Of a stretch of 38,606 nucleotides of DNA, positions 1-38,606 are shown piece by piece. The notes below the pieces were generated by a model. That model made no database searches. It had not been told where the DNA came from and saw only the letters and a list, made by a program, of their open reading frames with translations. The position numbers and the translations under genes are program-made. Location of the stretch: positions 1 to 38,606 of IMG/VR virus record IMGVR_UViG_3300031521_001957; one strand, written 5' to 3'. The stretch is from a virus. Position 1 is the stretch's first letter; each line of letters opens with the position of its first letter.

Positions 1-1
1 T

Positions 2-1426
2 GCCCCACCTACAGTACCCACTGGATTAACAGCAACTGTAGTATCAACAACTCAAATTAATTTAAAATGGAATGCCTCATCCGACAATGTTGGTGTTACT
101 GGTTATAAGTTATATAGAGGAGCAACATTAATAAATGGTTCTGGCAGTGCATTATTTTATAATGATACAGGTCTAACTCCAGGAACAGCATATTCATATA
201 CGGTATCTGCATTTGATGCACGTAATAATACAAGTGCAGCATCTGCTGCTGTAGTTGCAACAACAGATAATTTAATAGTTGGAAAAGATTATACAATGGG
301 CGCTGGTGGCCTATCGCTAACATCATTAAAAAATTATTTAGGCAGGTCTATGGTATTAGCAAGAATTGGCGAAGGTGTATGGGGTAATTATGCTGATGAT
401 CTTCGTATGATTCAAAATGCCAAACCAAAATATCTTGAGCGTGTTCTGTTACCATTTGCAAATGAAAATTTGTGGGCTGGTTGGTTTACACATGCAAAAA
501 CTGTAATTGATGATATTCATAATATTGACCCCGATATTATATGTGGTGGTGGCTTGTTTGAATATGCAACCACTTTGGTTAACAATATTGCAATCCCGCC
601 ATATGTATTTACTGCATTTGGTGAAACCCCAGTAACACGTAATTTTGTTCATGCTAATATCGTAGAGGTAACAAATCCTATATATCCCACACTAGTTTCA
701 AAAATTCCAAATATTGTAAAACCAGAAGCACAGAAATGGTATTATTATATTGGCACTCAACAAATTCTTGCTGGTATTGAGGGATTTAATTGTGGTGTAA
801 TTGACGCAATAACATATTACGATAGGCCACTCGGTTGGATTAATTATTTCAAAGTTTTGGGGATGCTACGCGACTATGCTGCAACATATGCGCGTAGAAA
901 GTGGATATTATGCGGCGCGGGGGGTTCATATATTATTACTAGAGGTGGTAAATTATGTTTTGATTATGGTGGAGCAAATATGCATGCTCATGGTATAAGA
1001 GAAGTTGCAGGTGTCCCATATAATTGTACTCTGGGAACGGGAACTTCTGGATGGGCAAATAGCGGTACTGGAATAACACCTAGTGGTTGGACTGCTACCA
1101 ATAGGCTACCGTATACCGTGTCAATTGATAATGGGTCTTCACCAAATCCAGGAGTTGCTGGAGTAAACAATTCATGGGGATGGGATGAAATTTCTTGGTT
1201 TACTAATTGCTCAAATTCATATAGAAACTATTGGTTGCCATATGCATATAACTATGCTAAATCTTTATGGGGTGGCGGTGTAGCGTTTTGCTCGATGCCA
1301 GGAAAAAGAGTAATAAACCCATATATTGGGGCAACACAGTTCTATTGTTGTAACACTTCTACAAATAATACGTTGGGATTTAATCAAGAAGAAACCATTA
1401 AAGCACTTTGGGCTGCACAGCCATAG
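2..1426 (+). CDS. FN3-containing adhesin or tailspike, 5' truncated by window edge
   Basis: The frame is open from base 2, so the true start lies upstream of the window; the internal ATG at 296 is not the start. The first ~90 residues are a fibronectin type III domain (ending SAFDARNNTSAASAA), nearly the same as the third FN3 domain of the pectate-lyase protein at 36455-38293. The remaining ~375 residues form a Trp/Tyr/Gly-rich globular domain that I do not recognise. Segments such as DAITYYDRPLGW and WILCGAGG would suit a hydrolase-like or TIM-barrel fold, but that is a weak guess. FN3 domains in phages usually act as spacers or weak carbohydrate binders on virion fibres, so a receptor-binding or depolymerising role is likely. 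It is followed by the late promoter of gene 21. Confidence 0.75.
   Translation, partial: APPTVPTGLTATVVSTTQINLKWNASSDNVGVTGYKLYRGATLINGSGSALFYNDTGLTPGTAYSYTVSAFDARNNTSAASAAVVATTDNLIVGKDYTMGAGGLSLTSLKNYLGRSMVLARIGEGVWGNYADDLRMIQNAKPKYLERVLLPFANENLWAGWFTHAKTVIDDIHNIDPDIICGGGLFEYATTLVNNIAIPPYVFTAFGETPVTRNFVHANIVEVTNPIYPTLVSKIPNIVKPEAQKWYYYIGTQQILAGIEGFNCGVIDAITYYDRPLGWINYFKVLGMLRDYAATYARRKWILCGAGGSYIITRGGKLCFDYGGANMHAHGIREVAGVPYNCTLGTGTSGWANSGTGITPSGWTATNRLPYTVSIDNGSSPNPGVAGVNNSWGWDEISWFTNCSNSYRNYWLPYAYNYAKSLWGGGVAFCSMPGKRVINPYIGATQFYCCNTSTNNTLGFNQEETIKALWAAQP
191..234 (+). repeat. 44-bp exact repeat inside FN3 domain (copy 1)
   Basis: These 44 bases are identical to 37196-37239. The similarity extends with mismatches over the whole ~250-bp FN3 domain (about 2-260 versus 37010-37260). 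The two copies lie in two different adhesin genes on the same strand, so they could recombine and exchange the downstream enzymatic or binding domain. Confidence 0.9.
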
Positions 1427-1452
1427 ATTAAATATTATGAAGAATTATTTAA

Positions 1453-1460
1453 TATAAATA
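1453..1460 (+). promoter_or_regulatory. T4-type late promoter for gene 21
   Basis: TATAAATA followed by GTAGTATA, 36 bases before the start of the prohead protease gene. It matches the single -10 element that the phage late sigma factor recognises, and there is no -35 box. The 22 bases ending here (1439-1460) are identical to 20187-20208 at the end of the HNH endonuclease gene. Confidence 0.85.
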
Positions 1461-1495
1461 GTAGTATAGACACAATTTAAACAAGGAAATTATTT

Positions 1496-2149
1496 ATGGC
1501 AATTATATTAGCGGAACTTAATGAATCTATTGAAAGTATTTTAGAGGCTACCGAATCTGGAGCAAAAAAATATGCTATACAAGGTATATTTATGCAATCT
1601 GAGGCAGTAAATAGAAATGGTAGAATCTATCCAAAACATTTAATGGAACGTGAAGTTAAACGATATATCGAAGAACGTGTGTCAAAAAACCAAGCGTTAG
1701 GTGAGTTGAATCATCCGTTAAATAGGGTAAATGTTGACCCAAGGGAAGCCTCACATCTCATTAAAGAATTACGATTTGTTGGTGATGATGTTGTAGGTAT
1801 TGCAAAAATTTTAGATACTCCAACAGGAAAAATTGTTAAAGCTCTTATGGATGAAAACGTTTCTTTTGGTGTAAGTTCACGCGCATTAGGAAGTCTTAAA
1901 AAGCGTCACGATGGTGTTAATGAAGTTTGTGATGATTTTTCATTAAGAACGATTGATATAGTTTCAGACCCAAGCGCAAAAGATGCGTGGGTAACAGCAT
2001 TACAAGAATCCAGAGAATGGGTTATGGTAAATGGGATTTGGACTGAGCAACACATGGAAGAAACTCAAAATACCATTCGCAAAGCATCAACGAAAGAACT
2101 GAATGAAATTATTTTAAGAGAATTTACTAAATTTATAAAAACATTATAA
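1496..2149 (+). CDS. 21: prohead core protease gp21
   Basis: A 217-residue protein matching the T4 gp21 (peptidase U9/S80) family, the serine protease that assembles inside the prohead and cleaves scaffold, capsid and internal proteins after (L/I)-x-E. The catalytic His is in GELNHP (H73) and the Ser in GVSSRALG (S127/S128). RNGRIYP (40-46) is the typical N-terminal strand of the family. The protein has its own candidate processing site, AELNE at residues 6-10. Its start follows AAGGAAA at good distance and a late promoter. Unlike T4, where 21 sits directly before 22, seven ORFs separate them here. Confidence 0.93.
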   Translation: MAIILAELNESIESILEATESGAKKYAIQGIFMQSEAVNRNGRIYPKHLMEREVKRYIEERVSKNQALGELNHPLNRVNVDPREASHLIKELRFVGDDVVGIAKILDTPTGKIVKALMDENVSFGVSSRALGSLKKRHDGVNEVCDDFSLRTIDIVSDPSAKDAWVTALQESREWVMVNGIWTEQHMEETQNTIRKASTKELNEIILREFTKFIKTL

Positions 2150-2158
2150 GAGGATATT

Positions 2159-2677
2159 ATGGCTAAGACTTATACAGCAGCAGCAATCGGTGTAGCTTTT
2201 GCATCAAACAAATCATTATTGGGGTTATTTAATGCTCATGCTTCAAGAAAGGTAAAACTTTATCGCGCATGGCAATTAAATAATCAAACAACTGGTGTAA
2301 CTGGTGTACTATCTTCATGTACATTACGTAAAATAAATGCACTTTCTGGTGGTACTGCAATTACTTCAGTTGCACATGACACTGGTAATGCAACTGTAGA
2401 TTTAACATCTGTAACATGTTCAACTGGTGGAACTTTTACAAATACTGCCGAAATTCAATTGCGTGTTTGGATGTGGAGTACTGATGAACCAGCAGTATCT
2501 TCTGCAACATCTGATGAATTTCAATGTATTGTGCCTTTGATGTGCATATGGGATTCAACAGGAGATTCTAATATCGAACCAGTGGTTTTAAATACTACTG
2601 AGGGTGTTCATATATTACAACCTGGATCAAACGCTGTTGGCATTAGTGATTTATTTTTTGAATTTACGGTTAGCTAA
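2159..2677 (+). CDS. putative virion structural protein (beta-rich)
   Basis: A 172-residue protein rich in Thr, Ser, Ala and Gly, with no signal peptide or membrane segment and alternating hydrophobic patterns typical of beta-sandwich virion proteins. The N-terminal half (KVKLYRAWQLNNQ, CTLRKINALSGG) has the same general lay-out as the N-terminus of the 478-residue protein at 2863 (KKLTFRSMEVQVQSTNNGS), so the two may share a fold. It lies 9 bases after gene 21, with GAGG before the ATG, so it should be expressed late. Head decoration, fibre or adhesin components are possible; no exact function is recognised. Confidence 0.65.
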   Translation: MAKTYTAAAIGVAFASNKSLLGLFNAHASRKVKLYRAWQLNNQTTGVTGVLSSCTLRKINALSGGTAITSVAHDTGNATVDLTSVTCSTGGTFTNTAEIQLRVWMWSTDEPAVSSATSDEFQCIVPLMCIWDSTGDSNIEPVVLNTTEGVHILQPGSNAVGISDLFFEFTVS

Positions 2678-2866
2678 ATGAAAGATACTAGAACAGTATT
2701 AGATAATATAAGAGCAAAAATTCCAGGCGATGCAAAGCTATTGGTTGCGTATATTGATAATAATGGAATTTTAAGATGTGCTCAAGCAAATTCCACACAA
2801 TCGGATATATTATCAATAGCAAATACATTATATAGTAATGCAATGAGTGAATCTTTACTAAGATGA
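2678..2866 (+). CDS. small protein of unknown function in head module
   Basis: A 62-residue protein starting directly after the stop codon of the preceding gene and overlapping the next gene by ATGA, which indicates translational coupling. No recognisable domain. It is predicted to be mostly helical after residue 40 (ILSIANTLYSNAMSE). Its place between two virion-type genes under the gene 21 late promoter suggests a chaperone or small structural part. Confidence 0.6.
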   Translation: MKDTRTVLDNIRAKIPGDAKLLVAYIDNNGILRCAQANSTQSDILSIANTLYSNAMSESLLR

Positions 2867-4299
2867 AACGTCAATATAGAATTTCTACTTCTAGCAATTG
2901 GGTAAGTAATTATGGATATGCATTCATGGTTATTATGAATACATCCGGTTCTGGTAAAAAATTAACTTTTAGATCAATGGAAGTACAAGTTCAATCAACA
3001 AATAATGGTAGTGCTGTATTGGGTAATGCTACAGCTTCTTTATATCAATGCTCCGCTCCAATTAGTGGTGAAGATATGGTAAAATGCTCAGTAGAGCTAG
3101 ACAGTAGTTCTACTATACCATCAACAGTTGTTGTTCGTAGAAATTCAATAGCAAGTAGTTATGCTAGTATAATTAAGAGAGTTAGTTTATCGCGTAGAAG
3201 TGGTGCAGCTGGTACACAAAATACACAATTGTTTGGTTCTGATACACAATTTGGATACAGGCGTAGCGGTGGGGCATATAGGTCTAGCACAGGTGCAACA
3301 AACTCTACAATAGAACCAATAATTATCCCAAATGGTTCTGCATATGTAATGGTAGTAGATCAAAATGTTGCCGTTCCATTTAATAGTCATGTTAGGGTAA
3401 ATATAGTTGCATCTATAAATAATAAAACAGTAATATGGGATTTTGCTTCCCCTATTATTTGTGGATTGGGAATTTTTTCTATTGAAAACACAGGTAGCAA
3501 TACTGTAAAAATATTAAATTATAGTTTTGCCGAATTTGGTACAAATGATACCCCAACCATAAGAATGGTTCCAGTTGGACAATTATATTCTGGGGATATT
3601 GCAGATACTAGTAAACAACAAGTAGCCATAACAAAAATGGATACCAGTTACCCAACATTAACTTCATCTACATTATCACTTTATTCTGATATTGGATTTA
3701 TTCCATATGGTGTCCCTGAAGTATATTTTAGTGAAGGTTCTGCTGGTTCGCCAAAAGGTGTAAATTATTTACATACAAGAGATTTTCAAGGACCTATGTA
3801 TAGAAATTTTTTACCAGAATTATGCCACATGAAAGGTGGTGGTATGCCAGATACGCTTGGATTTTCATATAGCCATCATTGGTCAGATTTGTTGGTCAGG
3901 AGATCAGGCATAACATTAAATCCCGGTGAAGGTATAGCATTAGTAGCTAGTGCAGAAACTGCTGTAGCTGTAGCAACAGCATACTCAGGTTGGCCTACAT
4001 TAGATTTTGCTGCCCAAGTTGATGTTGAGCCACAATACTCACCATATGTTAGTTTATCCGGTCTAATTACTGGTAGTGATATTGTCATAGTAAATAGTGG
4101 CACATCAACTGAATTGGTAAATGTTGATTCAAATTCTGGTACAACATATTCATGGAATTATGATTCTGATGTTATTACATCAATTGATATACGAATTTAT
4201 AAATCAGGATATGTTCCAGTATCTATAAACAACATTAGTCCTGGATTACAAGGTATTTCCATTCCAGTAGCACAAAAAATTGATAGGGCGTATTCATGA
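2863..4299 (+). CDS. putative virion structural or fibre protein ending in DRAYS
   Basis: A 478-residue Ser/Thr/Gly/Asn-rich beta protein without enzymatic motifs. The last ~65 residues read as a small Ig-like module (IDIRIYKSGYVPVSI) ending in QKIDRAYS. The same last five residues close the 545-residue protein at 4480-6117, suggesting a shared C-terminal attachment or folding element. It overlaps the genes on both sides by ATGA. Given the late head module around it, a head-fibre, decoration or adhesin role is likely; there is no recognised family name. Confidence 0.65.
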   Translation: MKRQYRISTSSNWVSNYGYAFMVIMNTSGSGKKLTFRSMEVQVQSTNNGSAVLGNATASLYQCSAPISGEDMVKCSVELDSSSTIPSTVVVRRNSIASSYASIIKRVSLSRRSGAAGTQNTQLFGSDTQFGYRRSGGAYRSSTGATNSTIEPIIIPNGSAYVMVVDQNVAVPFNSHVRVNIVASINNKTVIWDFASPIICGLGIFSIENTGSNTVKILNYSFAEFGTNDTPTIRMVPVGQLYSGDIADTSKQQVAITKMDTSYPTLTSSTLSLYSDIGFIPYGVPEVYFSEGSAGSPKGVNYLHTRDFQGPMYRNFLPELCHMKGGGMPDTLGFSYSHHWSDLLVRRSGITLNPGEGIALVASAETAVAVATAYSGWPTLDFAAQVDVEPQYSPYVSLSGLITGSDIVIVNSGTSTELVNVDSNSGTTYSWNYDSDVITSIDIRIYKSGYVPVSINNISPGLQGISIPVAQKIDRAYS

Positions 4300-4478
4300 A
4301 ATATAAAATAATAAATACCACTGATAATAAATTCTTGGGAATGGAAATTTCTGACGACTTTCCAATTATGCTAAATATAGATATAAGCTTTAATCCTGAT
4401 TATCCACCAATTGTTTTAGGTGAAAACACATGGAGATTTTTTAATTCAAATTATTCAATAGACGTAGAGGGAGTATAA
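4296..4478 (+). CDS. small protein of unknown function in structural cluster
   Basis: A 60-residue acidic protein with no recognised domain, overlapping the upstream structural gene by ATGA and separated from the next by one base. It is translationally coupled to the two larger DRAYS-ending proteins, so it may be their partner or assembly helper. Confidence 0.55.
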   Translation: MKYKIINTTDNKFLGMEISDDFPIMLNIDISFNPDYPPIVLGENTWRFFNSNYSIDVEGV

Positions 4479-4479
4479 C

Positions 4480-6117
4480 ATGGCAAAAATAACATCAAAG
4501 GCTAGTCTGATAGTTGGGACAGAACTAACTGTAAACACAACTACAAAAAAAATAACACTAAATGTTGCTGGAAATTTAGTAGCAAAAGACGGTTGTACTG
4601 TACAAGCTTTATATTCTAAATTGATTGATTTATGGACAACAGCAGCATATAACGATTTCCCATTTCCAATGTATGCATTAGACGTATTATCTGGTCAATT
4701 TCAAATAGGTACAGATGGTGCAACATACAATGGATGGACATTTGGTGACGATGCAACACGAGGATATTTGCGCGATGGTGGTTGGTCAGAATATAACTCT
4801 AGTGGTTCATTGGCTAGACAATATGCTGGTATTGTATCATTGGGGTCGGTTTCCGCTGGTTCGCAATTATATTATCAAACTACCTCTACTGGTGCTCCAG
4901 TAAATGCTATTTATACTGATGCAATGAACCAAGCTGTGCAAGTGTATGGTGATATAGCAGCAGATGCAACTACAACTACATTTGATACCAGAACATATTT
5001 TAAAGGATTTGTCAGAGAATATGCAAAAAAGTATAAAGATTCAGTATTAGGGGATACTGGTAAAACTGGAACTGGTGCAAACTTAGTAAACGTTCTGTTA
5101 TCAAATGAAGCAGATTTAGATATTACGGTAAACGATGCTGGTATTACAGCAACACCATATTCAGATATAAATATAAAATATTTCGCAAGTGCATTTAACA
5201 AAGATATAGATACTAGTGGATCGCCCAGAGCGTTTGGTATTGTTGTTGATGTTGGTACTCATTCAGGTACGGATGGAGCTGGAGCAAGTGGAGCAAGTGC
5301 AATGACTACTGCTGCCGCTGGCGTTACCATTGCAAATTATTATGGTGGTACATTAACTATTCACAATGGGACAGCAAAAGGCGTTTATACTATAAGCGGT
5401 TCTGGTGGAAGTGCAACATCAATACCAATAACTACAACTTTATTAGGGATAGCATCTGGTGCAAGTTTTACTTTACAAAGAGCAACCCCAGTATCGGCAT
5501 CACTACAGCAAATTTATACCAAGATTCAATATCAATTACGACAAAATAGTAATATAAATGGGTTAGCATCTGCTGGCGCAGTTACTGGTAAAACGGCAGT
5601 GTTAGCTTTAAATTTCGTTGGTTCAGCATTAAAAGCTGGATTTTATGCTCCAACTAACCCTAATGGTGGTGGAACTGGTGTTACTATAATGGGGTATGCA
5701 TCAAGTGATGTAAATAGTTTTACATCATATGATAATACTGGTACTACAAGAGATTATCCATATGCATCTGCCGGAACATTAAACTGTAATACTAACTTAA
5801 CTAGTGGTGGTACAGGATATTATAGAATGTATTTTACAACAAACCCAACTGGCAATTATGGAACAGCAACTGCCGTAACTGTTAATAACGCAAGTGGATC
5901 GCCAATTGCTGGAACCATATCTTCTGGTACTATAAGTTTTACATATGATTATACTGGCAACGTACAAGGCGGAAGAACTGGTGGTACTGATGCCGCCGTT
6001 ACTGTGGTGGCTGGTAACGCTAGTCATGCGAAGCCAGTTGTCGCTAGTGGAACGTTATCAGCATCAAAAGCTATTTCTATATCATTGGTGGCAGAAACAG
6101 ACAGAGCATATTCATAA
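4480..6117 (+). CDS. putative virion structural protein ending in DRAYS
   Basis: A 545-residue Gly/Thr/Ala/Ser-rich protein. The N-terminus (KKITLN, then ALYSKLIDLW) resembles that of the 193-residue protein at 6130 (NKRIIQ, then EIWSRYIDWI), pointing to a shared virion domain. The middle part is low-complexity Gly/Ala/Thr with beta-type repeats, and the C-terminus ends in ETDRAYS like the protein at 2863-4299. The RBS is GAGGGAG before the ATG. Surface fibre or large decoration protein is the best guess; no catalytic motif is visible. Confidence 0.68.
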   Translation: MAKITSKASLIVGTELTVNTTTKKITLNVAGNLVAKDGCTVQALYSKLIDLWTTAAYNDFPFPMYALDVLSGQFQIGTDGATYNGWTFGDDATRGYLRDGGWSEYNSSGSLARQYAGIVSLGSVSAGSQLYYQTTSTGAPVNAIYTDAMNQAVQVYGDIAADATTTTFDTRTYFKGFVREYAKKYKDSVLGDTGKTGTGANLVNVLLSNEADLDITVNDAGITATPYSDINIKYFASAFNKDIDTSGSPRAFGIVVDVGTHSGTDGAGASGASAMTTAAAGVTIANYYGGTLTIHNGTAKGVYTISGSGGSATSIPITTTLLGIASGASFTLQRATPVSASLQQIYTKIQYQLRQNSNINGLASAGAVTGKTAVLALNFVGSALKAGFYAPTNPNGGGTGVTIMGYASSDVNSFTSYDNTGTTRDYPYASAGTLNCNTNLTSGGTGYYRMYFTTNPTGNYGTATAVTVNNASGSPIAGTISSGTISFTYDYTGNVQGGRTGGTDAAVTVVAGNASHAKPVVASGTLSASKAISISLVAETDRAYS

Positions 6118-6129
6118 TAAGGTATTATC

Positions 6130-6711
6130 ATGGGAATAACGTTTGACCCTATAAATAAACGGATAATACAAGACACATATAATGTATCTGCTACTGAAAT
6201 ATGGAGCAGATACATTGATTGGATTGCACAATCTGACAATAGTAAATATCCATTAGCTTTAAGACAAGTTGGTGGAGATGAACTTGGTGGTGGGCTATTT
6301 ATTCCAATTTATATTTTTTTATTGGATGGTTGGCGAATTAGGCCAATGGAACAAAATCATACATTAATAATAACTGGAAATATATTTGTTGAAGGTGGCG
6401 GAATTCCTGTTGTACAAACTCTTGGAGATTATAATGTAAGTACACAATATACCGTTCCAGTACAAGCGCAGGGGATTTCTACAAGTGGTAGTAGTGTATC
6501 TGTACCATCTACTACGGAAATTGCTGATGCCGTGTGGAATCATAATAGTGGTGTTAATATTGCTATAAAATTGGCCGAAGCGTGGGGTAGATTGGGGTTA
6601 GACCCGTCAAAACCATTGGTTACTGGACAAACTAGTATAACATTTGGTGATATAGTTATGGCTATGTCTGAAAACACAGTAAATGGAACTGTTACGTTGA
6701 ATAGATTATGA
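6130..6711 (+). CDS. putative virion structural protein
   Basis: A 193-residue protein beginning with FDPINKRIIQ and containing RPMEQNHTLIITGNIFVEGGG, a composition I associate with phage virion proteins encoded near fibre genes. Its N-terminal motif is shared with the upstream 545-residue protein. The last third includes a helical stretch (KLAEAWGRLGLDPSKPL) and a short beta hairpin tail. The last bases overlap the following gene (ATGA). It has no enzyme motif; tail, neck or head attachment functions are all possible. Confidence 0.65.
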   Translation: MGITFDPINKRIIQDTYNVSATEIWSRYIDWIAQSDNSKYPLALRQVGGDELGGGLFIPIYIFLLDGWRIRPMEQNHTLIITGNIFVEGGGIPVVQTLGDYNVSTQYTVPVQAQGISTSGSSVSVPSTTEIADAVWNHNSGVNIAIKLAEAWGRLGLDPSKPLVTGQTSITFGDIVMAMSENTVNGTVTLNRL

Positions 6712-7049
6712 TAAATATAAAATCAATTGTAACTTTAGGTATAGGGTTTGGTGCATTAGCTATTGTTGGTCTAGGTATACCAGCATCAACTCAAAGTGTT
6801 ACCCCAGTATCGCCACCAAAAGAATATATTTCTAAAGGTGGAGGTGGAGGTGGTACACCTAAACCGGATTATCTAACGCATAATAGAAGTATAAATATAT
6901 ATAAAGATGTACCAATAAGTATATCTATAAAGATGTTGGGGAATAAATATGAAAAAATATATGTTATTAATCCTGTGCCAGATAACATTGATATTGTAAT
7001 TAGTGATATTATCAAAAATAATTATAAAATATCAATAGAATACTTATAA
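6708..7049 (+). CDS. small protein with N-terminal membrane segment
   Basis: A 113-residue protein with an N-terminal hydrophobic helix (residues ~7-26, IVTLGIGFGALAIVGLGIPA) that could be a signal anchor, then a proline-rich stretch and six consecutive glycines (45-50), and a beta-rich C-terminal half. It is coupled to the preceding gene by ATGA overlap. A membrane-anchored protein inside a virion cluster is unusual. Function is unknown. Confidence 0.55.
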   Translation: MINIKSIVTLGIGFGALAIVGLGIPASTQSVTPVSPPKEYISKGGGGGGTPKPDYLTHNRSINIYKDVPISISIKMLGNKYEKIYVINPVPDNIDIVISDIIKNNYKISIEYL

Positions 7050-7063
7050 TATGGAGTAAGAAA

Positions 7064-7561
7064 ATGAGCAATAAAATAGAATTAAATCCAAATAAATCGT
7101 CAATATTAGAATTTAATGTTAATGTGACTGGTATAAATTCAATGCAACCTAATGTTAGATTTGTGATACATAATGTCGATAATAAAATTGATTGGATTGT
7201 TCCATGTACTCATGTAAGTGAATCTAAATATAGCGCGTCGTTTCCAGAATTTGGAAACATAGTTTCTGATAGTTACAAATATTCAATCGAAGTAATTTTA
7301 AATGAATATTATTTTATTCCTAGTTCTGGTGAGTTAATATTTATTAAACAACCTTCAGTTACAATGGAAGATATATCACAAAAAATTTCAATATCAACTA
7401 GTGCTGATAATTTTTCAATAAGTCAACCGGAAATCGTACCTCCATTGATAGAAAATAAAATTATAGCAACACAGGAAAAGAAAGAAGTAATTTTTAATGA
7501 TAATGATAATATTTTATTGAATAAATTCGAACAATATATCAAGCAATTATCCAAGAAATAA
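7064..7561 (+). CDS. unknown protein between adhesin cluster and scaffold gene
   Basis: A 165-residue protein. The first ~100 residues look like one beta-sandwich domain (ILEFNVNVTGI, YKYSIEVILNEYYFIPSSG), followed by a linker and a charged C-terminal helix (LLNKFEQYIKQLSKK). It follows a GGAGTAAG RBS and precedes the late promoter of gene 22. No family recognised; a head or core component is possible from its place next to the scaffold gene. Confidence 0.6.
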   Translation: MSNKIELNPNKSSILEFNVNVTGINSMQPNVRFVIHNVDNKIDWIVPCTHVSESKYSASFPEFGNIVSDSYKYSIEVILNEYYFIPSSGELIFIKQPSVTMEDISQKISISTSADNFSISQPEIVPPLIENKIIATQEKKEVIFNDNDNILLNKFEQYIKQLSKK

Positions 7562-7566
7562 TTTTA

Positions 7567-7574
7567 TATAAATA
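7567..7574 (+). promoter_or_regulatory. T4-type late promoter for gene 22
   Basis: TATAAATA followed by GTAGTATAAC, 43 bases before the gene 22 ATG and immediately after the stop of the preceding gene. It has the same extended sequence as the gene 21 promoter. Confidence 0.85.
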
Positions 7575-7616
7575 GTAGTATAACACTTAACTTTAATTAA
7601 CAAAGAGGATATTAAA

Positions 7617-8330
7617 ATGGAACAAGAAACTATAGTAGAACCAGTAGTCGAAACTACTAAAGAAACCGTAATTGACTTTGGCAATTTATTCGAAGGCTCA
7701 GAAATTTCTCCAGAAGTTCAAGATAAAGTCAAATTGATTTTTGAATCTGCTCTGGCAGTAAAACTTGAAGAAGAAGTTGCAGTAATCAAAGCCGATTTCG
7801 AAACTAAATTCGAATCAACTCTTGATGAAGTCAAAGCAGAATTAGTAGACAAAATTGATTCATTCCTTGACTATGCTGTTGAAGAATGGGTTGACCAAAA
7901 CAGAGTTGCACTTGAAACTTCTATTCGCAATGAAATTACTGAAAACTTTATCCTTGGTTTGAAAGAACTTTTCGCAGAAAACTTTATTGAAGTACCAGAA
8001 GAAAAATTTGATGTACTTGGTGAAATGGAAACTAAAGTTGTTGATTTGAGCAAAGACCTTGATGAAGAAATTGCAAAGAATGTTGAACTGCATGGCAAAA
8101 TCAATGACATGATTAAAGAAGCTGTTGTAGTTGAAGTATCAACTGGTTTGACTGGTATTGATGCCGACAAATTTGGCAAATTGATTGAATCAGTTGAATT
8201 TGATTCTGAATCATCTTTCAAAGAAAAATTGGTAACTATTAAAGAAAATTACTTTTCAAAATCTTCTCCAAAAATTGAGGAAAAAGTTGAACATCCTACC
8301 ATTAAGAAATATTTGGCAGGTTGGAAATAA
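7617..8330 (+). CDS. 22: prohead core scaffolding protein gp22
   Basis: A 237-residue, very acidic, Glu/Lys-rich, almost entirely helical and coiled-coil protein ending in HPTIKKYLAGWK, matching the T4 gp22 scaffold family and its place just before the capsid gene. gp22 forms the inner core around which gp23 assembles; it is later degraded by gp21. Possible gp21 cleavage sites of the (L/I)-x-E type are present, for example EITEN near residue 110. It uses the late promoter at 7567 and a clear RBS (GAGG). T4 gp22 is about 269 residues, so this one is slightly short. Confidence 0.9.
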   Translation: MEQETIVEPVVETTKETVIDFGNLFEGSEISPEVQDKVKLIFESALAVKLEEEVAVIKADFETKFESTLDEVKAELVDKIDSFLDYAVEEWVDQNRVALETSIRNEITENFILGLKELFAENFIEVPEEKFDVLGEMETKVVDLSKDLDEEIAKNVELHGKINDMIKEAVVVEVSTGLTGIDADKFGKLIESVEFDSESSFKEKLVTIKENYFSKSSPKIEEKVEHPTIKKYLAGWK

Positions 8331-8338
8331 AATAAAAT

Positions 8339-8371
8339 ATTGTGGTAATGAACCAACAACATTACCACAAT
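8339..8371 (+). terminator. perfect hairpin after gene 22
   Basis: A perfect 12-bp stem (ATTGTGGTAATG paired with CATTACCACAAT) with a 9-base loop, starting 8 bases after the gene 22 stop codon. It is followed by only a short T run, so termination may be partial; it could also protect the mRNA 3' end. This may set the ratio of scaffold to capsid protein. Confidence 0.55.
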
Positions 8372-8456
8372 TTGTTAAACGAAATTCTAAGTTGTATTTT
8401 TATATTAGTACAATTGAGAACCCAATTCATGGTTGGTATGAATTGGATAAACGGGG

Positions 8457-8550
8457 ATAGAACATTATCTCCAATTCATTATACTAACTTTCAACCGCTA
8501 TATGGGCAGAAGATAATATAAGAAAGGGAAAATATTATTATATAAGTGAA
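8457..8550 (+). pseudogene. remnant of an HNH homing endonuclease 3' end
   Basis: This stretch matches the 3' end of the intact HNH gene at 20103-20200: GAACATT, then a decayed copy of the HYTNFQPLW coding segment, then 17 identical bases (8509-8525 versus 20154-20170). Two extra bases near 8499 (CTATATGGG versus CTATGGG) shift the frame, and no start or catalytic HNH part remains. In the intact gene the coding end runs into a late promoter, and here the remnant likewise runs into the gene 23 late promoter. An open stretch before it (8331-8460, ending in GWYELDKRG) has no clear start of its own and is of unknown origin. Confidence 0.75.
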
Positions 8551-8561
8551 AATTAAATTTA

Positions 8562-8569
8562 TATAAATA
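8562..8569 (+). promoter_or_regulatory. T4-type late promoter for gene 23
   Basis: TATAAATA 47 bases before the major capsid protein start, directly downstream of the HNH remnant. It gives the capsid gene its own strong late transcript in addition to read-through from gene 22. Confidence 0.8.
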
Positions 8570-8615
8570 TATATGAAGAACAAATTTTTTTAACAACAAT
8601 AGAGAGGAACATATT

Positions 8616-10115
8616 ATGTACTTGACAAGTGAAACAGGTTTGGATGCCAAATGGAGTGAAGTTCTTGATCATCCATCAATGCCCAAAATTAAAGACGCAT
8701 ATCGTCGTGCCGTAACCACGCTCGTTTTGGAGAATCAAGAGCGCGCTATGCAAGAAGATCGTGCACAACTTAACGAAACTACACCAGCCAACCAAGTTGG
8801 TTCTTATCCTGATGCGGGTGGTGTTGCAAAATGGGACCCCGTACTAATTCAATTAGTTCGTCGTGCTCTTCCACAATTGATTGCATATGATGTTTGCGGC
8901 GTTCAACCAATGAAATTGCCTACTGGCTTAATCTTCGCAATGAAATCCAAATATACTTCACAAGGTGGTGACGAAGCCATGTTCAATGAAGTAAATTCAG
9001 CTTTCTCTGGTCGTGGTGGTCAATTAGGTTCTAATCCAACCGTTCCTGTAGCAATTACTGGTACTATTACTGTTGGTTCAACTGCTTCTAAAGCTGTTAC
9101 TGCTTCTAGTGGTGCATTCTTAAGTGAACTTGCTCCTGGTTCTGCATTATACCATAACAATGGTACTTTTATTGGTACTGTTGCTTCAGTTGAAACTAAT
9201 GATGCATTAACTTTATTATCAAATGCTGCCGCAACACTTTCTGGTGCTGCATCTGCATATTCATTTGGTAAAGCAGTTACTACGTCAGTTGGTGAAGATT
9301 TTGGTGGTGCAACTACTTTCCCACAAATGGCTTTCTCAATTGAAAAAACTACTGTTACTGCACAAACTCGTGCATTAAAAGCAGAATATACTCTTGAATT
9401 AGCACAAGATTTGAAAGCTGTTCATGGTTTGGATGCAGAATCTGAATTGTCAAACATTCTTTCTACTGAAGTTCTTGCTGAAATTAACCGTGAAGTTTTA
9501 CGTTCAATATATACCACTGCTGTATTTGGTGCAAGATCAGGCGTTGTAACTACTGCTGGTACTTTCAACTTGGATGTAGATTCTAATGGTAGATGGTCTG
9601 AAGAAAAATTCAAAGGCTTAATTTTCCAAATTGAACGCGATTGCAACGACATTGCACAAACTACTCGTAGAGGTAGAGGTAACTTTATTATCTGTTCAGC
9701 TGACGTTGCATCTGCATTAGCACTGACTGGAAAATTGACTTATGCTCCTGCTCTTCAAAATAGTTTGGAAGTTGATGACACTGGTTCTACTTTTGCTGGT
9801 ATGTTGAATAACAAAATAAAAGTTTATATCGATCCATATAGTGCTAACTACGGAAGTGCCACACAGTTCTATGTGGCTGGTTATAAAGGTACTTCCCCAT
9901 ATGATGCAGGTTTATTCTACGCTCCATATGTTCCATTACAAATGGTTCGTGCAGTTGACCCATCAACTTTCCAACCGAAGATTGGATTTAAGACCCGATA
10001 TGGCATGGTTGCAAATCCTTTTGCTGCTGGTAGCGGTTCAGTTATTACTAGCGGTTTAGGCGAAGCAAATGCTAACGTCTATTATCGCAAAGTGAAAGTG
10101 ACCAATCTAAGCTAA
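8616..10115 (+). CDS. 23: major capsid protein gp23
   Basis: A 499-residue protein of the T4 gp23 family (521 residues in T4). Landmarks are VRRALPQLIAYDVCGVQPM (residues ~86-104), which is almost the T4 wording, and the C-terminal capsid fold with TRYGMVANPF. Residues ~145-222 are a Gly/Ala/Thr-rich insertion domain on the capsomer surface. The N-terminal ~54 residues are a helical pro-region ending in AQLNE (E54), a good gp21 cleavage site that replaces T4 E65. The RBS is GAGAGGA before the ATG. Codons are less AT-rich than in neighbours (GTTCGTCGTGCT and similar), as expected of a very highly expressed gene. Confidence 0.96.
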   Translation: MYLTSETGLDAKWSEVLDHPSMPKIKDAYRRAVTTLVLENQERAMQEDRAQLNETTPANQVGSYPDAGGVAKWDPVLIQLVRRALPQLIAYDVCGVQPMKLPTGLIFAMKSKYTSQGGDEAMFNEVNSAFSGRGGQLGSNPTVPVAITGTITVGSTASKAVTASSGAFLSELAPGSALYHNNGTFIGTVASVETNDALTLLSNAAATLSGAASAYSFGKAVTTSVGEDFGGATTFPQMAFSIEKTTVTAQTRALKAEYTLELAQDLKAVHGLDAESELSNILSTEVLAEINREVLRSIYTTAVFGARSGVVTTAGTFNLDVDSNGRWSEEKFKGLIFQIERDCNDIAQTTRRGRGNFIICSADVASALALTGKLTYAPALQNSLEVDDTGSTFAGMLNNKIKVYIDPYSANYGSATQFYVAGYKGTSPYDAGLFYAPYVPLQMVRAVDPSTFQPKIGFKTRYGMVANPFAAGSGSVITSGLGEANANVYYRKVKVTNLS

Positions 10116-10143
10116 TTGTTTTAAATGCTTTTTAGTGTACGTG

Positions 10144-10168
10144 AAAAGGGGTTGCGAGACCCCTTTTT
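10144..10168 (+). terminator. rho-independent terminator after gene 23
   Basis: The stem AAAAGGGGT/ACCCCTTTT with loop TGCGAG is followed by T residues on the plus strand. The A run before the stem gives a T run on the other strand, so it can also stop the converging endonuclease transcript. Confidence 0.92.
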
Positions 10169-10229
10169 ATTGCAAAACAGCTTTCCAACCAGCACCTAAG
10201 TAATATTATAAACTATATTTTAATTTATG

Positions 10230-11591
10230 TCAACCATATATATCATAAACATATACCGCCTGACCACAATCATATAATTTTCTATATTTATTATTGAACA
10301 TATTCAAATTTTCCGTTAGTGTTTCGTCATAATTATCTAGTTTGTCTTTCAATTTATGTTTCTGGAATTGCATTCTATTATACGCAATTCCATATTTTGT
10401 CCATTTATATCCAATTTTACTATTATGTGAAAATGTAAACCCCAAAATTTTATATATATTTCCTTCCGAATATCTCCTATCAGCATAAGTAATAATACTT
10501 TTATTTTGGTTATATTTAATAAAATTTTTAAATAGTTTTGAAACTCCACCAACAACATTTACATTTAATTTAGATGCAATTCTTAAGATTTCAAAATCAT
10601 ATCCAACACCATATCTAGGAGTTTTGAAACTCATCATACATACATATTCTCCATTATATTTTAACCCTATACAATTATTACTGTGAGTATATCCTTGTAG
10701 ATGGTTAGAATTAAAAAACAACTGCTCATCATATTTTGATACTTCGTCAATTATACAATTTCTAGCAAAAATTCGTTGTTTTTGTAGTTTGCATTTATTT
10801 AATATCATTGATTGTATTATATCTTTTTTATTATCCCACTCATATGATGTAAAATGAAATAATGTAATATTATTTTCTATACATATATTAGTTTTATTTA
10901 AATGTCTATTTCTATTTTTTTTAGTATCATTATCGCTACACAATGAATGCCAATATATACCATTGAGTTCAATACCAAAATTATGGTCAGGTATATATAC
11001 ATCCAACTCATATGGATATATTACCTTTCTGTTAGATGGGGAATGGTTTATATTGTTTGATGATAAAAATTCTTGTAGTTCAAACTCCATTGTAGATACA
11101 CAATAATCAGTTCTTCTATCTATATTATATAAATCCAAATATTTAACTAATGCTGTTGAACTGCAATCTAATTCGTTCATTAAAACATCTAGTGTCTTTT
11201 TATTCGTAACATATTGTTCATACAACCAGTCTTTATTTTTCAATAATTCTAAAGAATCTCCTAATTTTGCTTTTGAAACATCTCGTAGTTCTATGTTGTG
11301 TTGTTTTAAATGCCTAGTTACTGTAGTTGCTCCGCAATTTAAATCTTTTCCAATTTCTCTTGGTGTTTTATGAGCTGTTACATATTGTTCATATAGCCAA
11401 TTAGCATCCTTTAAATATCTTAAATTGTCATTTTTAACACTTCTAGCTTCCGTTAATGTTCTTGCTTCTATATTATATTTTTTTAAATACCTATGTATTG
11501 TCGTTTTTCCACAATTACATAATTTTAAAATAGCATCTACCGATAACTGTTTTATTACATAATGATCATACAACCAATCTTTTTCAATCAT
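10230..11591 (-). CDS. free-standing homing endonuclease: three HTH repeats, Vsr/EDxHD-like nuclease, GNAT-like tail
   Basis: A 453-residue protein placed just behind the capsid gene on the opposite strand. Three tandem ~40-residue repeats (5-44, 64-103, 121-160), each DWLYEQYV...C...T...YLK..NI..R, look like helix-turn-helix DNA-binding modules. Residues ~165-260 resemble the Vsr/PD-(D/E)xK-type homing nucleases: YELDVYIP (E195, D197), GIELNGIYWHS (E208) and LFHFTSYEW. Residues ~295-425 are a separate domain with EILRIA and YADRRYSEGNIYKILGF (369-385), which resembles a motif of the Mom-like protein at 35770. It has its own sigma70 promoter, so it is expressed early. Such genes spread by cutting alleles that lack them; gene 23 is the probable target region. 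Confidence 0.8.
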   Translation of the reverse strand: MIEKDWLYDHYVIKQLSVDAILKLCNCGKTTIHRYLKKYNIEARTLTEARSVKNDNLRYLKDANWLYEQYVTAHKTPREIGKDLNCGATTVTRHLKQHNIELRDVSKAKLGDSLELLKNKDWLYEQYVTNKKTLDVLMNELDCSSTALVKYLDLYNIDRRTDYCVSTMEFELQEFLSSNNINHSPSNRKVIYPYELDVYIPDHNFGIELNGIYWHSLCSDNDTKKNRNRHLNKTNICIENNITLFHFTSYEWDNKKDIIQSMILNKCKLQKQRIFARNCIIDEVSKYDEQLFFNSNHLQGYTHSNNCIGLKYNGEYVCMMSFKTPRYGVGYDFEILRIASKLNVNVVGGVSKLFKNFIKYNQNKSIITYADRRYSEGNIYKILGFTFSHNSKIGYKWTKYGIAYNRMQFQKHKLKDKLDNYDETLTENLNMFNNKYRKLYDCGQAVYVYDIYG

Positions 11592-11622
11592 ATATTATCA
11601 CCAAAGTTAATTTATAAGTAAT

Positions 11623-11651
11623 ATTATATACTACTTCCAAAGTATTGTCAA
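11623..11651 (-). promoter_or_regulatory. sigma70-type promoter for homing endonuclease
   Basis: Reading the minus strand: TTGACA (11651-11646), 17-bp spacer, TATAAT (11628-11623), a perfect match. It starts the endonuclease transcript about 25 bases before its ATG. The -35 box overlaps the last bases of the upstream 88-residue gene. Confidence 0.85.
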
Positions 11652-11914
11652 CTATTTTCAATATATTCCTCATATTTTATTTTATCCAATCTATTCATGA
11701 GTAATCTTAAAGTATCAGTAAAAGATTCGCCAGTTCTTTCATTTGTTAGTTTTATAGTCTTGGCATATGCATGTCCTCTATTACCTTTTGGATATATAAA
11801 TGGCGATTCTATTAAAATTACATCATTTACTCTTAAATTTTTATAAAACTCAAATTTAGTACTACCAGTATATTTTTCCCATATAATTAGTCTGCATTTT
11901 AGGGTTATTTCCAT
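11648..11914 (-). CDS. small protein of unknown function
   Basis: An 88-residue beta-rich protein with a charged C-terminus and no recognised domain. It is the last gene of a four-gene minus-strand operon, overlapping the gene before it by one base (TAATG type) with GGAGA before its ATG. Early expression from the promoter at 12868 is expected. Confidence 0.6.
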   Translation of the reverse strand: MEITLKCRLIIWEKYTGSTKFEFYKNLRVNDVILIESPFIYPKGNRGHAYAKTIKLTNERTGESFTDTLRLLMNRLDKIKYEEYIENS

Positions 11915-12156
11915 TATACTATCTCCAGTCTTTTATTAGTTTCATGATTACATATTGCCACTTCGATTATATGGCGTATATCTTCTATATTCCATTTAAC
12001 CCCATCATAATCAACATCTCCTTCAAAGTTTTCATATAAAAGGTCTAAGGCTAAAATATCTTCCATTACGCCTAGTTTAACCAATTGCGGAAATTCTTTA
12101 TATAGGTCTTGTATCCATTGATCTTGATTTTTGTATGTATAATGAGGTTTCATCAT
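11914..12156 (-). CDS. small acidic protein of unknown function
   Basis: An 80-residue acidic protein (LLYENFEGDVDYDGVKWNIED) without recognised domain. The start is supported by AGGAGAAC directly before the ATG. It overlaps the upstream gene by ATGA and the downstream gene by one base, so the operon is translationally coupled. Confidence 0.6.
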   Translation of the reverse strand: MMKPHYTYKNQDQWIQDLYKEFPQLVKLGVMEDILALDLLYENFEGDVDYDGVKWNIEDIRHIIEVAICNHETNKRLEIV

Positions 12157-12611
12157 GTTCTCCTATGCTCATCAACCAATAATTCTGCCTTTAAACTTGC
12201 ATATGATATTCCATCAATTAAACTATCCATATGAAGACTTTCTGCGGACCAAGCGCGAACATCTTTCAATATTTGCAAAATAAGGGCAATTTCTGCTGCT
12301 GATAAGTTTTTTCCTGTAATGGCATTGAATGCTGTTGCTACTTTATTAAAAGAACGTTCTGCTCCATTCTGCTCGTATTCTGAAGCCCTTTCATCTTGAA
12401 CTTCAATACATTTCTTCAAAAAATCTTTGGAAGTCTTTGGAAAAAAATCTTCATCTGGAAAGGCTAGTATTAATTCTTCTAATGAAACATCTTCTGAAGG
12501 TATATTTTGGATTTGTGATTGTTTCAATTTATCTAAATATAATACTCCTGGCTCACTTATATTAGATTTACTATAATACTCATTAACTAACATTTCAAAA
12601 ATATTTATCAT
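12153..12611 (-). CDS. DUF6378-like protein (MazG/nucleotide-pool type fold)
   Basis: A 152-residue protein. Residues ~72-148 (ERASEYEQNGAERSFNKVA, then KDVRAWSAESLHMDSLIDG, then SYASLKAEL) carry the pattern of the DUF6378 family common in phages: a helical domain with conserved E, K/R, D-x-x-x-D and Y, resembling all-alpha MazG-like NTP pyrophosphatases. Catalysis has not been shown for this family as far as I know. The N-terminal 70 residues look like a variable extension. It is the second gene of the minus-strand early operon. Confidence 0.7.
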   Translation of the reverse strand: MINIFEMLVNEYYSKSNISEPGVLYLDKLKQSQIQNIPSEDVSLEELILAFPDEDFFPKTSKDFLKKCIEVQDERASEYEQNGAERSFNKVATAFNAITGKNLSAAEIALILQILKDVRAWSAESLHMDSLIDGISYASLKAELLVDEHRRT

Positions 12612-12811
12612 TTACTCTTTACCTCATTAATAGAATTATACCAATTTAGTTGATCTTGTGCTTCATCAACTATATTTTCAAGATTTATTATAAAAACTTT
12701 TAGTTCATTTATTGTATAATTTCCAAATGATCTATAATATTGTCTATCTTCATATTCAACACTAATAGTACCATCACCATTAACATCAAACCTAAGTTTA
12801 TCGTCAATCAT
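12608..12811 (-). CDS. small protein of unknown function, first gene of minus-strand early operon
   Basis: The start is chosen at ATG 12811 (MIDDKLRFDVNG, 67 residues) because GGAGG lies 5 bases before it; the longer frame would start at TTG 12823, inside that RBS. The protein is acidic, with a beta hairpin at the N-terminus (FDVNGDGTISVEYEDRQYY) and a helix at the C-terminus. DVNGDGTI looks like a calcium-loop sequence but may be chance. It overlaps the next gene by ATGA. Confidence 0.62.
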   Translation of the reverse strand: MIDDKLRFDVNGDGTISVEYEDRQYYRSFGNYTINELKVFIINLENIVDEAQDQLNWYNSINEVKSK

Positions 12812-12840
12812 TTCTACCTCCAAAATTTATTATAGATAAT

Positions 12841-12868
12841 ATTATACCATATTTTAATCAGTTGTCAA
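12841..12868 (-). promoter_or_regulatory. sigma70-type promoter for four-gene minus-strand operon
   Basis: Reading the minus strand: TTGACA (12868-12863), 16-bp spacer, TATAAT (12846-12841). The -35 box overlaps the stop codon of the preceding late gene. It drives the genes at 12811 down to 11648. Confidence 0.85.
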
Positions 12869-13491
12869 GATTTATTACTTGAAACGAATCCTCTTTTTTC
12901 ATATTGAGTTTTTGGTTTTTTTGCATACTTCTTATTATCTTCAACCTGATTTTTTAAAAATTTATTAATATTGTTGTATATTTCATTTGATGATTCTAAT
13001 TTATCAAGTCCCATCTCTTGTAAATTTGGCTCTTTTATTAAATGAAGTGTTTCATCCATCCACATAACAAAATTAACACATCTAAATTGACGTTGACAAT
13101 ATGGTAGAAGTTGCCCTGTATTGTACATATCAAAATTACGCTTTATAAATGGACTAGTAAACACAGATTTTAAATCTTCATATGAAAAGAATTTCTTTTT
13201 GATTCCTAGTATTGAATTTTCATACTCAACACAAAAATATAATTTACCTGCTATACCTACTGCCATAGGAGTTACTTTTGTAAATGTTAATCTTGTAGAT
13301 TGATTTAAATGTTCACATAAATTTATATCTGATCTTTTATCTTGATAAAATCCTATTGAAGAACTTATTAAAGGTGATCTATATTTTTTGAAGCAATCAG
13401 TTTCTATTGTGGTTGTTCTATTATATATAAGTGATATATGTGATGGTGGTTCATTGTCATAATAGTCTGTAAAGTTGGAGTTAATGATCAT
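12865..13491 (-). CDS. conserved phage protein of unknown function (MIINSNFTDYYD type), late expressed
   Basis: 208 residues from ATG 13491. The frame extends upstream to a GTG at 13608, but that would start inside the long hairpin. ATG 13491 has AGGA 8 bases before it and a late promoter at 13528-13521, so it is the better start. The opening MIINSNFTDYYD followed by Tyr-Asn-Arg-Thr is a wording I associate with conserved phage hypothetical proteins. The middle contains KLYFCVEYE and RQFRCVNFVMW, and the C-terminus is Lys-rich and probably disordered. Function unknown. Confidence 0.72.
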   Translation of the reverse strand: MIINSNFTDYYDNEPPSHISLIYNRTTTIETDCFKKYRSPLISSSIGFYQDKRSDINLCEHLNQSTRLTFTKVTPMAVGIAGKLYFCVEYENSILGIKKKFFSYEDLKSVFTSPFIKRNFDMYNTGQLLPYCQRQFRCVNFVMWMDETLHLIKEPNLQEMGLDKLESSNEIYNNINKFLKNQVEDNKKYAKKPKTQYEKRGFVSSNKS

Positions 13492-13520
13492 AGTGTTATT
13501 CCTATTAAAGTCTATATATG

Positions 13521-13528
13521 TATTTATA
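13521..13528 (-). promoter_or_regulatory. T4-type late promoter for gene ending at 12865
   Basis: TATAAATA on the minus strand followed by CATATATAG, 29 bases before ATG 13491. Confidence 0.72.
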
Positions 13529-13590
13529 AAGGTATTATTAAAGGACTGCTTAAATACAGCTTTATGGACAAGTATTGCGGATTTGCGGCA

Positions 13591-13660
13591 AAGAACCCCC
13601 CTCCCCACAGGACTAAAGAAAAAACTTTAGTACATCTGTAGTGGAAGGAGAGGGGTTCTT
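13591..13660 (-). ncRNA. long near-perfect hairpin, candidate structured RNA
   Basis: The outer stem AAGAACCCC (13591-13599) pairs perfectly with GGGGTTCTT (13652-13660). A middle C/G-rich part pairs CTCC with GGAG and ACAG with CTGT, with bulges. The inner stem ACTAAAG/CTTTAGT (13612-13618, 13625-13631) closes an A6 loop. No T run follows on either strand, so it is not an ordinary terminator. A late promoter lies upstream on the minus strand, which is why that strand is given, but the strand is uncertain. Confidence 0.55.
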
Positions 13661-13896
13661 CACCATTATAATGCCAATTTGCGGCCTCAAAATGAGAATA
13701 TCAATTTAGCAATAGAAACGCAACTTCTATCACTCCCCCAGTCTATGATATACGAACCGACCCCCGTTTTTATAGAGTTGAACTTCAACTTAAGAGGACT
13801 CACACCTCACGTAATCCGGTTGATAACAGGTATCGCATCTGCGAGTACACTTTTCCATGACCGACTGTATTAGCGACAGATTTGCGATCATATTAC

Positions 13897-13904
13897 TATT
13901 TATA
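13897..13904 (-). promoter_or_regulatory. T4-type late promoter pointing into the GC-rich non-coding region
   Basis: TATAAATAGTAATAT on the minus strand, the same extended sequence as the promoters of gene 16 (18610) and the tailspike (36416). The next gene on this strand starts more than 400 bases away and has its own late promoter, so this one may serve a non-coding RNA. Confidence 0.75.
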
Positions 13905-13974
13905 CTAAAAAATTTACACTTATGTGCATTATTATAACATATACAAACATATTGTCAAATTTTATTATAAATAC

Positions 13975-14003
13975 TTGACAAGGTATAATATATCATGTAT
14001 ACT
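13975..14003 (+). promoter_or_regulatory. sigma70-type promoter for the gp47/gp46 operon
   Basis: TTGACA, 17-bp spacer, TATACT. It places the transcript start around 14010, after the ATG at 13995, which rules out that ATG as a start for the first gene. A TATAAATA at 13966-13973 overlaps the upstream edge and may add late activity. Confidence 0.82.
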
Positions 14004-14030
14004 ATTTATATTAAAAATTTGGAGAGATTT

Positions 14031-14207
14031 ATGCCCAATAATATACGATGTACAAAATGTGGAATAATAATGTATGAAGTTGATCAAATACATTATATAG
14101 AAGTTGAAAATAATGGGGTACAAAATTTTATCAAGGTATGTAGCATATGCGCTGATAAATATTTTGATAAACAAGTTGAAAAGGAAGAGCATAAAAATGA
14201 AAAATGA
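14031..14207 (+). CDS. small zinc-finger-like protein
   Basis: 58 residues from ATG 14031 (MPNNIRCTKC), which has GGAGAG 4 bases before it. An upstream in-frame ATG (13995) lies before the expected transcription start. It has two Cys pairs (CTKC and CSIC) about 35 residues apart, so it probably binds one zinc ion. The C-terminus is charged. It is the first gene of the recombination operon and overlaps the next gene. Confidence 0.65.
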   Translation: MPNNIRCTKCGIIMYEVDQIHYIEVENNGVQNFIKVCSICADKYFDKQVEKEEHKNEK

Positions 14208-14355
14208 ATATACATGTATATGTTGTGGCGATAAGTTAAATTCAGATGAAACTCCAATTTATCTTGAGGCTGAATATGAGTATCAGAGTCCTCTTGGACC
14301 TTTATGTGAGTATTGCTGTGAACAATTATTAAATCCAGATAGGAGATGGTTATGA
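14197..14355 (+). CDS. small zinc-finger-like protein
   Basis: 52 residues from ATG 14197 (MKNEYTCICCGDKL), with AAGGAAGAG upstream. Longer versions of the frame extend through the preceding gene and have no RBS. CICC and CEYCC could bind zinc, as in its upstream neighbour; the two may be diverged duplicates (both have C-x2-C, a hydrophobic middle and a second C-x2-C). Confidence 0.65.
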   Translation: MKNEYTCICCGDKLNSDETPIYLEAEYEYQSPLGPLCEYCCEQLLNPDRRWL

Positions 14356-14492
14356 GTAGTGGTGGAAAAGGTAGTAGATATCGTCCGGTAGATAAGAAAA
14401 AATTCAATGAAAATTGGGAAAGAATTTTTGGAAAAGATAAGGAAAAGAATAAAAAAGAAAAGGATGCAGAAAAGAAAGGTGATAGTAAATGA
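14352..14492 (+). CDS. small basic phage protein (SSGGKGSRYRP type)
   Basis: 46 residues. The opening GGKGSRYRP and the following FNENWERIFGK are typical of a small basic protein family I associate with many phages, of unknown function. The C-terminus is almost all Lys, Glu and Asp. It starts at the ATGA overlap with the preceding gene and itself overlaps gene 47 by ATGA, so it is tightly coupled to it. Confidence 0.7.
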   Translation: MSSGGKGSRYRPVDKKKFNENWERIFGKDKEKNKKEKDAEKKGDSK

Positions 14493-15511
14493 AGATTGCT
14501 CTAATTAACGATTTACACTTTGGAATTAAGAATGATTCTCCAATTATGCTTGAATATCAACGAGAATTTTATAGTAATATATTTTTACCATATTTAAAGG
14601 AAAATGATATATTTCATGTTGATATACTAGGTGATATTTTCGACAAGCGAAAGGTAATAAACAATCAAACATTGTATAGTGCAAAAGAAATGTTATTTGA
14701 TATATTGGCACTAGAAAATATAGAAACCAGAATATTAGTAGGAAATCATTGCAGCTTCTATAAAAACACGCTATCCATTAATTCGCCGCAGTTATTACTA
14801 GGACATTATGATAATATTACTATAATAGATTCGCCTATTGAGTATAGTAACACTTTGTATTTACCTTGGATAACAGATTCAAATTATGAAGAATCTATGA
14901 ATATGATAGAAAATTCAGATATGGAATATGTGTTTGGTCATTTGGAATTATTTGGATTTGATATGAATGTTGGTCATAAGATGGATAAAGGAATGAATCC
15001 CGATATTTTTAAAAAATATAAAAAGGTTATTTCAGGCCATTATCACACGAGATCAACAGATAGTAACATACATTATTTGGGTGCTCAGTACGAATTATCT
15101 TGGATAGACTTTGAAGATATCAAGGGGTTTCATACTTTTGAAGTAGAGACTGGCAATTTAGAATTTATAGAAAATCCAAACAAACTTTTTTATAAACTTA
15201 CTTATAATGAAGATTTAGAAAACATTATACCTAATATCACAAATAAAATTGTCAAAGTGATAGTCCAAAATAAAACTTCGCAAAAAAAGTTCGACAAATA
15301 TTTTGAACAACTATCTTCGCAAAATCCTTTCGAATTGAAAATTATCGAAAACCATTGCGAATATGATTCGGTTAGTAATGATGTTGATCTTACTATCGAT
15401 TCAACTGAAACTATTATTTCAAAATATATTGATAGTTGTGAACTTAGTGTTGAGAAGGAAAAATTAAAAATGATATTTAAGCAATTACACAATGAGGCAA
15501 TTCTTGTATGA
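14489..15511 (+). CDS. 47: recombination endonuclease subunit gp47 (SbcD/Mre11-like)
   Basis: A 340-residue calcineurin-like metallophosphoesterase with the full set of metal-binding motifs: NDLHFG (D8, H10), GDIFDKR (D49), GNHC (N86, H87), GHLELFG (~150) and GHYHTRS (H184, H186). This is the T4 gp47/Mre11/SbcD nuclease that works with gp46 to resect double-strand ends for recombination-dependent replication. Length matches T4 gp47 (339 residues). It overlaps gene 46 by ATGA. Confidence 0.95.
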   Translation: MKIALINDLHFGIKNDSPIMLEYQREFYSNIFLPYLKENDIFHVDILGDIFDKRKVINNQTLYSAKEMLFDILALENIETRILVGNHCSFYKNTLSINSPQLLLGHYDNITIIDSPIEYSNTLYLPWITDSNYEESMNMIENSDMEYVFGHLELFGFDMNVGHKMDKGMNPDIFKKYKKVISGHYHTRSTDSNIHYLGAQYELSWIDFEDIKGFHTFEVETGNLEFIENPNKLFYKLTYNEDLENIIPNITNKIVKVIVQNKTSQKKFDKYFEQLSSQNPFELKIIENHCEYDSVSNDVDLTIDSTETIISKYIDSCELSVEKEKLKMIFKQLHNEAILV

Positions 15512-17202
15512 TAAATCTCGAAAGTATTACTTTTGAAAATTTCCTTGGGTTTGGAAGTCACCCCACTACTATTATTTTAAATAATTTTAAAACTACTTTA
15601 ATTACTGGGCCAAATGGTGCCGGAAAAAGTACATTGATTGATGCGATAAGTTTTTGCTGGTTTAATTCGGCGTTTCGGAAAATAAATAAAGGAACTGTAG
15701 TAAATTCTATTAATGGTAAAAAATGCTTAGTATCTTCTAAATTTTCTATTGGAACTGATAGATATATTGTCAATAGAGGAATTAAACCAAATATTTTTGA
15801 AATCTGGAAAAACGATGTTCTAATAGACCAAAGTGCAGCTAACAAGGATTATCAAAAACTTCTTGAGGAAAATATTCTCGGCCTAAACTATAAATCTTTT
15901 ACGCAGATTTGCATAATGGCTAATGCTGGTTTCCAACCATTTCTTCAACTATCTGCTGCTGACCGCAGAATAATAATTGAAGACTTATTGGATATTAAAA
16001 CTTTTTCAGCAATGTCTAAAATTGCAAAAGAAAAAACCTTACTATTAAGTAGAGATATAATTTCAAATCAATCTTCTATAACGCAATTTAAAGATAAAAT
16101 TGAAACTTTAACTAATTTTATTCAAAAAGTTGAAAATGAAGAAAGGGTTAAAGATGAAGAAACCGATAATAAAATCTATTTGTTGGAAAATGAAATTGGG
16201 GATTTAGAGTGCAAAAATTTGGTATTGAATGCAGATAAGCAAGATTTATATGCAACTATAAATGATGCACCAGAAGTTACTTCAAAAAAGAATGAAGTAA
16301 ATTTAGCTGCCCAAAAACTTTTACATGTAAAAAATTCGTTGATAAGTGAGCATCAGTTTTTAAATAACAATGATGTGTGCCAGACATGCAAACAAGACAT
16401 CTCAAGCGACTTTAAGGCACAAAAAGTAGTTACCCTAAGTGATGCTATAGCAAAACGAGAAAATGCCCTCAAACAGGCTAAAACCACCATTAAATTGTAT
16501 GATGAAAGATTAGCAGAAATTAATAGCACAGTAAATAAAATAAAACTGATTGATTCTGATATTAATGATAATACTGCTCAAATTAAGAATATTAACTGGC
16601 AAATTTCACGCCTACGGAACGATAAGTCAAAACCTATAGTAAGTATAGAAGATGAGCGAAAAATACTTGTAGAGGCTAATAATGGACTATTAAAGGCTAT
16701 TGATGATAAAAATTTACTAATAGAAGAAAGGAATTACCTAGATATTGTAAATATTATGTTGAAGGATAATGGGATTAAGTCGAGTATTGTGAAACAGTAT
16801 GTTCCTATTTTGAATACATTTATCAATTATTATTTAGAAAAAATGGGAATGTTTGTTAAGTTTACTTTCGATGAAAATTTTGGAGATGTTATTCAACTTA
16901 GACATCGCGACAACTTATCGTATAATAATTTGTCGGAAGGTCAAAAACGCAGAGTCGATCTTGCTGTGATTTTCGCATTTAGAAAAATTGCAGAGAGTAA
17001 GAACATCTGCCACACCAACCTAATTTTCTTTGATGATATTTTATCTACAATTGATTGTGATGGCGTAGAATCTATATCTGCAATTTTAGAAACATTTGAA
17101 AATAAAAATGTATTTGTGATATCTCATGAAGAACTTGATGGATTTGAACGAAATATTAAAGTTGCAATGAAAAATAATTATTCAATATTACTTGACAATT
17201 AA
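15508..17202 (+). CDS. 46: recombination endonuclease ATPase subunit gp46 (SbcC/Rad50-like)
   Basis: 564 residues (T4 gp46 is 560). Walker A GPNGAGKST is at 34-42, a Rad50 zinc hook CQTC at 291-294 lies between two coiled-coil arms, the ABC signature is NLSEGQKRRVDLA and Walker B is LIFFDDILSTID. It pairs with gp47 as an ATP-driven end-processing nuclease. All motifs are intact. Confidence 0.96.
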   Translation: MINLESITFENFLGFGSHPTTIILNNFKTTLITGPNGAGKSTLIDAISFCWFNSAFRKINKGTVVNSINGKKCLVSSKFSIGTDRYIVNRGIKPNIFEIWKNDVLIDQSAANKDYQKLLEENILGLNYKSFTQICIMANAGFQPFLQLSAADRRIIIEDLLDIKTFSAMSKIAKEKTLLLSRDIISNQSSITQFKDKIETLTNFIQKVENEERVKDEETDNKIYLLENEIGDLECKNLVLNADKQDLYATINDAPEVTSKKNEVNLAAQKLLHVKNSLISEHQFLNNNDVCQTCKQDISSDFKAQKVVTLSDAIAKRENALKQAKTTIKLYDERLAEINSTVNKIKLIDSDINDNTAQIKNINWQISRLRNDKSKPIVSIEDERKILVEANNGLLKAIDDKNLLIEERNYLDIVNIMLKDNGIKSSIVKQYVPILNTFINYYLEKMGMFVKFTFDENFGDVIQLRHRDNLSYNNLSEGQKRRVDLAVIFAFRKIAESKNICHTNLIFFDDILSTIDCDGVESISAILETFENKNVFVISHEELDGFERNIKVAMKNNYSILLDN

Positions 17203-17219
17203 TGTATCCATGATATACT
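17192..17219 (+). promoter_or_regulatory. sigma70-type promoter
   Basis: TTGACA, 16-bp spacer ending in TGA, TATACT. It overlaps the end of gene 46 and drives the genes at 17251-18189. Confidence 0.82.
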
Positions 17220-17250
17220 AGATGCACAATAAATAAAAGAGGAATAATAA

Positions 17251-17781
17251 ATGTATATTATCGAACGGCAAAATCATGTAAGAGAAAAAATTAGAGAAGC
17301 ATATCCATGTGCTTCAAAATTTGTTTTTGAGCATCTTATTAATGGTTACTTTAGAGTTACTATAGATGTTAATAATAAAACTGTAAACTTACTTGCCGAC
17401 AGTAATGATAGTGTAAAATCTATCTTGGCAAAAATAGGCAAGAATTTAGAAAAGTCTTACAATTTTTTTGCTGAACTAGATTATTTGTGTGAAGGTATAC
17501 CGACAAAAGAGCCAGTTCATCAAGCAGTTGATATCAAATCTACATTGGCAAATTTTAAAGGACTAAATTCTTTATTCAGTGCCGAAGAAGTTGAAAAATC
17601 AAATTTAGAAATAAAAATGATAAGAGCCAATAGAGTTTGGTTGCATGATAATGAAAAAATTTTATATAATACAGCACAGAATAATAAATTTCATGAATTG
17701 GCAAATAAAGTGCGATCAAATCCTCCAAAGGATATTGACAGTGCAATTTTAGAAGCCTATAATAACGCGATGCAGGAATAA
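17251..17781 (+). CDS. protein of unknown function
   Basis: 176 residues, no recognised family. The N-terminal ~75 residues look like one alpha/beta domain (GYFRVTIDVNNKTVNLLADSN) and the rest is helical. RBS AGAGGAA before the ATG. Read from the promoter at 17192, so probably early; it is followed two bases later by a small gene. Confidence 0.65.
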   Translation: MYIIERQNHVREKIREAYPCASKFVFEHLINGYFRVTIDVNNKTVNLLADSNDSVKSILAKIGKNLEKSYNFFAELDYLCEGIPTKEPVHQAVDIKSTLANFKGLNSLFSAEEVEKSNLEIKMIRANRVWLHDNEKILYNTAQNNKFHELANKVRSNPPKDIDSAILEAYNNAMQE

Positions 17782-17783
17782 GT

Positions 17784-17990
17784 ATGTTAGATGACCAATA
17801 TTGGATAAATTATGATCGTGAGACTGATAGGTTAGCCCGTGAATTAGAATATAAATTTAACTCACCAAAATATAATAATGACGCAGCTTCATGCTGTAGT
17901 GAGATGTTTGATTTGATGTTTAAAAGAGAATCTGCTAAAGAAATAATACAGTCAATTTATAGAAACTTGGAGATAAAAAATGATGCCTAA
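17784..17990 (+). CDS. small protein of unknown function
   Basis: A 68-residue, mostly helical, charged protein with two adjacent Cys (ASCCSEMFDLMF). It has an RBS (CAGGAATAAGT) at the end of the preceding gene and overlaps the next gene by 11 bases. Confidence 0.6.
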   Translation: MLDDQYWINYDRETDRLARELEYKFNSPKYNNDAASCCSEMFDLMFKRESAKEIIQSIYRNLEIKNDA

Positions 17991-18189
17991 TTCAAGACCA
18001 GAAAATTCAAAGTATTTTCACATAAGTGGATATATGATGCACAAAGATTTAATATATATTATCCCTACCATTTTGGTTGATCTTAACCCATTGAATGGAG
18101 ATATTATTCATATCAGAATTCATATTTTTAGGTTGGTATTACAATTAGAATTCTTTGGAAAAACTAAAAAGAAAGGATGGTTGGCTTAA
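17980..18189 (+). CDS. small protein of unknown function
   Basis: 69 residues, supported by GGAG 7 bases before the ATG. It is rich in Ile and Leu with His/Arg between (DIIHIRIHIFRLVLQLEFF), suggesting a long beta hairpin. Its stop codon overlaps the stop of the converging gene 16 by four bases. Confidence 0.55.
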   Translation: MMPNSRPENSKYFHISGYMMHKDLIYIIPTILVDLNPLNGDIIHIRIHIFRLVLQLEFFGKTKKKGWLA

Positions 18190-18578
18190 TCTTTTTTGGC
18201 AGACATTTCAGCTACAAGCTTTGATAACTCCTGGGTGCTACCATTAAAAATATTTTGAGTAGCGTGAATAACCTTAGCATTATCTGTTATATTACTAGAC
18301 TCAGAAGTGCCATTAACCATATTTGATTTGGTTTTGTGTACTTCTAGTTGTCTCATATTCAAATCTGATACGGCTTTTAATAATGTGGCGAACGACTCGA
18401 TGGTTCTTGGCGTTCCTTCAGTTGCACATAATATCTCAAGTGCCACTCCTAATCCAACATTGCCCATATCAATAAGCTTATCTAAATTTTCCGAAGTTTT
18501 GGTAAATTTATCCTCAAGTTCTGGCGAAATTGCCGCCACTCTTTTATTTTCAAGTTTACTAATCTCTTTATTCGTCAT
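18186..18578 (-). CDS. 16: terminase small subunit gp16-like
   Basis: 130 residues. The order EILCATEGTPRTIESFATLLKAVSDLNMRQLEVHK ... ATQNIFNGSTQEL (quoted in parts: FATLLKAV, LEVHKTK, IFNGSTQELSKL) follows T4 gp16 closely (SPRHMEVFATLMGQM, LKLHKDM, TVFMGSPTELM). gp16 binds DNA and regulates the large terminase gp17 during packaging. T4 gp16 is 164 residues; the N-terminal part is shorter here. It is alone on the minus strand with its own late promoter, away from any gene 17 in this window. Confidence 0.82.
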   Translation of the reverse strand: MTNKEISKLENKRVAAISPELEDKFTKTSENLDKLIDMGNVGLGVALEILCATEGTPRTIESFATLLKAVSDLNMRQLEVHKTKSNMVNGTSESSNITDNAKVIHATQNIFNGSTQELSKLVAEMSAKKD

Positions 18579-18602
18579 GGAATTTCTCCTATTGTATATT
18601 AC

Positions 18603-18610
18603 TATTTATA
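18603..18610 (-). promoter_or_regulatory. T4-type late promoter for gene 16
   Basis: TATAAATAGTAATATAC on the minus strand, 25 bases before the gene 16 ATG and followed by an AGGAGA RBS. Confidence 0.85.
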
Positions 18611-18622
18611 CGAAAAATTTAG

Positions 18623-18630
18623 TATAAATA
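18623..18630 (+). promoter_or_regulatory. T4-type late promoter, divergent from gene 16 promoter
   Basis: TATAAATATTAGTATAC, 28 bases before a 42-residue ORF. It lies back to back with the gene 16 promoter, only 12 bases away. Confidence 0.7.
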
Positions 18631-18657
18631 TTAGTATACTATCCATTAAGGAATCTT

Positions 18658-18786
18658 ATGAAAAAGAGTTATAAATGTATTCCGCATCGGTTAAATTGGC
18701 ATCCCCGATATTTTAAATGCACTTGTACCTTTATTTGGAGTACACCAGCATATAAAATAAAGGTTGACAAACGTAAAAAAGCCTGA
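18658..18786 (+). CDS. 42-residue basic protein with possible zinc site
   Basis: MKKSYKCIPHRLNWHPRYFK at the start, then CTCTF. Cys7, His10, His15, Cys21 and Cys23 could bind zinc. RBS AAGGAA is 5 bases before the ATG, with a late promoter upstream. The end of the gene contains the -35 box of the next promoter (18764). Function unknown. Confidence 0.6.
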   Translation: MKKSYKCIPHRLNWHPRYFKCTCTFIWSTPAYKIKVDKRKKA

Positions 18787-18792
18787 TATAAT
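18764..18792 (+). promoter_or_regulatory. sigma70-type promoter inside the 3' end of a small gene
   Basis: TTGACA, 17-bp spacer ending in TGA, TATAAT. Perfect consensus with extended -10. It drives the small genes from 18825 onwards. Confidence 0.88.
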
Positions 18793-18824
18793 ATATTATC
18801 ATTAAACAAATTAGGAGTGATTCA

Positions 18825-18950
18825 ATGAAAATTTTAGAAGTGGTTGTAAATGCAGTAAGTGTATTTGTTGGTTCTGGGGTAGTTGTTTTAAATACATATT
18901 ATCAATATTTGAAAGAACTTATTCTTAAATCTATAATGGAAATTAAATAA
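18825..18950 (+). CDS. 41-residue single-pass membrane protein
   Basis: MKILEVVVNAVSVFVGSGVV at the N-terminus forms one membrane helix (residues ~4-24), followed by a short Lys/Glu tail. AGGAG lies 8 bases before the ATG and a strong promoter is just upstream. Small early phage membrane proteins often act on the host envelope or on superinfection; nothing more specific can be read. Confidence 0.6.
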   Translation: MKILEVVVNAVSVFVGSGVVVLNTYYQYLKELILKSIMEIK

Positions 18951-18960
18951 GGAGAATATA

Positions 18961-19191
18961 ATGGTAGAAACAATTAGTCATTGGCAAATACAAATAAGTG
19001 ATCCACAGCGTTCATATAAATCAACAAAGGACATACATATATTAGCACCCGAAATGATTGATGCTGTCACAAAAGTACAAGAGCTTTATCCAAATGCGCG
19101 GCTTTTTACGTGTATTCATAATGGTACATTTGAAGGAGATTTATATGTAAGACCCAAAAATGCGCTTTTAGAAATTGATCTTATTGATTAG
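18961..19191 (+). CDS. small protein of unknown function
   Basis: 76 residues, alpha/beta, no recognised domain. RBS AAGGAGAAT is 4 bases before the ATG. It sits between the small membrane protein and a zinc-ribbon protein in the same early operon. Confidence 0.6.
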   Translation: MVETISHWQIQISDPQRSYKSTKDIHILAPEMIDAVTKVQELYPNARLFTCIHNGTFEGDLYVRPKNALLEIDLID

Positions 19192-19200
19192 GAGAATAAA

Positions 19201-19470
19201 ATGCTATATGTATATACTTGTAAAAATTGTGGAGATATTTTCGAAGTAAAATGTAAACTTGATGAAAGATTAGATGCGCTTGAGCAGCCTTGTGAAAATT
19301 GTTTGGCGGAAGGAAGTATTGAGCAGATGATGACTGTTCCTCATTATATTGATGCACATAAAACTATGCATGGGAAAAAGGTTGATGAGGGCTTCCGTGA
19401 CGTACTGCGTCAGGTGCATAAGAATACACCAGGATCAACCTTAGATCAATCTGTTGGATATCGCCTATGA
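19201..19470 (+). CDS. FmdB-like zinc-ribbon protein
   Basis: 89 residues. YTCKNCGDIFEV and CENCLAEGSIEQMM form an FmdB/CxxC-type zinc ribbon (residues ~5-45), followed by a conserved-looking tail (AHKTMHGKKVDEGFRDVLRQVHK) that I associate with phage versions. FmdB-type ribbons are often regulatory nucleic-acid binders, but the role is not established. RBS TAGGAGAA. The last four bases overlap the HNH gene. Confidence 0.72.
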   Translation: MLYVYTCKNCGDIFEVKCKLDERLDALEQPCENCLAEGSIEQMMTVPHYIDAHKTMHGKKVDEGFRDVLRQVHKNTPGSTLDQSVGYRL

Positions 19471-20222
19471 CAGAAGAAATAATAATTTTAGTTAAAATTT
19501 GCACAAAATGTGGCTTGGAAAAGCCACATTGTGAGTTTTATAAAGACAATCAAAAGAAAGATAAACTGGATAGTTCGTGCAAGTGTTGTAGATCGTTTAC
19601 TAATTTACAATGGAGGGTAGATAACCCAGAAAAAATTAAGGAGTGTGGATCAAAATGGAGGGCTGAAAATCCAGAAAGGAAAAGAGAATCTAATTTAAAA
19701 TATTATGAGGAAAATAAGGAGCAAGTGTTAGCAACAAATAAAAAGTGGAGAGATGTTAATCCAGAAAAAGTAAAAGAATATCATGAAAAATGGAATGCTG
19801 CTAATCCGGAAAAAGTAAAACTAATAAAATCAACATGGAACAAAAAGAATCCAAATTATAATAGAGATAAATGTGATAAAGATGCTTTATATAAATTAAA
19901 AGGTAATATCAGGAAACTTATATATAAAGCTATCACTAGAGGTGGGTATACAAAAGACCAACACGCTTATATATACTTAGGTTGCGAATATGAAGAATTT
20001 ATGATTAATATAGAATCCCAATTTACAGAAGGGATGTCTTGGGATAATTATGGTAAATGGCATCTTGATCACACATATCCCGTTTCAAGAGCAGTAGATG
20101 AAGAACATTTGATTGCACTTAACCATTACACAAACTTCCAACCACTATGGGCTGAAGATAATATAAGAAAAGGAAACAAACTTCCAGAAGAATTATTTAA
20201 TATAAATACTTGTATAGATTAA
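19467..20222 (+). CDS. HNH homing endonuclease with Zn finger and NPEK repeats
   Basis: 251 residues. The N-terminal zinc finger (CTKCG and CKCC, residues 12-39) is followed by several ~16-residue repeats (WR..NPEK.KE..) that form a charged helical DNA-binding spacer. The HNH nuclease is at the C-terminus: WHLDHTYPVSRA, LNHYTNFQPLWAEDNIRKGNK. The catalytic His is in LDHTYP. The start overlaps the zinc-ribbon gene by ATGA. The last codons (EELFNIN) are the same bases as the late promoter at 20201, so the gene ends inside a promoter for its neighbour. Confidence 0.92.
   Translation: MTEEIIILVKICTKCGLEKPHCEFYKDNQKKDKLDSSCKCCRSFTNLQWRVDNPEKIKECGSKWRAENPERKRESNLKYYEENKEQVLATNKKWRDVNPEKVKEYHEKWNAANPEKVKLIKSTWNKKNPNYNRDKCDKDALYKLKGNIRKLIYKAITRGGYTKDQHAYIYLGCEYEEFMINIESQFTEGMSWDNYGKWHLDHTYPVSRAVDEEHLIALNHYTNFQPLWAEDNIRKGNKLPEELFNINTCID
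20201..20208 (+). promoter_or_regulatory. T4-type late promoter embedded in HNH gene 3' end
   Basis: TATAAATACTTGTATAG, 34 bases before ATG 20242. The surrounding 22 bases (20187-20208) are identical to 1439-1460 upstream of gene 21. Confidence 0.8.
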
Positions 20223-20241
20223 ATAATTATAGGAAATATTT

Positions 20242-20877
20242 ATGAAGAATTTTAAATTGTATTTGAGGGACATGCAAACTGGTAAGATAGGGGCAGATAA
20301 TCCCAACATAAATGCCCCAAATGTGCATCGCAAGGTTTTACAATATAAGGTAAAAGACTTGCGGCGCGGAATTTGGCAAGCCTGGCGTACCCGCTTCAGA
20401 AAAAATAAGCTTTATAACCCAAAAAGATATTTAAACCGTATATCAAATAAAATTAAGGAGGAAAAAATGGTATTTAGTTTTAAATCTTTTTTGAATGAAG
20501 TTGACAATTCTAGTAGAGATGTATTAGATACACACATGGGTAGGAAATTAATTTCCACAGTGCATTCAAAGGAACGTACAGAAGAAAGAGATGCAAACGA
20601 AGATATAGTAAAGCACATCTTCAAAAAAGGTGTTGAGCATTTGGCAAAAAATGGCGCGAAGTATGGAAAGAATGAACATTTTGTTGTAACTTCTAAAAAA
20701 CATAATAGGAGTGCAGCGTTTCATTATAGACCAGATAATAAAAGTACAAATGAGAATAAAAGCCACTGGATTCATACGTCTACTTTCCCAAAAGGAGAGC
20801 ATTATTGTAATAGAGACTGTAAGCCAATTAGGGTAGAAAGTATCGAAATAGATTATATTTTAATAGAAGTAGAATAG
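20242..20877 (+). CDS. late protein with possible capsid-targeting N-terminus and internal start
   Basis: 211 residues; no family recognised. The N-terminal part (MKNFKLYLRDMQ, then basic GIWQAWRTRFRKNK) is followed by an internal ATG at 20467 with a very strong RBS, which would give a 135-residue second product. That product begins MVFSFKSFLNE, resembling T4 capsid-targeting sequences, and L9-N10-E11 fits gp21 cleavage. The C-terminal domain is rich in His, Lys and Cys (HSKERTEERDANEDIVKHIF, HYCNRDCKPIRVES). Late promoter upstream at 20201. It may be a packaged, injected internal protein; this is inference. Confidence 0.65.
   Translation: MKNFKLYLRDMQTGKIGADNPNINAPNVHRKVLQYKVKDLRRGIWQAWRTRFRKNKLYNPKRYLNRISNKIKEEKMVFSFKSFLNEVDNSSRDVLDTHMGRKLISTVHSKERTEERDANEDIVKHIFKKGVEHLAKNGAKYGKNEHFVVTSKKHNRSAAFHYRPDNKSTNENKSHWIHTSTFPKGEHYCNRDCKPIRVESIEIDYILIEVE
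20455..20469 (+). promoter_or_regulatory. strong internal ribosome binding site
   Basis: AAGGAGG, 5 bases, ATG at 20467, in frame with the surrounding 211-residue gene. It is one of the strongest Shine-Dalgarno sequences in the window, so a shorter 135-residue protein is very likely made and may be the main product. Confidence 0.75.
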
Positions 20878-20890
20878 GAGCAATACTAAC

Positions 20891-21205
20891 ATGGCAACAA
20901 AAGAGGAATTAATAGCAACAGCAATAGCTACTTTAAATGAGTTAAATACAGCAGAAACAGACGCATATGTAATAGGCTATGAAGCTGGATATGCTGCCGC
21001 CACTCAACATGCCGCCCAAGCCGCTGCTGCAATATATACATTTACTGCCAATCAGTTTATAACATCAATGGGAGCATATATTAATACTGTAACTACATCA
21101 GCATTACAAAATCCAATAAATGTAAGTACGACTATCTATGATGAAATAATGGGGCATTTTGAAGAAAGTAAAGAAATTTATTTAAATAGTTTGACAACAC
21201 CATAA
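20891..21205 (+). CDS. Ala-rich helical protein of unknown function
   Basis: 104 residues with an Ala-rich helical middle (YAAATQHAAQAAAAIYTFTA) that could be a coiled-coil or amphipathic helix. An early TLNEL (L15-N16-E17) may be another gp21 site. RBS AGGAG. It follows the late gene at 20242 by 13 bases, so it is probably late too. Its 3' end contains the -35 box of the next promoter. Confidence 0.6.
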   Translation: MATKEELIATAIATLNELNTAETDAYVIGYEAGYAAATQHAAQAAAAIYTFTANQFITSMGAYINTVTTSALQNPINVSTTIYDEIMGHFEESKEIYLNSLTTP

Positions 21206-21219
21206 AAGGCTGATATAAT
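21191..21219 (+). promoter_or_regulatory. sigma70-type promoter for candidate structured RNA and endolysin operon
   Basis: TTGACA, 17-bp spacer ending in TGA, TATAAT; perfect consensus. Transcription would start near 21226, leaving a leader of about 160 bases before the first ATG, much longer than for the other promoters of the window. Confidence 0.88.
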
Positions 21220-21225
21220 ATTGCC

Positions 21226-21361
21226 ATAATTTAAAAAGTAGCGAGACTCAGAACTACTCTAAAATAACTTTGAGCAAGGAACAAGACACAGCAACACCGT
21301 GTAGAATAACGGACAGAGCCTTTCTGAACAATACTGTCGGAGGATATCGTACCCTCCATTT
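21226..21361 (+). ncRNA. candidate structured RNA or 5' leader element
   Basis: About 135 bases without an ORF, less AT-rich than the rest. Possible helices on the plus strand: GTAG/CTAC (near 21240-21260), CTCA/TGAG (around 21248-21275), CCGT/ACGG (near 21298-21312), CAGA/TCTG and GACAG/CTGTC (21313-21341) and GGAGG/CCTCC (21341-21359). It lies between a perfect promoter and a gene start. I do not recognise a known riboswitch, ribozyme or tRNA. It could be a small RNA or a leader that controls the lysis genes. Confidence 0.5.
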
Positions 21362-21384
21362 ATTTAATTAACTTAAAGAGAGAT

Positions 21385-21588
21385 ATGAACAATTCAAAAA
21401 AGATAATCGAACAACCCAACTTTGTATTGAAGCAATCAGCAGGAAGGGAAAAGAAATCAAATAAAGACAGAAAATATTGCAATGATGGATTGCGAATTGT
21501 CGAGAATATATATAACCCCAATGTAAAGTATGGAATTAATTCTTTAGTGGAAGAGGCATTGGATGAATATGAAGATTTTGGTGAATGA
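21385..21588 (+). CDS. small basic protein of unknown function
   Basis: 67 residues, Lys/Asn-rich and basic at the N-terminus, acidic at the C-terminus (LVEEALDEYEDFGE). RBS AAAGAGAG before the ATG. First gene after the long leader; overlaps the next gene by ATGA. Confidence 0.58.
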   Translation: MNNSKKIIEQPNFVLKQSAGREKKSNKDRKYCNDGLRIVENIYNPNVKYGINSLVEEALDEYEDFGE

Positions 21589-21761
21589 TTATGCGAGCAA
21601 AAGATGAACCTCCGTCGAGAGAATCAAATTATACAAGAAAATCATTTGATTTAATGTCATGTTGGGCTGAAATTGATGATGTGAGTAATCCAATAGATTA
21701 TAGCAGTTATGATGAATATATTCGAATTTTAAGAGAATCTGGAAAGGTGGATGAATTATGA
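21585..21761 (+). CDS. small protein of unknown function
   Basis: 58 residues (MIMRAKDEPPSRESNYTRKS at the start); a second ATG at 21591 is an alternative start. No recognised domain. ATGA overlaps at both ends show it belongs to a coupled four-gene operon ending with the endolysin. Confidence 0.55.
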   Translation: MIMRAKDEPPSRESNYTRKSFDLMSCWAEIDDVSNPIDYSSYDEYIRILRESGKVDEL

Positions 21762-21979
21762 CAAATTTTATTGTTGATGTTTTAGAATATTGTGAAAGTA
21801 TTAATATTGAGGTTGATTATTTTAGTAATATTAGCAATGTGATTGATATATGCGGCGATATTACACTAGATCAAATTGGTGGTATATATGAATATTTTAA
21901 AGATGAGTACCCAGATATTGTAATACAATTTAGAAATGATATGCAATATATGTTTAGAATTTATAAGGATAAACTATGA
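21758..21979 (+). CDS. small acidic protein of unknown function
   Basis: 73 residues, acidic, alpha/beta, no recognised domain and no membrane segment, so not an obvious holin. GAAAGGTGG lies upstream of its ATG. It overlaps the endolysin gene by ATGA. Confidence 0.58.
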   Translation: MTNFIVDVLEYCESINIEVDYFSNISNVIDICGDITLDQIGGIYEYFKDEYPDIVIQFRNDMQYMFRIYKDKL

Positions 21980-22617
21980 AAAATTATTTAATTGAATTTC
22001 AAAAGGCAAATGGATTAATTGCCGATGGTGTTGTTGGAAAAACTACCGCAAAAGTTTTGATGGATAAATTGGGAATTGTTTCAGCGTTCAAATTCGCCCA
22101 TTTTATCGGACAATGTGAGCATGAAAGTAAGTTTACTGCTGCCAGAGAAAATATGAATTATTCGGCAGATGCGCTGAAGAAACTATTTGGAAAATATTTT
22201 AAAGGTGTTGATATAAAAGAATATGCGCGACAGCCAGAGAAAATTGCAAATAGAATTTATGCAAATCGTATGAATAATGGGGATGAAGAAAGTTGTGAAG
22301 GTTGGAAATATAGAGGTGTAGGTCCTCTGCAATTGACTGGCAAAAGTAATATACAAACATATCTTAAAAGTGTTGGATTACCTTTAGATACTGATCCAGA
22401 AGTTTTATTAGAACCAGAACACTACTTCCGTACTGCAAAATGGTTTTTTGATGCAAATAATGTATGGGAGTATTGTGTTGCTGGTAAACAAGCAATATAT
22501 GATGTTTCAAGAATAATAAATCTTGGTAATGTTAAATCGCAAGGTGTACCGTTAGGAATCGAAGAGCGAATATCATTGACAAATAAATATTTAACGGTAT
22601 TAGGGTACAAAAAATAA
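21976..22617 (+). CDS. endolysin: peptidoglycan-binding plus GH19 chitinase-like domain
   Basis: 213 residues. Residues 4-32 (LIEFQKANGLIADGVVGKTT) are a short peptidoglycan-binding (PGB_1) domain; residues ~38-210 are a glycoside hydrolase family 19 domain with the catalytic Glu in CEHES (E50), ENMNYSADALKKLF and YRGVGPLQLTG. In phages such proteins cleave peptidoglycan for lysis. There is no signal peptide, so it needs a holin or other exit. It is followed by a terminator. Expression looks sigma70-driven rather than from a late promoter. Confidence 0.9.
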   Translation: MKNYLIEFQKANGLIADGVVGKTTAKVLMDKLGIVSAFKFAHFIGQCEHESKFTAARENMNYSADALKKLFGKYFKGVDIKEYARQPEKIANRIYANRMNNGDEESCEGWKYRGVGPLQLTGKSNIQTYLKSVGLPLDTDPEVLLEPEHYFRTAKWFFDANNVWEYCVAGKQAIYDVSRIINLGNVKSQGVPLGIEERISLTNKYLTVLGYKK

Positions 22618-22629
22618 TAAAAACTTAAC

Positions 22630-22675
22630 AATCCTCAAAACAAGTTTATAGTCTAAACTTCTATGGGGATTTTTT
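22630..22675 (+). terminator. rho-independent terminator after endolysin gene
   Basis: Outer stem AATCC/GGATT and inner stem AAGTTTA/TAAACTT, followed by a T run (ATTTTTTA). Confidence 0.75.
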
Positions 22676-22689
22676 ATGGGTAAAATTTC

Positions 22690-22717
22690 TTGACAAGTAT
22701 TAGAAATATGATATACT
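22690..22717 (+). promoter_or_regulatory. sigma70-type promoter for ppnN-like gene
   Basis: TTGACA, 16-bp spacer ending in TGA, TATACT; 29 bases before the start of the PpnN-like gene. Confidence 0.85.
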
Positions 22718-22746
22718 ATTACCTACAATAAAAATTAGGAAATATA

Positions 22747-24090
22747 ATGAAACAAACAAAAATAAAATTAACACCAGATAGTCACCTTGGAATCCTATCA
22801 AATAGGGAGATTGGCGATTTAATGAATAATAACTCACAATTAAAGCGGTTATTTAAAAATTGTGTGCTGGCTGTTATACATAGTGGTAGTAATACTAATA
22901 CTGGTGTAGAGTTATATGAACAATATCCTACATTTGATATTACAATTATCCAACGACCAAGAGGTATTCAAATTGAATTGATTAATCCACCACCTCATAT
23001 ATTTGTAGAGGGGGTGGTTATTAAAGGGGTTGCTGATCATATTTTTTCGGTTTTACGTGATATAGTTTATTCAAGCAGCGCGCATCCAATATCTTCAGAT
23101 GATATTACTAATGGGGTGTTTAATGTTTTAAGAAACGCAAATGTATTTGGAAATAACCGATTACAAAATATAATTGTGGCACAAGGTGGACATTCAATCA
23201 CGCATATTGAGTATGAATATAGTAAACTTGTAGGATATGAGTTAGGATTAAGAGAGTTTTCAGTTTGTACTGGAAGTGGATTAGGAGTTATGAAATCCTT
23301 CATGAAGGGTGCATGTGTTGCGCATAATAAACAAAGAATATATGATGGATTATATCTTGGGATTACCGAACCTGGCATCATTGCCACAGAATCTCCTAAT
23401 CATGTTGCGAATTCTTTGGTCATCATGCCTGATATCGAAAAGCGAATGGAATCTTTTATGAGGGTATCACATGGCATGGTTGTGTTTCCAGGAGGGGCTG
23501 GGACAGCAGAAGAGATACTTTATATTTTGGGTGTACTTCTTCATCCAGACAATAAAGGTATGCCATTCCCATTAATTTTTAGTGGGCCAAAAGAATATAA
23601 AGAATATTTTGAAAAGATCGATGAATTTATTGGAGCAACACTCGGAACAGAAGCACAAAATCTTTATGAAATTATTATAGGTGACGCTGAAAAAGTTGCC
23701 CATGATATGTATATTGGATTACAAGAAGTAAGGGATTATCGAACTAAAATGGGAGATGCTTATTATTTTAACTGGCTTTTGAAAATACACGAAGATTTTC
23801 AGAAACCTTTCGCCCCAACCCATGAAAATATGAGGTCTTTGAATCTTTCAAAAGATCAAGATATTCATTCGTTGGCGGCAAATTTGAGAAGAGCATTTTC
23901 TGGCATTGTATCGGGAAATGTAAAAGAATGTGGCGTGAAAGCCATTGAAGAATTTGGGTGTTTTGAAATTGAAGGAGATGATGAAATTATGATTATGATG
24001 GATGAACTTTTACAATCGTTTGTAACACAAGGTCGCATGAAACTTAGGGGCAAAGTATATACCCCATGTTATAAGGTGGTGAAAAGATGA
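22747..24090 (+). CDS. ppnN: PpnN/YgdH-like nucleotide 5'-monophosphate nucleosidase (LOG family)
   Basis: 447 residues, co-linear from end to end with E. coli PpnN (454 residues). Shared landmarks: LFKNCVLAVIHSGS (35-48), RGIQIELINPP (72-82), QGGHS (146-150), CTGSGLGVMKS (174-184), IMPDIEKRMESF (226-237), the LOG motif FPGGAGTAEE (247-256), GDAYYFNW, ENMRSLNL and LRRAFSGIVSGNVKE. PpnN splits nucleotide monophosphates into base and ribose-5-phosphate and in E. coli is activated by (p)ppGpp. All three parts (N-terminal regulatory, LOG catalytic, C-terminal) are present, so it is probably active. Likely early expressed; a role in nucleotide salvage or in reacting to host stringent response is inference. 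Confidence 0.92.
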   Translation: MKQTKIKLTPDSHLGILSNREIGDLMNNNSQLKRLFKNCVLAVIHSGSNTNTGVELYEQYPTFDITIIQRPRGIQIELINPPPHIFVEGVVIKGVADHIFSVLRDIVYSSSAHPISSDDITNGVFNVLRNANVFGNNRLQNIIVAQGGHSITHIEYEYSKLVGYELGLREFSVCTGSGLGVMKSFMKGACVAHNKQRIYDGLYLGITEPGIIATESPNHVANSLVIMPDIEKRMESFMRVSHGMVVFPGGAGTAEEILYILGVLLHPDNKGMPFPLIFSGPKEYKEYFEKIDEFIGATLGTEAQNLYEIIIGDAEKVAHDMYIGLQEVRDYRTKMGDAYYFNWLLKIHEDFQKPFAPTHENMRSLNLSKDQDIHSLAANLRRAFSGIVSGNVKECGVKAIEEFGCFEIEGDDEIMIMMDELLQSFVTQGRMKLRGKVYTPCYKVVKR

Positions 24091-24455
24091 TTTGCATAAA
24101 AACAATACGAGCATCGATTTTGACGCTCTTATTGTTACACCCTTTAGCAGCCTATGAATCTACTAAAGGAAAGCTTATTAAGAATGGTATTGCATCTTGG
24201 TATGGAGATGAATCTGGCAAATATACCGCCAATGGAGAACGATTTAATCCAAGAGCATTTACTGCCGCATGTTGGTTTCTACCTTTCAATACATTGGTTA
24301 AAGTTACAAATTTAAGAACAAAGAAAAGTGTTGTTGTACGGATAAACGATAGAGGTCCAGCAAAAAGACTTCACAGGCTAATTGATTTATCACAAGCAGC
24401 AGCAAGAAGAATTGGTATAAAGAGTATTGATAAAGTAAAATTAGAAATAGTTTGA
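24087..24455 (+). CDS. RlpA-like double-psi beta-barrel protein with signal peptide
   Basis: 122 residues. An N-terminal signal peptide (residues 1-22, TIRASILTLLLLHPLAAYES) is followed by the RlpA-like DPBB domain: GIASWYG (34-40), TANGERFNP (47-55), LPFNTLVKVTNL, VVRINDRGP (83-91), RLIDLSQAAA (97-106). There is no SPOR domain. Bacterial RlpA proteins are lytic transglycosylases or septal factors acting on peptidoglycan in the periplasm. The gene overlaps the ppnN-like gene by ATGA, so they are made together. A role in envelope weakening or lysis is inferred. Confidence 0.85.
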   Translation: MICIKTIRASILTLLLLHPLAAYESTKGKLIKNGIASWYGDESGKYTANGERFNPRAFTAACWFLPFNTLVKVTNLRTKKSVVVRINDRGPAKRLHRLIDLSQAAARRIGIKSIDKVKLEIV

Positions 24456-24480
24456 CAAATGGCGAAAAGACTGATATAAT
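24452..24480 (+). promoter_or_regulatory. sigma70-type promoter for gp45/gp44/gp62 operon
   Basis: TTGACA, 17-bp spacer ending in TGA, TATAAT. The -35 box overlaps the stop codon of the RlpA-like gene. The ATG at 24481 touches the -10 box and cannot be used in this transcript. Confidence 0.9.
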
Positions 24481-24510
24481 ATGTATAACTTAAATAAAAA
24501 GCGGAAAGAA

Positions 24511-24711
24511 ATGAAATCATTATACAGAATAAATTCATTCATGTGGCGTAGTGGCGAAGAGAGGTTTATCTTAGAATATTCGCATGATGGAAAATATTGG
24601 TGTGCATGGTCAGATGGAGCAAGTAAATCCACCCAAGAAGAGGTTATAGCATTATATAACAAAATAATAGAACAAGACAATTATGTACCAAAAATTACTT
24701 ATTTAAATTAA
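24511..24711 (+). CDS. small protein of unknown function upstream of sliding clamp
   Basis: 66 residues from ATG 24511 (MKSLYRINSFMWRSG), chosen because the earlier in-frame ATG at 24481 directly follows the -10 box; GGAAAGAA lies before 24511. Aromatic-rich (YSHDGKYWCAWSDGAS). No recognised family. Confidence 0.6.
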   Translation: MKSLYRINSFMWRSGEERFILEYSHDGKYWCAWSDGASKSTQEEVIALYNKIIEQDNYVPKITYLN

Positions 24712-24728
24712 CAATAGAGGAAATATAA

Positions 24729-25403
24729 ATGAAATTATCGAAAAATACGTTAGACATTTTGCGCAACTTCGCTATATTAAATGGCAATATATTTATTCCT
24801 GCTGGGAATGTTATAAAAACTATGAGCGTGATAGGGAATGCCCTTGCATCGGTAACAGTTGAAGAAACATTTGATAAAGATGTGAGTATTTATGATTTAT
24901 CAGAACTACTTTCGGTGTTAAATATTGCTCCAGATGGTGATATTACTCTTCATGAAAATCGTTTGGATGTAAAATGGGGGGCTAGTCGTGTAAAGTATGC
25001 TTACGCGGATCAGATACTACTTCGGGATGCAATAGCCGCGAGTAAGAAGAATGTTAATTTTCCCGAAGTTGATGTAGAGTTTAACTTAACTGGAGAAACT
25101 TTAGTATCTTTACATAAAGCCTCATCAATACTAAAGGCACCTTATGTTGGTATTTTTGCTAATGGTGATATAGTTAGTCTTAAAGTGTTTGATAAGGCAC
25201 TTGTTAATGCGAATGTGTTTGTAGTTGATACCGATGCCACTAGTACTGAATATTTTACAGTGGTTCTTGATATTGCAAATCTTAAATTACTATCTGGCGA
25301 TTATACAGTTAGTTTAAGTAGAAGAAATATTATTCGTTTTGCACATATTGGTGATGATTTAGTTTATTATATTACTGCCGACACAGCCAGTGTGTGGAAA
25401 TAA
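24729..25403 (+). CDS. 45: DNA polymerase sliding clamp gp45
   Basis: 224 residues (T4 gp45: 228) with the two-domain clamp fold: MKLSKNTLDILRNFAILNGN at the start, DVSIYDLSELLSVLN (51-65), KYAYAD, and the C-terminal strands ending in DTASVWK. It forms the trimeric ring that tethers gp43 and, in T4, also activates late transcription with gp33 and gp55. AGAGGAA precedes the ATG. It is followed by a small gene and gp44 in one operon. Confidence 0.92.
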   Translation: MKLSKNTLDILRNFAILNGNIFIPAGNVIKTMSVIGNALASVTVEETFDKDVSIYDLSELLSVLNIAPDGDITLHENRLDVKWGASRVKYAYADQILLRDAIAASKKNVNFPEVDVEFNLTGETLVSLHKASSILKAPYVGIFANGDIVSLKVFDKALVNANVFVVDTDATSTEYFTVVLDIANLKLLSGDYTVSLSRRNIIRFAHIGDDLVYYITADTASVWK

Positions 25404-25406
25404 AAT

Positions 25407-25550
25407 TTGTTTTATAAAAGATATGAGTATATTGCTCAAGATGGTACGCATTATCTAGTACGACTAAGGATATATGGTAATAAACATATTTTTGTTACCT
25501 ATATTCCTTTAGGAGTAGAAACACGTAAATTTAATGAGGAAAATAAGTGA
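25407..25550 (+). CDS. 47-residue protein with TTG start between clamp and clamp loader
   Basis: An open frame starting at TTG 25407, four bases after the gp45 stop; an in-frame TAA just before it excludes any earlier start. GTGGAAA at the end of gene 45 may serve as RBS. The sequence (FYKRYEYIAQDGTHYLVRLR, then GNKHIFVTYIPLG) looks like a small beta-sheet protein, and its TGA overlaps the GTG start of gene 44. The fit between both neighbours supports a real gene. Confidence 0.58.
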   Translation: MFYKRYEYIAQDGTHYLVRLRIYGNKHIFVTYIPLGVETRKFNEENK

Positions 25551-26494
25551 TAACAAATAATAATGAATACATTTGGGTAGAAAAATATAGACCCCAAACA
25601 ATAAATGATATAATTTTACCGGATGATATAAAAAATACCTTATTAAGTATTGTTGAGAATGGTAATATTGGTAATTATATTTTCAATGGGACTAGTGGGA
25701 CTGGTAAAACTACAGCAGCATATGCTTTGTGTAATGAAATAAATGCTGATGTATTATTTATAAAAACTCCAAGCGAGAGTTCTATAGATTTACTTAGAAC
25801 AAAATTAACTCAATTCGCATCATCAGTATCATTGGATGGTAATCTTAAGGTAATAATATTAGATGAAGCAGATAGGTCAAATGATCACTTCCAAACAGCG
25901 CTAAATACGCTTATTGAAGCATTTAGTGCTAACACAAGATTTATTTTAACTACAAATAATATACATCGGTTAATACCTGCGTTAATTTCAAGATGTAAGC
26001 CAATTGAGTTCAAAATAGCAAAACAAGAGCAGCCAAAATTAGCAACCCAATTATTAAAAAGAGTTCAAGAAATTCTAACAGAAAATAATATAGAATTTGA
26101 TAAAAAAGTTATTCAAACCCTTATCATAAAATATTTTCCAGACTGTAGGCGAATTATCAATGAATTGCAATATTATTCATCAACTGGGGCTATAATTGAT
26201 GTTGGCATTTTAGCAAATCTTTCTAGTGATTCTTTAAATGAAGTCATAGAATTTTTAAAGGAGAAGGATTTCACCAAAGCCAGAAAATGGGTTGCTAATA
26301 ATTCTAATGAAGACCCATTATTATTATTTAAGGCAATTTATAATAAATCAATAACAGCAATGAAACCTGAGTCTATACCAGAATTAGTATTGATTCTTGC
26401 TAAGTATGGATTTCAGTCTACTTCAGTAGGTGATCAGGAGATCAATAACATTGCATGTCTAGTTGAAATCATGTCGTCAACACATTGGCAATAA
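25547..26494 (+). CDS. 44: clamp loader large subunit gp44
   Basis: 315 residues (T4: 319) starting with GTG after AATGAGGAAAATAA. AAA+ ATPase: YIWVEKYRP (8-16), Walker A GTSGTGKT (48-55), Walker B VIILDEAD (102-109), sensor LTTNN (134-138) and SRC (148-150) with the arginine finger. Four copies plus one gp62 load the gp45 clamp on primer ends. Confidence 0.94.
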   Translation: MITNNNEYIWVEKYRPQTINDIILPDDIKNTLLSIVENGNIGNYIFNGTSGTGKTTAAYALCNEINADVLFIKTPSESSIDLLRTKLTQFASSVSLDGNLKVIILDEADRSNDHFQTALNTLIEAFSANTRFILTTNNIHRLIPALISRCKPIEFKIAKQEQPKLATQLLKRVQEILTENNIEFDKKVIQTLIIKYFPDCRRIINELQYYSSTGAIIDVGILANLSSDSLNEVIEFLKEKDFTKARKWVANNSNEDPLLLFKAIYNKSITAMKPESIPELVLILAKYGFQSTSVGDQEINNIACLVEIMSSTHWQ

Positions 26495-26498
26495 ATTC

Positions 26499-26527
26499 TT
26501 GACAACTCAACCAAAGGAGTTTATAAT
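26499..26527 (+). promoter_or_regulatory. sigma70-type promoter whose -10 box touches the next ATG
   Basis: TTGACA, 17-bp spacer, TATAAT, immediately followed by the ATG at 26528. The spacer contains AAAGGAG, the RBS of that gene. A transcript from this promoter would begin inside the gene and serve only the genes from 27075 on (gp62 and followers), unless the match is partly accidental. Confidence 0.65.
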
Positions 26528-27088
26528 ATGGTTACTGTTTTAGAAGAACCATTGCCAAAAGTTAAGAAAAGGAAGGTTCAAAGTAGACTGGCAAGTTTTC
26601 TCGAAAGTCTCAGTAATGAATCAGTAGGATATACAATTAATACCATAATCCAGGTAGCAGTATTCCCATTTTTTGGAATATTTCTATCTTTGTCTGCCAA
26701 CATGTTGACAAGTGGTATTCATAGTTTTTTTGGATTATCAAGAATTTATATCCTACGAAGAATTTTCAGTGGATTCGGAAAAAAGCAGACATCCAAAGGT
26801 AGCGCATTGGAATGCGTAACAAATATTGTGGCAAGCGTATTTATAAATTTTCTTGTAACAATGTTTGTCTATCCTTTCGTTGGGGTACATATACCCATTA
26901 GTAGTAACATTGGAATTACAATGGTATTTTTATTAGTAACTTTAATAAGAATGTATATATTACGAAGATGGTTCAATATGATAATGGTACGACGAAGAAA
27001 AGCAAAGAAAGCCTTAAAGAAAGCAATGAAAGCCAGAAGTAGGGCATTGTTAATAGAACAAATGGAGTATATAAATGGTAACGGTTGA
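26528..27088 (+). CDS. membrane protein with two DUF7220-like repeats
   Basis: 186 residues. Two tandem copies of a ~65-residue unit: residues ~23-82 (ESLSNESVGYTIN ... FGLSRIYILRRIFSGF) and ~93-153 (ECVTNIVASVFIN ... VTLIRMYILRRWFNMI). Each has two membrane helices and the R-x-Y-I-L-R-R-x-F signature I associate with DUF7220, normally present once. The C-terminus is very Lys/Arg-rich. The RBS AAAGGAG fits ATG 26528. It lies between gp44 and gp62, an unusual place for an integral membrane protein. Confidence 0.78.
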   Translation: MVTVLEEPLPKVKKRKVQSRLASFLESLSNESVGYTINTIIQVAVFPFFGIFLSLSANMLTSGIHSFFGLSRIYILRRIFSGFGKKQTSKGSALECVTNIVASVFINFLVTMFVYPFVGVHIPISSNIGITMVFLLVTLIRMYILRRWFNMIMVRRRKAKKALKKAMKARSRALLIEQMEYINGNG

Positions 27089-27248
27089 AGATTTAATTAG
27101 ACTAGGTGAAGATTTTGAAATTGATACACCAGTGTACGTACAAAGTGGGTATAACCGATTTAAGATTAATTCATTTGTTGAAAAGAATGGAGAAATTATA
27201 TTTATTTTAGATCAAGATGCAAGTAACCCCACAAAGGCGAAAGTGTAA
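27075..27248 (+). CDS. small protein of unknown function before gp62
   Basis: 57 residues (MVTVEDLIRLGEDFEIDTPV at the start, ending NPTKAKV). It overlaps the end of the membrane-protein gene by 14 bases and the start of gene 62 by one base (TAATG), so it is translationally coupled to both. GGAG lies a few bases before the ATG. No recognised domain. Confidence 0.65.
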   Translation: MVTVEDLIRLGEDFEIDTPVYVQSGYNRFKINSFVEKNGEIIFILDQDASNPTKAKV

Positions 27249-27619
27249 TGACATTAAGTCCTTTCGACTATACCAAAAGTATTGATAGTAAGTCAGAAAA
27301 ACTTCCCATTGATGATTATAATGCTTTTATAGTAAATAGAGCATTAAGTTTTGGGTATGATACTTGCTTATTTAGTAATGCAATGAATATGTATCCAGAC
27401 CTTGATAAGCAAATGCAATATGATTTTCTATATTATGGAATTCCTGCTAAACGCCGATTCAATAAATGGATAAAATGTGAGAAAACTGAAGGTATAGATA
27501 TTATTATGGAATATTACAATTGCAGTTTGCAAAAAGCAATCGAATATGCTACAATATTAAACGAAGAACAAAAGAAAGAACTTAAACGTATATTAGACAA
27601 AGGTGGAAAAACTAAATGA
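27248..27619 (+). CDS. 62: clamp loader small subunit gp62
   Basis: 123 residues. The wording YNAFIVNRALSFGYDT (24-39), LDKQMQYDFLYYGI and KRRFNKWIKCE matches the short gp62 of marine and other distant T4-like phages; T4 gp62 itself is 187 residues. It completes the gp44(4)/gp62(1) clamp loader. It is separated from gene 44 by two genes here, whereas in T4 they are adjacent. Confidence 0.8.
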   Translation: MTLSPFDYTKSIDSKSEKLPIDDYNAFIVNRALSFGYDTCLFSNAMNMYPDLDKQMQYDFLYYGIPAKRRFNKWIKCEKTEGIDIIMEYYNCSLQKAIEYATILNEEQKKELKRILDKGGKTK

Positions 27620-27903
27620 AAATATTATTAAATGATCAAATAGAATTAGATGAATTATCACCAGAAATGATTGCAGAAGCCTTTTGGGAACTTGATGATA
27701 CACAGCAAGCAAAGTTCTATAATCATTTGGCAGACCTTGCTTCGGAGTGGAATTTGTCAATGCAAATGCAATATATTACTGACAATAAGGAATTAACATT
27801 AGGTGGACGTAGAGTGATGGGTAAAATTGGTGATTATAGTCATTGGGGATTGGTTCCAAAACTAAAGATGAATCCAACAACAGGTAAAGAAACAGTTGAG
27901 TAG
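27616..27903 (+). CDS. protein of unknown function
   Basis: 95 residues, helical N-terminal half (ELSPEMIAEAFWELDDTQQA) with a conserved-looking FYNHLADLASEW and a basic Gly-rich middle. No function recognised. It overlaps gene 62 by ATGA. Confidence 0.62.
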   Translation: MKILLNDQIELDELSPEMIAEAFWELDDTQQAKFYNHLADLASEWNLSMQMQYITDNKELTLGGRRVMGKIGDYSHWGLVPKLKMNPTTGKETVE

Positions 27904-27913
27904 GAGAACAAAA

Positions 27914-28108
27914 ATGAAAGGGGAATTATTTGCAAGTCTACTAGATCAAATTGAAAAAGACCAGAAATACATAGAAGAGCGTGTTAAAGAACGACCATAT
28001 ATGGAAAATGTATCAAAATTAGTAGCAGATGCGTGGAATATGCCCCATGAAATTGATATACCAGCAATACTTGTTGAAATAGGAAAGGAGAACAAAAATG
28101 AGTCATGA
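27914..28108 (+). CDS. small protein of unknown function
   Basis: 64 residues from ATG 27914 (MKGELFASLLDQIEKDQKY), chosen because AGGAGAAC is 6 bases before it; a TTG at 27896 lies upstream of that RBS and is unlikely. Acidic and helical. The RBS-to-start sequence is repeated almost exactly before the next gene. Confidence 0.6.
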   Translation: MKGELFASLLDQIEKDQKYIEERVKERPYMENVSKLVADAWNMPHEIDIPAILVEIGKENKNES

Positions 28109-28286
28109 AGAACTAATTTTAAAGTTAACTCTAGGTAAAGTAATACAATTCAAAACAGATAGGAAAAATTATTATGGACATGTATTAGGATTTGTTTATA
28201 ACCCAAGTTATAATTTAGAAACTGCCATTGTTGTACAAAAATATGATGTAGAAGTTTTGGTTGATTTGGAGGATATTTTGATATGA
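28098..28286 (+). CDS. small protein of unknown function
   Basis: 62 residues with a small beta-barrel-like pattern (KVIQFKTDRKNYYGHVLGFVY, ETAIVVQKYDVEVLVD), similar in flavour to SH3-like regulators. RBS AAAGGAGAAC before the ATG. It overlaps the next gene by ATGA. Confidence 0.6.
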   Translation: MSHEELILKLTLGKVIQFKTDRKNYYGHVLGFVYNPSYNLETAIVVQKYDVEVLVDLEDILI

Positions 28287-28492
28287 GGTATGAAGAAACT
28301 CATTGGAATAGATTGACAAACAATGCTCATGTAATACTTCGGAAAAGTTATTTGTTGTGGATTGCAGAACAAGAAAGAAAACACATGGCACAACTTGCAT
28401 ATTATACAGAATTAATGCTGGAACAGAATCCAGAATGGCGTTCTGAACACATTTTGCAAGATGATTTTGACTATGATTATTATTCTAGTTGA
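28283..28492 (+). CDS. small protein of unknown function before polymerase
   Basis: 69 residues, helical, with an acidic Tyr/Asp tail (DDFDYDYYSS). TTGGAGGA RBS upstream. Its end overlaps the -35 box of the gp43 promoter. Confidence 0.58.
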   Translation: MRYEETHWNRLTNNAHVILRKSYLLWIAEQERKHMAQLAYYTELMLEQNPEWRSEHILQDDFDYDYYSS

Positions 28493-28516
28493 CTTTAGTT
28501 TGGAACCTGATATAAT
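28489..28516 (+). promoter_or_regulatory. sigma70-type promoter for DNA polymerase gene 43
   Basis: TTGACT, 16-bp spacer ending in TGA, TATAAT, 27 bases before the gene 43 ATG. Confidence 0.85.
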
Positions 28517-28543
28517 ATACCATACTTAAATATAGGAAAATAA

Positions 28544-31036
28544 ATGAGCAGATTCTACACCGATGTTCAACTTGTGGGTAATACCATACTCCATAGCTAT
28601 TATGATCAAGGCATTCGTTATAGGGATCGTCTTGATTATGCGCCATCGTTATATATTAATTCTAACAAAGAAGAGATATATAAGACAATTTACGGACAAA
28701 ATCTAAGTAAAATTGACTTCTTGGACATTGATGGCGCGAAGGCGCACATTAAGAGTTATAAGGATGTGCATGGGTATAAAATTTTTGCTAATAACAAATG
28801 GGCAAACAATTTTATATCAACACAATATCCAGCTGATTCAGTCGAATATGATTTTGATAATTTAAGTGTTTCTACGGTTGACATCGAAACGACTGCTCAG
28901 TATGGTGGAGTAAATGTAGTCGATGCGGCAGAAGAAATTCTCTTAATAACAATTCATAATAATAAAAAAGGCATTATAACTTTTGGTTCAAGACCTTATG
29001 AAGGAATATATAAAGATAATTATGTTCTTTGTAATGATGAATATGCGCTTTTGAAGACATTTTTAACATACTGGCGAAATAATTATCCAGATATTCTCAC
29101 ATCTTGGAATGGCGATACATTTGACGTTCCTTATATCGTAAGAAGAATGGAAAAGACTATAGGAACTGAAGAGATGAAATTTCTTAGTCCTTGGAGAATT
29201 GTACGCGAGAAGATGCGAAATATCAATAATAAGGACGTTATTACATATTTGCTTCATGGGATACAGCAATTGGATTATCTCGCCTTATATAAGAAATTTA
29301 GGCTTATTCCGCGACCAAATTACCGATTGGATACAATTTGTGAAGAAGAATTGGGCGAAGGAAAACTTCAAAATCCTGGTGATAGTTTTATCGAATTTTA
29401 TACTGACCACTGGGAAACGTTCGTCAATTATAATGTAAGGGATGTTACTTTAATTGTCGAACTAGAAGCAAAATTAAAACTTATTGAAGTTGCTACAACA
29501 ATGTCGTACTCATCTCATGTAAATTATAGTGATGTATTTTCTCCAGTTGCACTATGGGAAAGTATTATAAATAGTTATTTACTTAATAAAAATGTTATTA
29601 TACCTTTAGAAAGAGAATCATTTGATGTTGTATCATATGATGGAGCATTTGTAAAACAACCAAAGGGTGGTTTAAAAGGATGGTTATGTAGTTTTGATGC
29701 TGCTTCTTTGTATCCATCAATTATTATGGCATTAAATATTAGTCCAGAAACATTAATACCAGAACGCCAACCAGTAACCATAGATGGCATTTTAAATCAT
29801 GAATATACCCCAGCCATAGGTTGTACATTAGCAGCTAATGGTACTCAATATTCTAAAGATTTTCAAGGATTTTTACCAGCACTTATGCGTAAGTTCTTTG
29901 ACTCTCGCGTAACTTATAAATGTAAAATGATAGAAGCTAAAAAATTATTAGAAACATGTACTGATGAAACTGAAATAATTAGATTAACTAAAGTTGCATC
30001 AGCTATGAGAAATATGGAGCAGGGGATAAAAATATCAATTAATGCGGCTTACGGTGCTCTCGCCAATAATTACTTCAAATATTATGATGTCCGTCTCGCT
30101 GAAGCAATTACATTAACTGGTCAAAGTATCATAAAATTTGGAAATCTTGGTGTTAATAAATATTATCATGAAACTTTAAAACTCCCAAAAGACGATTATG
30201 TTATATATTGTGATACAGATTCTCTCTATATTAGTTTTCAACCATTAGTTGATAAATTTTGTGTAGGTAAATCTGAAGATAAAATTGTAGATTTTATTGA
30301 TACCGTTTGTAAAACTAAATTCAAAGATATGATGGGTAGATGCTTTCAAGAATTTTTTGATTCTGTTGGAGGATTTGAAAATACCATAAATTTTAAAAGA
30401 GAATCGATATGTAGTAAGGGATTCTGGACTAAAAAGAAAAAGCGATATGCATTAAAGGTTCATGATCAGGAAGGAGTTAGATATAGTACGCCACAAATAA
30501 AGATAACTGGATTGGCGTGTATTTCCAGCACTACTCCAAAAGTTACCCAAAAATTATTGAAAAAGTGTATAGATATAATTTTAAATGGTGATGTAAAAGA
30601 ATTAAGAATAGAAGTTGAAAAAATGAAAAAGGATTTTTTAACTTATAGTCCAGAAGAGATATCGATACCAAGAGGAGTGAATGATATTGGCAAATACATG
30701 GCAAATGGAGGAGGTAAATTATATAAAGGTGGCACCCCATTAGCAAATAGGGCAGTAATATTGTATAACCATTATCTTAAAGAGAATAAGTTAGAAGGAA
30801 AATATACACAAATAAACAATGGTGACAAAATAAAGTACGTTTATCTACTAAGAAATGTTATGAAAGAAAATGTTATTGGATATCCCAACACGTTCCCAGA
30901 CGAAATAGTTGATAGAAAGTATATAGATTACGATACCCAATGCCTAAAAACGTTCATAGACCCATTAAACATTATGTTGGATGGAGTAGACTGGGAACTT
31001 AATGAAAAATTAAAATTGGATGAATTCTTCTGTTGA
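28544..31036 (+). CDS. 43: family B replicative DNA polymerase gp43
   Basis: 830 residues (T4: 898). Proofreading exonuclease motifs: DIETT (D113, E115), SWNGDTFDVPYI (N189, D194) and YNVRD (D300). Polymerase motifs: A DAASLYPSI (385-393), B KISINAAYGALANNYF (~496-511) and C YCDTDSLY (555-562). All catalytic residues are present. The C-terminus is short and acidic (LKLDEFFC), where T4 gp43 binds the clamp. Start supported by TAGGAAAATAA and the promoter at 28489. No intron or inserted endonuclease is present in this gene. Confidence 0.97.
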   Translation: MSRFYTDVQLVGNTILHSYYDQGIRYRDRLDYAPSLYINSNKEEIYKTIYGQNLSKIDFLDIDGAKAHIKSYKDVHGYKIFANNKWANNFISTQYPADSVEYDFDNLSVSTVDIETTAQYGGVNVVDAAEEILLITIHNNKKGIITFGSRPYEGIYKDNYVLCNDEYALLKTFLTYWRNNYPDILTSWNGDTFDVPYIVRRMEKTIGTEEMKFLSPWRIVREKMRNINNKDVITYLLHGIQQLDYLALYKKFRLIPRPNYRLDTICEEELGEGKLQNPGDSFIEFYTDHWETFVNYNVRDVTLIVELEAKLKLIEVATTMSYSSHVNYSDVFSPVALWESIINSYLLNKNVIIPLERESFDVVSYDGAFVKQPKGGLKGWLCSFDAASLYPSIIMALNISPETLIPERQPVTIDGILNHEYTPAIGCTLAANGTQYSKDFQGFLPALMRKFFDSRVTYKCKMIEAKKLLETCTDETEIIRLTKVASAMRNMEQGIKISINAAYGALANNYFKYYDVRLAEAITLTGQSIIKFGNLGVNKYYHETLKLPKDDYVIYCDTDSLYISFQPLVDKFCVGKSEDKIVDFIDTVCKTKFKDMMGRCFQEFFDSVGGFENTINFKRESICSKGFWTKKKKRYALKVHDQEGVRYSTPQIKITGLACISSTTPKVTQKLLKKCIDIILNGDVKELRIEVEKMKKDFLTYSPEEISIPRGVNDIGKYMANGGGKLYKGGTPLANRAVILYNHYLKENKLEGKYTQINNGDKIKYVYLLRNVMKENVIGYPNTFPDEIVDRKYIDYDTQCLKTFIDPLNIMLDGVDWELNEKLKLDEFFC

Positions 31037-31061
31037 CAATCACTCAAATACCCGATATAAT
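31033..31061 (+). promoter_or_regulatory. sigma70-type promoter for gp33 and dUTPase genes
   Basis: TTGACA, 17-bp spacer, TATAAT. The -35 box overlaps the gene 43 stop codon; the ATG of the gp33-like gene is 32 bases on. Confidence 0.88.
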
Positions 31062-31092
31062 ATATACATAAATAAACTATATGGAGTTCTAA

Positions 31093-31323
31093 ATGTGTGC
31101 ACCAATTATTCTAAATAATAACCCAGTAGCATTCTCAAGATATGTCGAGCAACAGGCTATTATAGACCAGACAAATTTGATGGACATAATTTGCGGATTC
31201 TGTTCTGAATATGATCTGGAATATCAGGAAATATTACCATACTTAACCGAAAATTTAAAAAAGAAAATACGAAAAGAAGCCGAACAACTTAGGTACTATA
31301 AATCTACTACAACTACTTTATAA
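31093..31323 (+). CDS. 33: late-transcription coactivator gp33-like
   Basis: 76 residues. LMDIICGFCSEYDLEYQEIL (residues ~30-49) followed by LTENLKKKIRKEAEQL has the pattern of the gp33 coactivator (T4: MVEEFGMSYLEAT, FLEEN, FIPSGIIEKIQSEAIDENLL). In T4, gp33 bridges RNA polymerase beta-flap and the gp45 clamp to activate late promoters. This is consistent with the TATAAATA promoters of the window and with the gp45 gene nearby. RBS GGAG before ATG. The usual C-terminal clamp-binding hydrophobic tail is less clear here (TTTTL). Confidence 0.72.
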   Translation: MCAPIILNNNPVAFSRYVEQQAIIDQTNLMDIICGFCSEYDLEYQEILPYLTENLKKKIRKEAEQLRYYKSTTTTL

Positions 31324-31335
31324 GGAAACAACAAT

Positions 31336-31776
31336 ATGATATTAGAGATACAAAAACTTTCTCCCCAAGTACCTTCACCAAAATACGCAACATCAAATTC
31401 TGCTGCGTTTGATCTTGTGAACGCATCGGGATTTATGATTGCAATACATCCTAGAGAAATTAAAGTTATTCCCACAGGTATTGCTGTCAAACTTCCCCAA
31501 CAAACAGCTGGGCTAGTTACGCCAAGGTCTGGAAAATCTATTTCTGGATTTAGTGTCAATAATTCTCCAGGTATTATTGATTCGGATTATAGAGATGAAG
31601 TAAAAGTTATCGCAGTAAATACTGGAAATAATATCGTATATATCGATCCGTTAGAAAGAATTGCTCAATTTATGGTTGTGCCATATATAAAATGTGAATT
31701 AAAAGAAGTGGAAAATATTTCTGAAGATGATTTTGAAAATGAACGTAAAGGCGGATTAGGGAGCACAGGAAAATAA
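31336..31776 (+). CDS. dut: dUTPase
   Basis: 146 residues, trimeric dUTPase family. Motif I SAAFDL (22-27), II PRSGKS (63-68), III SPGIIDSDYRDEV (77-89, catalytic D82 and Tyr85), IV RIAQFM (108-113), V RKGGLGSTG (137-145). Motif V has Leu in place of the usual Phe that stacks on uracil, and motif III has RDE rather than RGE; activity is likely but kinetics may differ. It turns dUTP into dUMP, keeping uracil out of phage DNA and feeding dTMP synthesis. Overlaps the next gene by one base. Confidence 0.93.
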   Translation: MILEIQKLSPQVPSPKYATSNSAAFDLVNASGFMIAIHPREIKVIPTGIAVKLPQQTAGLVTPRSGKSISGFSVNNSPGIIDSDYRDEVKVIAVNTGNNIVYIDPLERIAQFMVVPYIKCELKEVENISEDDFENERKGGLGSTGK

Positions 31777-32018
31777 TGGATAGATTACAACCAAACTTAA
31801 GAGCAAACCTTGAACATATATTTGATTATTCTGATGAAGAATTAGAAATATTAAAATTCTATGATGTAGGTGAAGCATTTACTACACCAACTGGAATTTC
31901 AAAACAAATTGATATGCTAGAATCAAAACCTGGTATAATATTTTATGCTTGTATTGCTAATGGTACAGTAAACATAAGCCGATTGGCAGTAAATTTAGAA
32001 GGAGATGAAAATGATTAA
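31776..32018 (+). CDS. small acidic protein of unknown function
   Basis: 80 residues, no recognised domain. The start overlaps the dUTPase stop (TAATG). Acidic, with KQIDMLESKPGIIFYACIAN in the middle. It overlaps the next small gene by 8 bases. Confidence 0.6.
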   Translation: MDRLQPNLRANLEHIFDYSDEELEILKFYDVGEAFTTPTGISKQIDMLESKPGIIFYACIANGTVNISRLAVNLEGDEND

Positions 32019-32172
32019 ACGATATAAATTAGTAACTGATACTTTTGGCACAAGACTTGTGGAAGATGAATTTGGTGATGTTGTTGCCTACAAAGACCAT
32101 ATGAAAGTTGTAAAAGAATTCGAAGAAGAGCGAAAAGAATACATCGATTTCATTTTATTTAGTGGAGTATAA
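32011..32172 (+). CDS. 53-residue charged protein of unknown function
   Basis: Starts MIKRYKLVTDTFGTRLVEDE, with AAGGAGATGAAA before the ATG, an excellent RBS inside the preceding gene. Strand-turn-strand N-terminus then a charged helix (MKVVKEFEEERKEYIDFI). Small phage proteins with this lay-out are common but have no known role. Confidence 0.62.
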   Translation: MIKRYKLVTDTFGTRLVEDEFGDVVAYKDHMKVVKEFEEERKEYIDFILFSGV

Positions 32173-32173
32173 T

Positions 32174-32290
32174 ATGCTATATTTGTTATATGTAGTTAGT
32201 ATACCTATCGCAATAATGTGTGAAGTTGCAGTGGTAAAGAAACTGGCAATTGACAAACAAAATACAATTTTAAATACTATTGGGGGATGA
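32174..32290 (+). CDS. 38-residue membrane protein
   Basis: MLYLLYVVSIPIAIMCEVAV forms one membrane helix (residues 2-21) followed by a short charged tail. TGGAG lies 7 bases before the ATG. Its stop overlaps the first possible ATG of uvsX. Confidence 0.55.
   Translation: MLYLLYVVSIPIAIMCEVAVVKKLAIDKQNTILNTIGG
32250..32278 (+). promoter_or_regulatory. possible sigma70-type promoter for uvsX
   Basis: TTGACA is perfect, but the -10 region is AATACT with a 17-bp spacer or TAAATA with 15 bp. It lies within the preceding 38-codon gene. The position before uvsX is right; strength is doubtful. Confidence 0.45.
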
Positions 32291-32292
32291 TG

Positions 32293-33330
32293 ATGAGTGA
32301 ATTTTTAGATAAACTTAAGAAGAATAGTACGATAAAGGAAGCAGATATACTTTCAAAGTCAAAATTTTTTGGTAAAAATGATATTATTACAACTGGTATA
32401 CCAGCTATTAATGTTGCACTTTCTGGAAAACTTTCTGGTGGATTCGTTCCAGGATTGACTATATTTGCAGGACCCTCGAAACACTTTAAAACCTCATTTA
32501 GTTTAGTTTTGGCAAAAGCATATTTGGATAAATACCCCGAAGGTATTATGATATTTTATGATAGTGAATTTGGAACCCCACAAGATTATTTTGAATCGTT
32601 CGGAATAGATATGACAAGGGTTTTGCATACACCAGTTAAAAATGTAGAAGAATTTAAATTTGATATTATGAAACAACTTGAAATGATTACAAGGGATGAT
32701 AAAGTAATTATTTTAGTGGATTCTATTGGTAATTTGGCAAGTAAGAAAGAATGTGATGATGCTTTGGATGCCAATGCAGTTGCTGATATGAGCCGAGCAA
32801 AAGCATTAAAAGGACTATCTAGGATGGTTACGCCATATTTGGCAACAAAAGATATACCAATGGTAGCAGTAAATCATACATACCAAACTCAGGAAAAGTT
32901 TTCCAAAGCAGTAGTATCTGGTGGTACTGGACTATATTACAGTGCAAGTAATATTTTTATTGTCGGTAGGTCGCAAGAAAAGGAAGAAAAGGAGATTATA
33001 GGATATAGCTTTATAATAAATGTTGAAAAAAGTAGATTTGTAAGAGAAAAATCTAAAATAGAAATAACTGTAATGTATGATGGCGGAATTTCTAAATGGT
33101 CTGGTTTAATGGAAATGGCACTTGAATCTGGTCATGTAGTTAAACCAAATATGGGTTGGTATTCTAAACTCGACCCATCTACTGGCGAAATTGAAGCAAA
33201 ACGTTGGAGACTTAAAGATACAAACTGCAAAGAGTTTTGGATGACAATTTTAATGGATAAAAGTTTCCAAAAGTGGGTTGAAGACAATTATCGATTAGTT
33301 ACAACTGATATGATGCCAACTGAAGAATAG
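32293..33330 (+). CDS. uvsX: UvsX RecA-like recombinase
   Basis: 345 residues from ATG 32293; three ATGs in a row (32287, 32290, 32293) are possible, and the third is the best spaced from GGGGGA. It has the T4 UvsX core: TTGIPAINVALSG, the Walker A form GPSKHFKTS (T4: GPSKSFKSN), FYDSEFGTP with the catalytic Glu, Walker B VIILVDSIG and VNHTYQT, a RecA-type loop SGGTGLYYSA, then the C-terminal GWYSKLDPSTGE. It polymerises on ssDNA and drives strand exchange for recombination-dependent replication. Confidence 0.94.
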   Translation: MSEFLDKLKKNSTIKEADILSKSKFFGKNDIITTGIPAINVALSGKLSGGFVPGLTIFAGPSKHFKTSFSLVLAKAYLDKYPEGIMIFYDSEFGTPQDYFESFGIDMTRVLHTPVKNVEEFKFDIMKQLEMITRDDKVIILVDSIGNLASKKECDDALDANAVADMSRAKALKGLSRMVTPYLATKDIPMVAVNHTYQTQEKFSKAVVSGGTGLYYSASNIFIVGRSQEKEEKEIIGYSFIINVEKSRFVREKSKIEITVMYDGGISKWSGLMEMALESGHVVKPNMGWYSKLDPSTGEIEAKRWRLKDTNCKEFWMTILMDKSFQKWVEDNYRLVTTDMMPTEE

Positions 33331-33331
33331 A

Positions 33332-33360
33332 TTGACTTTCATCAAAATATACCTTATAAT
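33332..33360 (+). promoter_or_regulatory. sigma70-type promoter for gene 41 operon
   Basis: TTGACT, 17-bp spacer, TATAAT, starting two bases after the uvsX stop codon. Confidence 0.85.
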
Positions 33361-33391
33361 AGTGTCTCAATAAATACAGTGGAGATAGAAA

Positions 33392-33649
33392 ATGACTGAA
33401 GTAGTAGAAGTACAAAATTTTGATTTTACCATTGCCGGAATCACATCGGACAAAAAAATAATGGCATTGGTGGATGATCATATCTATTCTAAATGTGCCT
33501 ATATTATTGGCGATGCAGACGAAAATAATAAAGTAGAATATGATATAATTTCTACAAAAGTTGAGAAGCCACCACAAGAAAGACAGGAGCGTATTTTGAC
33601 AGCAATATTGAACTATTTGGTAGAAGAAGTTAATTTAACAGAAGAATAG
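33392..33649 (+). CDS. small acidic protein between uvsX and helicase genes
   Basis: 85 residues, no recognised domain: a beta-rich N-terminal part (FDFTIAGITSDKKIMALVDD) and an acidic C-terminal helix (LTAILNYLVEEVNLTEE). RBS GGAGA. It is one base from gene 41, and position between UvsX and the helicase suggests a replication-related partner. Confidence 0.62.
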   Translation: MTEVVEVQNFDFTIAGITSDKKIMALVDDHIYSKCAYIIGDADENNKVEYDIISTKVEKPPQERQERILTAILNYLVEEVNLTEE

Positions 33650-33650
33650 A

Positions 33651-35045
33651 ATGGCAAAAGAAATAAACGAGATTATACTTGCAAATTTCATACTCAATGA
33701 AAAATTCACAAGAAAAATCATTCCGCATTTTAAATCGGAATATTTTGCGAACAATGTAGATAAAATTATTTTTGAACAAATTGAATTATTTGTTGATACC
33801 TATAATGCTCCACCTAGTAAAGAAGCCTTAGTAATTGCCATAAAAGGTAATGCAAAATTTACTGGAGAAAATGTTGTAACTGCCATAGAATTTATTGAAG
33901 GTGTTGAAAAAGATTATGAAAAGCCTAATTTCGAATGGTTGTGCAATACATCCGAAAAATTTTGCAAGGATCAGGCAGTAGTAAACGCCTTAATGGAGAG
34001 TATTCGTATTATCGATGGTGATAGCAAAGACCTTTCGAAAGATGCTATTCCAGATATACTTTCGAAGGCGTTGGCTGTAGGGTTTAATACTGCTATTGGG
34101 CATGATTATTTTGAAAATGCGGCATATAGATATGATCAATATTCTATTGAAGAAGATAGAATAAAATTTGATATTTCGATACTTAATAAGATAACTAGGG
34201 GTGGTTTACCTGGAAAAACGTTGACTTTATTTTTAGGTGGAACTGGAACTGGTAAAACCCATGTAATGTGCCACTTGGCAACTGCATACTTAAAAGATGG
34301 AAAAAATGTTATCTATATCACTTTAGAAATGAGCGAGGAAAAAATTTCAGAACGCATTGATGCAAATATGCTGAATGTTAATATAGGTGAGTTGAATCGA
34401 ATGGGCAAAGAAGCGTTTACCAGTCGGTTAAATTCTATTGAGAAAAAAACACAAGGTAAATTGATTGTCAAAGAATATCCTATGCATGGCTCAAGTGCTG
34501 CGAATTTTAAGGCTCTTATAGATGAGTTGGCTATTAAAAAATCGTTCAAACCTGACGTTGTAATCGTCGATTATTTAGGTATTTGTGCATCAAGTAGATA
34601 TAGGAATAGTAAGGGAATAAATACAAATACTTTCTATCAATCGGTTGCGGAGGAGTTAAGAGCATTAGGCCAATATTATGACATCCCAATAATTTCTTCG
34701 GTACAGACCAACAGGAGTGGTAGTACCAATTCTGAATTAGGACTTACTGATATGGCGGACTCGTTCGGCGTGGCCTTTACAGGCGACCTCGTAATAGGAT
34801 TAGTAACCAATGAAGAACTATCAGCAGAAAGTAAACTTATGATGAGAGTTCTTAAGAATAGGTTCAATGCGCTTGATTATTATGGTAAATTTTTAGTTGG
34901 TTCAGATAGACCAAAGTTCAGATTATATGATTTGGAAGACGATGTAAATGTAAAACCAACATATGCTATTGATGATGAAGAGGATGAAATTCCATTTTTT
35001 AGTAATTCAAATAAAAAACCAGATACAAGCAATTTTAAATTTTAG
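33651..35045 (+). CDS. 41: replicative DNA helicase gp41 (DnaB-like)
   Basis: 464 residues (T4: 475). RecA-fold helicase: Walker A GGTGTGKT (196-203), LEMSEEKISERIDANML (225-241), Walker B VVIVDYLG (303-310), then DIPIISSVQTNRSG (motif H3) and KNRFNALDYYGKFLV. It unwinds DNA at the fork as a hexamer and pairs with a primase (gp61), which is not in this window. The C-terminus is acidic (DDEEDEIPFF). Confidence 0.94.
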   Translation: MAKEINEIILANFILNEKFTRKIIPHFKSEYFANNVDKIIFEQIELFVDTYNAPPSKEALVIAIKGNAKFTGENVVTAIEFIEGVEKDYEKPNFEWLCNTSEKFCKDQAVVNALMESIRIIDGDSKDLSKDAIPDILSKALAVGFNTAIGHDYFENAAYRYDQYSIEEDRIKFDISILNKITRGGLPGKTLTLFLGGTGTGKTHVMCHLATAYLKDGKNVIYITLEMSEEKISERIDANMLNVNIGELNRMGKEAFTSRLNSIEKKTQGKLIVKEYPMHGSSAANFKALIDELAIKKSFKPDVVIVDYLGICASSRYRNSKGINTNTFYQSVAEELRALGQYYDIPIISSVQTNRSGSTNSELGLTDMADSFGVAFTGDLVIGLVTNEELSAESKLMMRVLKNRFNALDYYGKFLVGSDRPKFRLYDLEDDVNVKPTYAIDDEEDEIPFFSNSNKKPDTSNFKF

Positions 35046-35053
35046 GAGAACAT

Positions 35054-35155
35054 ATGAATTTTCAAGAATATGCCAAAAAACACAGAAGAATACAATTAAT
35101 AAACAGATTAATAGAAATTTTAAAATATCTACTTGACAAGAAACTAAATACCTGA
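35054..35155 (+). CDS. 33-residue basic protein
   Basis: MNFQEYAKKHRRIQLINRLI at the start and EILKYLLDKK near the end give a short basic amphipathic helix. TAGGAG lies 5 bases before the ATG. It is directly behind gene 41, and its last codons contain the -35 box of the clpP promoter. Its small size makes it uncertain. Confidence 0.48.
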   Translation: MNFQEYAKKHRRIQLINRLIEILKYLLDKKLNT

Positions 35156-35161
35156 TATAAT
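35133..35161 (+). promoter_or_regulatory. sigma70-type promoter for ClpP-like gene
   Basis: TTGACA, 17-bp spacer ending in TGA, TATAAT; perfect consensus with extended -10. Start of the ClpP-like gene is 33 bases on. Confidence 0.9.
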
Positions 35162-35193
35162 ATAACTACAATAATTTAATATAAGGAAACATA

Positions 35194-35766
35194 ATGTATA
35201 GGCAAATGTTCAGTAAAATCAACAAATCATTAAAATTGGATAGCGATTTCCAAGGATATTTTTTACTTAGTGGCACAATATGCGATGAAACAGTTTTACC
35301 AGTACAGGATTGGATACTACAGACTAATATCGCATGTGAAGCACAGCCAGACTTACTTAATTTATTAATTACTTCGGGTGGTGGGGAAATGGCTTCAGGA
35401 TTGGCATTGATTGATATGATACAGGGGTCTTCAATACCAGTAAGAACTATTGGAATGGGAGAAATTGCTTCAGCAGCTTTAATGATTCTTATGGCGGGTG
35501 CTCCAGGCATGAGAATACTTACTCCTAACACTTTGGTTATGTCGCACCAGTTTTCGTGGATGTCAAATGGCAAAGAACATGAGTTGGAAGCGTCAGCAAA
35601 GGCATTTAATATCACTACAAAGATGATGATGAATCATTATAAGCGATGCACAGGATTGGATGAAAAAATTATAAGACAAATACTGCTACCACCTAGTGAT
35701 GTATATATGGATGCAAAAACTGCATTGAAATATAAATTATGTGATAAAGTGTGTGGGTTAGACTGA
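35194..35766 (+). CDS. clpP: ClpP-like serine protease subunit
   Basis: 190 residues of the ClpP fold: LLITSGGGEMASGLALIDMI (58-76), catalytic Ser in GMGEIASAALM (S93), His in VMSHQFSW (H118), Asp in PPSDVYMDA (D169), and LKYKLCDKV at the end like ClpP EYGLVD. All three catalytic residues are present; the propeptide is missing or very short. Bacterial ClpP forms double heptamers and is fed by ClpX or ClpA. In some phages ClpP-like proteins process the head, but here gp21 has that role and the promoter is early, so an action on host proteins or with host Clp ATPases is more likely (inference). Confidence 0.88.
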   Translation: MYRQMFSKINKSLKLDSDFQGYFLLSGTICDETVLPVQDWILQTNIACEAQPDLLNLLITSGGGEMASGLALIDMIQGSSIPVRTIGMGEIASAALMILMAGAPGMRILTPNTLVMSHQFSWMSNGKEHELEASAKAFNITTKMMMNHYKRCTGLDEKIIRQILLPPSDVYMDAKTALKYKLCDKVCGLD

Positions 35767-35769
35767 AAT

Positions 35770-36420
35770 ATGAATGTAAGTAAATTTATTGTTATCCATG
35801 TACCAATAAATTTTATAAAAAGTTTTGTAGAACAATTTCATTATTCTCATAGTATAAATGGGGTAATATGTGATCATTGTTTTGCATTATTTGATGAAGA
35901 TCAAAATTTAATTGGTGCTGCAATATTTGGTAAAATGGCAATGGCAAATCAATGGAAAAGATTTGGAGATAAAGTAGAAGATGTAATTGAACTTAGGCGA
36001 TTATGCTGTATAGATGACACTCCAAAAAATACTGAATCATTTTTCATAGGAAAGTGTTTAAAATGGCTAACAGAATACACCAAATTTAAGGTTGTAGCAT
36101 CTTATTCAGATTTAGAATATGGACATGAAGGTACTATCTATAAAGCCTCTAATTTCGAATGTTTGGGTATTCAAGCTGGAGCAAGAGTAATTTTATATAA
36201 TGGTAAACGGTATCATGATAAAGCCATACGCACAAAGTATAATGGTAAACTTAAACCTTTTGCAGAAAATTTAATAAAAGCTTTAGAAAGTGGTGAAGCA
36301 GTCTATGTTGAAACAAAAGGAAAGGTTGCTTATCAATATATTTTAAAAAGAAAGAAAACAAAAGCAGATTATGAAAATGTGGAAGTTGTTGATAATTCCT
36401 TGTCAAATTTTTTCATATAA
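35770..36420 (+). CDS. Mom-like / GNAT-fold putative DNA modification protein
   Basis: 216 residues. FHYSH (23-27), LIGAAIFGK (47-55), ELRRLCCIDDTPKNTESFFIG (quoted in parts: ELRRL 74-78, KNTESFF 86-92), SYSD (111-114) and GHEGTIYKASNF (118-129) follow the pattern of Mom-like proteins, the phage Mu family that adds a carbamoylmethyl group to adenine and has an acetyltransferase (GNAT) fold. It starts three bases after the clpP stop, so the two are co-expressed. If active it would protect phage DNA against host restriction; substrate and chemistry are inferred from the family. Confidence 0.68.
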   Translation: MNVSKFIVIHVPINFIKSFVEQFHYSHSINGVICDHCFALFDEDQNLIGAAIFGKMAMANQWKRFGDKVEDVIELRRLCCIDDTPKNTESFFIGKCLKWLTEYTKFKVVASYSDLEYGHEGTIYKASNFECLGIQAGARVILYNGKRYHDKAIRTKYNGKLKPFAENLIKALESGEAVYVETKGKVAYQYILKRKKTKADYENVEVVDNSLSNFFI

Positions 36421-36423
36421 ATA
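36416..36423 (+). promoter_or_regulatory. T4-type late promoter for pectate-lyase tailspike
   Basis: TATAAATAGTAATATAC overlapping the stop codon of the Mom-like gene, 31 bases before the tailspike ATG. Confidence 0.85.
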
Positions 36424-36454
36424 GTAATATACACTATAATACAGAGGAATACAC

Positions 36455-38293
36455 ATGAGAAAATTAATAACTTTCACTGCACCCACCCCAATAGCATTTA
36501 CTGCGGATACTATATCCCCTTCAACTGTACGGTTGAATTGGAGTTTAGCCGTTGATAGTAGACCAGTTGATTACTATAAAATATATAGAAATGGAACTTT
36601 AATTGGCACGTCTTTAACAACAACATATGATGATACTACAGCTACAGCAACACATAATTATACTTATGGTGTATCTTCAGTAATTAATTATATTAATGAA
36701 TCCACACAAGTTACAGTAGTAGATAATTCAGTTGTACCTCTAATTCCAACCAATCTTACTGCAACAGTGAATTCGGGTACACAAATAACCCTAACATGGT
36801 CAGCAACAACAGTTTCTGGTGGTACAATTTCTGCTTATGTATTACGTAGGGATGGAGTTATAGTTAATGGCTCTGCGAATGCACTATCATATATTAATAC
36901 TGGATTAACCCAAAATACAACCTACTCATATACAATATCAGCAATTGATAATATTGGTAATGAAAGTGAGCAATCTCTGGCAATAACAGCAAAAACATTT
37001 GATACTGCTGCTCCATCAGTCCCAACCGGATTAACGGCAACTGCTGTGTCACCGACACAAATTAATTTATCATGGAATCCGTCAAATGATAATGTTGGCG
37101 TTACTGGCTATAAATTATATAGAGGGGCAACATTAATAAATGGTTCTAGTAGTGCAACTTCATACAGTAATACAGGGCTGACCGCATCCACCCTATATTC
37201 ATATACGGTATCTGCATTTGATGCACGTAATAATACAAGCGCAGCATCTGCTGCTGCATCAGCTACAACTCCTGGTGTGATACCACCTCCAGACTCAGCA
37301 ATACAAGGGTTTGCAGCTGTGGCTGGAGTGACTGGGGGTGGTACTGGTGGTACTGTGTATACTGTAACAAGCAACCTCAGCAGCGGCACAGGCTCACTTT
37401 ATGATTATCTTAACCGAGCAGGGGCGCGAACAATTAAATTTACCCAAGGGTTAACCGCAATAATATCAATGCCTCCTGCTAGTGTGTCATCACCATTCAT
37501 GTACTTGCAAAACGGAAATGTTACGCTTGACGGTGATAAAGCAAATATAACCATAACTGGCGCGTCAATCAATACAAATGGTAAAACTAACATTATAATT
37601 AAAAATATGACGTTTACCGATAATCTTGCAAACGGGAGTGCGGTACAAATATCCTACGGTTCTTATAATGTTTGGGTAGACCACTGCACCTTTAGTGGGC
37701 AGTCTTCAGGTAGTAAGTCGGGACAACCGATTGCCGTATGGAATCAATCTTCAACGGGACTTGATGGTACATCATCAGAGTTGACTGGAATAACGCTAAG
37801 TTGGAATCATTTTAAAGCACCAAATAGCCGAGCAGTATTGGCTGGTGGTGAAACCCATAATACAGGTAACACGGTGGTATTGCCTATCCGTATCAGTATG
37901 CACCACAACTATTATGATAATTGCACAACACGCAACCCAAGAGCACATAGTAAAGGAGTAACTATACACGAATGGAATAGTTATGCTACAGCATCTTGGA
38001 GCGAAGCACCTGTTACAGTTACCCAAGGCGCAGCTTATTACGGACAAGGAAATATTTATCAACCATTAGGGACAGGCACCAAAACAATAACAAATAACAG
38101 CGATTTTTATTTTCCGACAGATGGCCCAATTGGAATAAAATCAGAAGGTCATTATTTATTAAATAGCGCAACTATTAATCAATATGGTACATTTCCGATG
38201 GACAGAATTACCTACACGGCAACAGTTGAAACGGCTAATGATGCTTTAAAAGCACGAATAATAGCATATGCTGGAGCTAACAAAGGAGTGTAG
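36455..38293 (+). CDS. tailspike/adhesin: three FN3 domains plus PL1-type pectate lyase
   Basis: 612 residues. Three fibronectin type III domains (about 9-90, 97-181, 187-272), a short proline linker (PGVIPPPD), then a right-handed beta-helix of the polysaccharide lyase 1 (PelC/Amb allergen) type from about 283 to the end. PL1 landmarks: YNVWVDHCTFS (404-414, calcium-site Asp), SMHHNYYDNC (481-490) and TRNPRAHSKG (492-501), with the catalytic Arg expected in RNPR. It likely cuts acidic polysaccharide (pectate-like or capsule) on the host surface. The third FN3 is almost the same as that of the adhesin at the window start. Late promoter upstream; no signal peptide. Confidence 0.85.
   Translation: MRKLITFTAPTPIAFTADTISPSTVRLNWSLAVDSRPVDYYKIYRNGTLIGTSLTTTYDDTTATATHNYTYGVSSVINYINESTQVTVVDNSVVPLIPTNLTATVNSGTQITLTWSATTVSGGTISAYVLRRDGVIVNGSANALSYINTGLTQNTTYSYTISAIDNIGNESEQSLAITAKTFDTAAPSVPTGLTATAVSPTQINLSWNPSNDNVGVTGYKLYRGATLINGSSSATSYSNTGLTASTLYSYTVSAFDARNNTSAASAAASATTPGVIPPPDSAIQGFAAVAGVTGGGTGGTVYTVTSNLSSGTGSLYDYLNRAGARTIKFTQGLTAIISMPPASVSSPFMYLQNGNVTLDGDKANITITGASINTNGKTNIIIKNMTFTDNLANGSAVQISYGSYNVWVDHCTFSGQSSGSKSGQPIAVWNQSSTGLDGTSSELTGITLSWNHFKAPNSRAVLAGGETHNTGNTVVLPIRISMHHNYYDNCTTRNPRAHSKGVTIHEWNSYATASWSEAPVTVTQGAAYYGQGNIYQPLGTGTKTITNNSDFYFPTDGPIGIKSEGHYLLNSATINQYGTFPMDRITYTATVETANDALKARIIAYAGANKGV
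37196..37239 (+). repeat. 44-bp exact repeat inside FN3 domain (copy 2)
   Basis: Identical to 191-234; part of a longer imperfect repeat that covers the whole third FN3 domain. Confidence 0.9.
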
Positions 38294-38306
38294 TGTAAAT
38301 TTTTCA

Positions 38307-38314
38307 TATAAATA
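38307..38314 (+). promoter_or_regulatory. T4-type late promoter
   Basis: TATAAATACTATTATATAAC, 31 bases before ATG 38345. The bases TTTTTCA before it are shared with the tailspike promoter at 36416. Confidence 0.78.
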
Positions 38315-38344
38315 CTATTATATAACATTGAATAGGATACTGCC

Positions 38345-38575
38345 ATGATTGAAGAAGAAGCAAAAAAAGCACCTGCGAAGAAACCGGAAGTAAAGTCAGA
38401 TAGTTACGAGGTAATAGAACCAGATGGTATTGAGCATGACGAAAAAGATAAATTTATACATGGTGCAAAGCATAATGCCGATTTTAGAAAAAAGTATGGT
38501 GATAAGTGGCGTACAATAGCCAATGCGCTTGCCCATACCCATACCCATTTTATGCGTACTCGTAGAGATAGATAA
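38345..38575 (+). CDS. small late protein of unknown function
   Basis: 76 residues: a Lys/Glu/Ala/Pro-rich, probably disordered N-terminus (EEAKKAPAKKPEVKSD) then a compact part (FIHGAKHNADFRKKYGDKWR, ANALAHTHTHFMRTRRDR) rich in His and Arg. No recognised family. The late promoter suggests a virion or packaging role. Confidence 0.62.
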   Translation: MIEEEAKKAPAKKPEVKSDSYEVIEPDGIEHDEKDKFIHGAKHNADFRKKYGDKWRTIANALAHTHTHFMRTRRDR

Positions 38576-38606
38576 TAAAGAACAATCAATTATAATAAAA
38601 TTAGGA

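Follow-up and report, generated by a model that had tools for sequence, protein, structure and literature searches.

Both known members of a T4-like phage lineage carry a complete bacterial ppnN gene, stably acquired and placed between an endolysin gene and gp45. One member is represented by the window, the whole 38,606-nucleotide stretch of DNA that we analysed (IMG/VR virus record IMGVR_UViG_3300031521_001957, a linear fragment), and the other by a second IMG/VR phage contig, L036 (IMGVR_UViG_3300047200_000161). PpnN enzymes split nucleoside monophosphates (NMPs) into the free base and ribose 5-phosphate, with a preference for GMP in E. coli, and are stimulated by (p)ppGpp (PMC6717881, PMC10311079).

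The window gene (positions 22747-24090, + strand) encodes 447 amino acids from an ATG start, and was assigned using an equivalog profile, Pfam, PDB homologues and an alignment with E. coli PpnN. The NCBIfam equivalog NF038390 matched it with 637 bits (1.6e-191; curated cut-off 450 bits) over profile positions 3-450 of 450. Three Pfam families scored above their cut-offs and delimit the N-terminal gating domain PAG1 (PF14793, DUF4478; residues 7-111, 22765-23079), the Rossmann nucleosidase core, which is LOG-like (PF03641, Lysine_decarbox; residues 182-320, 23290-23706), and the C-terminal gating domain PAG2 (PF11892, PpnN_C, formerly DUF3412; residues 326-445, 23722-24081), all on the + strand; by the criterion of the authors of the PpnN work, this three-domain architecture identifies a ppnN orthologue (PMC6717881). 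The protein aligns from end to end with the solved PpnN structures 3bq9, 2pmb, 6gfl and 9hs1 (E-values around 1e-141 or lower), and shares 50% identity over the full length with E. coli PpnN, 52% with that of Aliikangiella marina and 60% with the closest cellular PpnN among the genomes searched. The catalytic motif PGGAGTAEE (23488-23514, + strand; residues 248-256, equivalent to E. coli 256-264) is retained. A preliminary description of this DNA had claimed a whole-length alignment with E. coli PpnN, with catalytic motif and both terminal parts present, and these results bear it out. An identity as a LOG cytokinin nucleosidase was ruled out by the TIGR00730 score (33.7 bits, under the cut-off of 96.35), the length of 447 residues and the presence of both PAG domains, and a PHROG search with the phage protein returned no family match. 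An AlphaFold model built from only three sequences (window, L036 and Aliikangiella) was poor (pLDDT 57.7), and a fold search was needless because of the 50% full-length identity to solved structures. Judged by its sequence, then, the reading frame is a true full-length PpnN orthologue; it adds a member to a known enzyme family and is no new kind of system.

The surrounding genes are those of a T4-like phage. The window carries a head module with a gp21-like protease, scaffold and gp23, and replication genes for gp45, gp44, gp43 and gp41, together with UvsX and a dUTPase; gp46/47-like genes were recognised by their position, by the homology of a 564-residue protein to SbcC/Rad50-type ATPases and by their match to L036. 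Cyanophage gp43 shares no more than 41% identity with the polymerase, and the DNA of positions 14000-38600 matched no known phage record. Upstream of ppnN lies the endolysin gene (21976-22617, + strand; phrog_181; 61% to L036) and downstream the gene for a gp45-like sliding clamp (24729-25403, + strand; phrog_223, PF09116; 57% to L036), both of them conserved neighbours. Between ppnN and the clamp gene, an RlpA-like (DPBB) gene (24087-24455, + strand) overlaps the ppnN stop codon by ATGA and is probably co-transcribed with ppnN; it is not conserved in L036. Its product has a signal-like N-terminus, and 65 phage records, many from cyanophages, contain a similar protein. Further from ppnN, the window encodes a Mom-like DNA modification protein (35770-36420; PF25680, phrog_1384), here in a T4-like phage, and, next to the replication genes, a 612-residue protein that combines fn3 domains with a pectate-lyase-like match (36455-38293). 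A lineage-specific protein of 211 residues (20242-20877) has no family match and was found elsewhere only in L036 (54%).

In L036 the gene order gp47, gp46, lineage-specific gene (210 residues), endolysin, ppnN, gp45, gp44 is the same as in the window. The two PpnN proteins are 59% identical, within the 55-62% of the core proteins tested. The gene on the 3' side of ppnN differs, being RlpA-like in the window and, judged from sequence, of HNH type in L036, which makes ppnN itself the conserved unit. Codon-position identities between the two ppnN genes are 65/78/44%, with pN 0.28 and pS 0.75 (dS is saturated), and ppnN is kept under purifying selection in the phage lineage; its GC3 of 24% is like that of other phage genes. 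Thus ppnN has the marks of an auxiliary metabolic gene, lying inside a phage genome between endolysin and gp45 in two contigs, with a cellular homologue at 60% identity and under purifying selection. In a maximum-likelihood tree the two phage proteins formed one clade (bootstrap 99, SH-aLRT 98) apart from all cellular sequences sampled. Their terminal branches, 1.61 and 1.18, are long beside the median of 0.43, and the tree leaves this clade without a firm place among bacterial PpnNs. Because PpnN is about as diverged as the core proteins, sits at the same location and forms one clade, the simplest history is apparently one old acquisition followed by descent in the phage lineage, a reading that the long branches leave less than certain; that a second, distant phage shares the gene indicates that the lineage keeps it. 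Separately, reading frames near both ends of L036 (24-548 and 17580-18158) share AAWMPTDPP, perhaps an adapter or other artificial sequence.

The gene is rare among phages. When either phage PpnN was used in a tblastn search of 50,697 GenBank phage records, there were two matches, both INPHARED entries and both Salmonella chromosomal sequence: OR851403.1, labelled "Salmonella phage" in GenBank, is a 1.9-kb unverified contig that carries ppnN and is itself 94% identical to the Salmonella chromosome, and AGRM01000002 is a contig of a Salmonella genome and not a phage. Scans of IMG/VR, which relied on short conserved peptides being matched exactly and so can miss variants, yielded L036 as the one other phage contig with ppnN. 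Three further candidates (L037, L038 and L039) were rejected as phage ppnN genes: the 3' end of ppnN lies at the contig edge in GC-rich sequence, with a tRNA-like stretch and then an integrase-like gene after it (both calls judged from sequence, with no family search), features that mark them as host flanks of prophages. They perhaps point to a recurrent integration site beside ppnN. Among 80 T4-like loci fetched from IMG/VR by gp44, 28 of which span the interval from gp46 to gp45 where ppnN would be expected, none carried the gene, and we found no literature on phage-encoded PpnN, judging by title and abstract. The preliminary description had placed such an enzyme outside the usual T4-like gene set, and these searches agree: a full-length PpnN was found in no genuine phage of the GenBank set and is not common among the phage's relatives.

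To judge how far the phage enzymes have drifted, we took 76 bacterial PpnNs as reference and selected the 156 columns with at least 93% conservation among them. Each phage protein differs at 17 of these positions, compared with a bacterial median of 1 and a maximum of 13. All departures are confined to PAG1 and the core: neither phage has changed any of the 39 near-invariant PAG2 columns, whereas 17 of the other 117 are altered (Fisher p = 0.007 in either phage; the two tests are not independent, and stricter cut-offs leave numbers too small to tell). Several changes fall at positions invariant in all 76 bacteria, namely (in E. coli numbering) C153A and W154Q in the window protein, D237T and K240R in L036, and C185S, P193F/T and, in PAG1, D49N/S in both phages; A222T, at a position invariant or nearly so in the 76 homologues, is likewise shared by both. 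Arg70, present in 95% of bacteria, is kept in the window and is Phe in L036, which for its part keeps PGGAGT and both glutamates of the motif. By this measure the drift of the core and PAG1 exceeds that in every one of the 76 bacterial homologues, and these changes may have altered substrate range or regulation. The (p)ppGpp pocket was compared at one named contact, the guanine-stacking Tyr347 of E. coli PpnN (given as Tyr346 in PMC7674647), whose equivalent Tyr339, within PAG2, is kept in the window protein. In E. coli PpnN the alarmone site lies between subunits and is built by both PAG domains (PMC6717881), so that, with PAG1 drifted, gating by (p)ppGpp is not assured.

Upstream of ppnN we identified a near-consensus sigma-70-type promoter, TTGACA-16-TATACT (22690-22717, + strand), whose end lies 29 bases from the start codon, and, 6 bases ahead of the ATG, an AGGA that resembles a ribosome-binding site (22737-22740, + strand). 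At the corresponding place L036 has TTGACT-16-TATAAT. If sites with 11 or more of the 12 consensus bases are counted, the + strand of the window holds 14 where 1.65 are expected (from dinucleotide shuffles, which gave 5 at most). All 14 fall in the replication region, from 13.9 to 35.2 kb, most of them before early or replication genes, and none was found in the gp21-gp23 head-gene region; counting both strands, 18 near-consensus promoters (14 on + and 4 on -) lie between 10233 and 35133. The strong sigma70-type control and the place near replication genes noted earlier were thus confirmed, with gp45 downstream, although the promoter belongs to a family that precedes early and replication genes and is not special to ppnN. 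Thus ppnN shares the control of the presumed early genes, which are taken to be early by analogy with T4.

The best-supported reading, which we consider reasonably probable, is that the phage protein is an active, early-made NMP nucleosidase that drains NMPs and is probably stimulated by (p)ppGpp. Host RNA polymerase would make phage PpnN early in infection; all steps that follow expression we infer. The enzyme would hydrolyse nucleoside 5'-monophosphates to free base and ribose 5-phosphate, and the most likely benefit would be the draining of NMPs left behind once host transcription has ceased and the RNA of the host is being turned over. Ribose 5-phosphate could then pass through PRPP into new nucleotide synthesis, while GMP, the source of GTP and (p)ppGpp, would be lowered. 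Because the C-terminal gate is kept, (p)ppGpp probably still stimulates the phage enzyme, whose activity would be strongest in a starving host. Against this account stand the 17 near-invariant departures in each phage, some at positions invariant in bacteria, and the risk that a free nucleosidase costs the phage nucleotides it needs. We propose more tentatively that PpnN may act as an early takeover enzyme that reads the stringent state of the host and, on starvation, turns NMPs into ribose 5-phosphate and bases, tying the phage's nucleotide supply to the alarmone.

Other explanations have to be weighed against an early NMP nucleosidase. The fold and tetramer might have been kept while the substrate or the regulation shifted, so that the enzyme would act on another nucleotide (a deoxy- or modified NMP, or one related to defence), maybe without a response to (p)ppGpp. 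The core and PAG1 changes found in both phages (C185S, P193F/T, D49N/S and A222T) and the long end branches would fit such a shift, as would the Mom-like DNA modification protein and dUTPase that the phage also encodes; yet the catalytic motif and PAG2 are intact, the NF038390 score is far above its cut-off, and any phage gene is expected to evolve fast, and we regard this explanation as unlikely, if still deserving of some weight.

Less plausible still is a role in counter-defence, in which the removal of NMPs or the lowering of GTP would blunt nucleotide alarm or defence signals of the host, including (p)ppGpp-driven growth arrest. An early-type promoter and a (p)ppGpp-linked enzyme family count indirectly in its favour, but cleavage of (p)ppGpp or of cyclic oligonucleotides by PpnN is not reported in the PpnN literature cited here, (p)ppGpp activates PpnN (PMC6717881), and, without a PADLOC search, no genes for defence or counter-defence could be recognised next to ppnN, the Mom-like gene being further away. 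The earlier suggestion that the enzyme depletes nucleotide signals used in host defence found no support. That ppnN was found in only two phage contigs of millions, and that the donor family is bacterial, could also speak for a chance pick-up of host DNA or an assembly join with no role in the phage. This we think very improbable: the second contig, in which gene order and flanks are the same and the divergence is equal, rules out host contamination or a chimera, and the phage-like GC3, intact reading frames, purifying selection and single phage clade, separate from all cellular PpnNs sampled, all argue against it.

Of the known systems close to it, the phage protein can be compared first with E. 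coli PpnN (YgdH; PDB 6gfl/6gfm and 9hs1-9hs3), with which it shares the three domains, PGGxGTxxE, Tyr347, a conserved PAG2 and 50% identity. It differs in being phage-encoded under an early-type promoter, in a shorter loop after PAG1 and, across the phage PpnNs, in changes at the bacterially invariant positions C153, W154, C185, P193 and D49; this diverged clade shows which bacterially invariant positions of PpnN can change with the C-terminal gate kept. The closest sequences over the whole length are 3bq9 and gammaproteobacterial PpnNs (best 60%, G286/G206), which are cellular genes, whereas the phage pair forms a separate long-branch clade. LOG (lonely guy) cytokinin nucleosidases of the TIGR00730 family have the Rossmann core and PGGxGTxxE in common with phage PpnN and, unlike it, are without PAG domains. 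Phages are believed to interfere with the stringent response, and MazG is the usual candidate. Cyanophage MazG, the product of an auxiliary gene once linked to (p)ppGpp, resembles phage PpnN in being a nucleotide-hydrolysing enzyme of bacterial origin that a phage carries, and in its proposed action on that response; it is, however, a pyrophosphohydrolase and not a nucleosidase, and one report describes it as unable to hydrolyse magic spot nucleotides (PMC6850273). The interest of phage PpnN lies in its direct link to (p)ppGpp and its stable retention by a phage lineage: with a bacterial counterpart that (p)ppGpp activates directly, the phage enzyme offers a defined test of whether phages sense the host alarmone.
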